Of a DNA stretch of 64,000 nt, positions 1-64,000 are shown piece by piece (within the stretch, counting starts at the first letter, position 1; the number at the start of each line of letters is the position of its first letter). The stretch lies in assembly GCF_030406085.1 (NCBI RefSeq), contig NZ_CP129002.1, positions 809,584-873,583 of the forward strand. Direction: 5' to 3'. The translations under genes and the position numbers were made by a program. The stretch is from Bartonella sp. TP. GTDB taxonomy: Bacteria; Pseudomonadota; Alphaproteobacteria; Rhizobiales; Rhizobiaceae. Under the pieces are notes generated by a model that saw only the letters and a program-made list of their open reading frames with translations, searched no databases and was not told the DNA's origin.

Positions 1-261
1 AAGGTAAAGATAGCAAAACCTATGTGGCAATTTTTTCAACTAATGTTGCTGGAGTTCATAGCCTTACCGCTCATTATTTGGAAACTTTAATAAATACTAA
101 TCCTTCTGATGTGGCAGTTATTAATCTACCTAATTTTACAGAAGCTGAACTAACGGCGAACAAAAAAGCTGTAAATGCGGACGATAAAGATAAGCTCCTA
201 CTTACGCTAAAATTGCCAAATATTAAAGAAAATGTAGCTAGCAAATTACGCCTTGTAGATA
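1..261 (+). repeat. Exact direct repeat, copy 1 (cut by window edge)
   Basis: Bases 1-261 are identical to 1582-1842 and then diverge at once (AACGGAG against AGTGCAA). The offset is 1581 bp, exactly 527 codons, so the repeat keeps the reading frame. The left end of the identity lies outside the window. Confidence 0.9.
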
Positions 262-2753
262 ACGGAGAAGCGGTCGCCAGCCCAGTATTTACAGTGCAAC
301 AGGGTAATTTAGCGACATACACAACCAATTTCTCAAGCACTAAGGCAGGTAAACATAGCTTAAGCGTGAATTATGATGGAAAGCCTATAAATAAAGCCAT
401 AGTTGATATTGATGTCAGCGCCGAGAATAATGCTGTAGCCGTTGATACTATTAAGACGGAGCCAGATCCTCGTATTATTTATGTTGGTACTTTTTCACAT
501 GGTCAGAAAATTACTTTTACTCTTAAAGACAAATATGGCAATCTTCTACCTAATAAGAAAGTAAGCTTATTGATAAGGAATCCTGAATATTGGGAAATTA
601 AACCTCTAGAAGTAATTTCTAACGTTAATGGTGAATGTAGCTTCAATGTTAGATGGAAAGTTGAGGTTAATCCTTATGATAGCGATAGTTTTGATTTTGG
701 TCTAATAGTAGGTAACCAAAATATTCCTAGCATCGGACATTTGTATCTACGGCGAGATACACCTGCTTCTGGTTACTCGGAGATGAACTTGACCCCAGAG
801 TTTGCAACATTAGATTCAAATGGCGAGGCAGTAGTTGAGTTTTATCTTCGGTTATTGAATGCTGATCACATGCCTATTATAGATGATATTAGTGCTGATT
901 TGAGTATATTAGATAATGCTAAAGTAACAGATTCGCACATTACGGTAACTTGTACTGGTAAGCAAAGCAGTTATGACGGCGAATGCAGCATCTATACAGG
1001 TACATTTAAAGTGCATAAAGCGGGTACGCATGATATTGGCATAGCTTATAGTAAAGATTCAGATGGCGCGTCCCATTTGGCCAAATTAACGGAGCTCATT
1101 GTTAGGGATCCTGCATTAGAATCCAGTACATTAACCCCGCAATCGTCTATAATAAGTGATGCTGGCAGCACAGACATTGATATAGCTGTAGCTAATAGAA
1201 ACGATATTAAGCTGTCAGATATTAAGCCAGTGCTAAAGTCGCCGTCTAACGCTGAGTTAAATACAAATTATTCTTTTAGTGCTGTTACGAAGGGTAGTGT
1301 AGCTGGGCATTATAAATTTACCTTTAAGCCCCTTAGGGCTGTATCTGAGGATGCGAACTTTGTGATTGGTATTGAAATCTATGGAGTTGCATCTAAGAAC
1401 ACAGCCACCATAAAAGTTCAGCATCAAAAATTGACTAATGCCACGTTAGCTGTAATGCCGCCTAAGGTGGTCGACAATAAGTTAACATCCAATATTACGC
1501 TAAACTTGCCGAACGTTAGCGATGATATAGCGAGCCGGTTAAGCTTGTATGACGGCACCCAAAAAATTGCTGATTTTAAGAAAGGTAAAGATAGCAAAAC
1601 CTATGTGGCAATTTTTTCAACTAATGTTGCTGGAGTTCATAGCCTTACCGCTCATTATTTGGAAACTTTAATAAATACTAATCCTTCTGATGTGGCAGTT
1701 ATTAATCTACCTAATTTTACAGAAGCTGAACTAACGGCGAACAAAAAAGCTGTAAATGCGGACGATAAAGATAAGCTCCTACTTACGCTAAAATTGCCAA
1801 ATATTAAAGAAAATGTAGCTAGCAAATTACGCCTTGTAGATAGTGCAAATACCGATAAGGAGCTTAGCGCTTTTGAAGCGCAGTCCGGTAATGTAACTAC
1901 CTATACAGCTACTTTCTCGACCTATAAGTCAGGGCTACATAATTTAAGCGTGCAGTATGATGGAAAGCTTATCCATAACGCAGCAATAGATATTGAAGCT
2001 AGCGCCGAGAATAATGCTATTTCTGAGCAGAAGTCTGCTGTAACCCCAGCAGCCGGAATTTATATGGGTAATTTTTCACCAGCTGTAGATATTGTTTTTA
2101 CGCTTAGAGACCAATATGGTAATCTTTTGCCTAATAAAAACGTAAGCTTTTTGATAGATGAGCCAACTCAGTGGGAAATTAACCCTTCTGCTCAAGTAAC
2201 CACTACGATTGAAGGGGAGGCTAAATTTCATGTTAAATGGAAAAATATCTCAAAGTTTCGTTCTGATGGCTATAAATTTGGTATAAAAACAGCGAAAACA
2301 AATAGTGTAAATGACCTTATTTTTGGAGATATAGTTATAAGCTCAGACGTGCCATCTGCTCAAATGTCGCATATGACTTTTGATCCACCAAATCCAGCAT
2401 TAACGAGCGAAGGTAGTGTTGATGAGGCAAAAGTTAATTTTACTCTTACTCTAAATAACTTTGATAATGGACCTATCCGCGATGATATTCATGGTGATTT
2501 GAAGATAGTGGATAATAATAAAGTAATCCCTGCAACCATTGTTTCCCATTGCACTGGCGGACCTGAGAATCGTAATTGTTCTAAATATACTGGAACTTTT
2601 ACAATACATCAAGCTGGCAAACATGATATAGGGATACATTACCTGAAAGATTCGGGCCTGGATGATGTGTTGAAAGTATTAGGGCATCTAAATGTCAGCG
2701 GTCCTGAGATAAACAAAAGCCCGGCTAATTCCAGCTTCGGAGACAATAAGTGA
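1..2753 (+). CDS. Giant Ig-like repeat surface protein (adhesin/invasin-like), 5' end outside window
   Basis: The reading frame is open from the left edge, so the first visible GTG at 24 is internal and the true start lies upstream. About 917 residues are visible. They form beta-rich modules of about 95-115 residues: paired Ig-like units with a KLPN/LSLYDG-type core, a unit near residues 150-245 carrying the DKYGNLLPNKKV signature of Big_1 (invasin/intimin) Ig domains, and two further units. The whole five-module block repeats with a period of 527 codons. No signal peptide, transmembrane segment or sorting signal is visible. The frame ends at a TGA at 2751 because of an apparent one-base shift, and homologous sequence continues in another frame. 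Role inferred: cell-surface or secreted adhesin. A structural S-layer-like or very large RTX-type protein is also possible. Family identity beyond Ig-like is not established. Confidence 0.7.
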   Translation, partial: GKDSKTYVAIFSTNVAGVHSLTAHYLETLINTNPSDVAVINLPNFTEAELTANKKAVNADDKDKLLLTLKLPNIKENVASKLRLVDNGEAVASPVFTVQQGNLATYTTNFSSTKAGKHSLSVNYDGKPINKAIVDIDVSAENNAVAVDTIKTEPDPRIIYVGTFSHGQKITFTLKDKYGNLLPNKKVSLLIRNPEYWEIKPLEVISNVNGECSFNVRWKVEVNPYDSDSFDFGLIVGNQNIPSIGHLYLRRDTPASGYSEMNLTPEFATLDSNGEAVVEFYLRLLNADHMPIIDDISADLSILDNAKVTDSHITVTCTGKQSSYDGECSIYTGTFKVHKAGTHDIGIAYSKDSDGASHLAKLTELIVRDPALESSTLTPQSSIISDAGSTDIDIAVANRNDIKLSDIKPVLKSPSNAELNTNYSFSAVTKGSVAGHYKFTFKPLRAVSEDANFVIGIEIYGVASKNTATIKVQHQKLTNATLAVMPPKVVDNKLTSNITLNLPNVSDDIASRLSLYDGTQKIADFKKGKDSKTYVAIFSTNVAGVHSLTAHYLETLINTNPSDVAVINLPNFTEAELTANKKAVNADDKDKLLLTLKLPNIKENVASKLRLVDSANTDKELSAFEAQSGNVTTYTATFSTYKSGLHNLSVQYDGKLIHNAAIDIEASAENNAISEQKSAVTPAAGIYMGNFSPAVDIVFTLRDQYGNLLPNKNVSFLIDEPTQWEINPSAQVTTTIEGEAKFHVKWKNISKFRSDGYKFGIKTAKTNSVNDLIFGDIVISSDVPSAQMSHMTFDPPNPALTSEGSVDEAKVNFTLTLNNFDNGPIRDDIHGDLKIVDNNKVIPATIVSHCTGGPENRNCSKYTGTFTIHQAGKHDIGIHYLKDSGLDDVLKVLGHLNVSGPEINKSPANSSFGDNK
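1582..1842 (+). repeat. Exact direct repeat, copy 2
   Basis: Second copy of the 261-bp identical block inside the Ig-repeat gene. Modules downstream of the block have diverged to moderate protein similarity, so the identity is local and points to recent gene conversion or duplication. Confidence 0.9.
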
Positions 2754-3468
2754 TACTGGCGATACAACTATTGAAGTTTTGTTTGGTAGAGCAGGGTTTG
2801 ATCTTTTAGATATTAAGCCATTTGTAAAAAGCCCGCCGGGGCTTAAAGCGAATATTGATTATAAATTTAGTAATGCTACATTTCCTGGTAATGCATGGCA
2901 TTATCCAGTTCTCTTCACTCACATTACCCCTGTCTCTTCGGATACGAAATTTGTGATTGGTCTTAAAATTGGTGAGATTGAATCTAATAGCACAGCTACC
3001 ATAACTGTGAAGCCAGAAAATGTGAAAAATGCTGCGCTAACGGTAGGCGATGCTACTATTTATAGCGGCGAGGCATATTATACTGTAACGCTAAAATTAC
3101 CATATGTTATCGGGGACATAGCGAATCGTTTGAGCTTATATGATGGTACAAAGGAAGTTGCAACTTTTACAAAATTTAGGGATGATAACAAAACCTATAC
3201 AGCAACTTTTGCAACGAGCGTTGCTGGGCAGTATAAATTAAGCGTCTACTATTTGAAGAAACCTCTCGATACCAATCCTTCTAACGTGTTAGTTACTACT
3301 CACCTCAGCTGAGGATAATGCTATAGATGTTGAGCTGCTTGAGATAACTTCAGGCACCAATATTAAATATAGGTCGTCTGGCTTTGTCTATAAGAGCTTT
3401 ACGGAGTGAAAATTTAGTCACAGACACGTAAAGATTAATACTGTTTGTAAATGTAGAGATTTAGAGTA
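2713..3468 (+). pseudogene. Frameshifted, decaying 3' continuation of the Ig-repeat gene
   Basis: After the TGA at 2751 the same module pattern resumes in frame +1 (open from 2713): ETISDTGDTTIEV matches the intact copy's SSIISDAGSTDIDIA. Between the conserved Pro codon and the conserved Ser codon there are 43 nt here against 42 nt in the intact copy, which fits a single-base insertion between 2706 and 2748. That frame ends at 3312. SAEDNAIDVELLEI, matching SAENNAVAVDTIK, then appears in a third frame from 3305 and meets a TGA at 3407. Beyond it FSHRHVKINTV still resembles the intact FSHGQKITFTL before a TAG near 3466. Two frame changes and a nonsense codon argue for real decay rather than one sequencing error. 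A 177-codon ORF at 2779-3312 is part of this remnant, not a separate gene. Confidence 0.75.
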
Positions 3469-3518
3469 GGCGGCACATTAAGCTGGAAAAGGCTGTTGCC
3501 TTTAACTTATGCTTTAAG

Positions 3519-4133
3519 CTAAGCTTTATAAATGGAATGCACAGTAGAATCGCTATTAATGTGATAGATAATTGGTTTTCCGGTGTCTAATTCATATTTA
3601 ACTATCTCTTGGCTGTTTAATCCTTCTATAGCCATTATTAGCGCTCGTAGCGAGTTGCCATGTGCTGTGATTAAAGTTGTTTGTTTATTTAGTAGATGCG
3701 GTTGGATGCGGTGTAGGTAATAGGGCAGCACTCTAGCGCTGGTATCTTTCAAACTTTCACCTTCAGGCGGGGCAATGTCATAAGAACGGCGCCAGATTTG
3801 CACCTGCTCCGCTCCCCATTTCATTTTAGCCTCATCTTTATTTAAACCAGAAAGCGTGCCATAATTCCGCTCATTTAGCGCGCTATCGCTGATTATTTCT
3901 ATAGTTTTATTGTTCATTTCGGTCAGAATATGTTTGCAGCTATCCTGAGCGCGTATTAGCCCTGAGGTAAAAGCTATATCGAATTTTATGCCATGTTCAG
4001 CTAATATTTTTCCAGCATTTTTTGCTTCCTCTATTCCTTGCTCGGTTAATGGAGGGTTTTTCCAGCCAGTAAACAGATTCTTCAAGTTCCATTCACTTTG
4101 TCCATGACGGACTAATACTAAAATTCGCGTCAA
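3519..4133 (-). CDS. gpmA: 2,3-bisphosphoglycerate-dependent phosphoglycerate mutase
   Basis: Interconverts 3- and 2-phosphoglycerate in glycolysis and gluconeogenesis, in the cytoplasm. The N-terminus holds the phosphohistidine motif VRHGQSEWN with catalytic His10. The second active-site histidine is His158 in AHGNSLRAL, and the acidic residue lies in LNERNYG. At 204 residues it matches the short alphaproteobacterial dPGM form, which lacks the C-terminal part of the enterobacterial enzyme. The gene lies 25 bp downstream of dapB on the same strand and is probably the last gene of the block. A weak short inverted repeat lies beyond its stop. Confidence 0.95.
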
Positions 4134-4158
4134 CTCTGTCCTCTTTTATATTGGTAGA

Positions 4159-4836
4159 TTACATTGTTAGAACATCTTGCATATTGTATAAACCTGCTGC
4201 TCTACCGTGTAGCCAGTGGGCTGCCTTTATTGCACCTATAGCAAAAATATGCCGATCTTGCGCAGAGTGAGATAGCATTATGCGTTCGCCTTCGCCAGCA
4301 AGTATTACGCTATGTTCGCCAACCACAGTGCCGCCGCGCAAAGATGCATATTGTATCGCAGTATTAGGCGCGCCCTGTAAGACATGGGTGCCTAATAAAA
4401 GTGCAGTACCCGAAGGAGCATCTTTTTTTTGTTTGTGGTGCATTTCCTCTATGCAGATATCAAAATTAGCACCTTTTAGCATTTTTGCGGCTTGTTGTAC
4501 TAATGTAGCTAAAACAGTTACACCTAAGCTCATATTACCAGATTGTACTATAGCTATATCTTTGGCATGGCTTTTTATAGATGTTTGTTCTTGTGCGCTA
4601 AAGCCAGTGGTGCCCAAGACATAAGGTAGTTTATGTTTTGCGGCTATAGGTAGGCAGTGCATAGTGCCAGTAGGAGCACTGAAATCTATTGCAACATCGC
4701 TATTACTAAAAAAATGCTCTATATTTTGTGTATTTTTAGAGATTTCACCAGCAATTGATAAATTTGCATCTTGGGCTATAATTTTTTTTAATTCTAGACC
4801 CATACGGCCTGTTGCTCCAATTAATGTTATGCGCAT
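4159..4836 (-). CDS. dapB: 4-hydroxy-tetrahydrodipicolinate reductase
   Basis: NAD(P)H-dependent reductase of the diaminopimelate/lysine pathway, feeding peptidoglycan synthesis. The dinucleotide-binding motif GATGRMG is at residues 7-13. The catalytic segment EMHHKQKKDAPSGTA gives His133/His134 and Lys137, and HSAQDR lies near the C-terminus. At 225 residues it is shorter than the usual 260-270. The shortening is spread over surface loops and both domains are complete, so it should be active. It lies between the GST-like gene and gpmA with short gaps, probably co-transcribed. Confidence 0.95.
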   Translation of the reverse strand: MRITLIGATGRMGLELKKIIAQDANLSIAGEISKNTQNIEHFFSNSDVAIDFSAPTGTMHCLPIAAKHKLPYVLGTTGFSAQEQTSIKSHAKDIAIVQSGNMSLGVTVLATLVQQAAKMLKGANFDICIEEMHHKQKKDAPSGTALLLGTHVLQGAPNTAIQYASLRGGTVVGEHSVILAGEGERIMLSHSAQDRHIFAIGAIKAAHWLHGRAAGLYNMQDVLTM

Positions 4837-4851
4837 ATTTTATCTCCTTGG

Positions 4852-5544
4852 TTAAAAATCTAGGCTAGTGTAATATGTAGAGGGAGCGAGTCCGGCTACA
4901 CGATCAAAAAGTATAGGTCGCATGGACGGACGAGATTTTATACGCATATACCATTGCTTAGCATAGCCATATGCTGCCCAATCTATTTCATCCATATAAT
5001 CTAAGATGCTCACGCAAGCTGCTGCTGCAAAATCTGCATAACTCAGTGTGCTGCTGGCAAGGCAGTTATTATTTTGAGTAAGCCAATTTAGATATTCCAT
5101 ATGCGGTTTGATATTATTACGCGCTGCGCGTAATATAGTAGAATCAGGCGCTCCACCGCCTAGAGATGTTGGCATTTCTCTTTTATATATACGTTGCCGG
5201 ACTATAGGATAGGTAGTTTCGTAATTAAATTTCTCTAAAAACCAGCTGATCAAACGTCGAATTTCTGCTCGCTCGATAGGAGATTTAGGAAAAAAATTAT
5301 TGTCCTTATTAAGCAGACCTATAGTTTCATCGAGATATTCTATTATGCTGTAGGCTCCAGATATTGCTTGGCTATGTTCATTGAGCAATACAGGAACCGA
5401 GCCAGCAGGGTTTAGTTGTAGAAACTCTTGGCGCCTTGCCCATTCATGTTCTTCAACAAGCGTAAGGCTCATATTGAACTCATATAAAATCAAGCGTATA
5501 GCGCGTGAAGAAGAAGACATAATATGATGAAAAAGTGTTAGCAT
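4852..5544 (-). CDS. Glutathione S-transferase family protein
   Basis: Thioredoxin-like N-terminal GST domain starting MLTLFHH with SSSSRAIRLIL, the usual beta-alpha start, then NPAGSVPVL and the GAYSIIEYLDE segment (the conserved E-S/T pair for glutathione contacts). A C-terminal helical domain follows. The length of 230 residues is typical. Substrate cannot be assigned. Close relatives in alphaproteobacteria are usually annotated only as GST family or FtsZ-associated thiol proteins. It is 15 bp upstream of dapB on the same strand. The first Met is kept because it begins the conserved fold. Confidence 0.85.
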   Translation of the reverse strand: MLTLFHHIMSSSSRAIRLILYEFNMSLTLVEEHEWARRQEFLQLNPAGSVPVLLNEHSQAISGAYSIIEYLDETIGLLNKDNNFFPKSPIERAEIRRLISWFLEKFNYETTYPIVRQRIYKREMPTSLGGGAPDSTILRAARNNIKPHMEYLNWLTQNNNCLASSTLSYADFAAAACVSILDYMDEIDWAAYGYAKQWYMRIKSRPSMRPILFDRVAGLAPSTYYTSLDF

Positions 5545-5626
5545 CGGCCCCTGTTGTTCTCTTTTAGCACTATAATAAATAGTTAGTATAAACGTTAATC
5601 TTTACTGAGTAAAGATTATAATTGGT

Positions 5627-6250
5627 CTATTTTACTGTTTCCATTATTGCCGTTTTTATCTCGTCTAATCCTATTTTTTTTACGGCGGAAGTTGTAATAA
5701 GTTGGGGATATGCTGCCGGTCTCTTGGCAATTGCATTGTAGGTGCTATCTACAATTTTTTCTAAAGAGGTGACTGGGATTTTATCTGCTTTTGTTAATAT
5801 TATTTGGTAGGAGACTGCTATTTTATCTAAAAGATTTAATATAGTTTTGTCAGTTTCTTTTATGCCGTGACGCGAATCTATCAAGATATATAAGCGTTTC
5901 AAACTGGGTCTGAACTTTAAATAATCATATATCAATGTGGTCCAATTATTTACCAATTGTTTGGGTGCTTGGGCGTAACCATAGCCCGGCATATCTACAA
6001 TGGCAAATGGTGGCAAAGCACCGCTCTCGCTATAGCCGTCTGGTATAAAAAAATTTAACTCCTGTGTTCGCCCAGGCGTGTTGGATGTACGTGCCAGTGA
6101 CTTGCGATTTGTTATAGAGTTTATCAAACTGGATTTGCCAACATTTGAACGGCCACAAAAGGCTATTTCTGCGGGGCCAATAGGTGGTAGGAAATTTATT
6201 GAAGGGGCTGAACGTAGAAAGACCCACTTTAAGGGAAAGCCATTTTGCAA
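5627..6250 (-). CDS. engB: Ribosome biogenesis GTP-binding protein EngB (YihA/YsxC)
   Basis: Essential small GTPase for late large-subunit assembly. Visible motifs: G1 GRSNVGKS at 33-40, the switch region with [12 protein letters not shown]3 DMPGYGYA, G4 TKAD and G5 TSA. Length 207 residues, normal. It sits 22 bp downstream of yidC in the conserved alphaproteobacterial order rpmH-rnpA-yidC-engB and is probably part of that transcript. Confidence 0.96.
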
Positions 6251-6272
6251 AAATCTTTATCCTAATAATAAT

Positions 6273-8033
6273 TCATTTTCTTTGAAACAAGCTTTTTATA
6301 TTGTCCAAAAATTCGATTTTTGTCCCTTCTTTTTTCATTATTAGCAATTGCTGTATTATAGTTAGTGTATTGTTCCATGCCCAATAAATAACTAAGCCTA
6401 CAGGAAAAGAAGAAAGCATGAAGGTAAATATCAATGGCATCCAGGTGAAGATTGCAGCTTGTGCTGGCTCTGTTGGTGTTGGATTAAGCCGCATTTGTAA
6501 AAACATTGTTATACCCATGATTATAGGCCAAGCGCCAATCATTAAGAAGGAAGGTACGTGATACGGTATTAATCCGAATAGATTAAATATAGAAGTTGGA
6601 TCTGGCGCAGCTAAATCTTTTATCCAGCCAAAGAACGGAGCTTGGCGCATTTCGATAGTAATGTATAAAACTTTATACAAAGCAAAAAAGATTGGCATTT
6701 GTACAAGCATCGGCAAACAGCCAGCGACTGGATTTATTTTTTCTTTCTTATATAAATCCATTATTGCTTGTTGTTGCTTTGTCTTATCTTCTGGATATTT
6801 TTGTCTTATTGTTTCCAGTTTTGGCTGCAGCAATTTCATTTTTGCCATAGATTTGTAAGATTTATTGGCTAGCGGAAAGAGAGCTGCTTTTAGTATAATG
6901 GTTACCAATAATATAGCTATGCCAAAATTGCCTGTGATTTTGTATAAAAAATCTATTAAGCTAAACATGGGGCGCGTGATGAAACTGAACAGCCCCCAGT
7001 CTATTAATAGCTCAAATTTTTTGATATGTAAGTTCTTTTGATAATTATCTATGATACTAACATTTTTTGCGCCAGCAAACAGGTGGTTTTGTATATTCAC
7101 TGTTTGTTTAGGTGCAATGGAAATAGAGTTTTGTGTTAAATCTGCTTGAAAATGCTCAGATAGATTATCAAAATATATAAATCTGCTAGTAAAATTTACG
7201 TTTTGTGGTGGAATAGCGGCAACCGCCCAGTATTTATCTGTTATCCCCATATAGCCGCCCTGTGCGGGGGCGAAGGTAAGTTTTTTCTGACCTTGTGAAT
7301 CGCGATCTAATTTTTCTACATCCGCATATTTTTTTTCTTGTAAGCCTTCATCACCCGCTACTCCTATTAATCCTTCGTGCAATAAATAGGCAGATTGTGC
7401 ATGGCTAGGAATAGCCGCTCTTGCTACACGCCCATAGGCAGAAATGTTAGTTGGATTTTGGCTGTTATTAGTAATATTATCGGTGATGGTAAACATATAT
7501 TGGTTGTCTATGCTTATCCAGCGATTAAACATTAAACCTGCGGGTGAATTATATGTTAAATGAATGGGGGTTTGAACTGTTAATAAAGGCGTTTTAGGAT
7601 CCAAAGTCCATTGGGTATTGGACTGCGGTACTGTGTTTTTATTATCTGTTGAAGCAAAGCCAAATTCGGCTATATAGCTATTTTTTGAGCCAGCTGGCTG
7701 CAAAAGCTGTATTTGTGGCGAGTTTTTGTTTACTGTTACATGATATTTTTTCAATACTAAATCATCAAAACGGCTACCTGTAAGATTAATAGAGCCTCGC
7801 AACATTTCGGTTGCAAAGTTAACTCTTTTGTCTTTTGTAATAGCTTGGGGCGGGGGTAAAATTTTGCTTATTGTTCCGTTAGATGGTATAGCTGATTCTG
7901 TCGGGGCTTGATTATTTATTATCAATGCTTGCTTCGTTAAATTTTGATGAGGCCGTACATAAAAATATTGCCAGCCCCATACTATTGCAAAAGATAGAAG
8001 CATAGCTATTAAAAAATTCGGATTATATTTCAT
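6273..8033 (-). CDS. yidC: Membrane protein insertase YidC
   Basis: Inserts and folds inner-membrane proteins, alone or with SecYEG. It has an N-terminal transmembrane helix at about residues 7-25, then a large periplasmic beta domain to about residue 345. The conserved C-terminal five-helix core follows, with the cytoplasmic loop KMKLLQPKLETIRQKYPEDK and the segment NPVAGCLPMLVQMPIFFALYKVL. Length 586 residues is normal for the Gram-negative long form. The tail is short and moderately basic. It is 18 bp downstream of rnpA. Confidence 0.97.
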   Translation of the reverse strand: MKYNPNFLIAMLLSFAIVWGWQYFYVRPHQNLTKQALIINNQAPTESAIPSNGTISKILPPPQAITKDKRVNFATEMLRGSINLTGSRFDDLVLKKYHVTVNKNSPQIQLLQPAGSKNSYIAEFGFASTDNKNTVPQSNTQWTLDPKTPLLTVQTPIHLTYNSPAGLMFNRWISIDNQYMFTITDNITNNSQNPTNISAYGRVARAAIPSHAQSAYLLHEGLIGVAGDEGLQEKKYADVEKLDRDSQGQKKLTFAPAQGGYMGITDKYWAVAAIPPQNVNFTSRFIYFDNLSEHFQADLTQNSISIAPKQTVNIQNHLFAGAKNVSIIDNYQKNLHIKKFELLIDWGLFSFITRPMFSLIDFLYKITGNFGIAILLVTIILKAALFPLANKSYKSMAKMKLLQPKLETIRQKYPEDKTKQQQAIMDLYKKEKINPVAGCLPMLVQMPIFFALYKVLYITIEMRQAPFFGWIKDLAAPDPTSIFNLFGLIPYHVPSFLMIGAWPIIMGITMFLQMRLNPTPTEPAQAAIFTWMPLIFTFMLSSFPVGLVIYWAWNNTLTIIQQLLIMKKEGTKIEFLDNIKSLFQRK

Positions 8034-8051
8034 CTTATTTATCCTATAGGG

Positions 8052-8447
8052 TTAAGCAAATTTGCAATAGGCGCTGTTACATTTATTAATTTGTTCTTTT
8101 AGAGCTTTTAGTAATTCTTCAAAGGGTAAATAAAGGCAAGCCTTACGAGCTATTATTACATAATCGTAACCAGCCAGCAAGTTATTTTGCAGACCAATTC
8201 TAACCGCTTCTGACAAACGGCGCTTAATTCTATTTCTTACAATAGCGTTGCCATTTTTGCGTGTTACAGTAAAACCAACCCTAGCAATTTGTAGTGGAAC
8301 AATTAGCCCTTTCGAGTGGCTATCCCGTTTATAGCTTTCTATTAAAAAAGCATCTGCTTTTATACGGAGACCACAATGGGCGCGCAAAAAATCTTGCCTT
8401 TTTTTAAGGCGAGACACTCCTTTTGCCAATAAAGCGTTGCAGTACAT
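8052..8447 (-). CDS. rnpA: Ribonuclease P protein component
   Basis: Protein subunit of RNase P, which matures tRNA 5' ends. The core RLKKRQDFLRA opens the fold, and the RNR signature is present as NAIVRNRIKRRLSEAVR. The protein is strongly basic. The start shown adds about 12 residues before RLKKRQDF; a start closer to that segment is possible. It lies 44 bp after rpmH and 18 bp before yidC. Confidence 0.94.
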   Translation of the reverse strand: MYCNALLAKGVSRLKKRQDFLRAHCGLRIKADAFLIESYKRDSHSKGLIVPLQIARVGFTVTRKNGNAIVRNRIKRRLSEAVRIGLQNNLLAGYDYVIIARKACLYLPFEELLKALKEQINKCNSAYCKFA

Positions 8448-8491
8448 ACTTTTTATAGTTTTGCCATTAAAAATAATGGGTATACGTAAAA

Positions 8492-8626
8492 TTATGCTGA
8501 AAGTCTTTTGCGACCGCGAGCTCTGCGAGCAGCAATAACTTTGCGACCTCCCGGAGTGGCCATGCGAGCTCTGAAACCATGTCTGCGTTTGCGAACTAAT
8601 TTTGAGGGTTGGTAGGTACGTTTCAT
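8492..8626 (-). CDS. rpmH: 50S ribosomal protein L34 (bL34)
   Basis: A 44-residue very basic protein beginning [18 protein letters not shown] and continuing [22 protein letters not shown], the full bL34 pattern. It is first in the rpmH-rnpA-yidC-engB block, and a promoter is visible 60-90 bp upstream. Confidence 0.98.
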
Positions 8627-8684
8627 CTATTTATCACCGCGCCGAGCGGCCCTTCTTGCTAAAGCTTTGTAGTCAGTTTGATGA

Positions 8685-8712
8685 TTAATAGCAATTTTTG
8701 ATGAAAAGTCAA
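8685..8712 (-). promoter_or_regulatory. Sigma70-type promoter for rpmH operon
   Basis: On the minus strand: -35 TTGACT (8707-8712), 16-bp spacer, -10 TATTAA (8685-8690), about 59 bp upstream of the rpmH ATG. It is the only good -35/-10 pair seen in the divergent gap 8627-8815. The rest of that gap is AT-rich with no clear feature. Confidence 0.5.
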
Positions 8713-8815
8713 GATTTTTCATAAATTGCGTATAGTAATTTTTTGTGGTAACTATTTTATAACCCTAATTAAGTTTAATTGGCTTATAGAAAAATGGTCA
8801 GTTAAGGGGTGACTT

Positions 8816-9109
8816 ATGAGCCAAAAATTAAAGACAGATGAGCTAGATTCTCTTAGTATTATTAGAAGATACCTAGTAGATTGTAAATGTTTGATGTCAG
8901 GTTCTGTTAAAGCTAATTATGAGGATTGTATAATTTCTATAAGTGAAGCTTTGTATAATGTACAAGAGTTATTAAAACAACATAATTTTACCGCATTTGC
9001 TGGCGAAGTGAAAGTGGAAAGTTTAGCGAATATGATAAGCACGGAGGCCTTGAAACAGGGGATGATTATACATTTTGACCAGGGCAAAAAGAGGCGGCTA
9101 AAATCGTGA
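8816..9109 (+). CDS. Small protein of unknown function upstream of mrp
   Basis: A 97-residue soluble, mostly helical protein with no signal peptide and a basic tail (GKKRRLKS). I do not recognise its family. Its stop overlaps the GTG start of mrp by 4 bp (GTGA), so the two are translationally coupled and probably co-transcribed. This makes a role connected with the Mrp ATPase possible, but that is inference only. The ATG follows AAGGGG at 8805-8810, a good ribosome binding site. Confidence 0.7.
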   Translation: MSQKLKTDELDSLSIIRRYLVDCKCLMSGSVKANYEDCIISISEALYNVQELLKQHNFTAFAGEVKVESLANMISTEALKQGMIIHFDQGKKRRLKS

Positions 9110-10161
9110 CGGAATCTATTAAAGGTAATTTGTTAGCTAAGTTAAAATTGGCAAAGTTAGATATATTGTTGGCGGATGTGTATATAAGCGATAAGAAAGT
9201 TTATTTTACTTTGTCCTTTCCAGGAGATATAGCTGAGCGTTTAGATAATTTGCAGACTAAACTAGAGCAGATCGCCTTGACGGTACCTGGGTTGCAAGAA
9301 GCTTATATTAACTTTACTATGGAAAAAAAACGCGCACCAATCGAAGCCGAGCCGCAAAAGCAAGCGCCTAGGCCTCTTACGCAAGAAGAAAAACCTGAAA
9401 GCTCTGTACCCAATATTATAGCTATAGCCTCTGGTAAGGGCGGTGTAGGAAAATCAACCAGTGCTATTAATATAGCACGCAGTTTGTTAAATAAAGGTTT
9501 GCGAGTAGGATTATTAGATTTAGACGTATACGGCCCTTCTATCCCTTCATTAGCATCTATAAAAGGGAAAAAACCAGAAACTATAGAAGATACGCAGGGC
9601 GTAAAGAAAATTTTACCTATAGTGAGTGATGGCTTGCAAATAATGTCAATAGGTTTTTTTCTTGAAGAAGAAGCCCCGGTAATTTGGCGCGGCCATATGG
9701 CTACTTCGTTTGTTCGCCAAATGTTGTACGGTGTCGCTTGGGATGATTTAGATGTTTTAATAATCGACCTGCCTCCTGGTACAGGCGATATACAATTGAC
9801 ATTGGTGCAAAAAGCACGTTTAACTGGCGCTATTATAATTTCTACGCCAGAAGAGCTGGCCTTGTTGGATGTGCGGCGCGCTATTGCTATGTTTCGTAAA
9901 ACAAATGTACCTATTTTGGGCTTGATAGAAAATATGAGTTATTTTGTGGCTCCTGATACTGGTAAGGTTTATCATATTTTTGGAAAAAATGGAGCTGCAG
10001 CTGAAGCTAAAAAGCAAAATATTAAATTGCTGGCACAAGTCCCCTTTGATATTGCTTTGAATGGTAAACCTGAAGGGGCAAATTCGACTTTTGAGGTTTT
10101 ATATAATGAGATTGCAGGGCAATTAGTCCCACTAATAAAGGTAGGTCATAATGTTAAGTGA
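9106..10161 (+). CDS. mrp: Mrp/ApbC-type P-loop ATPase, lacking cysteines
   Basis: Iron-sulfur carrier-type ATPase of the Mrp/Nbp35/ApbC family. An N-terminal MIP18-like domain (about 1-75) and a Pro-rich linker are followed by the deviant Walker A GKGGVGKST at 110-118, the DLDVYGPS motif, and PPGTGD. The family's CxxC, normally after ENMSYF, reads VAPDTG here, and I see no cysteine in the whole protein, so a Cys-bound Fe-S cluster cannot form. Relatives without the CxxC are known in alphaproteobacteria. It starts with GTG, coupled to the upstream gene, and overlaps pyrF by 11 bp. Confidence 0.92.
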   Translation: MTESIKGNLLAKLKLAKLDILLADVYISDKKVYFTLSFPGDIAERLDNLQTKLEQIALTVPGLQEAYINFTMEKKRAPIEAEPQKQAPRPLTQEEKPESSVPNIIAIASGKGGVGKSTSAINIARSLLNKGLRVGLLDLDVYGPSIPSLASIKGKKPETIEDTQGVKKILPIVSDGLQIMSIGFFLEEEAPVIWRGHMATSFVRQMLYGVAWDDLDVLIIDLPPGTGDIQLTLVQKARLTGAIIISTPEELALLDVRRAIAMFRKTNVPILGLIENMSYFVAPDTGKVYHIFGKNGAAAEAKKQNIKLLAQVPFDIALNGKPEGANSTFEVLYNEIAGQLVPLIKVGHNVK

Positions 10162-10861
10162 TCAGCTAAAATTGGCACATGATAAATTGATAGTTGCTTT
10201 AGATGTTCCTACTGTTAGGCTTGCAGAAAATGTACTTAAAAGATTGGATGATTCAATAAAGTTTTATAAAATTGGGCATCAATTGGCTTATAACGGAGGT
10301 CTTGATTTAGCTCAAGATTTAGTAAAAGCAGGCAAAAAAATCTTTTTGGATTTAAAGTTATTAGATATCGAAAATACTATAGCGCATGCAGTAGAGAATA
10401 TATTGAAACTAGATGTGGATATGCTTACTATTCACGCCTATCCTGGAGCTATGAAGGCTGCGGCTGAAGTTGTTAAGGGTAGCAAGTTATGTTTATTAGC
10501 TGTAACAGTGCTGACATCTATGGATGATAGCGATTTAGGCCTTGCTGGTTATAGTATAAGCGTTGCTGATTTAGTGCTTAAACGTTGTCATTTAGCTAAA
10601 AATTTAGGTATGAACGGAGTCGTGGCATCTGCTTGGGAAACGGATTTGATAAGGCCGCTTCTGGGCCCAGGCTTTGTTTTGGTAACTCCGGGCATTAGAC
10701 CTAAAAGCTTTAAAAATGGAGATCAAAAGCGAATTGCAGCACCAGGCGAAGCTATTAAGGCAGGATCTGATTATTTAGTGGTCGGGCGACCAATAATTCA
10801 AGCAAACGATCCGGCTAAAGTCGCTCTTGATATTTTAGAAGAAATAGGGCAAGCTATGTAA
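10151..10861 (+). CDS. pyrF: Orotidine 5'-phosphate decarboxylase
   Basis: Last step of UMP synthesis. The catalytic tetrad segment FLDLKLLDIENT gives Asp67, Lys69 and Asp72, and phosphate-binding TPGIRP and VVGRPI are present near the C-terminus. Length 236, normal for the group I enzyme. Its start lies inside the mrp 3' end (11-bp overlap), so the small unknown gene, mrp and pyrF form one operon. No other pyrimidine gene is nearby. Confidence 0.96.
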   Translation: MLSDQLKLAHDKLIVALDVPTVRLAENVLKRLDDSIKFYKIGHQLAYNGGLDLAQDLVKAGKKIFLDLKLLDIENTIAHAVENILKLDVDMLTIHAYPGAMKAAAEVVKGSKLCLLAVTVLTSMDDSDLGLAGYSISVADLVLKRCHLAKNLGMNGVVASAWETDLIRPLLGPGFVLVTPGIRPKSFKNGDQKRIAAPGEAIKAGSDYLVVGRPIIQANDPAKVALDILEEIGQAM

Positions 10862-10880
10862 GTTTACACAATGGTAAACT
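10861..10880. promoter_or_regulatory. 7-bp inverted repeat between pyrF and the CoA-transferase gene
   Basis: AGTTTAC (10861-10867) and GTAAACT (10874-10880) are perfect complements separated by 6 bp. The site starts at the last base of the pyrF stop and lies 27 bp before the next start codon. No T-run follows, so it looks more like an operator or attenuating hairpin than a terminator. No binding protein can be named. Confidence 0.35.
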
Positions 10881-10906
10881 ATAAAAATAATATTTAAGAG
10901 GTGAAC

Positions 10907-12397
10907 ATGTATAAAGATCGTATTCGATATGCTGGGTTGGAATCTAAAGTGGTTAGCGCTCAAGAGGCAGCCGCTTTTGTGCAAGATGGTATGGTAGTAG
11001 GAATGAGCGGCTTTACTAAAGCTGGTGATGTAAAATTACTACCAAAAGCCCTAGCGCAGAAGGCCGAAAAAGCGCCATTCAAAATTACGCTAATAACGGG
11101 AGCATCTTTAGGGCATGATACCGACAAGATTTTGTGCGAAGCTGGCATATTAGCCCGGCGCCTGCCTTTTCAAGTTGATGTTACGTTGAGAAAAGCTATA
11201 AATGCCGGGCAGGTTATGTTTATTGACCAGCATTTATCAGAAACGGCTGAGCAATTGCGTAATGGTCATTTGCGTGCTGTAGATTGCGCTATAGTTGAAG
11301 CTGCAGCTATAACAGAAGATGGCGGTATTATCCCAACTACGTCCGTAGGTAATTCAGCAAATTTTATTGCGCAGGCTAAAAAGGTAATCATAGAGTTAAA
11401 TACTACGGTTGACGTTGCATTTGAAGGGCTGCACGATATATATGCACCAAAATTAATAGGGGACCGTGAGCCTATAGCTATTACGGGCAGTAGAGATAGA
11501 ATAGGCTTGCCTTATATCCCGCTAGACCCTAACAAGATTGCTGCTATAGTTATTTCCAATATACCGGATAGCCCTGCTGTCATCGCTGCTGCTGATAAAG
11601 ATACGCAAGCTATCGCAGACCATTTGGTAAAATTTTTTGAAAAAGAGATAGAAAAAGGTAGGCTAACTCCTGCGCTTTTACCTTTGCAGGCAGGTATTGG
11701 AGCTATAGCTAACGCTGTGTTAGGCGGATTTGTAAATAGTTCTTTTCGTGGTTTAGAGATGTATAGTGAAGTGCTGCAGGATTCTACCTTTGATTTAATA
11801 GATTCTGGAAAATTAGAATTTGCTTCTGCGTCGTCTATTACGTTGACCGAGCCTTGCTCTAGAAAAGTTTTTGATAATATAAAGAAATATAAAGATAAAT
11901 TAGTATTAAGACCACAAGAGATTTCAAATGCCTCTGAGATTATAAGGCGATTGGGTATAATAGCAATAAATACTGCCTTGGAATTTGATATTTATGGCAA
12001 TGTTAATTCTACACATGTTTGTGGTACTCATATGATGAATGGCATAGGTGGGTCGGGTGATTTTGCTAGGAATGCTTATTTATCTATATTTGTAACGAAA
12101 TCTATAGCAAAGGATGGTAACATATCCTCTGTTGTACCTATGGTGTCGCATGTAGATCATGCAGAAAATGATGTAGATATCGTAGCTACTGAAATAGGCC
12201 TAGCCGATTTACGGGGGTTGGCTCCTAGAGAAAGAGCGCGAGCAATAATAGATAATTGCGTGCATCCTATCTACCGTGAAAAGCTTAATAGCTACTTTGA
12301 GCGTGCTATCGAAAAGCGTGCAGGGCACACGCCACATATATTAGAAGAGGCATTTTCTTGGCATACTAGCTTTATTCAAAGCGGGTCTATGAAGTAA
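10907..12397 (+). CDS. Succinyl-CoA:acetate CoA-transferase / acetyl-CoA hydrolase family (AarC/Cat1-like)
   Basis: Class I CoA-transferase that can move CoA between succinate and acetate, or hydrolyse acetyl-CoA. The likely catalytic glutamate is Glu288 in MYSEVLQDS. The C-terminal motifs CGTHMMNGIGGSGDFARNAYLS and the GIGAIANAVLGGF segment are typical. 496 residues, as in Acetobacter AarC. The ATG at 10907 is chosen over the GTG at 10901 because AAGAGG lies at proper spacing only for the ATG. In acetic acid bacteria this enzyme replaces succinyl-CoA synthetase in a TCA variant. Whether that is true here cannot be told from the window. Confidence 0.9.
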   Translation: MYKDRIRYAGLESKVVSAQEAAAFVQDGMVVGMSGFTKAGDVKLLPKALAQKAEKAPFKITLITGASLGHDTDKILCEAGILARRLPFQVDVTLRKAINAGQVMFIDQHLSETAEQLRNGHLRAVDCAIVEAAAITEDGGIIPTTSVGNSANFIAQAKKVIIELNTTVDVAFEGLHDIYAPKLIGDREPIAITGSRDRIGLPYIPLDPNKIAAIVISNIPDSPAVIAAADKDTQAIADHLVKFFEKEIEKGRLTPALLPLQAGIGAIANAVLGGFVNSSFRGLEMYSEVLQDSTFDLIDSGKLEFASASSITLTEPCSRKVFDNIKKYKDKLVLRPQEISNASEIIRRLGIIAINTALEFDIYGNVNSTHVCGTHMMNGIGGSGDFARNAYLSIFVTKSIAKDGNISSVVPMVSHVDHAENDVDIVATEIGLADLRGLAPRERARAIIDNCVHPIYREKLNSYFERAIEKRAGHTPHILEEAFSWHTSFIQSGSMK

Positions 12398-12401
12398 CCC
12401 A

Positions 12402-13286
12402 ATGGCTTCTATGGTGCGTAGTTACACTATAGGCTCCCACATTTATGAGGCTAAGCCTCTGGAGCCAGCGCTTTATATTGTATCTACGCCTATAGGAAAT
12501 TTGTCTGATATAACCTTACGTGCGTTAGAGACCTTGGCCGCGGTTGATATAATTGCTTGTGAGGATGCGCGGGTTAGTCTAAAACTGTTAAATCATTATG
12601 GTATAAAAGCTAAAATGGTTAGCTATCATGAGCATAGCCCTGCGCAGATTGGCATTAAACTTATAGCTGAAATTGCAAATGGTCGATCTGTGGCTATTAT
12701 CTCAGATGCTGGAACTCCAATAATTTCTGACCCAGGGTTTGAGTTAGTCCAGTATGCCACGCAAACAAAAATTAAAACAGTCCCTATTCCGGGTGCATGT
12801 GCTGCTATAGCCGCTTTGAGCGCTTCTGGCTTGCCGACAAATCAGTTTTATTTTGTAGGTTTTTTGCCAGCTCGCCATGTAGCACGGCGTAAAATGTTAT
12901 CAGAGCTCGTTGATATTTCAGCTACCTTGGTGTTTTATGAATCTCCGCATCGTTTAATTAAAACCCTGGCTGATATGGTAGAGGTTTTTGGTTCCGATAG
13001 AGAGGCGGCTATATGCCGTGAATTGACGAAAAAATTTGAAACGTATAAAGCTGATAATTTAGCGCGTTTATATGAATATTATTTTGCCAATGTTACAAAA
13101 TTGGGTGAAATTGTGATTTTGGTTGAGCCAGGTGCTAGTATTGCAAAATCTTATGATAAAACCGAACTCAAGCATTTATTAAAGACGCATATGCAGAATA
13201 TGCCAGCTGCTAAAGCAGCAGCTTTTGTGGCAAAGATAACTGGATTACCAAAACAGCAACTTTACAGAATGATTTTGGAGTTTTAA
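12402..13286 (+). CDS. rsmI: 16S rRNA (cytidine(1402)-2'-O)-methyltransferase
   Basis: SAM-dependent methylation of C1402 in the decoding centre. Tetrapyrrole-methylase fold: LYIVSTPIGNLSDITLRALETL, the ACEDAR segment (usually CEDTR), ISDAGTPIISDPG, PIPGACAAIAALSASGLP, and FVGFLP. Length 294, normal, with a short N-terminal extension. It starts 4 bp after the CoA-transferase stop and is followed at once by yraN, the common rsmI-yraN pairing. Confidence 0.96.
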   Translation: MASMVRSYTIGSHIYEAKPLEPALYIVSTPIGNLSDITLRALETLAAVDIIACEDARVSLKLLNHYGIKAKMVSYHEHSPAQIGIKLIAEIANGRSVAIISDAGTPIISDPGFELVQYATQTKIKTVPIPGACAAIAALSASGLPTNQFYFVGFLPARHVARRKMLSELVDISATLVFYESPHRLIKTLADMVEVFGSDREAAICRELTKKFETYKADNLARLYEYYFANVTKLGEIVILVEPGASIAKSYDKTELKHLLKTHMQNMPAAKAAAFVAKITGLPKQQLYRMILEF

Positions 13287-13288
13287 GA

Positions 13289-13660
13289 TTGTTTTTATGG
13301 CGACCATATCAAAGTTTAACGACTTATGAAAAAGGGTGGCGCGCAGAAAACTACGCGGCTTGGTATTTGAGGTTTAAGGGCTTTCGAATTCTGGATCGCC
13401 GCTATAAAACTCCAAGGGGTGAAGTTGATATTATAGCAAAACGAGGTAAGCTGCTTATAATTGTGGAGGTTAAAGCAAGAAATGAGCTTGAAGAAGCGTT
13501 GAATGCTGTTACAAGAAAAGCTGCAAAACGGATAGTGGCAGCAGCAAGCCATTGGCTATCTAGAAGAAAAAATATAGAAAAATGCAACTTAAGGTTTGAT
13601 GTTATAGTTATTTGTCCAAACAAGCTTCCGATTCATATAGTAAACTACTATCTTTTGTAA
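13289..13660 (+). CDS. yraN: UPF0102 family protein YraN
   Basis: Endonuclease-like fold protein of unknown role. The family pattern is clear: AENYAAWYLRFKGFRIL, GEVDIIAKRGKLLIIVEVKAR (the E...D...E-x-K nuclease-type core) and a C-terminal RFDVIVI. Length 123. It starts with TTG at 13289, preceded by GGAG at 13278 with 7-nt spacing, which supports this rare start. Two bp separate it from the rsmI stop. Confidence 0.9.
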   Translation: MFLWRPYQSLTTYEKGWRAENYAAWYLRFKGFRILDRRYKTPRGEVDIIAKRGKLLIIVEVKARNELEEALNAVTRKAAKRIVAAASHWLSRRKNIEKCNLRFDVIVICPNKLPIHIVNYYLL

Positions 13661-13680
13661 TAAATTAATAAAAGCTTCTA

Positions 13681-14427
13681 TTAAACTCCTCCTTTATTTC
13701 CCCATATTAACACGTGTAATTGTGGTAAAATTTTTACATCAAACCATTGATCTGCCATAGCTCGGTCTATAAGCCAACGCATGCGTACAAGAATAGCTGG
13801 GATATCTATGAAACTTTCATCATTTTTAGCGTGTAAATCTGTTAAATAAGGTGGCGTAGAATTTACAGGCTGTAGATAGAAGGGCATAAGTGGATATTTT
13901 GCAAAGACTTCTCGTGCAAATGAGTAATCTGCTTCATCTAAAATAGGTATTTTTATAATGGTACTATTTGCTTTTGTTTTACAGCATTTATCAAATATGT
14001 TCCAATCATTTGACATATGGCTAGAGGGCGGTTTGGGGCTAAGCACCAGAACATTCAATAAATCAAACCATGTTTTTATTATAGACCCTTGAGTCTCCAT
14101 AGCAAATCTATAGCCTTTGGACCGCCCTAATTTAATGAAATCTTCAAGATTTTGTATAGCAGGATTGCCGCCCGATAATGAGATAGTTATTGGATTGTTG
14201 CTCGATAGGAATTCTACTTGTTGCCAAATTTCTGTGACCGACATCAATTTCCATTCGTCTCGAAAGCTAGAATCTACTGCATGCAAGGTATCGCACCAAT
14301 TACAACGAAAATCACATCCAGCCATGCGTACAAAAATGGTAGGTTGCCCTATTAACAGTCCTTCTCCCTGTATGGTGGGGCCAAAAATTTCGCTAATACG
14401 TATGGAGTTTGTATTGTTTGGAGTCAA
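13681..14427 (-). CDS. queE: 7-carboxy-7-deazaguanine synthase
   Basis: Radical SAM enzyme of the preQ0/queuosine pathway. The cluster motif CDFRCNWC gives Cys38, Cys42 and Cys45. SLSGGNPAIQ is the SAM-binding GGE-like segment, and the N-terminal FGPTIQGEG is typical. Length 248. It starts 3 bp after the queD stop, so the two are co-transcribed. queC and queF are not in this window. Confidence 0.93.
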   Translation of the reverse strand: MTPNNTNSIRISEIFGPTIQGEGLLIGQPTIFVRMAGCDFRCNWCDTLHAVDSSFRDEWKLMSVTEIWQQVEFLSSNNPITISLSGGNPAIQNLEDFIKLGRSKGYRFAMETQGSIIKTWFDLLNVLVLSPKPPSSHMSNDWNIFDKCCKTKANSTIIKIPILDEADYSFAREVFAKYPLMPFYLQPVNSTPPYLTDLHAKNDESFIDIPAILVRMRWLIDRAMADQWFDVKILPQLHVLIWGNKGGV

Positions 14428-14430
14428 AAT

Positions 14431-14790
14431 TTAATCTACCTGATAGGTTGCCCAAGTTTTAGGCGTTTCACTTACCATAACTTTATATAAAGGGATAAGT
14501 TGTGGTTTGGACCATTCATAAAAATGCTGGGCCAAAAATTCAGCGGTAATTTTATTATGCTTAAAAACATCATTTAAATGTCTATGATCCATTGTGGTGT
14601 CTATGTATTTTTTAAAAAAATCTAAATTACGATAATCTTCAACAAAGCCATCGGTATTTAGTTTTTCTGCTCGGAGTTTTAGTATTACAATATAATTATG
14701 TCCGTGCAATCTGGCACAAGGATGTTCAACAGGTAAATCTGTTAATTGATGCGAAGCAGAAAAATGGAATTGTTTGGAGATGGTAAACAT
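14431..14790 (-). CDS. queD: 6-carboxy-5,6,7,8-tetrahydropterin synthase
   Basis: Second step of queuosine precursor synthesis. Zinc ligands His14, His29 and His31 (HFSASHQL and RLHGHNY) and catalytic Cys25 are present, with MDHRHLND near residue 80. Length 119, as in the QueD family. It lies directly upstream of queE. Its start is 13 bp from the end of the MFS gene on the same strand. Confidence 0.95.
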   Translation of the reverse strand: MFTISKQFHFSASHQLTDLPVEHPCARLHGHNYIVILKLRAEKLNTDGFVEDYRNLDFFKKYIDTTMDHRHLNDVFKHNKITAEFLAQHFYEWSKPQLIPLYKVMVSETPKTWATYQVD

Positions 14791-14803
14791 ATAAAAATTT
14801 ATC

Positions 14804-16261
14804 TTATCTTTTTGGTTTTTTTAACTCGTTTCCAACATTACGGTCAAATCTTTTAAAGATCGCAATGGAAAATAAAGAGATAAAGCCGACGACAAAGAAT
14901 GCTAGGTGAAAATCTTTTATTTGCACACTATTGCCATGAAAAGCTATGCAGAATTCTAAAATCATGCCAGCAATTGCTACACCAAGCGCTAATGATGCTT
15001 GCTGTGCAACTGTGTGTATTGGGGTAGCTTGACTCATTTGACTTTTTTCAATTTGACTAAAGCCTACAGCATTAATGCAGGAAAAGAATAGCGATTGTAG
15101 AAGACCGCCTATAGCTAATATAAGTAACATTAGCCAGCATGGTGTTGAGGGCACAAAAAGACCATAAGAAACGGTTATTATAGCTGACATTGCCGAGCCA
15201 TATACAGCAATGTTATAAAAACTAATTCTATCGGTTATATAATTAAGAAGTAATTTAGAGGATAGCGAACCTAAAGCAGTGCTAAAGGTAATTGCACCGG
15301 ATTGCATTGGTGTTAGATGAAACCCAAGCTGTAGCATTAGCGGCAATAAAAAAGGCACGGCGCCGATACCTATGCGAAAAATTGAACCGCCAAAAATTGC
15401 TTTTCGAAATACGTTATTTTTGAAAATTTTTATATCAAGCAGCGGGTGTTTTATCCGCTTTGCATAAGTTACGTAACCATAGCCTAGGATCAATCCAGAT
15501 ATGGTCATTACTATACCATATTCTTTACGTACGGTAGGCAGGCTAATAATAGACATGCCAAATATTAATAAAGATACAGCTAAGCCAGAAAGTAAAAAAC
15601 CTATCCAATCTAAAGGACGTTTGTTAATCTCTTCGCTTTTGGGCATATAGATAGAAGCGCAAATTAGCCCAATAATACCTATAGGGATATTAATAAGAAA
15701 AATCCAATGCCAACTAAAATAAGTTGTTATAAAACCACCAATTGGTGGTCCCATTAACGGACCAGCTAAAGCAGGTATGGAGAACCAAGATAAAACAGAA
15801 ACAAGCTGATTTTTTGGTGTTATGCGTAGTAAAAAAAGGCGACCTACTGGCACCATCATAGCGCCACCCATTCCTTGTATAAAGCGTGAAATTACAAAAA
15901 AACAGAGTGAATTTGCGGCAGTACAAAGTATGGATCCTAGCATAAATACTACAATAGCGAGCCGGAATACATGCCTGGCTGTAAATCTGTCTGCCATCCA
16001 CCCGCTTATAGGAATGAAGACCGATAGGGAGACTAAATAGGCTGTCATAGCTAATTTTAGTGCAATGGGGTCGGTATTTATAGCGCTTGCAATAGTTGGC
16101 AAAGAGGTTGCAATAGCGGTGGCGTCTATATTTTCCATAAAAAATGCTATCGCTAAAACGACAGGAATTACCCAATTAGGTTTTTCTTCTGCATTTTTTA
16201 TGTTTGTTGTGGTAGGCAAGGTAAGTTTCTCTGTTTTCTTAAAAGCATTTCTATGATACAT
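14804..16261 (-). CDS. MFS exporter, DHA2 (EmrB/QacA) type
   Basis: Proton-coupled drug exporter of the major facilitator superfamily in the inner membrane. The DHA2 signature near helix 1 reads MENIDATAIATSLPTIA, the motif A loop GWMADRFTARHVFR follows helix 2, and motif C-like GPLMGPPIGGFI lies in helix 5. About 13-14 hydrophobic helices in 485 residues. No EmrA-type membrane fusion gene is adjacent. The start has no obvious ribosome binding site, so the true start may be slightly different. Substrate unknown. Confidence 0.88.
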   Translation of the reverse strand: MYHRNAFKKTEKLTLPTTTNIKNAEEKPNWVIPVVLAIAFFMENIDATAIATSLPTIASAINTDPIALKLAMTAYLVSLSVFIPISGWMADRFTARHVFRLAIVVFMLGSILCTAANSLCFFVISRFIQGMGGAMMVPVGRLFLLRITPKNQLVSVLSWFSIPALAGPLMGPPIGGFITTYFSWHWIFLINIPIGIIGLICASIYMPKSEEINKRPLDWIGFLLSGLAVSLLIFGMSIISLPTVRKEYGIVMTISGLILGYGYVTYAKRIKHPLLDIKIFKNNVFRKAIFGGSIFRIGIGAVPFLLPLMLQLGFHLTPMQSGAITFSTALGSLSSKLLLNYITDRISFYNIAVYGSAMSAIITVSYGLFVPSTPCWLMLLILAIGGLLQSLFFSCINAVGFSQIEKSQMSQATPIHTVAQQASLALGVAIAGMILEFCIAFHGNSVQIKDFHLAFFVVGFISLFSIAIFKRFDRNVGNELKKPKR

Positions 16262-16322
16262 ATAAATTTATAGCGGTCAATGCATGTTTAATAAAATTCT
16301 CTTTGTTTGGAACAGAAAGTGC

Positions 16323-16349
16323 TTGACAAGCTTTTAATTAATGTATGAT
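16323..16349 (+). promoter_or_regulatory. Candidate sigma70 promoter for the MATE gene
   Basis: Perfect -35 TTGACA at 16323-16328 and -10 TATGAT at 16344-16349. The 15-bp spacer is shorter than ideal. It sits about 40 bp upstream of the MATE start in the divergent gap 16262-16390. Confidence 0.4.
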
Positions 16350-16390
16350 ATGGGCGCTAAAATTGAGCGGCGAGGTGGGATTTAAATCCT

Positions 16391-17761
16391 ATGAATAATG
16401 AAACAAAAATTAAAGATTTAACAGTAGGTTCTGTTTCTAAGCAACTATGGTTGTTTTCGATACCTATATTGTTTTCTAACGTTTTTGAATCCTTGAACGG
16501 TTCAATTAATACTATTTGGGTAGGGCGTTTTTTAGGTGAAAATTCGTTAGCGGCGACTGCAAATGCTAATTTGATTATTTTTTTAGTGTTCTCGCTTGTG
16601 TTTGGCTTTGGTTTAGCGTCTACAACTTTTATTGCGCAATATTGTGGCCGCGGTGAAATGGAGAATGCGCGTAAGGTTTTTGGTGCCTCTATAGGAATGA
16701 TTATTATTGCGTCAATTGCAGCCTCTGCTTTGGGCTGGTGGTATTGCTCAACTATTTTAAAGTTATTGAGTACTCCTATAGAAGCTTTTGCCGATGCCTA
16801 TGTTTTTTCACGGGGAATCTTCATTGCCTTGCCAGCAATTGTAGTGCTTTTGGTGGTTATTTTAAGCTTGCGCGGAATTGGCGATTCGTTAACAGCAATG
16901 TGGTTTATGGCGCTTACCGTGGTGCTAGACGTGGTATTAAATCCTTTGTTGATATTGGGAATCGGTATTTTTCCTAAGCTTGGTATCGCTGGCTCTGCCT
17001 GGGCAACTGTGGTTGCAAATTACAGCGCTTTGGCTTTGCAGATAGTGTACTTATACGCTTCTCGCTCGCCTTTGTGCCTTAGGGGCGCGCAGCTTTTATA
17101 TCTTTTACCATCATGGTACCAGATTAGAAGAATTTTTAGGCAAGGTTTTCCTATTTGCTTGCAAATGTTATTTTTAGCTAGCTCTTCTTTAGTTATGGTG
17201 TCTTTTGTAAATAAAGAGGGGCTAGATACGATAGCTGCCTATAATATTTGCCAGCAATTATGGATGTACCTTCAAATGCCGGGTTTTGCCGTTAGTAGTG
17301 CCGTAGGGGCTATGGCCGCACAAAATATTGGCGCTGGGCTTTGGGATCGTGTAGCTCTTATTAATAGATATGGCGTAATCGTTTGCGTTGTTATGTCTTT
17401 GGCTTTGATGGCAATATTGATTATATTTGATAGACCTATAATGCAGCTATTTATAGCCCCTGGTAGTGGAGCCATCGAAATAGCGCGCCATATACAATGG
17501 CTAACGGATTGGAGCCTTATTTTATTTGGTATTGCGACAGTGATAATGGCAACTTTACGCGCAAATGGGGTGGTGTTTTTGCCTCTATTATTCATATTTA
17601 TATCTGTATATCCTATACGCATCGGTTTCTATTACTGTTTTTATAAAGTATTAGGCGTAGATGCGATTTGGCTGTGTTTTCCCGTGGGCGCTTTGTTCTG
17701 CTTAATTATTACGCAGCTTTATTACTCTACGGGTAAATGGCGCAACGCTAGATTGATTTGA
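16391..17761 (+). CDS. MATE family efflux transporter
   Basis: Na+ or H+ coupled multidrug and toxic compound extrusion protein, inner membrane. 456 residues with twelve hydrophobic helices in two related halves. The N-terminus QLWLFSIPILFSNVFESLNGSINTIWVGRFLG is the usual MATE opening. Its 3' end overlaps the convergent MFS gene by 14 bp. It is flanked on both sides by MFS exporters on the other strand. Substrate unknown. Confidence 0.9.
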   Translation: MNNETKIKDLTVGSVSKQLWLFSIPILFSNVFESLNGSINTIWVGRFLGENSLAATANANLIIFLVFSLVFGFGLASTTFIAQYCGRGEMENARKVFGASIGMIIIASIAASALGWWYCSTILKLLSTPIEAFADAYVFSRGIFIALPAIVVLLVVILSLRGIGDSLTAMWFMALTVVLDVVLNPLLILGIGIFPKLGIAGSAWATVVANYSALALQIVYLYASRSPLCLRGAQLLYLLPSWYQIRRIFRQGFPICLQMLFLASSSLVMVSFVNKEGLDTIAAYNICQQLWMYLQMPGFAVSSAVGAMAAQNIGAGLWDRVALINRYGVIVCVVMSLALMAILIIFDRPIMQLFIAPGSGAIEIARHIQWLTDWSLILFGIATVIMATLRANGVVFLPLLFIFISVYPIRIGFYYCFYKVLGVDAIWLCFPVGALFCLIITQLYYSTGKWRNARLI

Positions 17762-18926
17762 GTTGTTTGAAAGCAAACAGGGCAACGATAAAGGAAAGAA
17801 ACCCCGCGATTATTGCAGCAGAGAAACCGCGAGAAGCGCCGCCAGTATCTATTAAATAGCTGGTTAGCGTATAACCTAAAGAAGTCCCTAAATTTAATCC
17901 TGTTATAGCCCAGCTTATACCTTCGGTTAGTTGTTTTTCTGGTGCAATTTTTTCTACTAGTGAGGTTGCGATGATAAGGGTAGGGGCGCAAGCTGCACCA
18001 GAGCAAAATAAAGCAATGCATAAACTTGTTAAATTAACTATATATAAGAATGGTAATGTAGCTATGGCTGAGCAGCCTAGAGTTAAAAGCAATTGTTGGG
18101 GCAGAGGCAATTTAATATGCTTTGATCCATATGTGAAGCCAGTTAAAAAAGATGCCACGGCATAGGTAACTATTGGCAAAGAGGCGAGGCTTTCTTTATG
18201 TATTTCTTTTGCATATGCGATAGTGCTTAGTTCGGCAGCGCCGTATATGATACCAAATATAAATAAAATAAAGCTAAGAACCAGTAGGTTGCGTTGCCGC
18301 AGCATAGATTTTCGCTCGCTACTCTGGCTTGTTATTATTGCGGGTTCTGTGCGGCGTTGCATAACAAAACTAAAACTGCCCACAGCCAGAAAAGTTATAG
18401 CTGTTAGTAGGCCAGCAGACGATGATACATTTGTGGTTAGCACAATTGCCAGTATAGGACCTACGATAAATACTATTTCATCTACTAGGGATTCGAAAGC
18501 AAATGCACTTCGTAAATATTTAGAATTAGTGTAGATACGCGACCATCTAGTACGAACTAATGCCCCAAAATTAGGTGCGAGGCCAGCTATTATGGATAAG
18601 CCGATTAATATCCCTATTGGGGCGCTGAGCTGACTGGAAATTAGTAGCGCTAGCAAGGCCATCATAGCAGTTATACTGCAGATGATTACGACTTTGCGCT
18701 GGCCGTATAAATCCGCAAGGCGGGCTGTTTGCGGGGATATAAGCGCGCTTGCAAGTATATAAGTTACAGTAACGTAGCTGGCTTTTGTGTAAGAAAAACC
18801 TAAGGTGGTTAGCATTAGCGTAAGGCTAATAACCACCATGGCGTTGGGCATGCGGGCTATGAATCCGGCTAGGGAAAAGCCTAATGTACCAGGAGCTTGG
18901 AAGATTTTTTTATATGGGCTCGTCAT
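17748..18926 (-). CDS. MFS transporter, 12-helix
   Basis: 392 residues with 12 predicted helices. The motif A-type loop ARLADLYGQRKVV follows helix 2. Probably an exporter of sugars or drugs; the subfamily is not clear. The stop lies within the convergent MATE gene (14-bp overlap). No operon partner is seen. Confidence 0.85.
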   Translation of the reverse strand: MTSPYKKIFQAPGTLGFSLAGFIARMPNAMVVISLTLMLTTLGFSYTKASYVTVTYILASALISPQTARLADLYGQRKVVIICSITAMMALLALLISSQLSAPIGILIGLSIIAGLAPNFGALVRTRWSRIYTNSKYLRSAFAFESLVDEIVFIVGPILAIVLTTNVSSSAGLLTAITFLAVGSFSFVMQRRTEPAIITSQSSERKSMLRQRNLLVLSFILFIFGIIYGAAELSTIAYAKEIHKESLASLPIVTYAVASFLTGFTYGSKHIKLPLPQQLLLTLGCSAIATLPFLYIVNLTSLCIALFCSGAACAPTLIIATSLVEKIAPEKQLTEGISWAITGLNLGTSLGYTLTSYLIDTGGASRGFSAAIIAGFLSFIVALFAFKQLKSI

Positions 18927-18999
18927 GCAGGATAAATTATAGTTTAGCGTTATTAAGCTATAATTCTAGCATACTTATCTTAACAGAACTTTAATAAAC

Positions 19000-19128
19000 C
19001 TAATCGCGTCCGTCTTTAATCTTGCGCTCCATGTGCCCACCTTTTAACGTTGGGGTTATTTCTGCACTAACCTTTGGCGCGCGCTCATGCTCCGTTGGTA
19101 ATTTTTTGTTGCCATGTTGATCTTTCAT
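19000..19128 (-). CDS. Small 42-residue hydrophilic protein
   Basis: ATG at 19128, preceded by AGGAG with good spacing, then 42 codons to TAG. The protein is charged and lacks hydrophobic stretches: it begins MKDQHGNKKLPTEHERAP and ends with HMERKIKDGRD. No family recognised. Codon use resembles the neighbours, and a good ribosome binding site supports it. Without homologues it remains tentative. The rest of the gap 18927-19262 holds only AT-rich promoter-like sequence for the plus-strand cassette. Confidence 0.5.
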   Translation of the reverse strand: MKDQHGNKKLPTEHERAPKVSAEITPTLKGGHMERKIKDGRD

Positions 19129-19262
19129 GTTATATACTCCTTTTTAAGCTATAGAGTTTATCCTAGAGCGTGGCTTGTTCTTGTTAACATTTAACTATGC
19201 AAGATGTTCCTGTATTTTAAACTAGGCTAAAGACTAAAGACGTTTGGTATATTGAGGGTTTG

Positions 19263-20093
19263 ATGTTGCGTAGCAAAATAAAAAAGAAATATAAGGTGGC
19301 TGTATGTTTATATGGGCACATGCGCACCTTTAGTCTTTGTGCGCCGTTTTTTAAGCTAAATTTACTGCGTTATTATAATTATGATTTGTTTATTCATACT
19401 TGGTCTAAGCTAGATCATAATACGAAAACTTGGCATAAATATCAGCATTGCTCTGGAGATGTTACAGCAGTAGAAATACATAAAGCCTATGGAGATATCA
19501 ATAAACTTGTAATAGAGGAACAAGGATCAGAAGAGCTAGGTTATACTTGTCGGGTTTCAGATGTAGAAGAAAAAATTTCTGGTTTGATATCTGTAACAGA
19601 AAAAGATATTGAAAAAGTCTTTGTTGATGCTCACCAAGAGTATGGTTTTAGCCTTTTTGGAATGAAGTCGGTAATGCATAGTATGGCAAATGCTATATCT
19701 TTTGCTAGAGATCATGTGAAGCAACAGCAAGTAAATTATGATTATGTCGTTGTAACGCGACCAGATATTTGGCTTAAGGTTCCATTTTTGATAGATTCTA
19801 TCTTAACATCTTTTACTGATGGGGAAATAAAGCAAAATATAATCACAAGCAAGACACATTATGATTTTAAAGAAAATATTTGTGGTATAGATTTATTATT
19901 TTTAGCAAAACCGGAGTTAATTTTTGAATGTATGGAAAATAGGCAATATGTAATTAATCAGCTTTTGACAAAAAGCGCTTTTTTCTATAATCCAGAATCT
20001 GTTTTTTTTCAGATTTTGCGCCATAGCGGTTACGATTGGCGGCCATTACCATTGGTATTTAAAAAGGATTATAATATATTAAGGCCTGTTTGA
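19263..20093 (+). CDS. Glycosyltransferase-like protein of surface polysaccharide loci
   Basis: 276 residues. The N-terminus VAVCLYGHMRTFSLCAPFF and DLFIHTWSKLDHNTKTW, then YDYVVVTRPDIW, match a family found in capsule and LPS loci (for example in Campylobacter), generally listed as putative glycosyltransferase or hypothetical. The TRPD segment could be the acidic metal/nucleotide-binding motif. No signal peptide. The ATG at 19263 is preferred over the TTG at 19260 because GAGGG at 19254 gives acceptable spacing. First gene of the six-gene cassette. Function inferred from family and context only. Confidence 0.65.
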   Translation: MLRSKIKKKYKVAVCLYGHMRTFSLCAPFFKLNLLRYYNYDLFIHTWSKLDHNTKTWHKYQHCSGDVTAVEIHKAYGDINKLVIEEQGSEELGYTCRVSDVEEKISGLISVTEKDIEKVFVDAHQEYGFSLFGMKSVMHSMANAISFARDHVKQQQVNYDYVVVTRPDIWLKVPFLIDSILTSFTDGEIKQNIITSKTHYDFKENICGIDLLFLAKPELIFECMENRQYVINQLLTKSAFFYNPESVFFQILRHSGYDWRPLPLVFKKDYNILRPV

Positions 20094-20139
20094 TTTATGT
20101 ATAAGAAATTTTTGTTTTAACGATATTGTTGGGTTTTTA

Positions 20140-20892
20140 ATGTTAAATATTGTGCTGCCGATGGCTGGCAAAGGAAGTAGATTCGTTAATGCTGGCTATA
20201 TGATACCAAAGCCTCTTATAGAGATACATGGTGTGCCTATGATTAAGCTTGTTATAGATAACCTTACGCCTAAGCGAGAACATCGGTTTATTTTTATAGT
20301 GCAAAGATCTCATTTTGAGGCCTACGAGTTGGATTATAAACTGCATTCTTATGCTAAAAATGTTGAAATTATAGCTATAGACTCTGTAACGCAAGGGCAA
20401 GCTTGTAGTGTATTGTTAGCCAAAGATTTATTTAATACCGATGAACCGTTAATGACGGCCAATAGTGATCAATATATTGATACCGATATAAATGATTATT
20501 TAGAGGATATGGATCAACGTCAGTTAGATGGTTTGATTATGAGTATGTATTCTTGTGATCCAAAATGGTCTTATGCCCGGTTAGATGAAAAGGGATTGGT
20601 TGTAGAAACAGCGGAAAAGCGGGTTATTTCCGATAACGCGACTGTTGGAATTTTTAATTTTAAAAAAGGTAGGGATTTCGTACGTAGTGCTGAGCGCATG
20701 ATTGAAGAAAATTTGCGCGTAGCTGGTGAATTTTATACGTGTCCTGTTTATAATTATCTTATAGACGAGGGCCAGAAAATTGGTATTTATAATATAGGTA
20801 CCGAGTATAATGGTATGTATGGCCTGGGTATACCGCAGGATTTAGAATTTTTTGCCCAGCATGAAATTTCTCGCACTATAGGAAAAAAATAA
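20140..20892 (+). CDS. Sugar-phosphate nucleotidyltransferase-like protein
   Basis: NTP_transferase fold. It has the signature GKGSRF at 10-15, PKPLI at 23-27, and ANSDQYI for the metal-binding Asp. The closest general type is glucose-1-phosphate thymidylyl- or cytidylyltransferase, but at 250 residues it lacks the C-terminal extension of RmlA. It should activate a phosphorylated sugar or polyol. Its stop shares one base with the next ATG (TAATG), so it is coupled to the GDPD-like gene. The exact nucleotide and sugar are unknown. Confidence 0.75.
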   Translation: MLNIVLPMAGKGSRFVNAGYMIPKPLIEIHGVPMIKLVIDNLTPKREHRFIFIVQRSHFEAYELDYKLHSYAKNVEIIAIDSVTQGQACSVLLAKDLFNTDEPLMTANSDQYIDTDINDYLEDMDQRQLDGLIMSMYSCDPKWSYARLDEKGLVVETAEKRVISDNATVGIFNFKKGRDFVRSAERMIEENLRVAGEFYTCPVYNYLIDEGQKIGIYNIGTEYNGMYGLGIPQDLEFFAQHEISRTIGKK

Positions 20893-21515
20893 TGCTTATT
20901 ATTTCACATCGTGGTTGCTGGAGCAATGCAGCAGAGCAAAATACAAGACTTGCTTTTACTCGCTCTTTTGATTTGGGGTTTGGCGTAGAAACAGATTTAC
21001 GCGAGGCCAATGGTAAGCTAGTTATAGCGCATGATTTTGTAAAGGGTAATGAAATGAGCTTTGAAGAGCTTTTGAAGTTACTCGCTGGGCGTAATTTGCC
21101 GCTTGCATTAAATATTAAAGCAGACGGCATGCATGATTTGATAAAAGATTTATTATTAAAATATAATCATGACAATTATTTTACCTTTGATATGTCTATA
21201 CCAGATTTAGTAGTTCAGTTGTGCGCTAATCTAAAGGTTTTTAGTGGTTTATCTGACATTTTGAACCCCGCCCCTTTGCTTGCTAGTTGCTCAGGCGTGT
21301 GGCTGGATTGTTTTAAAACTATTTGGTATAACACCCAGCTAATTGAAGAGATAATAGATAATGGTAAAAAGCTTTGTGTAGTTTCTGCAGAATTACATAA
21401 GAGACCATTGGAACATCAATGGGACTTAATTAAGCGCTGTAAATATTTAAACAGCGATAATTTACTGCTTTGTACGGATTGGCCAGAAAAAGCAAAGGTG
21501 TTTTTTTATGAATAA
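20892..21515 (+). CDS. Glycerophosphodiester phosphodiesterase-like protein
   Basis: TIM-barrel GDPD/PI-PLC-like fold. Catalytic and metal residues are visible as HRG at 6-8, EQNT at 15-18, ETD at 33-35 and HD at 47-48. Length 207 is short for the family (about 240-350). No signal peptide, so cytoplasmic. Coupled to both neighbours (1-bp and 8-bp overlaps). In this setting it may cleave or form a phosphodiester in an activated surface sugar rather than degrade lipids; that is inference. Confidence 0.7.
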   Translation: MLIISHRGCWSNAAEQNTRLAFTRSFDLGFGVETDLREANGKLVIAHDFVKGNEMSFEELLKLLAGRNLPLALNIKADGMHDLIKDLLLKYNHDNYFTFDMSIPDLVVQLCANLKVFSGLSDILNPAPLLASCSGVWLDCFKTIWYNTQLIEEIIDNGKKLCVVSAELHKRPLEHQWDLIKRCKYLNSDNLLLCTDWPEKAKVFFYE

Positions 21516-22143
21516 AATTAAAGCTGTTTTATTTGATATGGATGGTGTATTGATAGATGCTAAAGATTGGCATTATGAGGCTTTGAATAAAGCTTTGTCC
21601 CTGTTTGGTTTTATAATTAGTCGTGATGAACATTTATCTTCTTATGATGGCTTACCAACCTCAACAAAATTAAATAAATTAACCGCTGAAAAGGGTTTGC
21701 CTATAAAATTGCATAATTTTATAAATGAAATGAAGCAACAATACACTGTAGATCTTATACATAAATATTGCCGGCCGAGCTTTAATCATGAATATGCGTT
21801 ATCTAAGTTAAGAGCTGAAAATTATCGTCTTGCCTGTTGCTCCAACTCTATACGTAATACTATAGAAATGATGCTGCGATATGCAAGGCTTGACAAATAT
21901 TTAGAATTTATAATGTCTAACCAAGATGTAGTAAAGCCTAAACCGGATCCTGAAATTTATATAAAAACTATATCGAGAATGCAGCTAAGTCCTAAAGAAT
22001 GCTTGATATTAGAAGATAACGCAAATGGCATAAAGGCAGCTTTAGCTTCTGATGCACATTTGTTAGTAATTCATGATGTTAAGGAAGTAACCTTTGAAAA
22101 TATTAAGCAGAGAATTAAGTTAATTGAAGAGGCGGCTACGTGA
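21508..22143 (+). CDS. HAD-superfamily phosphatase / phosphoglucomutase-like
   Basis: Haloacid dehalogenase fold, beta-phosphoglucomutase-like subfamily (HAD-IA). Motif I is DMDGVLID with nucleophile Asp10 and acid Asp12, motif II is in CCSNS, Lys in KPKPDPEIY, and motif IV LEDNANGIKAA. Length 211. Overlaps the GDPD-like gene by 8 bp and the next gene by 4 bp. Likely dephosphorylates or isomerises the sugar phosphate handled by this cassette. Confidence 0.8.
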   Translation: MNKIKAVLFDMDGVLIDAKDWHYEALNKALSLFGFIISRDEHLSSYDGLPTSTKLNKLTAEKGLPIKLHNFINEMKQQYTVDLIHKYCRPSFNHEYALSKLRAENYRLACCSNSIRNTIEMMLRYARLDKYLEFIMSNQDVVKPKPDPEIYIKTISRMQLSPKECLILEDNANGIKAALASDAHLLVIHDVKEVTFENIKQRIKLIEEAAT

Positions 22144-22868
22144 ATATAGTTTTTTTAATGGGTAACGCCTACAGCACAAAAGATGATTACCCACTATATC
22201 TTACGGAGCTTAGCTCCGCCATATTGCTAGAAAAACAAATAGACATGGCGCGAAAATTGCAGCCAAGGCAATTAATTTTTTGCGTTAATTCTATTGATAT
22301 CGTGCGTTTTCATACAGACGCGGCGATTAAACAATTAGTCCCCGACGCTAAAATTGTACGCATTATGGGCCATACTAAAGGGGCTGTATGTACTGCTCTT
22401 CTAGCCATAGAGCATATTGAGAATGACCAAGAGTTGCTATTGCTGGGAATAGATGATTTTGTGGAAGAAAATACTATAAAGGTATTGGACTATTTTCGCA
22501 AAAATAACTCCGACGCTGGGTTGCTTTCCTTTCGTTCTATTCACCCCCGATATTCTTTTGTTAAATTAAACAAAAATGACGAAGTTATAGAAATAGCTGA
22601 AAAACGACCTATCAGTCAAAACGCTCTAGTTTCTTTTTATTATTATAGCAAAGGATTTGATTTTGTTGAATGTGCTAAAGATATGGTGCGCAAAGATAAT
22701 GCTTTAGATGGTAATTTTTATATTTCGGAGACTATGAATGAGATGCTGCTGCGCCAAAAGAAAATTTCCTTGTATAAAATAAAAAACGAGCAGTTTTACT
22801 CTCTAAAAACGCAAACACAATTAGCAGAATATATTGCGGAGCACAAAGCATCTAAAGGGAGCAGATAA
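22140..22868 (+). CDS. Second nucleotidyltransferase-like protein with degenerate active site
   Basis: 242 residues, GTG start inside the HAD stop (GTGA). It is paralogous to the first nucleotidyltransferase of the cassette: RYSFVKLNKNDEVIEIAEKRPIS aligns with KWSYARLDEKGLVVETAEKRVIS there, and both share the downstream FVECAKDMV/FVRSAERMI pattern. The N-terminal GxGxRF...PKPLI signature is replaced by MGNAYSTKDDYPLYLTEL, so pyrophosphorylase chemistry is doubtful. It may be a partner subunit, a sugar-binding protein, or an enzyme of altered specificity. Confidence 0.6.
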   Translation: MNIVFLMGNAYSTKDDYPLYLTELSSAILLEKQIDMARKLQPRQLIFCVNSIDIVRFHTDAAIKQLVPDAKIVRIMGHTKGAVCTALLAIEHIENDQELLLLGIDDFVEENTIKVLDYFRKNNSDAGLLSFRSIHPRYSFVKLNKNDEVIEIAEKRPISQNALVSFYYYSKGFDFVECAKDMVRKDNALDGNFYISETMNEMLLRQKKISLYKIKNEQFYSLKTQTQLAEYIAEHKASKGSR

Positions 22869-22870
22869 TT

Positions 22871-23206
22871 ATGAAAGTAGCACGCCTGTCAGATATGAAA
22901 GACGGTTGGTTTATTGGCAATTTTGTGCCTTCATTGTATCAAACTACAGATTGCGAAATCGCTGTAAAGACTTATAAAAAAGGGCAGTCTGAGCAAGCGC
23001 ATTATCATAAAATAGCAACAGAACATACAGTTATAATAAATGGCAAAGCTAAGATAAACGGAGCGATTTATCAAGCAGGTGATATAGTGGTTGTTGATCC
23101 TGGGGAACCAACAACTTTTGAATGCTTAGAAGATACTATCACTGTAGTGGTAAAAATCCCTGGTGCGCTGAATGATAAATATGTGCTTAGCCATATAGAG
23201 TTATAA
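22871..23206 (+). CDS. Small cupin-domain protein
   Basis: 111 residues forming one cupin barrel: QAHYHKIATEHTVIINGKAKING carries the His/His/Glu-type metal site, and YQAGDIVVVDPGEPTTFECLED the second cupin motif. Two bp after the previous stop, last gene of the cassette. Such proteins in sugar loci act as isomerases, epimerases or dioxygenase-like proteins. No specific activity can be assigned. Confidence 0.7.
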   Translation: MKVARLSDMKDGWFIGNFVPSLYQTTDCEIAVKTYKKGQSEQAHYHKIATEHTVIINGKAKINGAIYQAGDIVVVDPGEPTTFECLEDTITVVVKIPGALNDKYVLSHIEL

Positions 23207-23423
23207 GGCGCATAATTTAAAAATTGTTTTTACCGATGAAATTGAACGCAGCTAAGAGTTTATATTTGTGGCTTAATCACCCGTGTATTTACAAAACATC
23301 TACCTTGTACGATTTGTGTAGCAAAATTTTGAAATAAAATCTATGGCTATTAGAGATAGTTTCTAGGCTTGCGAATTGCTATTAACCTTAATGTTTTTTA
23401 ATACAGATAGATCACTGCAGATA

Positions 23424-23500
23424 TGGTAGCGGAGGAGGGACTTGAACCCCCGACACATGGATTATGATTCCACCGCTCTAACCAACTGAGCTACTCCGCC
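23424..23500 (-). tRNA. tRNA-Met (CAT), elongator type
   Basis: 77 nt with encoded CCA. All arms fold: acceptor GGCGGAG/CTCCGCT, anticodon stem GTGGA/TCCAT with loop ATCATAA giving anticodon CAT, T-arm GGGGG-TTCAAGT-CCCTC. The 1-72 pair is G-U, whereas initiator tRNAs have an unpaired 1-72, and the body resembles alphaproteobacterial elongator tRNA-Met more than lysidine-type tRNA-Ile2. The rest of the gap 23207-23613 shows nothing besides its promoter. Confidence 0.95.
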
Positions 23501-23513
23501 AAAACTATGTAGG

Positions 23514-23542
23514 ATATAAAACTTTTTTATAGTTACTGTCAA
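23514..23542 (-). promoter_or_regulatory. Promoter of tRNA-Met
   Basis: Minus strand: -35 TTGACA (23537-23542), 17-bp spacer, -10 TTATAT (23514-23519), about 14 bp upstream of the mature tRNA 5' end. Confidence 0.6.
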
Positions 23543-23613
23543 GCGCTATATATAATTTACTTCTTGAAAATTATGTATTAAACTACAGTGTCTTGATAGA
23601 AGAAGGTGTAGTC

Positions 23614-24603
23614 ATGGAAACTTCAGTAGCGGTGCTGGGATGTGGTTATTGGGGCTCGAATCATATAAAAACTTTAAAGGCGCTCGGAAGGTTGGCTGCT
23701 GTAAGCGATATAGATATGGATAAGGCTCGCGCTGTAGGTATCGCTAACGATGCTCCGGCGCTTTCGCCTGCTGAGTTATTCGCTGATACTGCTATTACGG
23801 CGTTAATTTTAGCCCTTCCCCCGCAATTTCATGCTAAAAATGCTATAGAGGCTATTAAGCATGGTAAGGATGTGTTGATCGAAAAGCCTATAGCTCTGGA
23901 TGTAGAGAATGCTGGCAAAATTTTAGAAGTAGCTAAAACAAAAAAGCGTATAGTCATGGTTGGACATGTATTGCGTTTTCATAGTGCTTTTGAGCATATT
24001 ATGCAGCTGGTTGCTGATGGGGAGTTGGGAGAGCTGCGTTATATAAAGACTAGTAGGCTAGGTTTTGGAAAATTCCATAGTACGAGTGATGCATTATGGG
24101 ATTTGGCGCCTCATGATTTGTCTATGATAATGGCCCTAACACGAGGACTAGCCCCTATTAATTTGCAGTTTGGTCAACAAAATATATTAGGAGAGGGAAC
24201 GGACTTTGCAAATTTACTCATGGAGTTTCCTGGCAATATAAAAGCGAATTTATCTGTTTCGCGTTTGACACCATATTGTGAGCGCCGTTTAACTGTAATC
24301 GGTAACAAAGCTATGGCGGTATTTGACGATTTAGAGCCATGGGATAAGAAATTGGCGATATATGAGTATAATGTAGAAAAGCAGGGATTGGTGTGGGCTG
24401 GAGCGCATTCGCAACCGCATTATGCTGCCCTAAATGATACTCTGCCGCTTACTAAAGAACTTTTGCACTTTATGAACTGTGTAGAAACGCGTGAAACGCC
24501 GCGTACAGATGGCAATGAAGCAATAAGGACATTGCGCATATTAGAACAAGCAACGGCGCAACAGACCCATTACAGGAGTTATAATGCAGTTTATAGATCT
24601 TAA
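23614..24603 (+). CDS. Gfo/Idh/MocA oxidoreductase, GnnA/WlbA-like
   Basis: NAD-dependent sugar dehydrogenase, 329 residues. Rossmann motif GCGYWG at 9-14, EKPIA at 90-94, and APHDLS. It overlaps the following DegT aminotransferase by 20 bp. That pairing matches GnnA/GnnB, which oxidise and aminate the 3-OH of UDP-GlcNAc for amide-linked lipid A, as well as WlbA/WlbE-type pairs for surface sugars. The ATG at 23614 is used; the frame runs upstream to a TTG at 23593, but GAAGG lies at proper spacing only for the ATG. Which sugar is oxidised cannot be decided here. Confidence 0.82.
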   Translation: METSVAVLGCGYWGSNHIKTLKALGRLAAVSDIDMDKARAVGIANDAPALSPAELFADTAITALILALPPQFHAKNAIEAIKHGKDVLIEKPIALDVENAGKILEVAKTKKRIVMVGHVLRFHSAFEHIMQLVADGELGELRYIKTSRLGFGKFHSTSDALWDLAPHDLSMIMALTRGLAPINLQFGQQNILGEGTDFANLLMEFPGNIKANLSVSRLTPYCERRLTVIGNKAMAVFDDLEPWDKKLAIYEYNVEKQGLVWAGAHSQPHYAALNDTLPLTKELLHFMNCVETRETPRTDGNEAIRTLRILEQATAQQTHYRSYNAVYRS

Positions 24604-25699
24604 GGCAAACTTAAACATACTCAAAGATAAGATAGATAATGCAGTGCTAGATGTTATAGCTAGCGGTAAATATATACTCGGCCCGCAAGTTCAAGAGTTA
24701 GAGCAGCAATTAGCAAGTTATATAGGAGTAAAACATGCTATATGCTGTGCAAACGGTACCGATGCCCTGCTGATGCCACTGATGGCCCATAAAATAAGCA
24801 AGGGAGATTGTGTATTTTGCCCCAGTTTTACTTTTGCTGCAACTGCTGAGGTTGTGGTGCTTGCTGGGGCACAGCCTGTATTCGTGGATGTAGAGCAAGA
24901 TACCTATAATATAGATATCGCGAGTTTAAAAGAAGCTATATCTATGGTGAAGCGTGAAGGAATTTTGAGGCCTAGGGCAATTATAGCGGTGGATTTGTTT
25001 GGGGTAGCTGCTAATTATCCCCAGTTAGAAGCTATAGCTAAAGAAGAAGGCTTGTTATTGATAGAAGATGCAGCGCAAGCTATTGGTGGCAAAGCATCTG
25101 GTACTATGTGCGGAGCCTTTGGCGATATAGCTTCCACAAGTTTTTATCCTGCTAAGCCTTTGGGCTGCTACGGTGATGGTGGGGCTATGTTTACTAATAA
25201 TGATGAAATGGCAGAAATTTTACGCTCTATCCTTTTTCACGGCAAAGGTAGCTCGCAGTACGATAACGTACGCATAGGGTTGAACTCTAGATTGGATACT
25301 ATACAAGCTGCTATTTTATTACAAAAACTTACAATTTTTGAAGAGGAAATCTTGCAAAGACAGCGAGTTGCCGATTATTATAAGGCAAATTTGCCCAGTT
25401 GTGTAATTACACAAGCTATTTCAAATGATAAGCGTAGCGCGTACGCGCAATATACCGTTAAAGTAGAGCGGCGCGATGAGTTGAAAAACTATTTGGCAGA
25501 ACATGATATACCCGCAATGATTTATTACAATAAACCATTGCATTTGCAGTTAGCCTATAAAAAATATCCCTGTGTTCCTGGGGGGCTACCGGTAACGCTG
25601 GGGCTGTGTGATAATGTGCTAAGTCTGCCGATGCATCCTTATTTACAACAGGAAGATCAAGATAAAATTATCAGCTCTATAGAAAAATTTAATGGCTAA
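24584..25699 (+). CDS. DegT/DnrJ/EryC1 aminotransferase, GnnB/WlbE-like
   Basis: PLP-dependent sugar aminotransferase, 371 residues. The PLP lysine is Lys191 in SFYPAKPLGCYGDGG, and IEDAAQAIGG (160-169) holds the cofactor-binding Asp. CANGTDAL near residues 55-62 binds phosphate. GGAG sits 6 bp before the ATG, which lies inside the upstream oxidoreductase gene. Together the pair would convert a UDP-sugar 3-OH to a 3-amino group. A hairpin terminator follows 5 bp after the stop. Confidence 0.88.
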   Translation: MQFIDLKANLNILKDKIDNAVLDVIASGKYILGPQVQELEQQLASYIGVKHAICCANGTDALLMPLMAHKISKGDCVFCPSFTFAATAEVVVLAGAQPVFVDVEQDTYNIDIASLKEAISMVKREGILRPRAIIAVDLFGVAANYPQLEAIAKEEGLLLIEDAAQAIGGKASGTMCGAFGDIASTSFYPAKPLGCYGDGGAMFTNNDEMAEILRSILFHGKGSSQYDNVRIGLNSRLDTIQAAILLQKLTIFEEEILQRQRVADYYKANLPSCVITQAISNDKRSAYAQYTVKVERRDELKNYLAEHDIPAMIYYNKPLHLQLAYKKYPCVPGGLPVTLGLCDNVLSLPMHPYLQQEDQDKIISSIEKFNG

Positions 25700-25703
25700 A
25701 GTA

Positions 25704-25727
25704 AAGCGCGCCCATGGCGGCGCGCTT
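25704..25727. terminator. Hairpin between convergent genes
   Basis: Perfect 9-bp stem AAGCGCGCC (25704-25712) with GGCGCGCTT (25719-25727), 6-nt loop. Strong GC stem in AT-rich DNA between two convergent stops. No long U-run, so efficiency is uncertain, but it is placed to serve both strands. Confidence 0.6.
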
Positions 25728-25749
25728 CTATCAAATTTTAATGTTAAGC

Positions 25750-26232
25750 TTAGCGTGCCCAACGACCTTCATATTTGAATTCTGGTGCAGCTTTTAAGCT
25801 GTCTTTGCTGGCATTGGTGCTAACACGCCAAGTACCGTTATTTAGGCTCATATGAACCGTAGATGGATCTACCACTACATACCGCTCGCCTACACCTAAG
25901 AAGCCACCAACAGCAATCACTATACCTTCAACATGGTTTTTACGGATTACTAGGTCTTTGATTTCTCCGATAGTTTCGTCGCTATTGTTCTTTACATTAG
26001 CGTTTATTATGCTAGAGGCAACAAAGTCTGTTTGGTCCGGCGTCACATAATGTGCTACGTCACGTATAACTTCTTTTGTGGTAACAGTGGTAGTTGCCGC
26101 TGTATGCATGGGTTGGCCAGTTGTATGGCGCGTTACCACAGTGGCGGGTGCGGTGATAGTAGCGGCAGTATCAGCCAAAGCAGGGCTTAAGAACAAAACC
26201 GATGCTGCTGTAGAAAGTAATAATTTTTTCAT
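25750..26232 (-). CDS. Periplasmic PRC-barrel domain protein
   Basis: 160 residues. Cleavable signal peptide MKKLLLSTAASVLFLSPALA followed by a Thr-rich region of about 45 residues. A PRC-barrel domain (about 66-150) follows, with ASSIINANVKNNSDETIGEIKDLVI and the GGFLGVGERYVVVD turn. Exported PRC-barrel proteins are common in alphaproteobacteria, with a stress-related or envelope role that is poorly known. Transcribed alone, with a hairpin after its stop. Confidence 0.82.
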   Translation of the reverse strand: MKKLLLSTAASVLFLSPALADTAATITAPATVVTRHTTGQPMHTAATTTVTTKEVIRDVAHYVTPDQTDFVASSIINANVKNNSDETIGEIKDLVIRKNHVEGIVIAVGGFLGVGERYVVVDPSTVHMSLNNGTWRVSTNASKDSLKAAPEFKYEGRWAR

Positions 26233-26296
26233 TTCACGTCTCCTTAATAGATACGAGCTTAACGCGTGCGTTTGTGATAGGTTCCCTTAATCAAGC

Positions 26297-26836
26297 TTAA
26301 GTATCATATTTTAAGAGGCTATGTGTGGCTACTCCAAGCTCTTTTAGTTTGGCAGAACCATTTAAATAAGGTAAATTTATGATAAAGGCGGCAGCTATTA
26401 CTTCAGCACCGAGCTTATGCAATAATTTTGTTGCTGCTATGGCCGAACCGCCAGTGGCGATAATGTCATCTACTATTAAGATTTTTTCGCCTGCTTGTAG
26501 GGCATCGCTATGCATTTCCATTTCATCTATACCATATTCTAAGCTATATGCTATGCTTACAGTTTTGTAGGGTAATTTACCTTTTTTTCTTATGGGTATG
26601 AATCCGGCGTTTAATTTAGCCGCTATGGCGCCGCCTAGGATAAAGCCGCGAGATTCTATTCCGGCAACTTTATAAATTTGTTGATTTTGAAAAGGCTCGG
26701 CCATTGCTTCAATGGTATAAGAAAGTGCCGCTGCATCGCCCAAAAGGGTAGTTATGTCCTTAAAAGCTACATTTTTAACTGGATAGTCTTGAATAGTTCT
26801 TATAGAATTTCGCAAAAATTCTTCATTTATTTTCAT
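26297..26836 (-). CDS. apt: Adenine phosphoribosyltransferase
   Basis: Purine salvage: adenine + PRPP to AMP. The PRPP-binding motif ILIVDDIIATGGSA is complete, with GIESRGFILGGAIA and the RKKGKLPY flexible loop. Length 179, normal. Its start lies inside the cytochrome c1 gene (14-bp overlap), the petABC-apt order seen in several alphaproteobacteria, so it is co-transcribed with the bc1 complex. Confidence 0.96.
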   Translation of the reverse strand: MKINEEFLRNSIRTIQDYPVKNVAFKDITTLLGDAAALSYTIEAMAEPFQNQQIYKVAGIESRGFILGGAIAAKLNAGFIPIRKKGKLPYKTVSIAYSLEYGIDEMEMHSDALQAGEKILIVDDIIATGGSAIAATKLLHKLGAEVIAAAFIINLPYLNGSAKLKELGVATHSLLKYDT

Positions 26837-27584
26837 AAGTTTTTCCTTTGTTATTTGTGGGAGAAGAAAGCTGTTTATAAAAATCTTGTTTTAAAGCATA
26901 AAGTAGAAGCAATACTACAAATAAAAAACTTATTACACAAAATCCTAGCTGTTTACGCTCAATAATATGAGGATTTGCACACCAATATAAGAACGCCGCT
27001 ATATCTTGGGCGTATTGTTCCGTAATTTGCGGGGTGCCATCGGCATAATTTATAGCGCCGTCTATTAGCGGCGGTGGCATATTGATTCTGTCAGATTTAT
27101 AATAATAGGGGTTTATAAATTCTGAGCCCTTTGAAGTATAGCCAGTTAAAAGAGATGCTACATAGTCGGCGCCGCTGGCATAGCTAAAATTAGCCTTGCT
27201 GCGTACGTTTACTATGTTAGATAGGTCTGGTGGCATTGCCCCATTATTTGCGGCTCTGGCTGTAACTTCATTTGGAAAAGGGTCCGGAAAATGCCCGTTT
27301 AGTTTATATTCTTTGGCTAATAATAAAATTTGTTGTTTAGAATAACCGATTTCGCTTAAGTTATCGATCGCTACATAATGTAAAGAATGGCAGCTAGAGC
27401 ATATTTGTTTATATATTTGCAGTCCGCGTTGTAACTGTGCTTTATCATAGACGCCGAATATACTATTAAAGCTCCACGCGTAGCTTTTTGGTGCTTTTAA
27501 AGGATAAGTTGTGGCATGGGCTATATTGTTGGTGCCAAAGCTTACAAAGGCGAATAAGACTAATTTGGTTAAAAGGTTTACCAT
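26823..27584 (-). CDS. petC: Cytochrome c1 of the bc1 complex
   Basis: Membrane-anchored c-type cytochrome that passes electrons from the Rieske protein to cytochrome c. Signal peptide ending near AHA (24), haem site CSSCH at 62-66, NGAMPPDLS and a distal Met region (RINMPPPL), and a C-terminal anchor helix near 218-238. Length 253, close to the usual. Overlaps cytochrome b by 7 bp. Confidence 0.95.
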   Translation of the reverse strand: MVNLLTKLVLFAFVSFGTNNIAHATTYPLKAPKSYAWSFNSIFGVYDKAQLQRGLQIYKQICSSCHSLHYVAIDNLSEIGYSKQQILLLAKEYKLNGHFPDPFPNEVTARAANNGAMPPDLSNIVNVRSKANFSYASGADYVASLLTGYTSKGSEFINPYYYKSDRINMPPPLIDGAINYADGTPQITEQYAQDIAAFLYWCANPHIIERKQLGFCVISFLFVVLLLLYALKQDFYKQLSSPTNNKGKTYENK

Positions 27585-28855
27585 AGTTTAAAGGATTTTT
27601 TCGCTATATTTATTGCGTGACTGGGGGCTTTTTTATTTATTTTTTTCATTGAAGCTTCCAATAGCGGTGTAAATGGTATTATTACCAGAAAAAATATAAA
27701 ATAATAGCCAGTTCCTATTTGGCTTAAAGATATAGCTAAAGGGGTAGGGGGTTGGTAGCCTAAATAACCTAGCAGTATTATATCAGCTATAAATAACCAA
27801 AATCCTATACGATAAAGGGGCCTGTTTTTTGCAGCAGATAAAGGAGAGAAGTCCAACATAGGCAAAAATAGCAAGATAATTAATGAGGAGATAACTGTAA
27901 AAACCCCTATGGTGCTAGCGCTAATAAATCCTATTTTAAAAGTTGCAGCGCGTAGCATAGTATAGAATGGTACAAAATACCACTCTGGTATTATGCTGGT
28001 TGCTACATTTGCTGTATCACCCTCTATCAGACTGTTTGAAGTGTGTAGTAGATCTGGCATATAGAATATGAATAAGGCAAATAATAAGGCGAAACAACAG
28101 ATAGCTATACAGTCTTTTATAATTCCATATGGAGCAAAAGGGACAAACTCTTCGGGTTTTACCAACTTTAGTCCGTCTGGGTTGCTTTGCCCAACTCGAT
28201 GTACAGACCAGATATGTAAAAAAACGAAGCTACATAAAATAAAAGGTAAGATAATATGCAGGGCATAAAGTCTAGTTAAGCTATGCTGACCAAGCGTGGT
28301 GCCGCCCAGTAAAGCGCCAGATAAGTAAGGTCCAATTAATGGTATTTTTTCGATAAAATTGCTAATGACGGTAATAGCTGTGGTAGATACTAAGCTCCAA
28401 CTTGTAACATAGCCAGTAAATGCTATAAAAAGCATAATAAAAAATAATATCACCCCTATTAACCAAACTAGCTCTCTTGGCTTTTTATAAGAGCCGTAAT
28501 AGAGGCTTCGGGCCATGTGAATATATATGCTTAAGAAAAAGAAAGATGCTCCAATGCTATGTATAGATGTAAAAAGCCAGCCAAAATTTACGCTGCGTTT
28601 TATATATTCTTTACTTTCAAAAGCCATTGAAACCTGTGGAACATAATGCATAGCCATTACTATACCGCTAAAAATTTGACTTACTAGCATGAAAAGGGCT
28701 ATAGCGCCAAATGTGTAAAAATAATTTAAATTATAAGGTATTAGAAAATTAAATATATGCTCGTATAAAAAACGCGGTAAAGGCAAGCGCTCATCGATCC
28801 AATTACCTAACCGCGTTGTAGCTACATAAGATTTGCGATGATTTGCCCCAATCAT
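27578..28855 (-). CDS. petB: Cytochrome b of the bc1 complex
   Basis: Di-haem core subunit of quinol:cytochrome c oxidoreductase. Eight helices, haem-binding histidines on helices B and D, the quinol-site motif PEWYFVPFYTMLRA, and GYVTSW in the cd region. 425 residues, typical for the alphaproteobacterial type. Three bp after the Rieske gene. Confidence 0.96.
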   Translation of the reverse strand: MIGANHRKSYVATTRLGNWIDERLPLPRFLYEHIFNFLIPYNLNYFYTFGAIALFMLVSQIFSGIVMAMHYVPQVSMAFESKEYIKRSVNFGWLFTSIHSIGASFFFLSIYIHMARSLYYGSYKKPRELVWLIGVILFFIMLFIAFTGYVTSWSLVSTTAITVISNFIEKIPLIGPYLSGALLGGTTLGQHSLTRLYALHIILPFILCSFVFLHIWSVHRVGQSNPDGLKLVKPEEFVPFAPYGIIKDCIAICCFALLFALFIFYMPDLLHTSNSLIEGDTANVATSIIPEWYFVPFYTMLRAATFKIGFISASTIGVFTVISSLIILLFLPMLDFSPLSAAKNRPLYRIGFWLFIADIILLGYLGYQPPTPLAISLSQIGTGYYFIFFLVIIPFTPLLEASMKKINKKAPSHAINIAKKSFKLW

Positions 28856-28858
28856 TTT

Positions 28859-29407
28859 TTAGCCTATGCGTAACAAGGTAGGAGAAATAAATTTATACGG
28901 AGGTATGGCTAAATTTTCTTCAGCTGGTCCCGATAATACTCGGCCAGCAGTGTCATATATAGATCCGTGGCAAGGACAAAATATTCTGTTATTCTCAGCA
29001 ATTTGATCTAAAAGTGGGCAGCCCAAATGTGTACAGCGATTAATATAAACAAGCCAATTTTCATGTGCTGTACCGCCGCTTCTAGCAATATCTGTTGCTT
29101 CGGTCGTCGGGTCTAAATTTGCATTGCGGGCTAATTTGTCTTTTAGTTGATTTAACGGAATAGATTTTGCATAAGCAATTTCGTTGGCGGTACGGTTTCT
29201 GATAATTATACTTAGCCCGTGCCATTTCGTTTGCATAGCTTTTCCTGGCGCGATAGTTGCAAGATTTATATCCAGTAGGACATCGTTATAAGAAACCATG
29301 GTGGGTTGTAATTGGCGCCAAAAACTATATGAAACGGCTGCGTTGGCTATTATGCCAGCCAGTCCAGTTGCCAGTAATAAAAACTCACGTTTTCGTTGTT
29401 TTATCAC
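28859..29407 (-). CDS. petA: Ubiquinol-cytochrome c reductase Rieske Fe-S subunit
   Basis: Cluster ligands CTHLGC (Cys125, His127; Cys130 for the disulfide) and CPCHGS (Cys144, His147; Cys146 disulfide). N-terminal anchor helix at about 8-30, without a clear twin-arginine pair (KQRKREF). First of petABC-apt. The preceding cca gene ends 47 bp upstream, so either read-through or a weak internal promoter drives the operon. Confidence 0.96.
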   Translation of the reverse strand: MIKQRKREFLLLATGLAGIIANAAVSYSFWRQLQPTMVSYNDVLLDINLATIAPGKAMQTKWHGLSIIIRNRTANEIAYAKSIPLNQLKDKLARNANLDPTTEATDIARSGGTAHENWLVYINRCTHLGCPLLDQIAENNRIFCPCHGSIYDTAGRVLSGPAEENLAIPPYKFISPTLLRIG

Positions 29408-29454
29408 GTCGTGTCCTTTAGCTTCAAACGCTAGAAATATTGCTCTATTTTATA

Positions 29455-30696
29455 TCACAGCTGATCGAGCTTTACAAATTTAGCTAATAGCTCTTCTTTC
29501 GTTGCTGTACAATCATTATTTAACCAGGTTTCTTTTAGCTGCTCTAGCGCATTTCCGATAGCGGGTCCTTGTAGTTGCTTTAATTCCATTAAATCATTGG
29601 CTTGTATAGGAAAAATCGGTATTGGATCGTTCAGGCTTTGGGCTAGAAGGCTTACGTAATAATTCAGAATAGTTGGTTTTTGAAAATTTTTAGCTATAAG
29701 TAGCTTTAAATTATCTACAATAGCTATTCGTGGGTTTTCATATAATAATTTCTTTATTGGCGTTTTATCTTCTATATTAGTTAGTTGAGCCCAAGCTTTT
29801 AAGCGATATTTTTCTTTATTTGAAAGTTTTAATCTTTTTGCTATCATTTCTATAGTATCAAGATTTTTGGGTATTATGGCCTCTAGCCTAAGTAAATAAT
29901 TATTCTTCGTAGGCCAATTAAAATGCTGCTCTGCTTTTATTAAGTTATGTATAGAATCTATGCCCCATTTTTTGCTTTCTATTAAGATTATTTCTAGCAC
30001 GCCGCTTTGACGCATCCATAATAATGCGCGGCTAGGGTCTGGAGCGCTTAGGATGTTTTTGAGCTCTGCCCATATGCGCTCAGCTGAGATTTTTTTTAAG
30101 CCTGTTTTGTAAATGGTACAGTTTAGTATGGCTGCTCTGTTTGGGCTGCCGGTGCCGTAATAGGCATAGAATCTAAAAAAACGTAATATTCTTAAATAAT
30201 CTTCTTGGATACGCTGAGCTGCATCGCCTATAAATCTTACAGTGTGTGTTTCCAGGTCTTGTATCGCATTTACATAATCATAAAGATTGCCGTCTTTATC
30301 TAAGTATAATGCATTTATGGTGAAGTCTCGGCGCTGGGCATCCTCTTGCCAATTTGCGTCAAAACTAACTGAGGCGTGGCGGCCATCCGTTTTTATATCT
30401 TTTCTTAATCGTGTAATTTCAAATTTTTCATTGGCAGCTATAAGCGTTAGTGTTCCATGGGCAATACCAGTTGGTAAAATTTTAATATTATATGAAGCAA
30501 GGTAAGCGGTGATATCGTCTGTGCTACAAGTAGTAGCTAAGTCTATATCAGTTGGCGCTATGTTTAGCATAGCATTTCTTACTGCTCCGCCAACTATTCG
30601 TGTTTCATGGCCATCTTTACTTAAAGCCGTTAATATTTCTTGCAATTGGTCTTTTTTTAACCATGTGAGATCAAATTTTGCATTATGCTTTTCCAT
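29455..30696 (-). CDS. cca: CCA tRNA nucleotidyltransferase / poly(A) polymerase family
   Basis: Adds or repairs the tRNA 3' CCA. GGAVRN at 36-41, the metal aspartates in DIDLAT (Asp50, Asp52), the RRDFTINALY motif, and EDYLRILRFFRF. Length 413 fits the alphaproteobacterial CCA enzyme. Both tRNAs seen here encode CCA, so it mainly repairs. 11 bp downstream of the GNAT gene. Confidence 0.93.
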   Translation of the reverse strand: MEKHNAKFDLTWLKKDQLQEILTALSKDGHETRIVGGAVRNAMLNIAPTDIDLATTCSTDDITAYLASYNIKILPTGIAHGTLTLIAANEKFEITRLRKDIKTDGRHASVSFDANWQEDAQRRDFTINALYLDKDGNLYDYVNAIQDLETHTVRFIGDAAQRIQEDYLRILRFFRFYAYYGTGSPNRAAILNCTIYKTGLKKISAERIWAELKNILSAPDPSRALLWMRQSGVLEIILIESKKWGIDSIHNLIKAEQHFNWPTKNNYLLRLEAIIPKNLDTIEMIAKRLKLSNKEKYRLKAWAQLTNIEDKTPIKKLLYENPRIAIVDNLKLLIAKNFQKPTILNYYVSLLAQSLNDPIPIFPIQANDLMELKQLQGPAIGNALEQLKETWLNNDCTATKEELLAKFVKLDQL

Positions 30697-30707
30697 GATG
30701 CATAAAC

Positions 30708-31208
30708 TTAAATGTAAGGTAAAACCAAGCCAGATAAATTTTGACTAGCGCCTGGACTAAGTTCAAGTAATAAAATGCGTGCTGGGTTTACCGGAGCAGG
30801 TAGTATTAAACCACGGCTATTTAATTTGGCAAAGCCAAATTTTTTGTAATAGTCTATATCGCCGATAAGCATAATAAGTTCGCTTTTTAATGGAGCTTCT
30901 TTTATTTTATTTATTGTCATAGTTATTAGCTGGCTACCAAGACCCAGATCGCGATAATTGCTATCTATGCCAACGGGGCCTAGTAAAAACGCCTTAGTTT
31001 GGCCCAGTTTTATAGGTGTTATTGTTGAAGAACCTATGAGTTTGTCATTATCGTATATAGTAAAAGAAAGATCTGGTTCTGCATGGCCGCGTTCTCTCAA
31101 TAGATGCGCAGCCTTTGTAAAGCGTGTAGGCCCAAATATTTTGGCATGTAATTTATTTATTTGCTCGCAATCTTGCTTTTTTTTTGTATTAAATTTAAAA
31201 TTCGACAT
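30708..31208 (-). CDS. GNAT family N-acetyltransferase (YhbS-like)
   Basis: Acetyl-CoA-dependent acetyltransferase fold, 166 residues. The acetyl-CoA loop is DLGLGSQLI near residue 87, and the C-terminal YYKKFGF is the usual GNAT end motif. Substrate unknown; YhbS relatives are often listed as GNAT without a substrate. It heads a block with cca and petABC-apt on the minus strand. Confidence 0.85.
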   Translation of the reverse strand: MSNFKFNTKKKQDCEQINKLHAKIFGPTRFTKAAHLLRERGHAEPDLSFTIYDNDKLIGSSTITPIKLGQTKAFLLGPVGIDSNYRDLGLGSQLITMTINKIKEAPLKSELIMLIGDIDYYKKFGFAKLNSRGLILPAPVNPARILLLELSPGASQNLSGLVLPYI

Positions 31209-31278
31209 AGTATTTTATCCATTTTGAATATAATTATAGATTACAATATTTTTTATGTTACATCTATAGTTTTTCTTT

Positions 31279-32169
31279 ATGTTTTCGTTAATACATTTTT
31301 CTGACATACATTTAATGCCGTTGCCTAAGATAAAGTTGGCTTCTCTGTTTAACAAACGAGCCCTGGGCTACATAAATTGGCAAAAAAATCGTAGACATTG
31401 CTATGAACGTCGGTGCTTGGATAGAGTTGTAGAACATATATTGGCACAGCAGGCTGATCATATAGCTTTTTCAGGGGATTTTGTAAATCTCTCTTTGCCT
31501 AAAGAATTTAAAAATGCAAGGCTTTGGTTAGAGAAATTAGAGATGCCTAATAAGGTTTCTATCTGCTTTGGTAACCATGATGCTTATATAGCTGGAGCTT
31601 ATAAACAGGCATGTGAAACATTTTTTCCGTGGTTAATTAGCGATGATCTAGAAGATTTTGTCATAGCATCTCTTTTTCCATGTATTAAAATATGTGGAGC
31701 TTTAGCAGTAATTAGTGTTTCCAGTGCTATAGCCACACCACCTTTTATGGCAGCTGGTTATGTGGATAATTTGCAATTGGAATATCTTGGCGAAATATTA
31801 TCTATCTGCGCTAAGAAAAATTTATTTCGTATTGTTAATATACATCACCCGCCAATAAGCGGTGCTACTACCTGGTGGAAAAAATTATGGAATATGGATG
31901 CTTTACAAAAAATTTTATTGTTGCATGGTGCCGAGTTGATTATACACGGCCATACTCATAAAGCTTCATTAAATTATTTAGCGAATATACCTGTGGTTGG
32001 TGTAGGCAGCGCAAGTCAGCCAAATAGCAATGTAGTTGGAACGGCGAATTATAATAAATTTTCTATTGTAAAAAATCTAGATTGTAAATGGGACTGCTAT
32101 CTAACTCGTTATAGCTTTATGGATATTAGTAATACTATCGTAGAGAGCCAATGCAAAAAAATTTTATGA
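31279..32169 (+). CDS. Calcineurin-like metallophosphoesterase
   Basis: Two-metal phosphoesterase: DIH at 9-11, SGDFVN, GNHD, the NIHHPP motif and HGHTHKA are all present in order. 296 residues, cytoplasmic (no signal). Similar alphaproteobacterial proteins are of unknown substrate, with cyclic nucleotides or LPS intermediates as possibilities. Overlaps the convergent CDF gene by 6 bp. Confidence 0.85.
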   Translation: MFSLIHFSDIHLMPLPKIKLASLFNKRALGYINWQKNRRHCYERRCLDRVVEHILAQQADHIAFSGDFVNLSLPKEFKNARLWLEKLEMPNKVSICFGNHDAYIAGAYKQACETFFPWLISDDLEDFVIASLFPCIKICGALAVISVSSAIATPPFMAAGYVDNLQLEYLGEILSICAKKNLFRIVNIHHPPISGATTWWKKLWNMDALQKILLLHGAELIIHGHTHKASLNYLANIPVVGVGSASQPNSNVVGTANYNKFSIVKNLDCKWDCYLTRYSFMDISNTIVESQCKKIL

Positions 32170-33096
32170 GCCACTAGTAGAGTGGCATTGGGCTTCTTCC
32201 TCTGGTTCTATATGAATCAAAACCCGTGCGGTAGGAAAGTCCTTTTTTAGCGCCATTTCTATGGTGTCGCAAATATTATGGGCTGTGTTAACACGCATAG
32301 CTGCTGCAACAACCAAATGAAATTCTATAAATATTATGCTACCTGCAGTACGAGTTTTTAGTTCATGGGCTTCAATAGCTCCAGCAGCATTATTGCTTAT
32401 AATTTCTTTTATTCTTTGATAGGTAGTATCGTCTACGCAATGGTCCATTAATCCTTGTACAGAATTTTTTATTATTTTATAGCCCTGCCACAATATATTA
32501 GCTGCTATAGCAATGGCTATTATAGGGTCAAGAAAATAATAGCTGCTAATATAGCTAACCATTACTCCTACTATTACCGCTATTGTGGTGCCTACATCGC
32601 TTAGCATATGTAACGCGTCGGCTTTTAGTGCTATAGCATTATATTTTTTTGCTTGCTGCCAAAGTAACCCCCCCCATAAACCTTGTAAAATCGCTGCAAG
32701 CGAACTTATTATAAAGCCGTTATTAAATTTTATGCTTTCATGCTGTAAGCTTAATCCCAATATTGCTTTTTTTATTATTATTAAAGCTGCGATAAATATT
32801 AGTGAGCCTTCAAAAGCGGCTGAAAAATATTCGGCTTTATTGTGCCCGAATGGATGATTCGTGTCGGCGGGACGCATACTGATTAATATAGCTAGCCAAG
32901 CTATGGCAGATATTATGATGTTAACTATAGATTCTATGGCATCTGAATAAAAGGCTATAGATTGGGTTTTGTAATATGCATAATATTTTAATATAAAAAT
33001 TAAAGAAGAAACTAAAATAGAAGCCAAAGATACTAAGCCTAAATGCGGGCTAAGGTTTGCTTCTTTTCCGAAACTGGGCTGTTCATGTATTAGCAT
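32164..33096 (-). CDS. Cation diffusion facilitator (FieF-like)
   Basis: Divalent metal/H+ antiporter exporting Fe2+, Zn2+ or similar. Six helices, then a cytoplasmic metal-binding domain. Metal-site segments YSDAIES in helix 2 and ADALHMLSDV in helix 5 match the family's DxxxD/HxxxD pattern. The His-rich C-terminal domain includes EAHELKTR and HIEPEEEAQCH. The coding strand holds an eight-G run at 32668-32675. Metal not determined. Confidence 0.9.
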   Translation of the reverse strand: MLIHEQPSFGKEANLSPHLGLVSLASILVSSLIFILKYYAYYKTQSIAFYSDAIESIVNIIISAIAWLAILISMRPADTNHPFGHNKAEYFSAAFEGSLIFIAALIIIKKAILGLSLQHESIKFNNGFIISSLAAILQGLWGGLLWQQAKKYNAIALKADALHMLSDVGTTIAVIVGVMVSYISSYYFLDPIIAIAIAANILWQGYKIIKNSVQGLMDHCVDDTTYQRIKEIISNNAAGAIEAHELKTRTAGSIIFIEFHLVVAAAMRVNTAHNICDTIEMALKKDFPTARVLIHIEPEEEAQCHSTSGS

Positions 33097-33115
33097 TTAG
33101 GGTTGCGCTCTTTCC

Positions 33116-34291
33116 TTAATTTTTTAGGTTTTGCAGTAATCGTTCTAATTCTGTATCCTTTTTGCAGCTGTCTATAAACCCACCACCCAGCATCCTAGCT
33201 TCTGCTTGGTCGCTGTCAAAGAACACGCAAGCTTGTCCTGGAGCTACGCTTTCTTCGCCATTGGTAAAAACTATAGTAAATTTGCTATTTAGATAATATA
33301 GTTTTGCTTCCTTGGCTGGGCGGGTGGATCTGACCTTTACATATATAGATAGGCCGGAATTGCCAATTTGCTCAGCGCCAATTTCGCCTAGCCAATTTAC
33401 TTGCGATAAGGTAACCTCATATGTAAGTAAAGCTTCTTTGGGGCCTACTATTACGCGTGAGTTCACGGCATCAAGCATAATAACATATAGCGGTTCTTTA
33501 TATGCTATGTTTAGCCCACGCCGTTGCCCGATTGTGTAGTAAAAAATACCGTTATGCTGCCCAAGAGTTTCTCCATTTATATGAATAATATCACCAATCT
33601 TGCGTAACCCGGGGGCAGTTTGTTGGCTTATCAGGTCAGAATATTTGCCTTGTGCTACAAAGCATATGTCTTGGCTATCTGGTTTATTAGCTATATTAAG
33701 ATCCATGGAAGATGCTATTTCTCTAACTTTGCTTTTAGGTATATCGCCCAATGGAAAACGTAAATAGTCTATTTGTTCTTGGGTAGTAGCAAATAAGAAG
33801 TAGCTCTGATCTCTATCTAAATCAGCTGGGCGATACAAAGCTCGTTTAGAGCCTAATTTAAGATTTTTTAAATAATGCCCGGTAGCCAGAGCGTCTGCTT
33901 TAAGTTCTCTTGCAACTTTGAGTAAATCTACGAACTTCACAGTTTGGTTGCACGCTATACATGGTACGGGGGTTTTCCCATTAATATAATCATTTATAAA
34001 TGGCGTAATTACTTGGTTATAAAATTTTTGCTCATAATCTAATACATAATGTGCTATATCTAACTTTTCACATACTTGTCGGGCGTCTTCAATATCTTGC
34101 CCAGCACAACAGGTACCCGGGCGGCCGCTAGATGTACCGCTATCATATAGCTGTAGAGTTACGCCCACAACGTCATAATTTTGTTGTTTTAGTAAAGCTG
34201 CTACTACGGAAGAATCAACCCCTCCAGACATAGCAACTACTACTCTAGTATTTTCTGGAGCTTTTAAAAAGCCTAAACTATTTTCTTGCAT
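33116..34291 (-). CDS. mnmA: tRNA 2-thiouridylase MnmA
   Basis: Thiolates U34 of Lys, Glu and Gln tRNAs. The PP-loop SGGVDSS is at 22-28. The Cys pair is in PVPCIACN and in DSQDICFVAQGKY, and the C-terminal beta-barrel is intact. Length 391, normal. Transcribed away from sciP, with a 143-bp divergent gap. Confidence 0.96.
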   Translation of the reverse strand: MQENSLGFLKAPENTRVVVAMSGGVDSSVVAALLKQQNYDVVGVTLQLYDSGTSSGRPGTCCAGQDIEDARQVCEKLDIAHYVLDYEQKFYNQVITPFINDYINGKTPVPCIACNQTVKFVDLLKVARELKADALATGHYLKNLKLGSKRALYRPADLDRDQSYFLFATTQEQIDYLRFPLGDIPKSKVREIASSMDLNIANKPDSQDICFVAQGKYSDLISQQTAPGLRKIGDIIHINGETLGQHNGIFYYTIGQRRGLNIAYKEPLYVIMLDAVNSRVIVGPKEALLTYEVTLSQVNWLGEIGAEQIGNSGLSIYVKVRSTRPAKEAKLYYLNSKFTIVFTNGEESVAPGQACVFFDSDQAEARMLGGGFIDSCKKDTELERLLQNLKN

Positions 34292-34434
34292 AATTTTATC
34301 TTTTATAGCTTTGTTTAACGCAAAAAACTAGTAAAAAATGCTAACCAAAGGAATTTTTTAGTAGTTTGTTAAAGCTAATCCGCTAAAGCTAATTTAATTA
34401 AGTTGTTGTATCATATTTTAATAAGATTAAGCTA

Positions 34435-34707
34435 ATGTCTAGTAACGTGAAAAATGAAGTGCGATATGTAAAAGGTCCAGATGGCTATCCTTTGACTATA
34501 GTCAATTTACCACCAGCTGGGACGCGTAGATGGGTAGTGCGACGTAAGGCAGAGGTAGTAGCCGCTGTGAATGGTGGGCTTATTAGTCTAGAAGAGGCTT
34601 GCACCCGTTATAAATTAACTATTGAAGAATTTATCTCTTGGCAAAGTTTAATTGATATGCATGGCTTACGGGGGTTGCGTACAACGCAGGTAAAAAAATA
34701 CCGCTAG
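34435..34707 (+). CDS. sciP: SciP (DUF1153), CtrA inhibitor
   Basis: 90-residue helix-turn-helix protein. WVVRRKAEVVAAVNGGLISLEEACTRYKLTIEEFISWQ and HGLRGLRTT match the SciP core very closely. In Caulobacter SciP binds DNA and CtrA and blocks CtrA-dependent transcription in G1. It lies two genes upstream of ctrA as in Caulobacter. Its 3' end overlaps the convergent small coiled-coil gene by 4 bp. Confidence 0.95.
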   Translation: MSSNVKNEVRYVKGPDGYPLTIVNLPPAGTRRWVVRRKAEVVAAVNGGLISLEEACTRYKLTIEEFISWQSLIDMHGLRGLRTTQVKKYR

Positions 34708-35057
34708 GCGGTTTTGTAGGCTGATGGTATAGCTTTTTCAAATAATTTTTGCTGCATTTTTTCGATTTCCATTCGTAAACTTTCAATCTCAGTAGTTAAC
34801 GCATCTTTTTGTGTTGTTAATTCTTGTATTGAAACTAGCAATTTTTCTTGCCTTAGGGCCGCATCTCTAGCGCTTGGCGGATAATTGTAATGTTTGGGAT
34901 CAGAAATGCCCAAGAGCTTTTCTTGTTCTTTTATATGTAACTGTAATTGCGTAGCTTTATGCTGAAACCGCTGCAGAGTCTTTTCTAATAACGTCGTTTG
35001 CTTGATTTTGCTGGTTAATTGGAAAAGCTTTAGCTTAGTTATGCTGTCCTGCTTCAT
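34704..35057 (-). CDS. Coiled-coil protein, FliJ-like by position and shape
   Basis: 117 residues, almost wholly helical and charged, with heptad-like segments at about 5-50 and 65-108. In Caulobacter fliJ sits beside sciP and ctrA, and this gene occupies the matching place with a suitable size and coiled-coil nature, so it is a FliJ (flagellar export chaperone) candidate. No fliI or other flagellar gene is in this window, and the sequence alone does not prove the identity. Confidence 0.55.
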   Translation of the reverse strand: MKQDSITKLKLFQLTSKIKQTTLLEKTLQRFQHKATQLQLHIKEQEKLLGISDPKHYNYPPSARDAALRQEKLLVSIQELTTQKDALTTEIESLRMEIEKMQQKLFEKAIPSAYKTA

Positions 35058-35143
35058 TATTTTTACCTATTATATGCTACGTTACATTCAGTAATTGTAA
35101 AATTATAGGGTTAAATCTATGTAAATAGTTTGCTTATAGTGTG

Positions 35144-35151
35144 TTAACCAT
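35144..35151 (+). promoter_or_regulatory. Candidate CtrA half-box upstream of ctrA
   Basis: Exact TTAACCAT, a recognised CtrA binding motif type in alphaproteobacteria, in the 386-bp gap between the FliJ-like gene and ctrA. It overlaps a TTAA-rich stretch that continues as TTAAGC. Confidence 0.45.
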
Positions 35152-35273
35152 TAAGCTTAAGAAATATAGCTAATATATTATTACCCTTAAAGTTGAATCG
35201 TTGGTAAAGCTAGCTTTCGAGATAGTTTTTTAATAAGTATAATTTTTACTATTGTTAATTTAGTTACTTTTTG

Positions 35274-35281
35274 TTAACCAT
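35274..35281 (+). promoter_or_regulatory. Second CtrA half-box upstream of ctrA
   Basis: Second exact TTAACCAT, 163 bp before the ctrA ATG and 130 bp after the first copy. A GAATC (a CcrM-type GANTC site) lies between them at 35195-35199. The remaining part of the 35058-35443 gap shows no further clear feature. Confidence 0.45.
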
Positions 35282-35443
35282 TGCGTAGTAAATATCTTTT
35301 CAAGGCAAGCAGATTTTCGTTATTGCCAAGTTAGAATGAGTTATCCGTTTTGGGTGTTTCCGCACCGTGTATAAATATAAAAATTCGGCAAGTTTCTTTG
35401 TCGTAGATAAAGATGCATCTTAAATGATGGAAAGGTTTTGAAA

Positions 35444-36160
35444 ATGCGCGTTTTGTTAATCGAAGATGACAGCAGTTTGGCTCATAGTATTGAACTTATG
35501 TTGAAAACAAAAAGTTTTAATGTGTTTGCCACCGAATATGGTGAAGAAGCTATAGAGATAGCCTCGCTATATGAATATGATATAATTTTGCTTGATCTTA
35601 ATTTGCCTGATATTTCTGGTTATGATGTATTGCGCTCATTGCGCAATAAGAAAATTAGGACTCCTGTGCTGATACTTTCTGGTTTAAATGAAATCTCCGA
35701 CAAAGTGCGCGGTTTTGGCACCGGGGCTGATGACTTTATGACTAAACCATTTCACCGTGAAGAATTGGTTGCTAGAATGCAGGCTATTATTCGTCGTTCA
35801 AAAGGTCATGCTCAATCTAAAATAACAACTGGCGAGCTAGTTGTTAACTTGGATAATAAAACGGTTGAAGTTGCAGGAACGCAAGTACATCTTACAGGTA
35901 AAGAATATCAAATGTTGGAGCTATTAGCCCTGCGCAAAGGTACAACTTTGACTAAAGAAATGTTTCTAAACCATTTATATGGCGGTATGGACGAACCTGA
36001 ATTAAAAATTATAGATGTTTTTATTTGTAAACTTCGCAAAAAGATAGAAAAAGTTTCCAATGGAGTGGCCTACATTGATACCGTTTGGGGAAGGGGATAT
36101 GTAATGCGAGATTTAGATTCTACGAAAGAATTAACCCCAGCTTTAAAATATACAGCTTAG
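35444..36160 (+). CDS. ctrA: Cell-cycle response regulator CtrA
   Basis: OmpR-type regulator, 238 residues. The receiver domain has the acidic pair Asp8/Asp9, phospho-acceptor Asp51 in LLDLNLPD, and Lys in MTKPFH. The winged-helix DNA-binding domain is nearly identical to the Caulobacter one: [39 protein letters not shown] and VWGRGYV. It ends KYTA, whereas Caulobacter CtrA ends in Ala-Ala, a ClpXP signal. The ATG at 35444 is used rather than the upstream TTG at 35438. A strong terminator follows. It likely controls replication and division as part of the CckA-ChpT relay. Confidence 0.97.
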
Positions 36161-36184
36161 TAGCAAATTACACTCCAATTATTT

Positions 36185-36217
36185 GGCCAGATCTTCCGAG
36201 ATTTGGCCCTTTTTTTA
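36185..36217 (+). terminator. Intrinsic terminator of ctrA
   Basis: Stem GGCCAGATCT (36185-36194) with AGATTTGGCC (36199-36208), one G-U pair, TCCG loop, then a run of seven Ts (36210-36216). Placed 25 bp after the ctrA stop; it reaches the convergent chpT stop. Confidence 0.85.
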
Positions 36218-36883
36218 CCTATAGGTAGCAATTATAATTAGTTGAGTTTCACTATGTTTTAAAGTTAGCTCTATGTGTGCTTGCTCCGCTAATAGCAAGC
36301 TGTAATAGGTTTGGATGTTATGAGCATTTATTTCGCTAGAGTTAAGCTTGCCAAAAGCCATGGCTGTTAGATATGATGGTATTTGTATGTGTTCAGCTTT
36401 TGCTTCTAGAATAAAAACTTCTGATTGTGGCGAGCGTGTATTATTAAATAGCGTTGCTACTATTTCACCTCCGCGTGGTAGCATTTTGTTGGTTATGCAG
36501 ATTAAGTTTAGTAATAATTTTATAGCAAATTTAGATAAATTTTCTGGTAGCTCGCTCCAGTTAAGATTAGCTTTTTCGTGTTGCATATAATGCAAAGCTA
36601 CTTGTTGTGCTTCGGTTAAATCTATCTGGCTTTCAGCTCCGCCATAAGCGCCAAAGGCTAGTCTGTAAAATTGTAATTTATGGGTAGCCTTAATTGCTGA
36701 TTGTTGTAGCAATTCTACAATATCTGACTGAAATCCATCGTCTTCGCTAAGTTCTATAGCGTTATTAAGCGCACTAATAGGAGAAATAAGATCATGGCAT
36801 AGTTTGCTAGTTAAATAAGCGCTAAGTTCTGTAGCGGTTAGCGTTTCTGTTAGTGGCGGCAAAGGAAGAGTTGTGTTGGTCAT
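36215..36883 (-). CDS. chpT: Histidine phosphotransferase ChpT
   Basis: Relays phosphate from the CckA receiver to CtrA and CpdR. The phospho-His is His30 in KLCHDLISPISALNNAIELSED, the ChpT signature, followed by a degenerate GHKL-like domain without ATP-binding motifs. 222 residues. It is beside ctrA here, whereas in many species it is elsewhere in the genome. It shares a 121-bp divergent region with eipA. Confidence 0.93.
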   Translation of the reverse strand: MTNTTLPLPPLTETLTATELSAYLTSKLCHDLISPISALNNAIELSEDDGFQSDIVELLQQSAIKATHKLQFYRLAFGAYGGAESQIDLTEAQQVALHYMQHEKANLNWSELPENLSKFAIKLLLNLICITNKMLPRGGEIVATLFNNTRSPQSEVFILEAKAEHIQIPSYLTAMAFGKLNSSEINAHNIQTYYSLLLAEQAHIELTLKHSETQLIIIATYR

Positions 36884-36938
36884 AGGATATTTTACTTTTA
36901 AGGTTGAATCAATAATACTTTAGAGTAAAAAAGTAAAA

Positions 36939-36953
36939 TTAAGTTAAATTTAA
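36939..36953. promoter_or_regulatory. Full CtrA-type box between chpT and eipA
   Basis: TTAA-N7-TTAA, the full CtrA consensus without the trailing C, in the divergent region 36884-37004. It could act on either gene. A GAATC at 36906-36910 and a TATAAT at 36965-36970 (plus strand) lie nearby. The region is very AT-rich, so chance occurrence is a real possibility. Confidence 0.45.
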
Positions 36954-37004
36954 AAATTACTTGTTATAATTATAAGGTAGTATCAATTTGCTAAGAGTTT
37001 ATTC

Positions 37005-37604
37005 ATGTTTTCTAGAATTAAATATTTTAATAATTTTATGCGTTTAATAATTTTATTTTTTTGTTGTTTTGCTGGGGTAGCTAACCTTAATGCAATTGCA
37101 AGCGAACCAGCAGCTAGTAATAAAAATTATGGGCTACCAGAGCTTATAGAATCTGGAAATAAGTTTTTTGGCACGACAACAGGTAATTTAGCAAGTGTGT
37201 TTGAAAAAATATTTTCAGCTTATGGCGCACCTAATTCTTACATTTTAGGACAAGAAGCTTCTGGAGCTTTTATAGGTGGATTAACCTATGGTGAAGGCGT
37301 TGTTTATAGTAAAAATAGCTCCACGCGTAAGGCGTTTTGGCAGGGCCCCACGGTAGGTTGGGACTTTGGTGGTCAAGGTTCCCGCTTGATGATTTTAATT
37401 TATAACCTAAATAATATAGATAGTTTATGGCGTCGCTATGCTGGTCTTTCTGGTTCTGCTTATTTTGTGGCTGGGGCAGGATTTAATATTATGCGTAGCG
37501 GAGACATTATTTTAATACCCGTGCGTACAGGTGTAGGAGCGCGTCTTGGTGTAAGCTTTGGTTATTTGAAGCTAACGCCGACTCCCACATGGAATCCGTT
37601 TTAA
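37005..37604 (+). CDS. eipA: Envelope protein EipA (DUF1134)
   Basis: Periplasmic protein that supports cell-envelope integrity and is CtrA-regulated in Brucella. 199 residues with a hydrophobic export signal (about 10-32, ending near NAIASE). The DUF1134 core follows: GAPNSYILGQEASGAFIGGLTYGEG, WQGPTVGWDFGGQGSR, and GVGARLGVSFGYLKLTPTPTWNPF at the end. The CtrA-type box upstream fits the known regulation. Confidence 0.92.
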   Translation: MFSRIKYFNNFMRLIILFFCCFAGVANLNAIASEPAASNKNYGLPELIESGNKFFGTTTGNLASVFEKIFSAYGAPNSYILGQEASGAFIGGLTYGEGVVYSKNSSTRKAFWQGPTVGWDFGGQGSRLMILIYNLNNIDSLWRRYAGLSGSAYFVAGAGFNIMRSGDIILIPVRTGVGARLGVSFGYLKLTPTPTWNPF

Positions 37605-37646
37605 AGGTATTTATTATTAAAACTTCTAGCAAGGCATGAGGGCTTT

Positions 37647-38411
37647 ATGGTTATACAAGCAGCTTTATTTTTCATATTAGGCATTGCAGTTATTACCTTT
37701 GTGCTAATATTGCTAGCGCCTTTTGTTTGGCGGCGTATGATGTTTTTTGCGCGAAAAATATGGCGGGCCAGACTGCCTGCTTCTATACGAGAAGTAGAAG
37801 CCGATAAAAATTTTCTTCGTGCTCAACATGCGGTACAAATGGCCCGGCAAGAAGAGCGATATAAATTGCTCCAGCGTATTAACGACGAGCAACAGCGGCA
37901 ACTAGATCGCAATCAACAACAATTACAGCGCCTTAATGAAATAGAAGGGCAAACTGACTCTATGCATAAGCAGGTCTTAGGCTATAAAGATATGCTGCAG
38001 ACAGAGCAAGAAAAAGTAGATAATGTGTTGATAGCGCATGGTCAAAGTTCTAAAGAGGTACGGGACCTGTTTTTTAGAGAAAAGCTTACCCGATTAGATG
38101 TTGCTAGCTATGAGGCAAATTTACACGAATTGCATAAAAAAATTGATGATTTGCATAAAAATTATGCCTCTTTGTATGAAACTAAGTCAACTGAACCATT
38201 TGAGGCGACAAAAGAGCAAGAGGAAAATTTTGAAAATGCTACGGTCTTACGTGATGAATTAAAAAATTTAGTGGCTACTATAATTTCAAATATAGTACAA
38301 AAAGATGAAGAAATAGACAGGTTGATTAAAATAACTGGCAAGAACAAAAAGCAGGGCAGCTTGGCGGATTACATACATAAAAAACTCACAATTAAACAAA
38401 GGCAAGAATAA
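37647..38411 (+). CDS. Membrane-anchored coiled-coil protein of alphaproteobacterial type
   Basis: 254 residues. One N-terminal transmembrane helix (about 5-27) followed by FVWRRMMFFARKIWRARLPASIREVEADKNFLRAQHA, then a long charged coiled coil to the end. The N-terminal pattern resembles a conserved alphaproteobacterial inner-membrane protein of unknown role. It follows eipA by 42 bp on the same strand and is probably co-transcribed. A structural or envelope role is inferred from shape only. Confidence 0.75.
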   Translation: MVIQAALFFILGIAVITFVLILLAPFVWRRMMFFARKIWRARLPASIREVEADKNFLRAQHAVQMARQEERYKLLQRINDEQQRQLDRNQQQLQRLNEIEGQTDSMHKQVLGYKDMLQTEQEKVDNVLIAHGQSSKEVRDLFFREKLTRLDVASYEANLHELHKKIDDLHKNYASLYETKSTEPFEATKEQEENFENATVLRDELKNLVATIISNIVQKDEEIDRLIKITGKNKKQGSLADYIHKKLTIKQRQE

Positions 38412-38508
38412 TCTTATATTTATTTTCTTAGGAAAATTTGTTAAATAGTTATGTGAGCTATAATAAGTTAGCTTACACATTCTATCTAGTAATATATAAG
38501 GAAGCCTT

Positions 38509-39822
38509 ATGTTTGAGAAATTATTTAATCTTAAACACCATAATACCAGTATAAAAAATGAATTTATAGCTGGTTTAACTACTTTTCTTACTATGTCATA
38601 TATTTTGGCTGTTAATCCGACCATTTTATCCACTACAGGTATGGATAAAGGTGCTGTTTTTGTTGCAACTTGCCTAACGTGCGTTTTAGCTACTGCTATT
38701 ATGGGGTTTATGGCTAATTGGCCAGTGGCTTTAGCTCCGGGTATGGGGCTTAATGCATTTTTCGCTTACAATGTAGTAGCCAATATGGGCTATAGTTGGC
38801 AGCAAGCATTAGGCATTGTTTTTATTTCGGGAGTAGTTTTTGTTCTATTGAGTATTACAGGGGCAAGAAAATGGATTATTGAGGGTATCCCTTCTTCACT
38901 TTGTGCTGCCATCGCCGCTGGTATAGGGTTTTTCTTGGCTTTGATTGCTCTCGTAAGTGCTGGGATTATTGTAAAAAATCCTGCTACAATAGTTGGACTA
39001 GGTGACGTTACTAAAGCGCCGCAATTGTTGGCTTTGTTGGGGTTAGTTATAATTGTTACTTTGCATTATTTTAAAATACGTGGTGCTATATTACTTGGCG
39101 TGTTATTTATAACTTTTTTGTCATATTTTGTAGATCCGCAGCCATTTCATGCATTGTTGCATAGCGGCCCCATATCCATGCCTCCATCACTCAAACCTAC
39201 TTTGTTAAAATTGGATTTATTGAGTGTTTTACATTCCGGCCTATGGAGTATTTTGCTTGTGGTGGTATTGATGGAAATGTTAAATGCAACAGGGACGTTA
39301 GTTGGATTAGGTAAGCAGATAGGTATTTTAAAAACGGATATAGTAGAAGATTCAGGGTTAGGGAAAGCAGTTTTAGCGGATAGTTTTGCGATATTGGTCG
39401 GATCGTTACTTGGTACAAGCAGTACAACTGTTTTTGTAGAAAGTGCAGCAGGGGTTGAAGCTGGCGGACGTACAGGGCTTACGGCTGTAGCCGTGGCTAT
39501 TTGCTTTATATTTGCTCTTTTCTTTTGGCCTTTAATTTCGGTTATTCCCCCCTATGCTACAGCTCCAGCTTTATTATTTGTTGCCTGTTTGATGATAAAG
39601 CAATTTAATTTTATTAATTGGGATGATGTTACAGATTCAGTGCCAGCAGCCTTGACTGCTTTGATAATGCCACTTAGCTACTCTATAGCTATAGGCATTG
39701 CTTGTGGGTTTATCGCCTATGCAGTGATGAAAACTTTTACAGGAAAATGGCGACAAGTCCATATTGCTACATGGGTTATTGCTATTTTATTTTCTTTGCG
39801 ATTTGTATACATGCATCATTAG
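38509..39822 (+). CDS. NCS2/AzgA-type purine permease (GhxP/GhxQ-like)
   Basis: H+ symporter for hypoxanthine, guanine or adenine. 437 residues, 12-14 helices. The N-terminal EFIAGLTTFLTMSYILAVNP, the LAPGMGLNAFFAY helix and SLLGTSSTTVFVESAAGVEAGGRTGLTAV are family marks. Together with apt it suggests uptake and salvage of purine bases. Substrate among purines not resolved. Confidence 0.9.
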   Translation: MFEKLFNLKHHNTSIKNEFIAGLTTFLTMSYILAVNPTILSTTGMDKGAVFVATCLTCVLATAIMGFMANWPVALAPGMGLNAFFAYNVVANMGYSWQQALGIVFISGVVFVLLSITGARKWIIEGIPSSLCAAIAAGIGFFLALIALVSAGIIVKNPATIVGLGDVTKAPQLLALLGLVIIVTLHYFKIRGAILLGVLFITFLSYFVDPQPFHALLHSGPISMPPSLKPTLLKLDLLSVLHSGLWSILLVVVLMEMLNATGTLVGLGKQIGILKTDIVEDSGLGKAVLADSFAILVGSLLGTSSTTVFVESAAGVEAGGRTGLTAVAVAICFIFALFFWPLISVIPPYATAPALLFVACLMIKQFNFINWDDVTDSVPAALTALIMPLSYSIAIGIACGFIAYAVMKTFTGKWRQVHIATWVIAILFSLRFVYMHH

Positions 39823-39850
39823 TATTGTCAATGTTGGAGCAAAACTCAGT

Positions 39851-40765
39851 TTATGGAAAGCGAACACTAGGCGGCATAGAAGATAGAATAGCCTCTACAT
39901 TGCCGCCAGTTTTTAGGCCAAAAATAGTTCCTCTATCATAAAGTAAATTAAATTCTACGTAACGTCCGCGTTGTATCAGTTGCTGTTCTCTTTCCTCTGG
40001 CGTCCAGATTTTAGTAAAATTACGCCTCACAATAAGCGGGTAGATATCTGCAAAAGTTGTGCCAACTGCTTGAGTAAAAGCAAAATCTGCCTCCCAGCCA
40101 TGTTCAGTTGTATCTGATTGTAGATAATCATAAAAAATACCGCCAACGCCTCGTGCTTCTTTTCGATGCTTTAAATAGAAATATTCGTCACACCATTTTT
40201 TCATATGTTCATAATCTGCTACGGCTTTATGCTCGTTGCAGGTTTTTTTAAAAGCTTCATGAAAAGCTATGGTATCTACATCTGTTTCGAGGCGGCGCTG
40301 GGCTAACATGGGCGTTAAATCAGCGCCTCCTCCGAACCATTGCTTAGAGGTAATGATCATACGGGTATTCATATGCGCTGTTGGGATGTGGGGGCTATAA
40401 GGATGCGCGATTATAGAAATTCCGCTGGCCCAATAATGAGGATCGATGTCCGCTCCTGGGATTTGGTCGCGAAATTCAGGTGAAAATTCGCCATACACGG
40501 TAGATATATGTACGCCAACTTTTTCAAAAACATTGCCGCGCATTATAGACATTATACCACCGCCTTGTCCTTCGGCTTTTTGCCAGGGTTTTTGCTCAAA
40601 AACAGGAGATGGGTTAGAATTGTTTTGTATTTCGCTAAATTCCTGCTCTAGCCCTTCATAAGACTGACAAATGTTATTGCGTAGCGTTTCAAACCATAAG
40701 GCAGCGTGCTTTTTTTTATTTTCGATATTATTTGGCAAGTTGTACGATTTTTTATAATCTGGCAT
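39851..40765 (-). CDS. hemF: Coproporphyrinogen III oxidase, oxygen-dependent
   Basis: Haem synthesis enzyme converting coproporphyrinogen III to protoporphyrinogen IX with O2, so aerobic growth is expected. Signature segments: [64 protein letters not shown] (reading QRGRYVEF). 304 residues, normal. Convergent with the permease gene, 28-bp gap. Followed upstream by trmL on the same strand. Confidence 0.96.
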
Positions 40766-40792
40766 TTTTCTAGCTTTGCTATAGCATTAACG

Positions 40793-41239
40793 TTATGGTT
40801 TGCAGGCTTGGCTAGCAGCCATGGCTACGCTTAAAGCTAGATTAAGAGATCTAGCAGATTTTTGCATCGGTATATGCAGCTTTTCATCACAGAGCTTATG
40901 GATATAATCTGGCGCGCCAGCAGATTCGCGACCAAAAAGAAGTATATCTGCAGGACTATAATCTATTTCATAGTAAGAGCGGGTGGCTTTTGTAGTAAAT
41001 AATAATATGCGCTTTTGTTTAGTTTTTGCATAATCGTAGAAATGTTCCCAACTTAGATGCTTATGTAACTGAGCTAACTCTAGGTAATCCATGCCAGCTC
41101 GGCGAAGATTTTTATTTGAGATGTCAAATCCAGCAGGCTCTATTATATGTATATCTATCTGTAAACAGGCGCCAAGCCTTAATATCGCACCAGTGTTGCC
41201 TGGTATATCTGGTTGAAACAGTGCAATAGAAACTTTCAT
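40793..41239 (-). CDS. trmL: tRNA (cytidine(34)-2'-O)-methyltransferase TrmL
   Basis: SPOUT-fold methyltransferase acting on the wobble base of tRNA-Leu. IALFQPDIPGNTGAILRLGA, LLFGRESAGAPDYIH and MQKSARSLNLALSVAMAASQA form the trefoil knot. 148 residues. Upstream of hemF by 27 bp, possibly one transcript. Confidence 0.93.
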   Translation of the reverse strand: MKVSIALFQPDIPGNTGAILRLGACLQIDIHIIEPAGFDISNKNLRRAGMDYLELAQLHKHLSWEHFYDYAKTKQKRILLFTTKATRSYYEIDYSPADILLFGRESAGAPDYIHKLCDEKLHIPMQKSARSLNLALSVAMAASQACKP

Positions 41240-41346
41240 GGTTTTTATAATACTCTTTACTTGGCCTCATTGTAAAGTCTTATTGCACCTATTCGCATTT
41301 TAATAGCTGCTAGAATAAAATAGCATAAATACCCCCTGGTTTCTTT

Positions 41347-41420
41347 CCTTAATTTGTGGTATAAATTAGGAATGCTTTAATCTTATGTGCTTAGTAACTC
41401 TGTTTTCCCACCACAGGGAA
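41347..41420. other. Two inverted repeats in the gap before the ABC exporter
   Basis: CTTAATTT...AAATTAGG (about 41348-41372, imperfect, 7-nt loop) and TTCCC (41405-41409) with GGGAA (41416-41420), 6-nt loop. Neither has a U-run. They may be operator sites or part of a leader. The rest of this 279-bp gap shows nothing clear. Confidence 0.3.
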
Positions 41421-41518
41421 TAGTTGTTATACAATTTGGCGCTTAAATATTTTTTACAATTTAGTTGTTTTGGTATAGTCGAGCTTTAGGCTTGTTATAC
41501 TTTCTAAGAGGTATTCAC

Positions 41519-43357
41519 ATGTTTTCATGGTTTGAACAGCGGATAGATCCGTTTCCGCAAAATCCGGTTGAAAAACCTAAAGATAGTTTAGTTAACTTCT
41601 GCCTGCACTATACCAAAGGCATGTGGAAGTGGCTGGTGCTTATGTCAATTTGCACGGCGTTTATAGCGGTTGCAGAGGTGTCGCTATTTGGCTTTCTTGG
41701 TCATATAGTGGATTGGGTATCTACTAGCTCGCCAGAAAATTTCTTTTCTACGCATATATATCAGTTGCTATTAATCGGGCTGCTAATTTTGATTATTTTG
41801 CCAGCAATTGTTGCTATACAAAATATGATAATTCATCAAACTTTGATGGGGAATTATCCTATGCGTATAAGATGGTCTATCCATCGTTATTTGCTTAGTC
41901 AATCGTTGTCGTATTTCCAGAATGAATCTTCTGGTCGTATTTGCGCTAAGATCATGCAAACATCTTTGGCAGTGCGTGAAACTGTAATGAAACTTTTTGA
42001 TGTATTAAACTATGTTATAGTATATTTCAGCGGTACGCTAATTTTGGCAGCAGCAGCAGATTTACGTTTAATGCTACCTTTTGCTGGTTGGTTGCTAGCC
42101 TATATAAGTCTGTTGTGTTACTTCATACCTCGTTTGCGAGTTGCTTCGGAAAAACAGGCTGATGCTAGTGCTATGATGGCTGGCCGTATAGTAGATGCTT
42201 ATACTAATATATCTATTGTCAAATTGTTTTCGCATAACGCACGCGAAGAAGCTTATGCAAAAGCTGGTATGTCCCAATATAGTAACGGTGTGAATAACCA
42301 GATGAGATTGATTTCTCAATTTTCTATTGGCATTTATTTCCTAAATTGCTTATTGCTCTTTTTTGTGGGAGCGGTTGGTTTATTATTATGGCAAAAGCAT
42401 ATTGTACTAGTTGGTGCCGTAGCTTCAGCAACAGGGCTTGCCTTGCGTTTAAATGGTATGTCTCAATGGTTGATGTGGGAAATGTCTGCATTATTTGAAA
42501 ATCTTGGTATAGTCGAAGATGGTATGAGAACTATTGCTAGGGATCGTCTTATTGAAGATAAGCCTGGAGCTGCAACACTAAAAGTTACTAAGGGTGACAT
42601 AGAGTTTAAATCGGTAAATTTTAACTATACCGAAAATCGCACTTTGTTTAAAAACTTCAATCTAAAGATTGAAGCAGGGCAAAGAGTTGGTATAGTTGGC
42701 CGATCTGGCTCTGGTAAATCCACCTTGGTAAATTTATTGCTACGTTTCTATAATGCAGAAAATGGTGGTATTTTTATTGATGGCCAAAATATAGCAGATG
42801 TGACGCAAGAAAGCTTGCGAGCTAATATAGCAATGGTTTCACAAGACACGTCTTTGCTACATAGAAGTCTACGCGAAAATATAATGTATGGCAAGCCAAC
42901 GGCGAATGAATTAGAAATGTTGCAAGCGGCAAAAGATGCTGACGCTCTTGATTTCATACAGAGCCTGGAAGATCATAAAGGTAATAATGGTTTTGATGCT
43001 TTGGTTGGCGAAAGAGGAGCAAAGCTTTCTGGCGGACAAAGACAAAGAATAGCTATTTCGCGTCTGATCCTAAAAGATGCGCCGATTCTAGTTTTAGACG
43101 AAGCAACTTCTGCTCTTGACTCGCATGCGGAAGCTGAGATACAGCAAAATCTTGACCGTTTAATGCAAGGCAAAACCGTTTTGGCAATAGCCCACCGATT
43201 ATCTACCATAGCTCAAATGGATCGATTAATCGTTATGGATGCAGGTGAAATTGTAGAAGATGGCACGCATGAGCAGTTGTTAGCGAAAGACGGACTATAT
43301 GCGCAATTGTGGCATAGACAAGTTGGTGGCCATCTAATTTTAGATAAGGTTGCATAG
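41519..43357 (+). CDS. ABC exporter, fused TMD-NBD (MsbA-like)
   Basis: 612 residues: a six-helix membrane domain (about 30-340) and a nucleotide-binding domain with Walker A GRSGSGKS at 394-401, signature LSGGQRQR from 503, and ILVLDEATSALD. The N-terminus MFSWFEQRIDPFP marks an alphaproteobacterial exporter subgroup of unknown cargo. The start is set at the ATG at 41519, behind AAGAGG. The frame runs upstream to 41465, but that part lacks a ribosome site and a family match. Next to it is the 279-bp gap 41240-41518. Confidence 0.9.
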   Translation: MFSWFEQRIDPFPQNPVEKPKDSLVNFCLHYTKGMWKWLVLMSICTAFIAVAEVSLFGFLGHIVDWVSTSSPENFFSTHIYQLLLIGLLILIILPAIVAIQNMIIHQTLMGNYPMRIRWSIHRYLLSQSLSYFQNESSGRICAKIMQTSLAVRETVMKLFDVLNYVIVYFSGTLILAAAADLRLMLPFAGWLLAYISLLCYFIPRLRVASEKQADASAMMAGRIVDAYTNISIVKLFSHNAREEAYAKAGMSQYSNGVNNQMRLISQFSIGIYFLNCLLLFFVGAVGLLLWQKHIVLVGAVASATGLALRLNGMSQWLMWEMSALFENLGIVEDGMRTIARDRLIEDKPGAATLKVTKGDIEFKSVNFNYTENRTLFKNFNLKIEAGQRVGIVGRSGSGKSTLVNLLLRFYNAENGGIFIDGQNIADVTQESLRANIAMVSQDTSLLHRSLRENIMYGKPTANELEMLQAAKDADALDFIQSLEDHKGNNGFDALVGERGAKLSGGQRQRIAISRLILKDAPILVLDEATSALDSHAEAEIQQNLDRLMQGKTVLAIAHRLSTIAQMDRLIVMDAGEIVEDGTHEQLLAKDGLYAQLWHRQVGGHLILDKVA

Positions 43358-43359
43358 CT

Positions 43360-43449
43360 TGGCGGAGAGAGAGGGATTTGAACCCCCGATAGAGTTGCCC
43401 CTATGCCGCATTTCGAGTGCGGTGCTTTCAACCACTCAGCCATCTCTCC
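43360..43449 (-). tRNA. tRNA-Ser (CGA)
   Basis: 90 nt, type II with a long variable arm and encoded CCA. Acceptor GGAGAGA/TCTCTCC with discriminator G, anticodon stem CCGCA/TGCGG with loop CTCGAAA, so anticodon CGA reads UCG. Lies 3 bp after the ABC exporter stop, on the opposite strand. Confidence 0.96.
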
Positions 43450-43484
43450 GTAACCAACGCTACTAACTAAATATTATATGCTTA

Positions 43485-43520
43485 AAAAGTCAAGTGTTTT
43501 ATAAAAAATGCTTGACTTTT
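43485..43520. promoter_or_regulatory. 10-bp inverted repeat in divergent tRNA-Ser/rplU region
   Basis: AAAAGTCAAG (43485-43494) and CTTGACTTTT (43511-43520) are perfect complements with a 16-bp spacer. Each arm contains a TTGACT that can act as a -35 element, one on each strand. The right arm has a good -10 partner for rplU; the left arm has no convincing -10 at the usual distance toward the tRNA. Confidence 0.5.
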
Positions 43521-43541
43521 ACCTATGATAGGCTTTATAAA
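43512..43541 (+). promoter_or_regulatory. rplU-rpmA promoter
   Basis: -35 TTGACT (43512-43517), 18-bp spacer, -10 TATAAA (43536-43541). A leader of about 105 nt then precedes the rplU ATG. Confidence 0.6.
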
Positions 43542-43653
43542 TCTAAGAATTAAGTGGCGAGGCCTATGAGCTTTGCTTAATTATTGAGGCTGATAAAAAG
43601 TCAGGCGTTCCAGCATTTTTGTTGGAGGTGGACCTGAAGGAACGGTGGAGAAG

Positions 43654-43974
43654 ATGTTCGCAGTCATTAAAACAGGCGGTAAGCAATATAAAGTTGCTGC
43701 AAATGATTTAATAAAAGTTGAAAAATTAGATGGCCAACTAGATGATGTAATAGAGTTTTCTGAGGTGTTATTGGTATCATCTGATGGGAATGTTACTTTT
43801 GGCGCTCCTTTTGTTAAGGGTGCCTCGGTTAAAGCTAAGATCGTCGAGCAAGCAAGGGCTCGTAAGGTTATTGCTTTTAAAAAGCGCCGTCGTCAAAATT
43901 CTAAAAGAACTCGCGGACATCGCCAATCGCTTACATTTGTTCGTATTGCAGATATTACTTTACCTAAAGCATAA
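43654..43974 (+). CDS. rplU: 50S ribosomal protein L21 (bL21)
   Basis: 106 residues starting [14 protein letters not shown], with the conserved [16 protein letters not shown] and FVRI tail segments. The ATG at 43654 is chosen; the frame could extend to a GTG at 43645, but GGTGGAG (43644-43650) is the ribosome binding site for the ATG. Followed 19 bp later by rpmA. Confidence 0.97.
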
Positions 43975-43993
43975 TTTAGAAGGAAATTAAGAT

Positions 43994-44242
43994 ATGGCAA
44001 CGAAAAAAGCTGGTGGTTCGTCACGTAACGGGCGCGATTCCGAGTCGAAGCGACTTGGGGTAAAGAAATTTGGTGGTGAAAAGGTAATTCCAGGCAATAT
44101 AATTATACGGCAACGGGGTACTAAATGGCACGCGGGCCAAAATGTAGGTATGGGGAAAGATCATACATTATTTGCTTTAAAAGAGGGTGCCGTGCTATTT
44201 ACAGTAAAAGCCAATAAACGGGCTTTTGTTTCGGTATTATAG
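43994..44242 (+). CDS. rpmA: 50S ribosomal protein L27 (bL27)
   Basis: 82 residues. N-terminal [24 protein letters not shown] and [21 protein letters not shown] are typical of bL27. It begins directly with MATKKAGG, so no cleaved N-terminal prosequence as in some Firmicutes. The pair rplU-rpmA is complete, though obgE is not next; ychF lies convergent instead. Confidence 0.98.
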
Positions 44243-44288
44243 CTATTCTACTTTAGCTGCATGCAGCTGGAGAGCGCGATGTTAAGGT

Positions 44289-45392
44289 TTAGGTATTATG
44301 TTTAAAGTGCAATATGTCGCCGTCTTGCACTACATATTCTTTTCCTTCATCGCGCGCTTTGCCTGCTTCTTTTGCGGCTTGCTCGCCGCCCAAAGTTAAA
44401 AAATCTTCCAAATGTATAGTATTTGCTCTTATGAATCCCCGTTCGAAGTCGGAGTGAATTACGGCCGCAGCCTGTGGTGCCTTTGTGCCTCTTTTAATGG
44501 TCCAGGCTCTAGTTTCCTTTGGCCCACAAGTAAAATAGGTAATTAGATCTAGTAACTCGTAGCCATTTCTAATCAATTTGTCTAGGCCTGGTTCTTGTAA
44601 TCCGATACTATTCAGGTATTCATTTGCCTCTTCTTCGCTAAGCTGGGCCAATTCCGCTTCAATAGCGGCAGAGATTATTACTGATTTTGTCTTTTGTTCT
44701 TTAGCAAAAACTTCAACAGCTTTAGTATATTCATTGCCCACAGAGGCATCTATCTCATTTGTATTGCATACATATAAAATAGGCTTAGTTGTTAGCAGAT
44801 TCAGTTGTTGCAAATTATCTTTTTGCTCTTGATCGAGCGTAGCATTTAACATGCGGGTGGGGTGGCCGTCTTGTAATATTTTTAAGGCTTTTTCCATTAT
44901 ATTTAGCACGGCAACTAAAGCTGGATCTTTTACGTTAGCCTTTTTTTTTGCATTGTTTAACCGGCGCTCCAAGCTTTCCATATCGGAAAGCATAAGTTCA
45001 GTTTCAACTATTTCTGCATCACGCACTGGGTCAATGCGCTCTTCTACATGTGTGATATCTTTGTCTTCGAAACAGCGCAGTACATGGATAATCGCGTCCA
45101 TTTCTCGGATATTCGCCAAAAATTGGTTGCCTAACCCTTCACCCTTTGAGGCACCGCGTACCAACCCTGCTATATCTACAAAATCTATGCATGTCGGGAT
45201 AATTTCTTTTGAACCAGCTAAAGTAGCAATTTTTTGCAAACGCACATCATTCACCGCTACCTTGCCGATATTCGGTTCTATGGTACAAAAGGGATAATTG
45301 GCTGCTTGTGCTGCTGCTGTTTTGGTTAAGGCGTTAAACAGTGTTGATTTGCCAACATTAGGGAGCCCTACGATGCCACATTTAAAGCCCAT
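44289..45392 (-). CDS. ychF: Redox-regulated ATPase YchF (OLA1)
   Basis: ATP-preferring relative of Obg GTPases, bound to ribosomes. GIVGLPNVGKSTLFNALT (G1), DIAGLVRGASKGEGLGNQFL (G3 with the typical switch), a NTNE-type G4, and the TGS domain at the end with ETRAWTIKRGTKAPQAAAVIHSDFERGFIRA. 367 residues, normal. Confidence 0.97.
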   Translation of the reverse strand: MGFKCGIVGLPNVGKSTLFNALTKTAAAQAANYPFCTIEPNIGKVAVNDVRLQKIATLAGSKEIIPTCIDFVDIAGLVRGASKGEGLGNQFLANIREMDAIIHVLRCFEDKDITHVEERIDPVRDAEIVETELMLSDMESLERRLNNAKKKANVKDPALVAVLNIMEKALKILQDGHPTRMLNATLDQEQKDNLQQLNLLTTKPILYVCNTNEIDASVGNEYTKAVEVFAKEQKTKSVIISAAIEAELAQLSEEEANEYLNSIGLQEPGLDKLIRNGYELLDLITYFTCGPKETRAWTIKRGTKAPQAAAVIHSDFERGFIRANTIHLEDFLTLGGEQAAKEAGKARDEGKEYVVQDGDILHFKHNT

Positions 45393-45543
45393 GATTATTT
45401 TTTCCTTAATTAAAATATGTAATGTAAGATAATAGGTTTTTTTTGTAATTGCAAATCTATTTGCTAAATTCGTATAGCGTCATATATATAATCTATACTT
45501 AATTAATTTAAAAAGTTTATTATATTTGTTTGTTGGAGAGAGT

Positions 45544-46332
45544 ATGTTGAGGAAAATGAAATTGTTAAAGTTTATAAGTAACTTGCTTGTGTTAGGCGCA
45601 GCCATTATTTTATCTGGTTGTGTTAGTGCTAATACGGTTACCTTAGATGATGATGGTATGCCAGTAAAAAAACAGTTCAGAGTTTTTGTACCGGATGACG
45701 TAAGGGCTATGTATGGACCTATTGTGGAGGGGCCATACACGTTGCCAGCTATAAATATAGCGGCGATAAATAAAAAATATTGGCGTCAAATTGTAGATTA
45801 TCCTACAAATTATCAGCCTGGTACCATTATAATTGACACTCAAAAGCGTTTTTTATATTTAGTGCAGTCAGGTGGCAAAGCTTTGCGTTATGGTGTTGGT
45901 GTAGGAAAGGCTGGTCTGGCCTTTACTGGCGCGGCTATAATTGGGGTTAAGAAAACTTGGCCACATTGGACCCCAACAAGAGAAATGATGCAGCGAAATC
46001 CAGATCGCTATGGCAATATGGAAAAAGGACTGGCCCCTGGTGTGGATAATCCACTCGGAGCACGGGCCCTATATTTGTTTAAAAATGGTTCTGATACGCA
46101 TTTTCGTATCCATGGTTCTCACGAAGCTTGGTCGATAGGCCAGGCTATGTCTAGCGGGTGTATAAGAATGTTGAATCAGGATGTGATTGATTTATATAGC
46201 CGAGTAAATGTTGGTACTAAAGTGGTTGTGATTTCGCATAGTGATAGCGGTTTTGTTGGCCATCAAGAAAATACTTCAATAATGGATGCGCCAATTTTGA
46301 TGGATGCCCAACCAACATTGATAGGAAAATAA
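45544..46332 (+). CDS. Lipoprotein L,D-transpeptidase (YkuD family)
   Basis: Peptidoglycan cross-linking or lipoprotein-attachment enzyme of the periplasm. 262 residues. Lipoprotein signal with lipobox LSGC, then a YkuD domain beginning at GTIIIDTQKRFLYLV. Catalytic motif IHGSHEAWSIGQAMSSGCIRM gives the His and Cys. Start at the ATG at 45544 behind GGAGAG; the frame continues to a TTG at 45526 which is not supported. Followed by a perfect 12-bp hairpin. Confidence 0.92.
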   Translation: MLRKMKLLKFISNLLVLGAAIILSGCVSANTVTLDDDGMPVKKQFRVFVPDDVRAMYGPIVEGPYTLPAINIAAINKKYWRQIVDYPTNYQPGTIIIDTQKRFLYLVQSGGKALRYGVGVGKAGLAFTGAAIIGVKKTWPHWTPTREMMQRNPDRYGNMEKGLAPGVDNPLGARALYLFKNGSDTHFRIHGSHEAWSIGQAMSSGCIRMLNQDVIDLYSRVNVGTKVVVISHSDSGFVGHQENTSIMDAPILMDAQPTLIGK

Positions 46333-46349
46333 TTTACCTATTTTGGTTA

Positions 46350-46384
46350 AGATTCTGCCGCGGTTTTTTGCTGCGGCAGAATCT
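46350..46384. terminator. Perfect hairpin between convergent L,D-transpeptidase and pth
   Basis: AGATTCTGCCGC (46350-46361) pairs perfectly with GCGGCAGAATCT (46373-46384), 11-nt loop containing six Ts. The distal arm overlaps the last bases of the pth stop. Shared terminator for both strands; no downstream U-run on either side. Confidence 0.7.
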
Positions 46385-46967
46385 ATAGTTTATCGCTTAA
46401 ATTTAGTTTATTTAAAATTTCGTTAGGCGCGTCAGAAGTTAATAATTCTGGCATAATCTGCACCAGCTTTGGCAAAAAATCAGATAGGTAATTTTGCTCT
46501 GTTTTTGAGAAATTACTTAAAACATAGTTAGCGACTTCTTCCTTATGCTCTGGCCGCCCGATGCCGATTTTTAGCCTTTTATAATTTTGTCCAAAATGGC
46601 TGTCTATGGATTTTAATCCATTATGCCCCCCATTCCCTCCGCCTTTTTTGTAACGCAGCTGAAATGGCATGAGGTCAAGATCGTCATGGATAACTAGCAA
46701 AGAATCTAATGAAAGCTTATAAAATCTAATAATTTCAGCTATAGCTATGCCAGAAAGATTCATATAAGTAGCTGGTTTTACCAAAATAGCTTTTGTAGAA
46801 TTTATATTGACTTCACTAATATAAGAATTAAATTTTTTACTAAAGCCTATAGCATTGTGCAAGCTGGCTAATGTTTCAATAGTCAAAAAGCCGATATTAT
46901 GTCGTGTATAGCGATATCTATCACCAGGATTTCCTAGACCTACAATTATTATAGGTTGTTTCGCCAT
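46383..46967 (-). CDS. pth: Peptidyl-tRNA hydrolase
   Basis: Recycles peptidyl-tRNA. Catalytic His23 in YTRHNIGF, Asn13 in LGNPGDRY, VKPATYMNLSG and HDDLDLMPFQLRYKKGGGNGGHNGLKSI are present. 194 residues. Runs in the conserved alphaproteobacterial order prs-rplY-pth, with ychF nearby on the same strand beyond the transpeptidase. Confidence 0.96.
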   Translation of the reverse strand: MAKQPIIIVGLGNPGDRYRYTRHNIGFLTIETLASLHNAIGFSKKFNSYISEVNINSTKAILVKPATYMNLSGIAIAEIIRFYKLSLDSLLVIHDDLDLMPFQLRYKKGGGNGGHNGLKSIDSHFGQNYKRLKIGIGRPEHKEEVANYVLSNFSKTEQNYLSDFLPKLVQIMPELLTSDAPNEILNKLNLSDKL

Positions 46968-46989
46968 AACCTGATTCTTTGCTATGATA

Positions 46990-47024
46990 AAATTAGGACA
47001 GTTTCAATTGAGCTGCCCTAATTT
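46990..47024 (-). terminator. Intrinsic terminator of rplY
   Basis: AAATTAGG (46990-46997) pairs with CCTAATTT (47017-47024), extended inward by CAG/CTG after one A-C mismatch, 11-nt loop. On the minus strand the stem is followed by TTTTATC. Lies 11 bp after the rplY stop and before pth. Confidence 0.6.
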
Positions 47025-47035
47025 ATTAGTATTGA

Positions 47036-47638
47036 TTATACGTTGCTTTCTGCTTCGCCTTCACTAGTTGTGCCTGACGGTGCAGAAATTGTTGCTACGG
47101 TCAAATCTTCTTCTTGTGATAGTACTTCTACGCCATCTGGTAGCTTAATTTGGGATAGGTGAATAGAGCTACCTATTTCATAGCCACTTAAATCTACAGT
47201 TATAGCCTCTGGTATAGCTTTTGCCAATACTGAGCATTCTATTTCGTGATGTACAATATTTAATACTCCACCGCGTTTAATACCCGGGCAATTATCTTCA
47301 TTAATAAAATGCACTGGTAGGTTTATATTGACCATAGAATTAGCGCTGATCCGTAAAAAATCGACATGAACAGGAAAATCGCGCACAGGGTCAAGTTGAT
47401 ATGCTTTTGGCAAAACTTGAATTTCTTTACCGTCTAAGCTAATATTAGCTATAGTGGTCAAGAACCCACCCGCATGTATTTTGTAAAATATTTCTTTATA
47501 AGATATGGCAATGGCTAAAGGTTCTTCTTTATTTCCATATATTACAGCTGGTATTTGTTTGTTTTTGCGTAGCGCACGAGAGGACCCCTTACCAACTCTA
47601 TTGCGCAATGCTGCTGTAAGTGTATAACTCTTACCCAT
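47036..47638 (-). CDS. rplY: 50S ribosomal protein L25/general stress protein Ctc (bL25, TL5 form)
   Basis: 200 residues: N-terminal 5S rRNA-binding L25 domain ([28 protein letters not shown]) and a C-terminal TL5 beta domain, ending in an acidic tail. The true start is the ATG at 47638 (MGKSYTL) with AAAGGA upstream. The frame remains open to 47734, but that stretch has no L25 similarity and lies across the promoter and leader. Promoter and a structured leader are described separately. Confidence 0.95.
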
Positions 47639-47684
47639 GTAAAATCCTTTCAAGATTGTGAAGAGGAAGCAATAATCATTATAT

Positions 47685-47722
47685 TTCCGCGGTGCCTCCA
47701 AGGGTGTCCACGCGGAACACCC
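47685..47722 (-). promoter_or_regulatory. Structured leader upstream of rplY
   Basis: On the minus strand, GGGTGT (47722-47717) can pair with ACACCC (47707-47702). TTCCGCG (47717-47711), in the loop of that hairpin, can pair with CGCGGAA (47691-47685) downstream. The two pairings interlock as an H-type pseudoknot or exclude each other. The first arm is partly upstream of the expected transcription start, so it may belong to DNA or to prs read-through RNA. Confidence 0.45.
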
Positions 47723-47751
47723 AATATAAAGCAATCTATAATTTTATGCAA
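47723..47751 (-). promoter_or_regulatory. rplY promoter
   Basis: Minus strand: -35 TTGCAT (47746-47751), 17-bp spacer, -10 TATATT (47723-47728), about 85 bp upstream of the rplY ATG and 28 bp after the prs stop. Confidence 0.55.
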
Positions 47752-47778
47752 GGTGAAACTTTTATCTTTATGTGTGAG

Positions 47779-48711
47779 CTAACCAAAAAGCGAAGATACA
47801 GAGCGTTCGGTTGCTGTTCGCGCTATTGCTTCACCTAGGAGATCTGCTATGGAAATAACGCGAATATTTTTTGCAGCTTTTGTCGCTTCGGTTGCCATTA
47901 TAGAATCCGTAATAACTAGCTCTCGTAATTTTGAATTGCTTATGCGTTCTACTGCGTTACCAGAAAGAACTCCGTGTGTTATATAGGCGGTAACACTATT
48001 GGCGCCTATATCTAGTAGAGCCTCAGCAGCATTGCATAAAGTTCCGCCTGAGTCCACTATATCGTCTAATAATATGCAATCTTTGCCTTTTACATCTCCG
48101 ATAATATTCATAACCTCTGAATCCCCAGGGCGCTCACGTCGCTTATCAACAATTGCTAATAAGCAATTAAGTCGTTTAGCTAGCGAGCGGGCACGCACCA
48201 CACCTCCGACGTCTGGGGAGACTACTAATAAATTATTCAAAGGATAATTATTTTTTATATCTTGTACGATATTGGGTATAGCAAATAAATTATCTGTTGG
48301 TATATCAAAAAAGCCTTGAATTTGTCCTGCATGTAGATCAACTGTTAACACGCGATGAGCTCCGGATTGTGTAATTAAATTAGCTACTAATTTAGCAGAA
48401 ATTGGTGTGCGAGCAGCTGGCTTTCGGTCTTGCCTGGCATAGCCAAAATACGGTATAACCGCCGTGATGCGCCGTGCTGAAGAGCGGCGAAAAGCATCTA
48501 TCATAATCAATAATTCCATAATATGATCATTAGTAGGAAAAGAGGTGGATTGTAGAATAAAGATATCTGCGCCGCGTACACTCTCTTGTATTTCTACAAA
48601 TATTTCCTGATCGCCAAATCTTTTAACACTTGCTTTTCCTATGGGAATATCTAAATATTTCGCTACTTGTTCTGCCAATGTATGATTAGAATTGCCGCAG
48701 AATAATTTCAT
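47779..48711 (-). CDS. prs: Ribose-phosphate pyrophosphokinase
   Basis: Makes PRPP for purine, pyrimidine and NAD synthesis. Conserved [47 protein letters not shown] (ATP-binding), [13 protein letters not shown], and the PRPP loop [14 protein letters not shown]. 310 residues, class I enzyme. Runs with rplY and pth in the conserved order. Confidence 0.97.
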
Positions 48712-48779
48712 TTTTTGCCTCTTAATAACAGATAGTATGCTAAAAGCTATTGTTAAGCATTTTGTAGAAATATTGCAAG

Positions 48780-49505
48780 CTATTTTAAGCTTATAACTGA
48801 CAATTGCCTGCCCGTATTTTCTGTACCTAAATGTGTTGCCCTGCGATAAGAAGAAAAATGCTCTGCATTTTCGTAAGTGCAGAGCTGTAAACTAAATGCT
48901 TTTATTTGTGCATGTTTTAAGCAATCTAAATTATAGCGCTCTAAGTCAAATAAATATTTATTGCTTTTGGGAATAAAATATTTGGTGTTATTTTCGTTTT
49001 GGGCTAAGAAATTTTGTTTGAATTCAGCGTCTACTTCATAATTTTTTTGTGAAATAGTTGGGCCGATTATTGCGGTTATATTTTCTTTTTTTGCGCCTAA
49101 TAGCAGCATTTGCTCTATAGTAGTTTCTATTATACCAGCGATGGCGCCCCGCCAACCTGCATGAATAGCTCCTATGACATTTTTGTGGCTATCTGCTAGC
49201 AAAATAGGGGTGCAGTCAGCTGTTATAATAGCTAGGCCAAAGCCACTATTATTACTGACCATAGCGTCGGCTTGAATTTTGTTTTTGTAATTGCTTTCAT
49301 TTATCACCGCAACTTTAGCTGAATGTATTTGTTGTGCAAAAATCAATCTTTCGAATTTTAAATTGATTTGTTGAGCGATAGCTAAGCGCGTTTCGCTCAT
49401 ACTATTATTTGGTTGGTATGTAAAAAAATAATGTTCTATTTTTGCGGTAGCTTCGGCAAAGTCAGATGATATATAATAAGGATGGCTTGCGGCTATATAA
49501 CTCAT
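48780..49505 (-). CDS. pgeF: Purine nucleoside phosphorylase YfiH/LACC1 family (pgeF)
   Basis: Copper/zinc-type laccase-domain protein, now known in several species to act on adenosine and other purine nucleosides, or on mis-made peptidoglycan precursors. The metal and active-site segments [27 protein letters not shown] and [20 protein letters not shown] are clear. 241 residues. Its start overlaps the methyltransferase stop by 4 bp (ATGA). Confidence 0.9.
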
Positions 49506-50626
49506 AATTTTTGCTCCTGCGTAAAAATTGGTGGTAAGTGAAGCCTAGGGGACAATGCGAGTACTTTAAATAGCTTACCCATGTATTTAGGGCTGATAAG
49601 TCTGTCTATAGCATTTGTAATTTCTAAGACCTTGGCGTCTGATTGTTGCTGAGTTAATTTAACAGCTCTTTGTGTAGCCCCTAGGGCATTTAGTAGCTTT
49701 CCTTGACTAGTGCCATAGCTATTGCATCCATGCAAATTTGCAGTTTTGGCCAAGCTATAAAAATCTACGTGCGAGGTTAAATCGGCTTCTCCTGGTGCTT
49801 GAAATAAGTTGACATATTGGTGCTTTTGCATAGCTTGCAAAGTATCCCCGTGAGCTGGGATAATTTCGCCATAATCTATAAATAAGGCTACGCCTCCGTA
49901 GGCTGTTATATGTTGTGCTATGGTTTTTATAAAGTTTTCGCGTGAAGGAGAGAGCTCTATGACGCTGCCATAGGGCAAATTATAATGGTAATTTTTTAGA
50001 TTTTTGTCTATATGGTTTAGTATGATATGGGATTTATCATTGATGAAGATAAAATTGTTATTTTTATTTATGGTGATCTTTCGTTCATAAAATTTAGCTG
50101 AGCTATAGATATATTGTTGAATTGGTAGCGCATCTAAAAATTCATTTGCAATAAAAAATAGTGGCTCGGCGTTTAAGTTGTTTATATTTGTTTGCCAATG
50201 GATATTAATTCCTACATTTAAAAATTCAAATAATTTTGCTTTTTGCTGTTGAATTAGTTGTGGACTGTTTTCTATTAATATGATTGTAGCGCAATCTAGC
50301 ATTTGCGGGTTGAGTTTTGTTATAGTTCGTAATAAATCATACATTAATGTGCCGCGCCCTGGGCCAGCTTCGCATAAAATAAACTTTTTTGGGCTATTTT
50401 GTTGCTGCCATGCTGTTAACAACCATATAGCTAGTAATTCACCAAAGACTTGGCTTATTTCTGGAGCTGTAGTGAAATCGCCAGTTTGGCCAAAGATTTT
50501 TTGAGTTTTATAATAACCATATTTTTCATGGCTAAGACAGATATTCATATATTCAGCTACAGTTAACGGGCCGGTTTGATGAATTATTTCTTGAATAATT
50601 TTTTTTAAGGCTGTAGCTGTATTCAT
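49502..50626 (-). CDS. SAM-dependent methyltransferase, MidA/NDUFAF7 family
   Basis: Protein-arginine methyltransferase-like; the mitochondrial relative methylates a complex I subunit. YYKTQKIFGQTGDFTTAPEISQVFGELLAIWL, LCEAGPGRGTLMYDLL (SAM-binding), NEFLDALPIQQY and FIDYGEI are present. 374 residues. Part of the lgt-midA-pgeF run with a 4-bp overlap to pgeF and no gap to lgt, a common alphaproteobacterial order. Confidence 0.92.
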   Translation of the reverse strand: MNTATALKKIIQEIIHQTGPLTVAEYMNICLSHEKYGYYKTQKIFGQTGDFTTAPEISQVFGELLAIWLLTAWQQQNSPKKFILCEAGPGRGTLMYDLLRTITKLNPQMLDCATIILIENSPQLIQQQKAKLFEFLNVGINIHWQTNINNLNAEPLFFIANEFLDALPIQQYIYSSAKFYERKITINKNNNFIFINDKSHIILNHIDKNLKNYHYNLPYGSVIELSPSRENFIKTIAQHITAYGGVALFIDYGEIIPAHGDTLQAMQKHQYVNLFQAPGEADLTSHVDFYSLAKTANLHGCNSYGTSQGKLLNALGATQRAVKLTQQQSDAKVLEITNAIDRLISPKYMGKLFKVLALSPRLHLPPIFTQEQKL

Positions 50627-51472
50627 TTATTTGGGCGAAAGACTTATTAAGATTATACCTATGATTACCATAGGTATTGATAGAAACATTCCATAGGAAA
50701 ATATATCATTTGCTAAATAAGTGTTAAACCAGACTGGTGCTGTATCTGGCTCTCTAAATATTTCCGCAAAAATGCGTGCTAATCCGTAGCCAGCCGTGAA
50801 TATGCCGACTGTTTTACCAGGTTTTTTTAGGCTGAAAAAGCAAAAAATATTGACTGCTAATATGGTAAATAATATTGGGCCTTCTAACGCGGCTTCATAT
50901 AACTGGCTCGGATGGCGTGGCATAGGCCCAGCAGATGGAAAGATTATTCCCCAGGGGGCATTAGTTACTTTGCCCCATAATTCACCATTTATGAAATTGC
51001 ATATACGTACCAGCCCTAAGCCCAATGGTGTTCCTGCTGAAATAAGGTCAAATAATGCTAAATAATTTATTTTGTTGCGATAAGCAAATATTGCGCCGCT
51101 TATTAACACGCCCAATAAGCCACCATGAAAGGCCATGCCGCCGCGCCATATGGCGATAATTTCAGATGGATGCTGCCAATAATAATGAGGGTTCCATAAT
51201 AAAACTTCACCAAGTCTTCCGCCTATTATTATCCCAAGCGTAGCCCATATGATAAAGTCGCTTAATTGAGCACTGGTTATAGCTGGCGTGTTTTGTGCCC
51301 ATAAATTACAACGCTTAATAAGGCTATTGCAATAGAAAAAGGCCAGGATAATACCAAACAGATAGCCCAGTCCATACCAATGTACATGTAGGGGGCCGAT
51401 AGAAAAGGCTATAGGGTTGATATTCGGAAAATTCCACGTAAATGTTTTTTTTATAGGTAAAAAATCAAACAT
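50627..51472 (-). CDS. lgt: Prolipoprotein diacylglyceryl transferase
   Basis: First step of lipoprotein maturation, inner membrane. 281 residues, seven helices. HGGLLGVLISG and GLGLVRICNFINGELWGK with the essential Arg, and RHPSQLYEAALEG are the Lgt signature regions. Serves lipoproteins such as the L,D-transpeptidase here. First of the lgt-midA-pgeF transcript. Confidence 0.97.
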   Translation of the reverse strand: MFDFLPIKKTFTWNFPNINPIAFSIGPLHVHWYGLGYLFGIILAFFYCNSLIKRCNLWAQNTPAITSAQLSDFIIWATLGIIIGGRLGEVLLWNPHYYWQHPSEIIAIWRGGMAFHGGLLGVLISGAIFAYRNKINYLALFDLISAGTPLGLGLVRICNFINGELWGKVTNAPWGIIFPSAGPMPRHPSQLYEAALEGPILFTILAVNIFCFFSLKKPGKTVGIFTAGYGLARIFAEIFREPDTAPVWFNTYLANDIFSYGMFLSIPMVIIGIILISLSPK

Positions 51473-51548
51473 CTAAAGTGCTTTCTATATACAGCGTAGT
51501 TATATAAATATATTATAGGGTAAAATTATAAAGGAATAGTGAAGTAAA

Positions 51549-51806
51549 ATGAACACAAATCGTATATTAGATAATTTGTCATCCTTAATTACAGATGCTG
51601 CTAGCACAGCTAAAGGTCTAGGAAAAGAAGCACAGACGGTTTTTTCTACGCAAATTGAAAAGGCCGTTTCTAAGTTAGATTTAGTTAAAGCCGATGAGTT
51701 TGAAATCTTGAGAACCATGGTAACAAATTTAGCTCTTGAAAATACAGCAATAAAAAAACGTTTGGCTGAGCTTGAAGATTTGTGTGAAAAACTTGGTAGT
51801 AAATAA
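51549..51806 (+). CDS. ubiK: Accessory factor UbiK (BMFP/DUF526)
   Basis: 85 residues. Amphipathic N-terminal part (RILDNLSSLITDAASTAKGLG) and a C-terminal coiled coil (FEILRTMVTNLALENTAIKKRLAELEDLCEKLG) as in the UbiK/BMFP family, which aids the ubiquinone-making Ubi complex. Divergent from lgt, as commonly seen in alphaproteobacteria. Its stop is 21 bp from the convergent kinase gene. Confidence 0.88.
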   Translation: MNTNRILDNLSSLITDAASTAKGLGKEAQTVFSTQIEKAVSKLDLVKADEFEILRTMVTNLALENTAIKKRLAELEDLCEKLGSK

Positions 51807-51827
51807 AATAAGCTTTGACTTCCATTG

Positions 51828-53165
51828 CTAACAAGGTAAATGTATTGTTGCACGTAATCCACCTAGCGGGCTTTGTGCAAGAATAAGGTTGCCTCCGTGG
51901 CTTCTAGCAATGTCTAAAGCTATGGATAGGCCAAGGCCTGTACCGCTAGTATTTTGATTCCTAGCTTCGTCAACTCTAAAAAATGGTTTAAATACTTGTA
52001 TGCGTAGATGGCTTGGTATGCCGGGCCCATTGTCATCTATATGTATAAGTAGTTTTTTGCCGGATGGCTTGGCTGAAAATTTTATTGAGGTGGCATATTT
52101 AAAGGCGTTTGACATTAAATTATTAATTAATCTTGTAAAGCTTCGTGGGCGTACAAGTATCATATCAGGGCAATTTATCGTCGCTTGAAATTTGCAGCCA
52201 TGTAGCAAAGCTTCCTTATTTAATTTTTCTATTAAATTTTTTAAGCTAAACGGCGATAATTCCTCTTTACCTTCTCCTTTGCTAAAAGCTAGATACCCAT
52301 CTATCATTTTGGTCATATCTATAACATCTTGCTCTAGGGCTTGGGTATTTACGGTAGGTGACAGTAGCGCTAACTCTAACTTAAACCGAGTTAGTATGGT
52401 ACGTAGATCATGACTTACACCAGAAAGCATCATGGTTTTTTGGTCAATTTGTCTTTCTATGCGTTGGCGCATACGTAAGAAAGCCAATCCAGCCCTGCGC
52501 ACCTCGCTAGCTCCTTTTGGATAATAACCGCTTAGATGTTGACCGCGACCAAATTTTTCTGCGACAATAGCCAATTGTTGAATAGGCTTTATTTGTAAGC
52601 GTAAAAAATAAATGGCTATAATTATTAATACTAAAGCCGTTCCAATCATCCAGCTTAAAAATATAATTGTGTTGGATGCATATGTCTGAGATCGAGTAGC
52701 GAATACTCGCAAAATATTATGCTTCAGCTTTATGCGTATCTCTATTAGATTAGAATCGCCTATTGTATCTAGCCAGAAGGGTTTTTTTATCTTTTCGGTG
52801 ATTTGTTTGCTTAAAAAATAATCTAAAATAGCAAAAAATGGTTTCGGACCTGCTGGAGGTAGCGGTGCTGGTGGCAGTAACGCAATATTTAACTCTAATC
52901 GCTGCGAAGCTATGCGTATAATGTCTTGATAATTATTACGCTGTGGGTAGGTCTCTATGCTATCTATTATAGAAGCAATATCGTTAACCACAGCTGTAGA
53001 TAAGCGTTCGGTTACCATTTGCCAATGCCGTTCCATAAAAACATAGGATATTACCGATTGTAGCAGTACCATAGGAGCTATAATCAATATTACGGTACGT
53101 ATATATAAGCTCTGCGGCATATATTTGAAAAAAAATCTTTTAATTTTTTTAATTAGCATAGACAT
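51828..53165 (-). CDS. Sensor histidine kinase, EnvZ-like
   Basis: 445 residues. Two transmembrane helices (about 20-40 and 168-188) flank a periplasmic domain, then HAMP, a HisKA domain with phospho-His in SGVSHDLRTILTRFKLELALL, and a HATPase with NLMSNAFKYA, DDNGPGIP and SGTGLGLSI. The 17-bp overlap with the response regulator upstream shows one transcript. Likely senses envelope or osmotic conditions by family likeness; the signal is not visible. Confidence 0.92.
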   Translation of the reverse strand: MSMLIKKIKRFFFKYMPQSLYIRTVILIIAPMVLLQSVISYVFMERHWQMVTERLSTAVVNDIASIIDSIETYPQRNNYQDIIRIASQRLELNIALLPPAPLPPAGPKPFFAILDYFLSKQITEKIKKPFWLDTIGDSNLIEIRIKLKHNILRVFATRSQTYASNTIIFLSWMIGTALVLIIIAIYFLRLQIKPIQQLAIVAEKFGRGQHLSGYYPKGASEVRRAGLAFLRMRQRIERQIDQKTMMLSGVSHDLRTILTRFKLELALLSPTVNTQALEQDVIDMTKMIDGYLAFSKGEGKEELSPFSLKNLIEKLNKEALLHGCKFQATINCPDMILVRPRSFTRLINNLMSNAFKYATSIKFSAKPSGKKLLIHIDDNGPGIPSHLRIQVFKPFFRVDEARNQNTSGTGLGLSIALDIARSHGGNLILAQSPLGGLRATIHLPC

Positions 53166-53871
53166 CTAATAATAATTTATAGCCAAGGCCACGTATAGTT
53201 TGTATCCAAATAGGGTTTTTATGATCTAATTCTATCTTCTTACGTAAGCGCGTAACTTGTACATCGATAGTTCTTTCATTTATAGAGCTATTTTGCTCAA
53301 TTAGCTGTTGGCGCGAAACTATATGGCTATGATTCTTTGCTAGAGAATATAAAATATGTTGCTCTGTTAAAGTAAGTCGTACTAATTGGCCATTTTTGTA
53401 GAGCTGCTTTTTATTGAGAAAAAAAGTAAATGGGCCAAAAACTATTTGTTCTATGACTTCCTGCTGTGTGTTTATCAGTTGTTTACTGCGTTTTAATATG
53501 GCTTGTATGCGCAAAACTAATTCTTGTGGTTCAAATGGTTTAGCTAAATAATCATCTGCTCCAGCTTGCAGGCCCAGTATTCTTTCTTTTGTAGTGCTCA
53601 AAGCTGTTAGCATTAAAACTGGCATATCATACTGCTCGCGTAAAGTTTGGGTAAATTCTATGCCAGTTTGGCCAGGCATCATTATGTCTACAATAAGTAG
53701 ATCAAAAATTATGCGCTTAAGTTTATGTGTTGCCTCCACAGCGTCGCAAGCTTCGCTTACTAAAAAATTATTTTGCCGTAAATATTGACCTAAAAGTTGT
53801 CGAATGCGTGTATCGTCATCTATAACCAAAATATGGCTCAAGTTATGTACTGGTACGCTATACATATTCAT
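53149..53871 (-). CDS. Response regulator, OmpR-like
   Basis: 240 residues. Receiver with Asp18-20, phospho-Asp62 in LLIVDIMMPGQTG, and YLAKPFEP, followed by a winged-helix Trans_reg_C domain ending TIRGLGYKL. Partner of the overlapping kinase. The N-terminus has two Mets (residues 1 and 3); either could start. Transcribed divergently from the MBL hydrolase gene with a 70-bp gap. Confidence 0.93.
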   Translation of the reverse strand: MNMYSVPVHNLSHILVIDDDTRIRQLLGQYLRQNNFLVSEACDAVEATHKLKRIIFDLLIVDIMMPGQTGIEFTQTLREQYDMPVLMLTALSTTKERILGLQAGADDYLAKPFEPQELVLRIQAILKRSKQLINTQQEVIEQIVFGPFTFFLNKKQLYKNGQLVRLTLTEQHILYSLAKNHSHIVSRQQLIEQNSSINERTIDVQVTRLRKKIELDHKNPIWIQTIRGLGYKLLLDVYAN

Positions 53872-53941
53872 GCCTCTTGCTTTTTGCCCTATGTTTAATA
53901 TAACATGAAATTGTTGTTATTTATAAGTCCGGGGTAAAAAT

Positions 53942-54619
53942 ATGTCGCATTATGTAATAGAATTATCACCTGGTTTGATTTGTGAGACCATAATAATCAC
54001 GCCATTTGAGCAAAATTGTCGTATATTATGGGATAAAGTTACAAGAAAAGCTGTTTTAATTGATCCTGGTGCAGAGTTAGACCGCATATTTTCCATTATA
54101 GATCTGCGTCGTATAGAAGTAGAACAGATATGGATTACTCATGGGCATATAGACCATGCTGGTCAAGCTACCGAAGCTGCAGAGAGGCTTGATGTAAAGA
54201 TTATCGGGCCCCATATAGCTGATAAGGCGTTGCTTAGTGGTTTAGCGGAATATGCTAAAAAATATGCTTTTTTTGTTGATGTACGGGACTGTTTTCCTGA
54301 TGTTTGGTTAAAGGCAGGTGATGAGGTGTCGGTAGGTAAAGTAGCTTTTACCGTTATGCATTTGCCTGGCCACTCACCGGGGCATGTGGCTTTTTATAGT
54401 GCTGAGCATAATCTCTTAATAAGCGGCGATGTTTTGTTCCAAAATTCGGTTGGTAGAACAGATTTGCCTTTTTCGAATCAGACTGAGCTTAAGCATTCTA
54501 TCCAAACGCAAATTTTACCATTGCATGATGATGTTTTGGTATTAAGTGGCCATGGTCCAGATTTTTCTCTAGCAGAGGTGCGGCATAGTAACCCATTTTT
54601 ATTGCGCTGGGCTAAGTAA
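53942..54619 (+). CDS. MBL-fold hydrolase, glyoxalase II/YcbL-like
   Basis: Zinc hydrolase, 225 residues. THGHIDHAG at 66-74 (ligands His67, His69, Asp71, His72), LPGHSPGHVAFY, ISGDVLF with the bridging Asp, and SGHGPDF. Lacks the C-terminal helical domain of true GloB, so it is YcbL-type; it may act on lactoylglutathione or similar thioesters. Single gene. Confidence 0.88.
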   Translation: MSHYVIELSPGLICETIIITPFEQNCRILWDKVTRKAVLIDPGAELDRIFSIIDLRRIEVEQIWITHGHIDHAGQATEAAERLDVKIIGPHIADKALLSGLAEYAKKYAFFVDVRDCFPDVWLKAGDEVSVGKVAFTVMHLPGHSPGHVAFYSAEHNLLISGDVLFQNSVGRTDLPFSNQTELKHSIQTQILPLHDDVLVLSGHGPDFSLAEVRHSNPFLLRWAK

Positions 54620-54649
54620 GTAATAGTTTATGTAGTATTACAATAAGCG

Positions 54650-56884
54650 TTAGGCTTTTGGACGCCCAGTTTTTTTATTTTTTCGTAAGCGTATAGTACT
54701 TGTTGGGCTGTTATTTATTATCTTATTAGTGGTTTCTGTAAATATTCCTAGCTCTGCTTCTTTTAAGTTTTTAATTTCATCTCTAATTTTTGCAGCTTCT
54801 TCAAAGTTCAGTGAAGCGGCAGCTTGGTCCATGGCTTTTTGTAGATTGTTGAGATGTTTTGCTAAAGCCGGGCCCTGTAGAATATTTGTACTGGCTATTT
54901 TGTCATTTGTAGTTTGTGTTGAGTCGACGCCAAAATTTTCTGTGAGATTATTTTGTACCGTCTGGGGTATTATGTTGTGGTCCTTATTATAGGCTATTTG
55001 TTTTGCTCTGCGGCGTTCTGTTTCTTCTATCGCTCTTTGCATGGAGCCAGTTATTTGATCTGCATAAAATATTACATGCCCATCGATATTTCTGGCAGCA
55101 CGTCCTATTGTTTGAATTAGCGAGGTTTCAGATCGTAAAAACCCTTCTTTATCAGCGTCTAGCACCGCTACTAACCCGCATTCGGGTATATCTAACCCTT
55201 CTCTTAAAAGGTTTATACCGATTAACACATCAAAAACCCCGCGGCGTAAATCTCTGATTATTTCGATCCGCTCTAGTGTATCTATGTCTGAATGCAAATA
55301 CCTTACCTTAATAGATTTCTCGTAAAGATATTCTGTTAAATCTTCGGCCATTCTTTTTGTAAGTACAGTTATTAGGCTACGGTAATTTTTCTTATTGGTT
55401 TGCAGGATCTCGTCTATTACGTCGTCCACTTGTGTTTTCGCTGGCCGTATTTCTATAATAGGATCTACTAAACCTGTGGGACGTATAACTTGTTCTGCTA
55501 TTATACCCTCTGCTTGGTTTAGCTCCCATTCTTTCGGTGTAGCTGAGACAGCAATTGTCTGTGGACGCATCGCATTCCATTCTTCAAACCGCAAAGGTCT
55601 ATTATCTATGCAAGAAGGCAGACGAAAACCGAATTCGGCCAATGTAGTTTTGCGGCGAAAATCTCCCTTATACATAGCACCAATTTGCGGTATGCTAACG
55701 TGGCTTTCATCTATAAATAAAATAGCAGTTTCAGGGACATATTCGAATAGCGTTGGCGGCGGTTCTCCAGGTGCGCGTCCTGTTAGATATCTTGAATAAT
55801 TTTCGATACCAGGGCAAGAACCTGTTGCTACCAGCATTTCCAGATCAAAATTTGTGCGTTGCTGCAGCCTTTGCGCCTCTACCAGTCTATTCGCAGCAGT
55901 TAATTCTGTTAATCTAAGCTGTAATTCTTGCTTTATGCCTTTTATCGCTTGCGTAAGCGTTGGGCGTGGCGTAACATAATGAGAATTTGCATATATTTTA
56001 ACGCTTCTTAATGTTTGCGTATTTTTACCTGTTAGTGGGTCAAACTCATTGATGCTTTCTATTTCGTCGCCAAACATAGAAAATCGCCAAGCTCTGTCTT
56101 CTAGATGTGCTGGGAATAGCTCTATACTATCGCCCCTTACTCTAAAGCTTCCGCGTATAAAATTTAAATCTTGTCTTTTATATTGTTGTGCTACCAGATT
56201 TTTTATAAAATCAGCTTGATCTAAGATATCGCCTACTTCTACGCTAAAGCTCATAGAGCTATAGGTTTCAACAGATCCAATGCCGTATATACAAGAGACA
56301 GAGGAAACTATTATTACATCATCACGCTCTAGAATCGCTCGCGTGGCTGAGTGGCGCATGCGGTCTATTTCTTCATTAACCGAAGATTCTTTTTCAATAT
56401 AGGTATCTGATCGTGGTACATAAGCTTCGGGTTGGTAATAATCATAATAGGATACAAAATACTCTACAGCGTTATTAGGAAAAAAGCTTTTGAATTCGGC
56501 ATAGAGCTGGGCGGCCAAAATTTTGTTTGGCGCTAAAATTAGAGCTGGGCGTTGAGTTTGGCTAATTATATTCGCCATAGTAAATGTTTTGCCAGAGCCA
56601 GTAACTCCTAGCAGAACTTGCGTCGCTTCTCCGTCTTGCAAGCCAGTTACTAATTGTTTTATTGCCGTAGGTTGATCGCCCGCCGGTTTATAATTGCTTA
56701 TTAATTCTAACTTAATACCACTTTGGGATTTTTCAGGCCGGACTGGCCTATGCGGTATCCATATTTTACCATTTTTATATAATGGGCTATCCTCAACTAT
56801 TAGTTGTTCTAACGCCGCTACCGAAGGGGTAAGCGGCGTTTTATCTGCAGCCTTTTTGCGAGTTTGTGAGGCTATCGGTTGCAT
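54650..56884 (-). CDS. uvrB: Excinuclease ABC subunit B
   Basis: Damage-verifying helicase-like subunit of nucleotide excision repair. 744 residues. Walker A GVTGSGKT at 93-100, [32 protein letters not shown] with the beta-hairpin, helicase motifs [13 protein letters not shown] and IGRAARN, and a C-terminal UVR motif ([14 protein letters not shown]). The N-terminal extension of about 55 residues before the core is usual in alphaproteobacteria. Followed by a basic tail. Confidence 0.97.
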
Positions 56885-56899
56885 ATATTACTCAAGCTG

Positions 56900-57409
56900 C
56901 TATTTATTTTGTTCTTCAAAATGTGGTCCTTCAGGGCCGCTTGGTTCTGGCGGGCCGTTAGAGTCCGACGGATCTGGGTTAGGTGCAGGTGGCGGGGCTG
57001 GGGGTAAGGCTCTAATTCCGCCTTCCCAAAAATGGTCTCGCTGATAATGGTGATGGTGCCTATAATGTGGCCACACTGGTATGTCGTCATCTATATCGGG
57101 GTCGCCAAACTCAAAATAAATATGTGTGTTTGAAGGTTCTGCTGTGTCTGGATATTCCAAATAATAAGCGCTCATCCAACCTTGCCAACGCCGGTATTCT
57201 ACGTTGCACCAGCTATGGCGGCAATAATTTACCCATAATTTTGCGTCGTCTGGTATAACATCTATAACGCGATAATAGGCCCCTGGGCCTGCACGTAAAT
57301 TGACATCTCGTGTGGCGTATGCTACATGGCCTGCAGCGAAGGCCGGTGCGGTTAGCAAGGGCAAAGCTAATCCGCTTAGGCCCAAAACAATTCCTTTGAT
57401 TTTTTTCAT
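56900..57409 (-). CDS. Periplasmic bacterial SH3-domain protein
   Basis: 169 residues. Signal peptide with cleavage after APAFA, SH3 domain at about 28-90 (VNLRAGPGAYYRVIDVIPDDAKLWV, SWCNVEYRRWQGWMSAYYLE), then a His-rich stretch (PHYRHHHHYQRDHFW) and a Pro/Gly-rich tail. Probably binds peptidoglycan or an envelope partner. The His cluster may bind metal. No known operon partner; the gap to uvrB is 15 bp. Confidence 0.85.
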   Translation of the reverse strand: MKKIKGIVLGLSGLALPLLTAPAFAAGHVAYATRDVNLRAGPGAYYRVIDVIPDDAKLWVNYCRHSWCNVEYRRWQGWMSAYYLEYPDTAEPSNTHIYFEFGDPDIDDDIPVWPHYRHHHHYQRDHFWEGGIRALPPAPPPAPNPDPSDSNGPPEPSGPEGPHFEEQNK

Positions 57410-57560
57410 CTTAAATCCTCGTCTTTTTCTAGCTTGGCGCTAGTAAAGATTCATTATTTACTAACATAACTTAAATCTCTAGGTCTGCCAAGCGGGTTTG
57501 TTGATGCTAGAGGAATCAATGATAGTTAGCCGCTTTAGGTTCCAACGTTTAGCTTAGCGC

Positions 57561-57594
57561 AAAAAAAAACCGCACTAAATAAATTAAGTGCGGT
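57561..57594 (-). terminator. Intrinsic terminator, minus strand
   Basis: Perfect 8-bp stem ACCGCACT (57569-57576) with AGTGCGGT (57587-57594), 10-nt loop. On the minus strand it is followed by eight Ts (57561-57568), so it is a strong terminator for transcripts coming from higher coordinates. The nearest minus gene upstream is LysR, ending 145 bp away, so a separate short RNA may use it. Confidence 0.8.
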
Positions 57595-57738
57595 AAAAAA
57601 GGAGATATACCTTAAGAGGGGAACACTCAAGAACATGTAAGAAAAACATAATCACTTAAGTAACTGTTATAATACACTAATATTTAATTTTTACCACTTC
57701 TTATTTGTTAAAGCAGCTATGCAAAAATGCATAGACTA
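57595..57738. other. 144-bp stretch between LysR and terminator, no ORF
   Basis: No convincing ORF on either strand. TATAAT-like sequences lie on both strands near 57668-57674, and the minus strand ends in a strong terminator. CCCCTCTT and TCTCC on the minus strand resemble anti-Shine-Dalgarno pieces. It could be an LysR 3' tail or a small RNA. The rest of the 57410-57738 gap, upstream of the SH3 gene, shows nothing clear. Confidence 0.35.
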
Positions 57739-58629
57739 TTAGGGCCAATTTTTGGTGTTAGCAAATAGAAATTCGCTAAAAGCATGCAATCTTGCGGAGT
57801 TTTTTAAAGCTTTATGATAACAAAAATAGGTGGGCAAAGGAGGTATATTAGAGGTATCAGGAAAAATCATGATAAGTTCATCATTATCATTTATCATATA
57901 ATCTGGTAAAACGGCCAATCCTAGGTCATTTTTTACGGCCGTTTTGATAGCTAAAAGATTGTTGACTTGTAATCTTGGTTTTTGCGTCGCGGTAACCCGC
58001 TCAAGCCAATTTAGTCCTTGTAAATAGGGGGGGGCGCCTTCACCATAAGTAACTATCTGATGCTTTCCGATATCGCTTAGATTTTGTGGTATGCCGTTTT
58101 GTTTTATATAACCAACGGAGGCATAGACATGTAAGCGGACGGTAAAAAGGTGGCGTTGTATCAAATCGGCTTGTAAGGGTTGATATAGGCGTATGGCACA
58201 ATCGGCTTGGCGTCGAGTTAGGTCCAATTCCGCATCATCTAATTTTATTTCAACCTGTATGTCTTGATACAATTTTTGAAATTCTGGTATTTTATTTATT
58301 AGCCAGTTTGCGCCTAGACCAAAAGGGGTAGTAACGCGCAAAAGCCCTTTTGGTTTACCTTTTATGTCTAATAATATACTTTGTACATCTTCTAGTTGAT
58401 TGATTACATTTTTAGTCATTTTATACAGCACTTCGCCTTGCTCTGTTAGAATCAGGCCACGTGCGTGGCGAGCGAAGAGTTGGATATTGATGTCTTGTTC
58501 TAATGTGCTAATTTGTCTGGAGATTGCAGATTGTGTTATATTTAAAATTTTAGCGGCATTAGTAAATGAGCCAGCAGCGGCACAAGCATGAAAGACTCTT
58601 AATTTGTCCCAGTCTAATGGATAAGCCAT
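57739..58629 (-). CDS. LysR-family transcriptional regulator
   Basis: 296 residues. N-terminal helix-turn-helix with LRVFHACAAAGSFTNAAKILNITQSAISRQISTLEQDINIQLFARH and LTEQGEVLY, followed by the substrate-binding domain. Lies 13 bp downstream of trxB on the same strand, a pairing common in alphaproteobacteria, so it is co-transcribed with trxB. An eight-C run on the coding strand (58027-58034) encodes part of GAPPYLQG. Effector unknown. Confidence 0.9.
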   Translation of the reverse strand: MAYPLDWDKLRVFHACAAAGSFTNAAKILNITQSAISRQISTLEQDINIQLFARHARGLILTEQGEVLYKMTKNVINQLEDVQSILLDIKGKPKGLLRVTTPFGLGANWLINKIPEFQKLYQDIQVEIKLDDAELDLTRRQADCAIRLYQPLQADLIQRHLFTVRLHVYASVGYIKQNGIPQNLSDIGKHQIVTYGEGAPPYLQGLNWLERVTATQKPRLQVNNLLAIKTAVKNDLGLAVLPDYMINDNDELIMIFPDTSNIPPLPTYFCYHKALKNSARLHAFSEFLFANTKNWP

Positions 58630-58642
58630 GGCGGTTCCTGTA

Positions 58643-59572
58643 TTATTTAACCGAAAGAAATTTGTCAGCCTCTATAGCAGCCATGCAACCGCTACCCGCA
58701 GCTGTAATAGCCTGACGAAATTTAACGTCAGCTACATCTCCTGCCGCAAATACGCCAGGAATGTTGGTTTGGGTAGAGCCAGGTTCTGTTTTTATATAGC
58801 TGTCTTCATATAAATTTAATTGGTTTTTGAATAAACTGCTTTGTGGCTCGTGACCTATAGCTATAAATACTGCGTCTGTAGAAATTATTTGTGTTTCTGC
58901 TAGCTTTATATTATATAAGCGAACGGCATTTACTAAGGAATTTTGGCCCAGGATTTCTTCTACTCGGTGTTGCCATAATATTGTTATATTTGATGTGGCA
59001 AACACGCGTTCTTGCAGTAAGCGCTCTGCAGTAAAATACTCTCTTCTATGTATTATAACAACCTTTGAGGCTATTTTTGCTAAATATAAGGCTTCTTCTA
59101 ATGCGCTATTCCCCCCTCCTATCACAACTACTTGTTTGTTTTTGTAAAAAGAACCATCGCATATAGCGCAGCTAGATACTCCTCCAGCGCGATACTTTTC
59201 TTCACTCTCAAGGCCTAACCACTTTGCTTTGGAGCCTGTAGCTATTATTAAAGCATCGCAACTATATTGTTTTTGAGAATCGGATATTAATTTAAAAGGC
59301 CTGTGTAATAAATCTACTTCTATTATTTGGTCGTTAATAATTTGAGCTCCTGCTTTTATGGCTTGCTCAAGCATGACCTGTACTAAACTATAGCCATCCA
59401 TAGGCGGTATAACCCCTGGATAATTTTCTATGTCTGATGTTAAGGTTAACTGTCCGCCTGGCTGTGGACCAGAAAATAATAACGTTTTATGCATTGCACG
59501 CCCGCAATATATAGCTGCGCTAGTTCCAGCAGGGCCAGAGCCTAAAATAATAATGTTCGTATGGGTTATCAT
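58643..59572 (-). CDS. trxB: Thioredoxin-disulfide reductase
   Basis: NADPH-dependent flavoenzyme. FAD motif ILGSGPAGTSAAIYCGRA, redox-active CAIC (Cys135/Cys138) followed by Asp139, NADPH motif VIGGGNSALEEALYL with HRREYF, and AAGDVAD near the C-terminus. 309 residues, normal. First of a pair with the LysR gene; divergent from trkH over an AT-rich 98-bp gap. Confidence 0.97.
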   Translation of the reverse strand: MITHTNIIILGSGPAGTSAAIYCGRAMHKTLLFSGPQPGGQLTLTSDIENYPGVIPPMDGYSLVQVMLEQAIKAGAQIINDQIIEVDLLHRPFKLISDSQKQYSCDALIIATGSKAKWLGLESEEKYRAGGVSSCAICDGSFYKNKQVVVIGGGNSALEEALYLAKIASKVVIIHRREYFTAERLLQERVFATSNITILWQHRVEEILGQNSLVNAVRLYNIKLAETQIISTDAVFIAIGHEPQSSLFKNQLNLYEDSYIKTEPGSTQTNIPGVFAAGDVADVKFRQAITAAGSGCMAAIEADKFLSVK

Positions 59573-59670
59573 ATGTTAGTTCTTTTGTTATTTTTTTATA
59601 TTCAACTATATTAATATATAGTATATTAAATCGCTAAATAATATAGGTAAGGAGAGCGCAAATTTCTCGT

Positions 59671-61104
59671 TTGGTTGTAAATATATGCGCAAAATATGCG
59701 GCTGTTATGGGGTTGGCTATGCTTTTGCCAGCTTTATGTGATTTATATGTAGGGAATAGTGACTGGATAATTTTTTCGCGCTCTTGTGCTATTACCCTTA
59801 TGGTGTCTACCTTAGCCTTATTTGCTAGCCGCGGCGTTAAGTGGAACTTTTCAACGCAATTTGGTTTTTCCTTAGTTATTTATTTATGGTTTTTGGCAGT
59901 TTTTTTAGGCGCCTTACCTTTATATTTTTCGCATTTAAAAATAACATTTGCCGCAGCTATATTTGAGTCTGCTTCAGCTATTACTACAACAGGTGGTACC
60001 GTTTTACAGGGCTTAGATCATATGCCGCCTGGGGTTTTGTTATGGCGCTCTTTGCTTTGTTGGGTTGGGGGGCTGGGCTGTATCGCCCTTGCTCTTTTGC
60101 TCTTGCCTAATTTGCGCGTAGATGGCGTTAAGTTTTTTAATATGGAAGCTGCTTACAAGGCAGAAAAAGTATTGCCTCGGGTTAGGCAAATTATACAAGC
60201 CATAGTATTCGTTTATTTGGGGCTAACCATGTTATGTATAATTTCATATTATATGGCGGGTATGAGTTTGTTTGATGCTATCAATAATTCTATGACCACT
60301 ATAGCTACAGCTGGCCTTTCAACTCATGATGCTTCCTTCGGTTATTATCAAAAAAAGAGTATTTTGATAGTTTCTTGTGTGTTCATGTTACTCTCTGCCA
60401 TGCCGTTTTTGCTGTATGTAAAAATATTAATGCTGGGCTTTAGAAAAAACATAAGAGATTTGCAGGCTATACTTTTTTTAATCATAATAGCCATTGCTAG
60501 TTTAGTGCTGGCCTATTATTTATCGCATAAATTTCATATGTCTGCTGGCGATGCTTTATTAAACTCTGCTTTCCATGTGATTTCAACCATAAGTTCTACT
60601 GGTTATGCCAGCCAAAATTATGGAAATTGGGGCAATTTTGCTTTGGCTATTTCTTGTTTTCTTAGCTTATTAGGTGGTTGCTCTGGTTCTACAGCTGGCG
60701 GGATAAAGATAAATCGGTTAATAGTTTTTTGGCGCATTACCCGGTTACATATTTTGCGTTTGGTATCGCCTCATATAGTACGAAAAGAGCGCTATAATGG
60801 CTCGATAATTTCTGAAGAGATGTCAGAGTCAGTGCTTTTATTTTTGTGTTTGTATATGTTTTCTTTGTTTTTTGGTAGCGTTGCATTAATGCTGGATGGT
60901 CTAGATTTATTAAGTTCGTTTACTGGTGCCCTCAGCTCGTTGTCTAATATAGGCCTAGCCTGGGGGGATAAAATAGGACCTTTGGGTACTTATTCTCAAT
61001 TGAGCGATACGGCGCTTTGGATATTAAGCTTTTTGATGCTGGCTGGCCGTGTTGAGATTATAGCGTTATTTATATTATTTTCGCCAGATTTTTGGCGCAG
61101 ATGA
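59671..61104 (+). CDS. trkH: Trk-type potassium uptake protein, membrane subunit (TrkH-like)
   Basis: K+ channel-like transporter, 477 residues. Four M1-P-M2 units; selectivity-filter regions include ASAITTTGGTVL, NSMTTIATAGLST, HVISTISSTGYAS and LSSLSNIGLAWG. Needs a cytoplasmic TrkA subunit, not in this window. The start is uncertain: TTG at 59671 lies too far from AAGGAGAG (59649-59656), while an in-frame ATT at 59662 has proper spacing. The 3' end overlaps the convergent glycosyltransferase by 30 bp. Confidence 0.92.
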   Translation: MVVNICAKYAAVMGLAMLLPALCDLYVGNSDWIIFSRSCAITLMVSTLALFASRGVKWNFSTQFGFSLVIYLWFLAVFLGALPLYFSHLKITFAAAIFESASAITTTGGTVLQGLDHMPPGVLLWRSLLCWVGGLGCIALALLLLPNLRVDGVKFFNMEAAYKAEKVLPRVRQIIQAIVFVYLGLTMLCIISYYMAGMSLFDAINNSMTTIATAGLSTHDASFGYYQKKSILIVSCVFMLLSAMPFLLYVKILMLGFRKNIRDLQAILFLIIIAIASLVLAYYLSHKFHMSAGDALLNSAFHVISTISSTGYASQNYGNWGNFALAISCFLSLLGGCSGSTAGGIKINRLIVFWRITRLHILRLVSPHIVRKERYNGSIISEEMSESVLLFLCLYMFSLFFGSVALMLDGLDLLSSFTGALSSLSNIGLAWGDKIGPLGTYSQLSDTALWILSFLMLAGRVEIIALFILFSPDFWRR

Positions 61105-62166
61105 AAATAACTCTTCATAAAGTTGATTAATGGCGGTGGCTTCGTTTTTTAAAGCAAAATTTTCTCTGACAAAAGCTGCCGCTCTTTTTCCCATTTTTAT
61201 TGTTAGGTCTGGCTCTTCAAAAAATATTCTTAATGCCTTACTCATTGATGTGGCATTTATATCGCTGATTACTATGCCGCAGTCCGGTGGTATAATTTCT
61301 GGATAGGCTCCAGCGTCGCTAGCTATTGTTGCAACCCCAGAAGACATAGCCTCTAGAGCTGTTAGGCCAAAACCTTCATCGCGTGAAGGAGTAGCGTATA
61401 GGTCTAGTTCGTTATATAAGAGGCTAATATCATGTTGGCCCCCGCCGTTATTCGGTACTTCGCCTAGGAAAATTATACGATTTTCTAGATTCGCTGCCTT
61501 GATTTTTTGTTTAAGCTTACTAGCAAAATTTATATGCTCTACTTTAATACGCCCGGCTATAATAGCTGTCCAGTCTGGATAATTTGGTAGTAACTCTATA
61601 AGACTATCGACAAGTATGTCGGTACCTTTTGAAAAGCGTATGCGACCAAAACAGCCTAGCTTATATTTTGTCATATTTTGCAGTATTTTTTGAGAGGTAG
61701 AAAGATTTCGAGGCAGAAATCTTTCTGTATCTATACCATGATATATAATACGACTTTCCCTGTTTAATTTACTAGCAACTTTTTCGTTAACGGCTATAAC
61801 TCGATCCATTTTATGTATTAGCCAATGGGTAAAGGCTTTTCGGTCTCGTTGCGTGGCAGACGTAAAGATTAATTTTATAGGAGCTCTTAATATATCTCGT
61901 AGAATTATACCTATTATCATTTCTATGTGCCGCCGGGCATGCCAAATATAAAAAGGACGGTTTTCTGGCTTATGCCATAAGCCTATTAATTGGATAATTG
62001 ACACATGGGGTAAATTTTTTGGCAGGCCAAAGCCAATTGCTGCTATTTTAGCTCCTAAGCTTTTTTGCAAGGGGACTAGTTGAATTATTGTAGAGCTGAC
62101 CCCAGATAATCTTTGCTTAAAATTAGTCGCAAAAATTTCTGTCTTGCGCAAAGGCGATTTAGGCAT
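61075..62166 (-). CDS. Glycosyltransferase family 4, LpcC-like (LPS core)
   Basis: 363 residues. RRLSGVSST-like N-terminus ([19 protein letters not shown]), [49 protein letters not shown] and [24 protein letters not shown] are as in alphaproteobacterial LpcC-type core mannosyltransferases (GT-B). It overlaps greA by 8 bp and so follows it in one transcript. Donor sugar not proven. Confidence 0.85.
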
Positions 62167-62632
62167 ATTTTATTTTGACTATTTCGTAAAATTTAGCTCC
62201 AGAAGGCGCTTTTACTTCGATAGAATCACCAACTTGTTTGCCTATCATAGCCCTAGCGATAGGAGAAGAGATAGAAATTTTTCCAGATTTTACATCTGCC
62301 TCATGTGCGCCAACAATTTGATATATTTTAACTTCTTCTGTCTCTTCATCTACTAGATCGATAGTTGCTCCAAATTTTATTTGATTGCCAGATAATTTGC
62401 TTATGTCAATAACTTCTGCTCGTACTATGTAATCCTCTAGTTCATTTATGCGTCCTTCATTTAGGCTTTGTGCTTCTTTTGCAGCGTGATACTCAGCATT
62501 TTCAGAAAGATCGCCGTGCGCCCTAGCTTCAGCTATAGCTTCGATAATACGCGGTCGCTCAGTTTGTTGGCGCCAAGCTAGCTCCTCTCTTAATGTGTCA
62601 AATCCGTTTTTGGTCATAGGTACCGTTTCCAT
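62159..62632 (-). CDS. greA: Transcription elongation factor GreA
   Basis: Rescues stalled RNA polymerase. 157 residues: coiled-coil N-terminus with the acidic tip [18 protein letters not shown], and the FKBP-like C-terminal domain with [18 protein letters not shown]. Its stop lies 8 bp inside the start of the LpcC-like gene. Confidence 0.97.
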
Positions 62633-62661
62633 AAAAAATCCTTTCTAACTTGTGCCGTTAA

Positions 62662-63867
<1,206 letters not shown>

Positions 63868-63967
63868 TTATTCCCGTATATGTAGCTTATCATTTCAAGT
63901 GTACCCCAATAAGTTTACTAAATTTTTAGAAAAGTTCAAGGGAATATTTACCAAATCCAAAACATAT

Positions 63968-63999
63968 AGCCCCATATTGCTATTATAGCGGTCGGGGCT
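63968..63999. other. Hairpin-forming inverted repeat at the right edge
   Basis: AGCCCC (63968-63973) pairs with GGGGCT (63994-63999) around the palindrome GCTATTATAGC (63979-63989). The minus strand shows TATAAT in that palindrome. It may be a terminator for a gene beyond the edge or a promoter element. Not resolvable from here. Confidence 0.3.
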
Positions 64000-64000
64000 G

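Follow-up and report, generated by a model that had tools for sequence, protein, structure and literature searches.

The DNA analysed here, referred to as the window, is a 64-kb stretch of the Bartonella sp. TP genome, and at positions 19263 to 23206 it carries six intact genes, all on the plus strand. These encode a DUF7796-family glycosyltransferase (GT, 19263..20093) with a predicted GT-A fold and a C-terminus shorter than that of its homologues, an intact sugar-phosphate nucleotidyltransferase (NTA, 20140..20892), a compact phosphodiesterase-like protein of the GDPD fold (PDE, 20892..21515), a beta-phosphoglucomutase-family phosphatase or mutase (HAD, 21508..22143), a degenerate nucleotidyltransferase paralogue (NTB, 22140..22868) and a small cupin (CUP, 22871..23206). 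The GT gene starts at ATG 19263, with TTG 19260 as an alternative start, and is separated from NTA by a 46-bp gap; the NTA/PDE, PDE/HAD and HAD/NTB pairs overlap by 1, 8 and 4 bp, respectively, and NTB and CUP are 2 bp apart. The open reading frames and gaps thus agree with an earlier note on this DNA, which had described six genes on one strand with five of them tightly joined. The motifs that it listed were also recovered, i.e. GKGSRF and PKPLI in the 20140 gene, HRG, ETD and HD in 20892 and DMDGVLID in 21508, and both nucleotidyltransferase signatures are indeed gone from the 22140 protein. The 22871 protein has the HxH...E motif of a cupin. Promoter and terminator scans at the cassette gave results no better than those for shuffled sequence, so that co-transcription is supported by the gene overlaps and by the order being conserved.

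The statement that none of the usual sugar genes adjoin the cassette is only partly true: downstream of CUP, after approximately 390 bp, the same strand encodes a Gfo/Idh/MocA oxidoreductase and a DegT aminotransferase (23593-25699), with a tRNA-Met gene on the opposite strand between this pair and the cassette. Gene content outside the 64-kb window was probed by family searches only; LpxA and WaaA are present in the Bartonella sp. TP genome and no match to Wzy_C was obtained. The host is a reduced-genome relative of rhizobia.

Predicted enzymes of the cassette

The GT protein scores 28.4 bits against PF25072 (DUF7796; cut-off 27), which is matched by 16 of 17 GT homologues, while PF07507 (WavE) is matched by none of the 17. 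The GHxR, HTW and RPD motifs of the family are invariant or nearly so. The AF2 model (pLDDT 80) predicts a GT-A fold and its best structural match is BoGT6a (4ayj; Z 14.3, rmsd 3.1, 191 residues). One comparison between WavE and DUF7796 gave an E-value of 7e-4 and a probability of 26%, which is suggestive of a distant relationship between the two families.

NTA is a member of PF00483 (39.7 bits; cut-off 21.2) with GxGxRF, PKP and the metal Asp all present, and it matches PDB entry 4evw with an E-value of 1.5e-19. Among its homologues R14, K24 and D110 are kept in 64, 68 and 67 of 68, respectively. The RmlA-type second metal Asp is missing, with Gly228 (64/68 homologues) at its presumed location; IspD-type enzymes likewise are not known to have this Asp. 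NTB, in contrast, stays below the PF00483 cut-off (15.9 bits), and equivalents of R14 and K24 are found in 2 and 10 of its 35 homologues, while those of TxGxxC, EK, S144 and N205 are kept in at least 34. Some NTP-site residues remain in a few copies (L013, L014, L088); K24 is kept in Gastranaerophilales and both R14 and K24 in Ruegeria. As judged from these alignments, the NTP-binding residues are lost in nearly all copies of NTB and the sugar-side motifs retained. The proposal that NTB is a diverged, degenerate paralogue of a nucleotidyltransferase is thereby borne out, NTA being intact and the NTP-site Arg absent from 33 of 35 NTB sequences.

The PDE model (AF2, pLDDT 96.3) matches the GDPD 2pz0 with a Z score of 20.7 (rmsd 2.3, 193 residues), and the top structure matches are nearly all GDPD-superfamily proteins. 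H6, R7, E33, D35, H47, N74 and K76 are invariant in 85 sequences and the HRG, E.D and HD catalytic motifs of GDPDs are kept. PDE hence has the barrel and the catalytic His, Glu and Asp of GlpQ/UgpQ-type GDPDs, but differs from these in that the GDPD insertion of about 30 residues is absent, in its PF03009 score (14 bits, below the cut-off of 23.6), and in the third metal ligand, which is Asn74 in all PDE sequences instead of the Glu of EIK, a correspondence based on a by-eye alignment with three canonical GDPDs (MAFFT misplaced this stretch). The model is also close to the beta-1,3(4)-glucanase 7ww4 (Z 19.8); a glycosidase activity was set aside, the GDPD catalytic residues being all kept but one.

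HAD scores 112 bits against HAD_2 and falls below the cut-offs for the PGMB-YQAB subfamily (108.5 bits; cut-off 153) and TIGR01990 (86 bits; cut-off 189), and TIGR01689 (EcbF-BcbF) is not among the best 25 of the 37 families that it matches. D10, D12, H22, T51, K54, K76, S112, K145, E169 and D170 are invariant in 79 sequences. With the bPGM-type residues present (the nucleophile and acid-base Asp, K145, E169 and D170), the pattern would fit a mutase or a phosphatase, favouring neither. In CUP the motif G(X)5HXH(X)4E(X)6G is intact, and H44, H46, E51 and G58 are invariant in 56 homologues.

The five-gene core in bacteria and its trimmed form in phages

We report that NTA, PDE, HAD, NTB and CUP constitute a real module. 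Among 54 bacterial loci with PDE well inside the contig, NTA and HAD were each found at 52, CUP at 51 and NTB at 45, with all five at 44. The module spans about 10 named phyla and its carriers include bee and termite gut symbionts as well as Pseudomonas and Rhizobium replicons; E. coli genomes, searched at the DNA level with the Pantoea PDE as query, gave no match. In the gene-order search across taxa that the earlier note had asked for, the same five families were adjacent in dozens of unrelated genomes, and their grouping is therefore more than chance. Natural fusions join HAD to CUP (L033, L034, L046), HAD to NTA, and NTB to NTA (L015 and L016, both from plasmid records). The NTB-NTA fusions lend indirect support to the heteromer of the two proteins that the earlier note had suggested. 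Moreover, pairwise divergences of the core genes correlate (r 0.45-0.81; permutation maximum 0.24). NTB is missing at L020, L033, L034, L038, L040 and L046 and is thus not essential everywhere, and PDE occurs without the rest of the module at L039 and L084.

The commonest neighbours of the module are WavE-family glycosyltransferases: among neighbour families PF07507 ranks first, with 22 of 137 against 9 for the next one, and the WavE cluster is present at 53 loci. The family of the 19263 GT is common to only 17 loci, and most loci use WavE instead. No kinase conserved with the module was seen in the locus patterns or among the 25 commonest neighbour families, nor was any reductase or dehydrogenase conserved with it.

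A trimmed version, reached through the NTB alignment, is present in ocean viruses and is common among viral contigs. The HAD~NTA fusion is found in 79 of 80 viral contigs; 58 encode a mini-PDE of only about 150 aa, and in 17 there is a GT belonging to the 19263 family. PDE as query against GenBank phages gave no match. The trimmed cassette was confirmed in the named cyanophages S-CAM9, B23, S-SM2 and Bellamy. Like the bacterial cassette, the cyanophage "LPS/sugar" clusters combine NTA (as HAD~NTA, or separate and together with CUP), the mini-PDE and 19263-family transferases within a few kb, but the HAD~NTA version is without a separate NTB. S-SM2 and Bellamy additionally have a tandem nucleotidyltransferase, a class II aldolase and a weakly EcbF-BcbF-like HAD, and the sole weak match to TIGR01689 came from a second phage cluster type. 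The phage members fall in PHROG families of unknown function. With about 10 phyla and a trimmed form in phages, the notion of a cassette particular to this Bartonella genome had to be abandoned.

Candidate pathway and alternative readings

We consider it likely that the core is one self-contained pathway to a single dedicated NDP-sugar, which WavE/DUF7796 GT-A transferases attach to a surface glycan, and that the module has spread horizontally. The analysis establishes the module with its order, fusions and co-varying divergences, the folds predicted for GT and PDE, and the NTP-site loss in NTB; the steps that follow are inferred. HAD would add a phosphate to a common sugar phosphate, or take one off, and so produce a sugar-1-phosphate; the module has no conserved kinase dedicated to this. 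CUP may isomerise or epimerise the sugar, and NTA would transfer an NMP, yielding the NDP-sugar. By analogy with GalF/GalU and GMPPA/GMPPB, NTB might act as a non-catalytic partner of NTA, i.e. as an activator or product sensor. PDE, the least certain of these steps, could cleave a small cytosolic phosphodiester that arises in the pathway, either the NDP-sugar itself or one that is cyclic or mis-made, rather than scavenge glycerophosphodiesters. Finally, GT would transfer the sugar to an acceptor that probably lies at the surface and in Bartonella sp. TP is probably the LPS core. The link to glycosyltransferases in the earlier note stands, given the WavE neighbours and the modelled GT-A fold of the 19263 protein, while the surface role that it proposed is graded as probable.

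That note had proposed an unusual activated phospho-sugar or polyol with a phosphodiester. In the polyol version of this reading, the cassette would make an activated polyol phosphate (CDP-glycerol-like), to be added as a phosphodiester substituent that PDE trims. CDP-polyol pathways contain HAD phosphatases and cytidylyltransferases, and here one operon holds a GDPD-fold enzyme together with a nucleotidyltransferase; however, the adjoining transferases are WavE-family and GT-A-fold proteins, TagF- and LicD-like proteins are not among the 25 commonest neighbours, no CDP-polyol phosphotransferase family is among the listed neighbours, and a conserved reductase or dehydrogenase is lacking. As PDE also has Asn at the GDPD metal-ligand position and no GDPD insertion, we regard a polyol product as unlikely. 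The Glu to Asn change and the lost insertion speak against a GlpQ-like substrate as well, and with it against scavenging, where PDE would free a glycerophosphodiester head group for re-activation and attachment as for phosphocholine in Haemophilus; the GDPD fold with its catalytic His pair and acidic residues would suit this, but the module has no conserved kinase for the freed alcohol, and such a route appears very improbable.

Nucleotidyltransferases and glycosyltransferases both use the GT-A fold, and NTB could accordingly be a catalytically different enzyme of either kind (the latter in line with its PGAP label "GT2"), giving two transfer steps. The K24 of Gastranaerophilales and the R14 and K24 of Ruegeria point in this direction, but R14 is gone in 33/35, and the NTB-NTA fusions, like the two nucleotidyltransferases in tandem in the second phage cluster type, indicate a paired unit; we doubt that NTB is such an enzyme. 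The varying neighbours and the loci without NTB might even suggest a loose or accidental operon of general surface-sugar genes with no common pathway, which is hardly credible: it is contradicted by a set conserved in about 10 phyla and phages, and the order, the fusions, the co-variation and the independent trimmed viral version also argue against it.

Returning to the dedicated NDP-sugar, it is conceivable, if rather doubtful, that the pathway is an undescribed one in which a GDPD enzyme with an altered metal site performs a biosynthetic or editing step (e.g. on a cyclic or ketose phosphodiester intermediate), a pseudo-nucleotidyltransferase controls its active paralogue, and marine T4-like phages carry the same chemistry. 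If so, these phages would remodel host or virion glycans with the chemistry of the cassette. Activated-sugar pathways set the bacterial surface as it is met by phages, hosts and immune systems, and a five-gene set in about ten phyla and many viral contigs for which we found no product assignment represents a gap in glycobiology; knowing its product would also assign a function to several families of phage proteins that are at present classed as unknown.

Comparison with known sugar pathways

No description of the gene set was found in open-access full text, where "WavE" is swamped by the word "wave", and within that literature the cassette is apparently undescribed, as the earlier note had supposed. 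An A. baumannii outer-core paper (PMC10327509) and a jumbo-phage review (PMC7824862) were word matches only and do not concern the gene set.

The GDP-heptose pathway (GmhA, HddA, GmhB, HddC) follows the same logic of sugar phosphate, HAD phosphatase and nucleotidyltransferase, and NTA weakly matches the 6-deoxy-heptose pathway enzyme 5xhw (E-value 0.003). However, that pathway has no counterpart of PDE, NTB or the cupin, and the GmhA isomerase and HddA (GHMP) kinase are neither in the conserved module nor among its 25 commonest neighbour families. The BcbE/EcbF-BcbF capsule genes of Pasteurella multocida resemble the cassette in that a nucleotidyltransferase, of a family that we presume to be BcbE-type, adjoins a HAD phosphatase. 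A BcbE-like protein is also reported in a Vibrio capsule cluster (PMC11641403). The cassette differs in that its HAD is bPGM-like, with TIGR01689 not among its best 25 of 37 family matches. With respect to NTA and NTB, a catalytic nucleotidyltransferase is likewise accompanied by a degenerate regulatory paralogue in GalU/GalF, GMPPB/GMPPA and the subunits of plant ADP-glucose pyrophosphorylase, whereas NTA and NTB are small proteins (about 245 aa) that are encoded in one operon and at some loci fused to each other.

Gene content and distribution of the module

The cassette at 19263-23206 comprises six intact open reading frames on the forward strand, with overlaps that match the figures in the earlier note. 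A transferase (GT, 19263-20093) precedes a five-gene core, here called the module, encoding a nucleotidyltransferase (NTA, 20140-20892), a GDPD-fold protein (PDE, 20892-21515), a HAD protein (HAD, 21508-22143), a degenerate nucleotidyltransferase (NTB, 22140-22868) and a cupin (CUP, 22871-23206). Scanning 84,980 species genomes with PDE gave 312 relatives, and profile searches of loci from the best 80 of these returned the order NTA-PDE-HAD-NTB-CUP, while the order in Gastranaerophilales differs (PDE-HAD-NTB-NTA-CUP). At the 54 loci where PDE lies >3.5 kb from a contig end, NTA and HAD are each present in 52, CUP in 51 and NTB in 45, and 44 carry the complete set. The named phyla include Pseudomonadota, Campylobacterota, Thermodesulfobacteriota, Myxococcota, Melainabacteria, Verrucomicrobiota, Bacteroidota, Spirochaetota, Planctomycetota and one candidate phylum; many of these assignments come from metagenome bins with a risk of contamination, and no single one should be given much weight. 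Fused genes occur naturally for HAD and CUP (loci L033, L034 and L046), HAD and NTA (L040), and NTB and NTA (L015 and L016). Pairwise divergence is correlated among NTA, PDE, HAD and CUP (0.45-0.81, compared with at most 0.24 in 500 permutations), and host kinship contributes to this correlation.

PDE also matched 27 plasmid records (tblastn), among them a Rhizobium rhizoryzae plasmid (NZ_CP049248.1:94000-94614), and similar neighbouring genes were present in all six records whose surroundings were read. On a large Pseudomonas alcaligenes plasmid of human origin (L012) the module is accompanied by genes for an ABC transporter, a GMC oxidoreductase and WavE, and a P. aeruginosa plasmid, also of human origin (match H3), holds PDE and HAD.

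The host genome is a single contig of 1,157,064 bp (completeness 99.99%). Since PDE was found in only 7 of 248 sampled genomes of the host's family (4 of 109 genera), the cassette is sporadic in this family. The family is almost certainly Rhizobiaceae, as the PDE match in one of its members (94000-94617) coincides in position with the R. rhizoryzae plasmid match. One clade of a concatenated tree (support 0.996) unites the window's copy with sequences from Orbaceae/Gilliamella and from a Neisseriaceae bin, as well as from bins labelled Alphaproteobacteria, Rickettsiales, Holosporales, Helicobacteraceae, Moraxellaceae and Desulfovibrio; the position of the window's copy within the clade is poorly supported (0.08). 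Judging from record titles and the general biology of the groups, several members are presumably insect-gut associated, and the simplest reading of the clade is horizontal spread among gut bacteria.

Protein features and a candidate pathway

NTA retains the nucleotidyltransferase signature (R14 in 64, K24 in 68 and D110 in 67 of 68 sequences). In NTB the signature Arg is gone from 33 of 35 sequences and the Lys from 25, but TxGxxC, Glu-Lys and further positions on the sugar side are conserved in at least 34; with the NTP side mostly lost and the sugar side kept, NTB is a conserved degenerate paralogue, and some module loci lack it. HAD falls in the beta-phosphoglucomutase group with its catalytic residues present, and either a mutase or a phosphatase would fit the data. 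Two additional invariant lysines in its cap region, K54 and K76, would suit a phosphorylated-sugar substrate. The metal-binding motif of CUP is intact. PDE is predicted to form a GDPD barrel (AF2 pLDDT 96; 2pz0, Z 20.7, rmsd 2.3 over 193 residues) without the ~30-residue GDPD insertion, and Asn replaces the Glu of the EIK motif in all PDE sequences (stretch aligned by eye).

The product of the 19263 gene is a transferase with a predicted GT-A fold (BoGT6a match, Z 14.3) and belongs to DUF7796. Its C-terminus is ~30-50 residues shorter than in most homologues (stop at 20091-20093), and its whole-genome match continues a few residues beyond the TGA. WavE proteins are the most frequent module neighbours: one cluster occurs in 53 loci, and DUF7796 proteins in 17 including the window, both counts resting on a simple ORF caller that missed some genes according to the HMM scan. 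PF07507 accounts for 22 of 137 sampled neighbours, the next family for 9. The WavE and DUF7796 profiles align weakly near a common R-x-D region (E 7e-4, probability 26%), which is only suggestive of a distant relationship.

Our best reading, from sequence, gene order and predicted structure, is that HAD together with CUP would convert a sugar phosphate to a sugar-1-phosphate, from which NTA would make an NDP-sugar, with NTB as a putative regulatory partner in this step, for transfer by GT or WavE; PDE would most likely remove or edit a phosphodiester inside the pathway. No conserved kinase, dehydrogenase or epimerase was found among module loci and neighbours, so the pathway probably begins with a common sugar phosphate. 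The earlier note had proposed an activated phospho-sugar or polyol carrying a phosphodiester. Such a polyol product, while possible, is the less likely one, given that the transferases beside the module resemble ordinary nucleotide-sugar enzymes.

For transfer of an NDP-sugar, the host's LPS core could plausibly serve as acceptor, since LpxA and WaaA are present and no O-antigen polymerase or ligase domain was found above threshold in the genome. A Gfo/Idh/MocA oxidoreductase and DegT aminotransferase pair lies at 23593-25699; its best NCBIfam match is UDP-GlcNAc 3-dehydrogenase (150 bits, under the cut-off), and the pair may be GnnA/GnnB-like, serving a 2,3-diamino sugar in lipid A. Another glycosyltransferase cluster (GT2, GT28-like, GT4, GT2; 6992-11238 of host-genome locus L125), adjoining a SecDF gene, is ~115 kb away from the cassette.

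Viral versions and a second cluster type

A search with the NTB alignment found 511 relatives on viral contigs. Of the 80 retained (L127-L206), 79 encode a HAD-NTA fusion of ~453 aa; a mini-PDE of 150 aa is encoded by 58 and a 19263-family transferase by 17. This independent reduced set supports a functional core of HAD, NTA, PDE and the transferase, to which NTB and CUP would be additions. Such fusions are thus widespread among IMG/VR contigs, the 511 relatives being those of their nucleotidyltransferase part, and some have mini-PDE genes and tail-sheath-like structural genes close by. One 22.7-kb contig called viral (L098, IMGVR_UViG_2675903395_000004) carries NTA, PDE, HAD, NTB and CUP in order, and may be a host fragment.

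A second cluster type (L104-L108 and the cyanophage loci L208 and L209) has a distant PDE (~25-30% identity in L104-L108) beside a tandem nucleotidyltransferase of 510-589 aa, together with a class II aldolase and either a membrane protein bearing a PRK/uridine-kinase domain or, in the phages, a weak EcbF-BcbF-like HAD. These clusters show the logic of paired nucleotidyltransferases, PDE and HAD repeated.

All six window proteins have PHROG matches, of unknown function apart from one HAD family, and parts of the set lie within sugar clusters of the named cyanophages S-CAM9, B23, S-SM2 and Bellamy: S-CAM9 and B23 have the HAD-NTA fusion, mini-PDE and several 19263-family transferases, and in Bellamy CUP (88 bits) comes after NTA and a 19263-family transferase (85 bits) is present as well.
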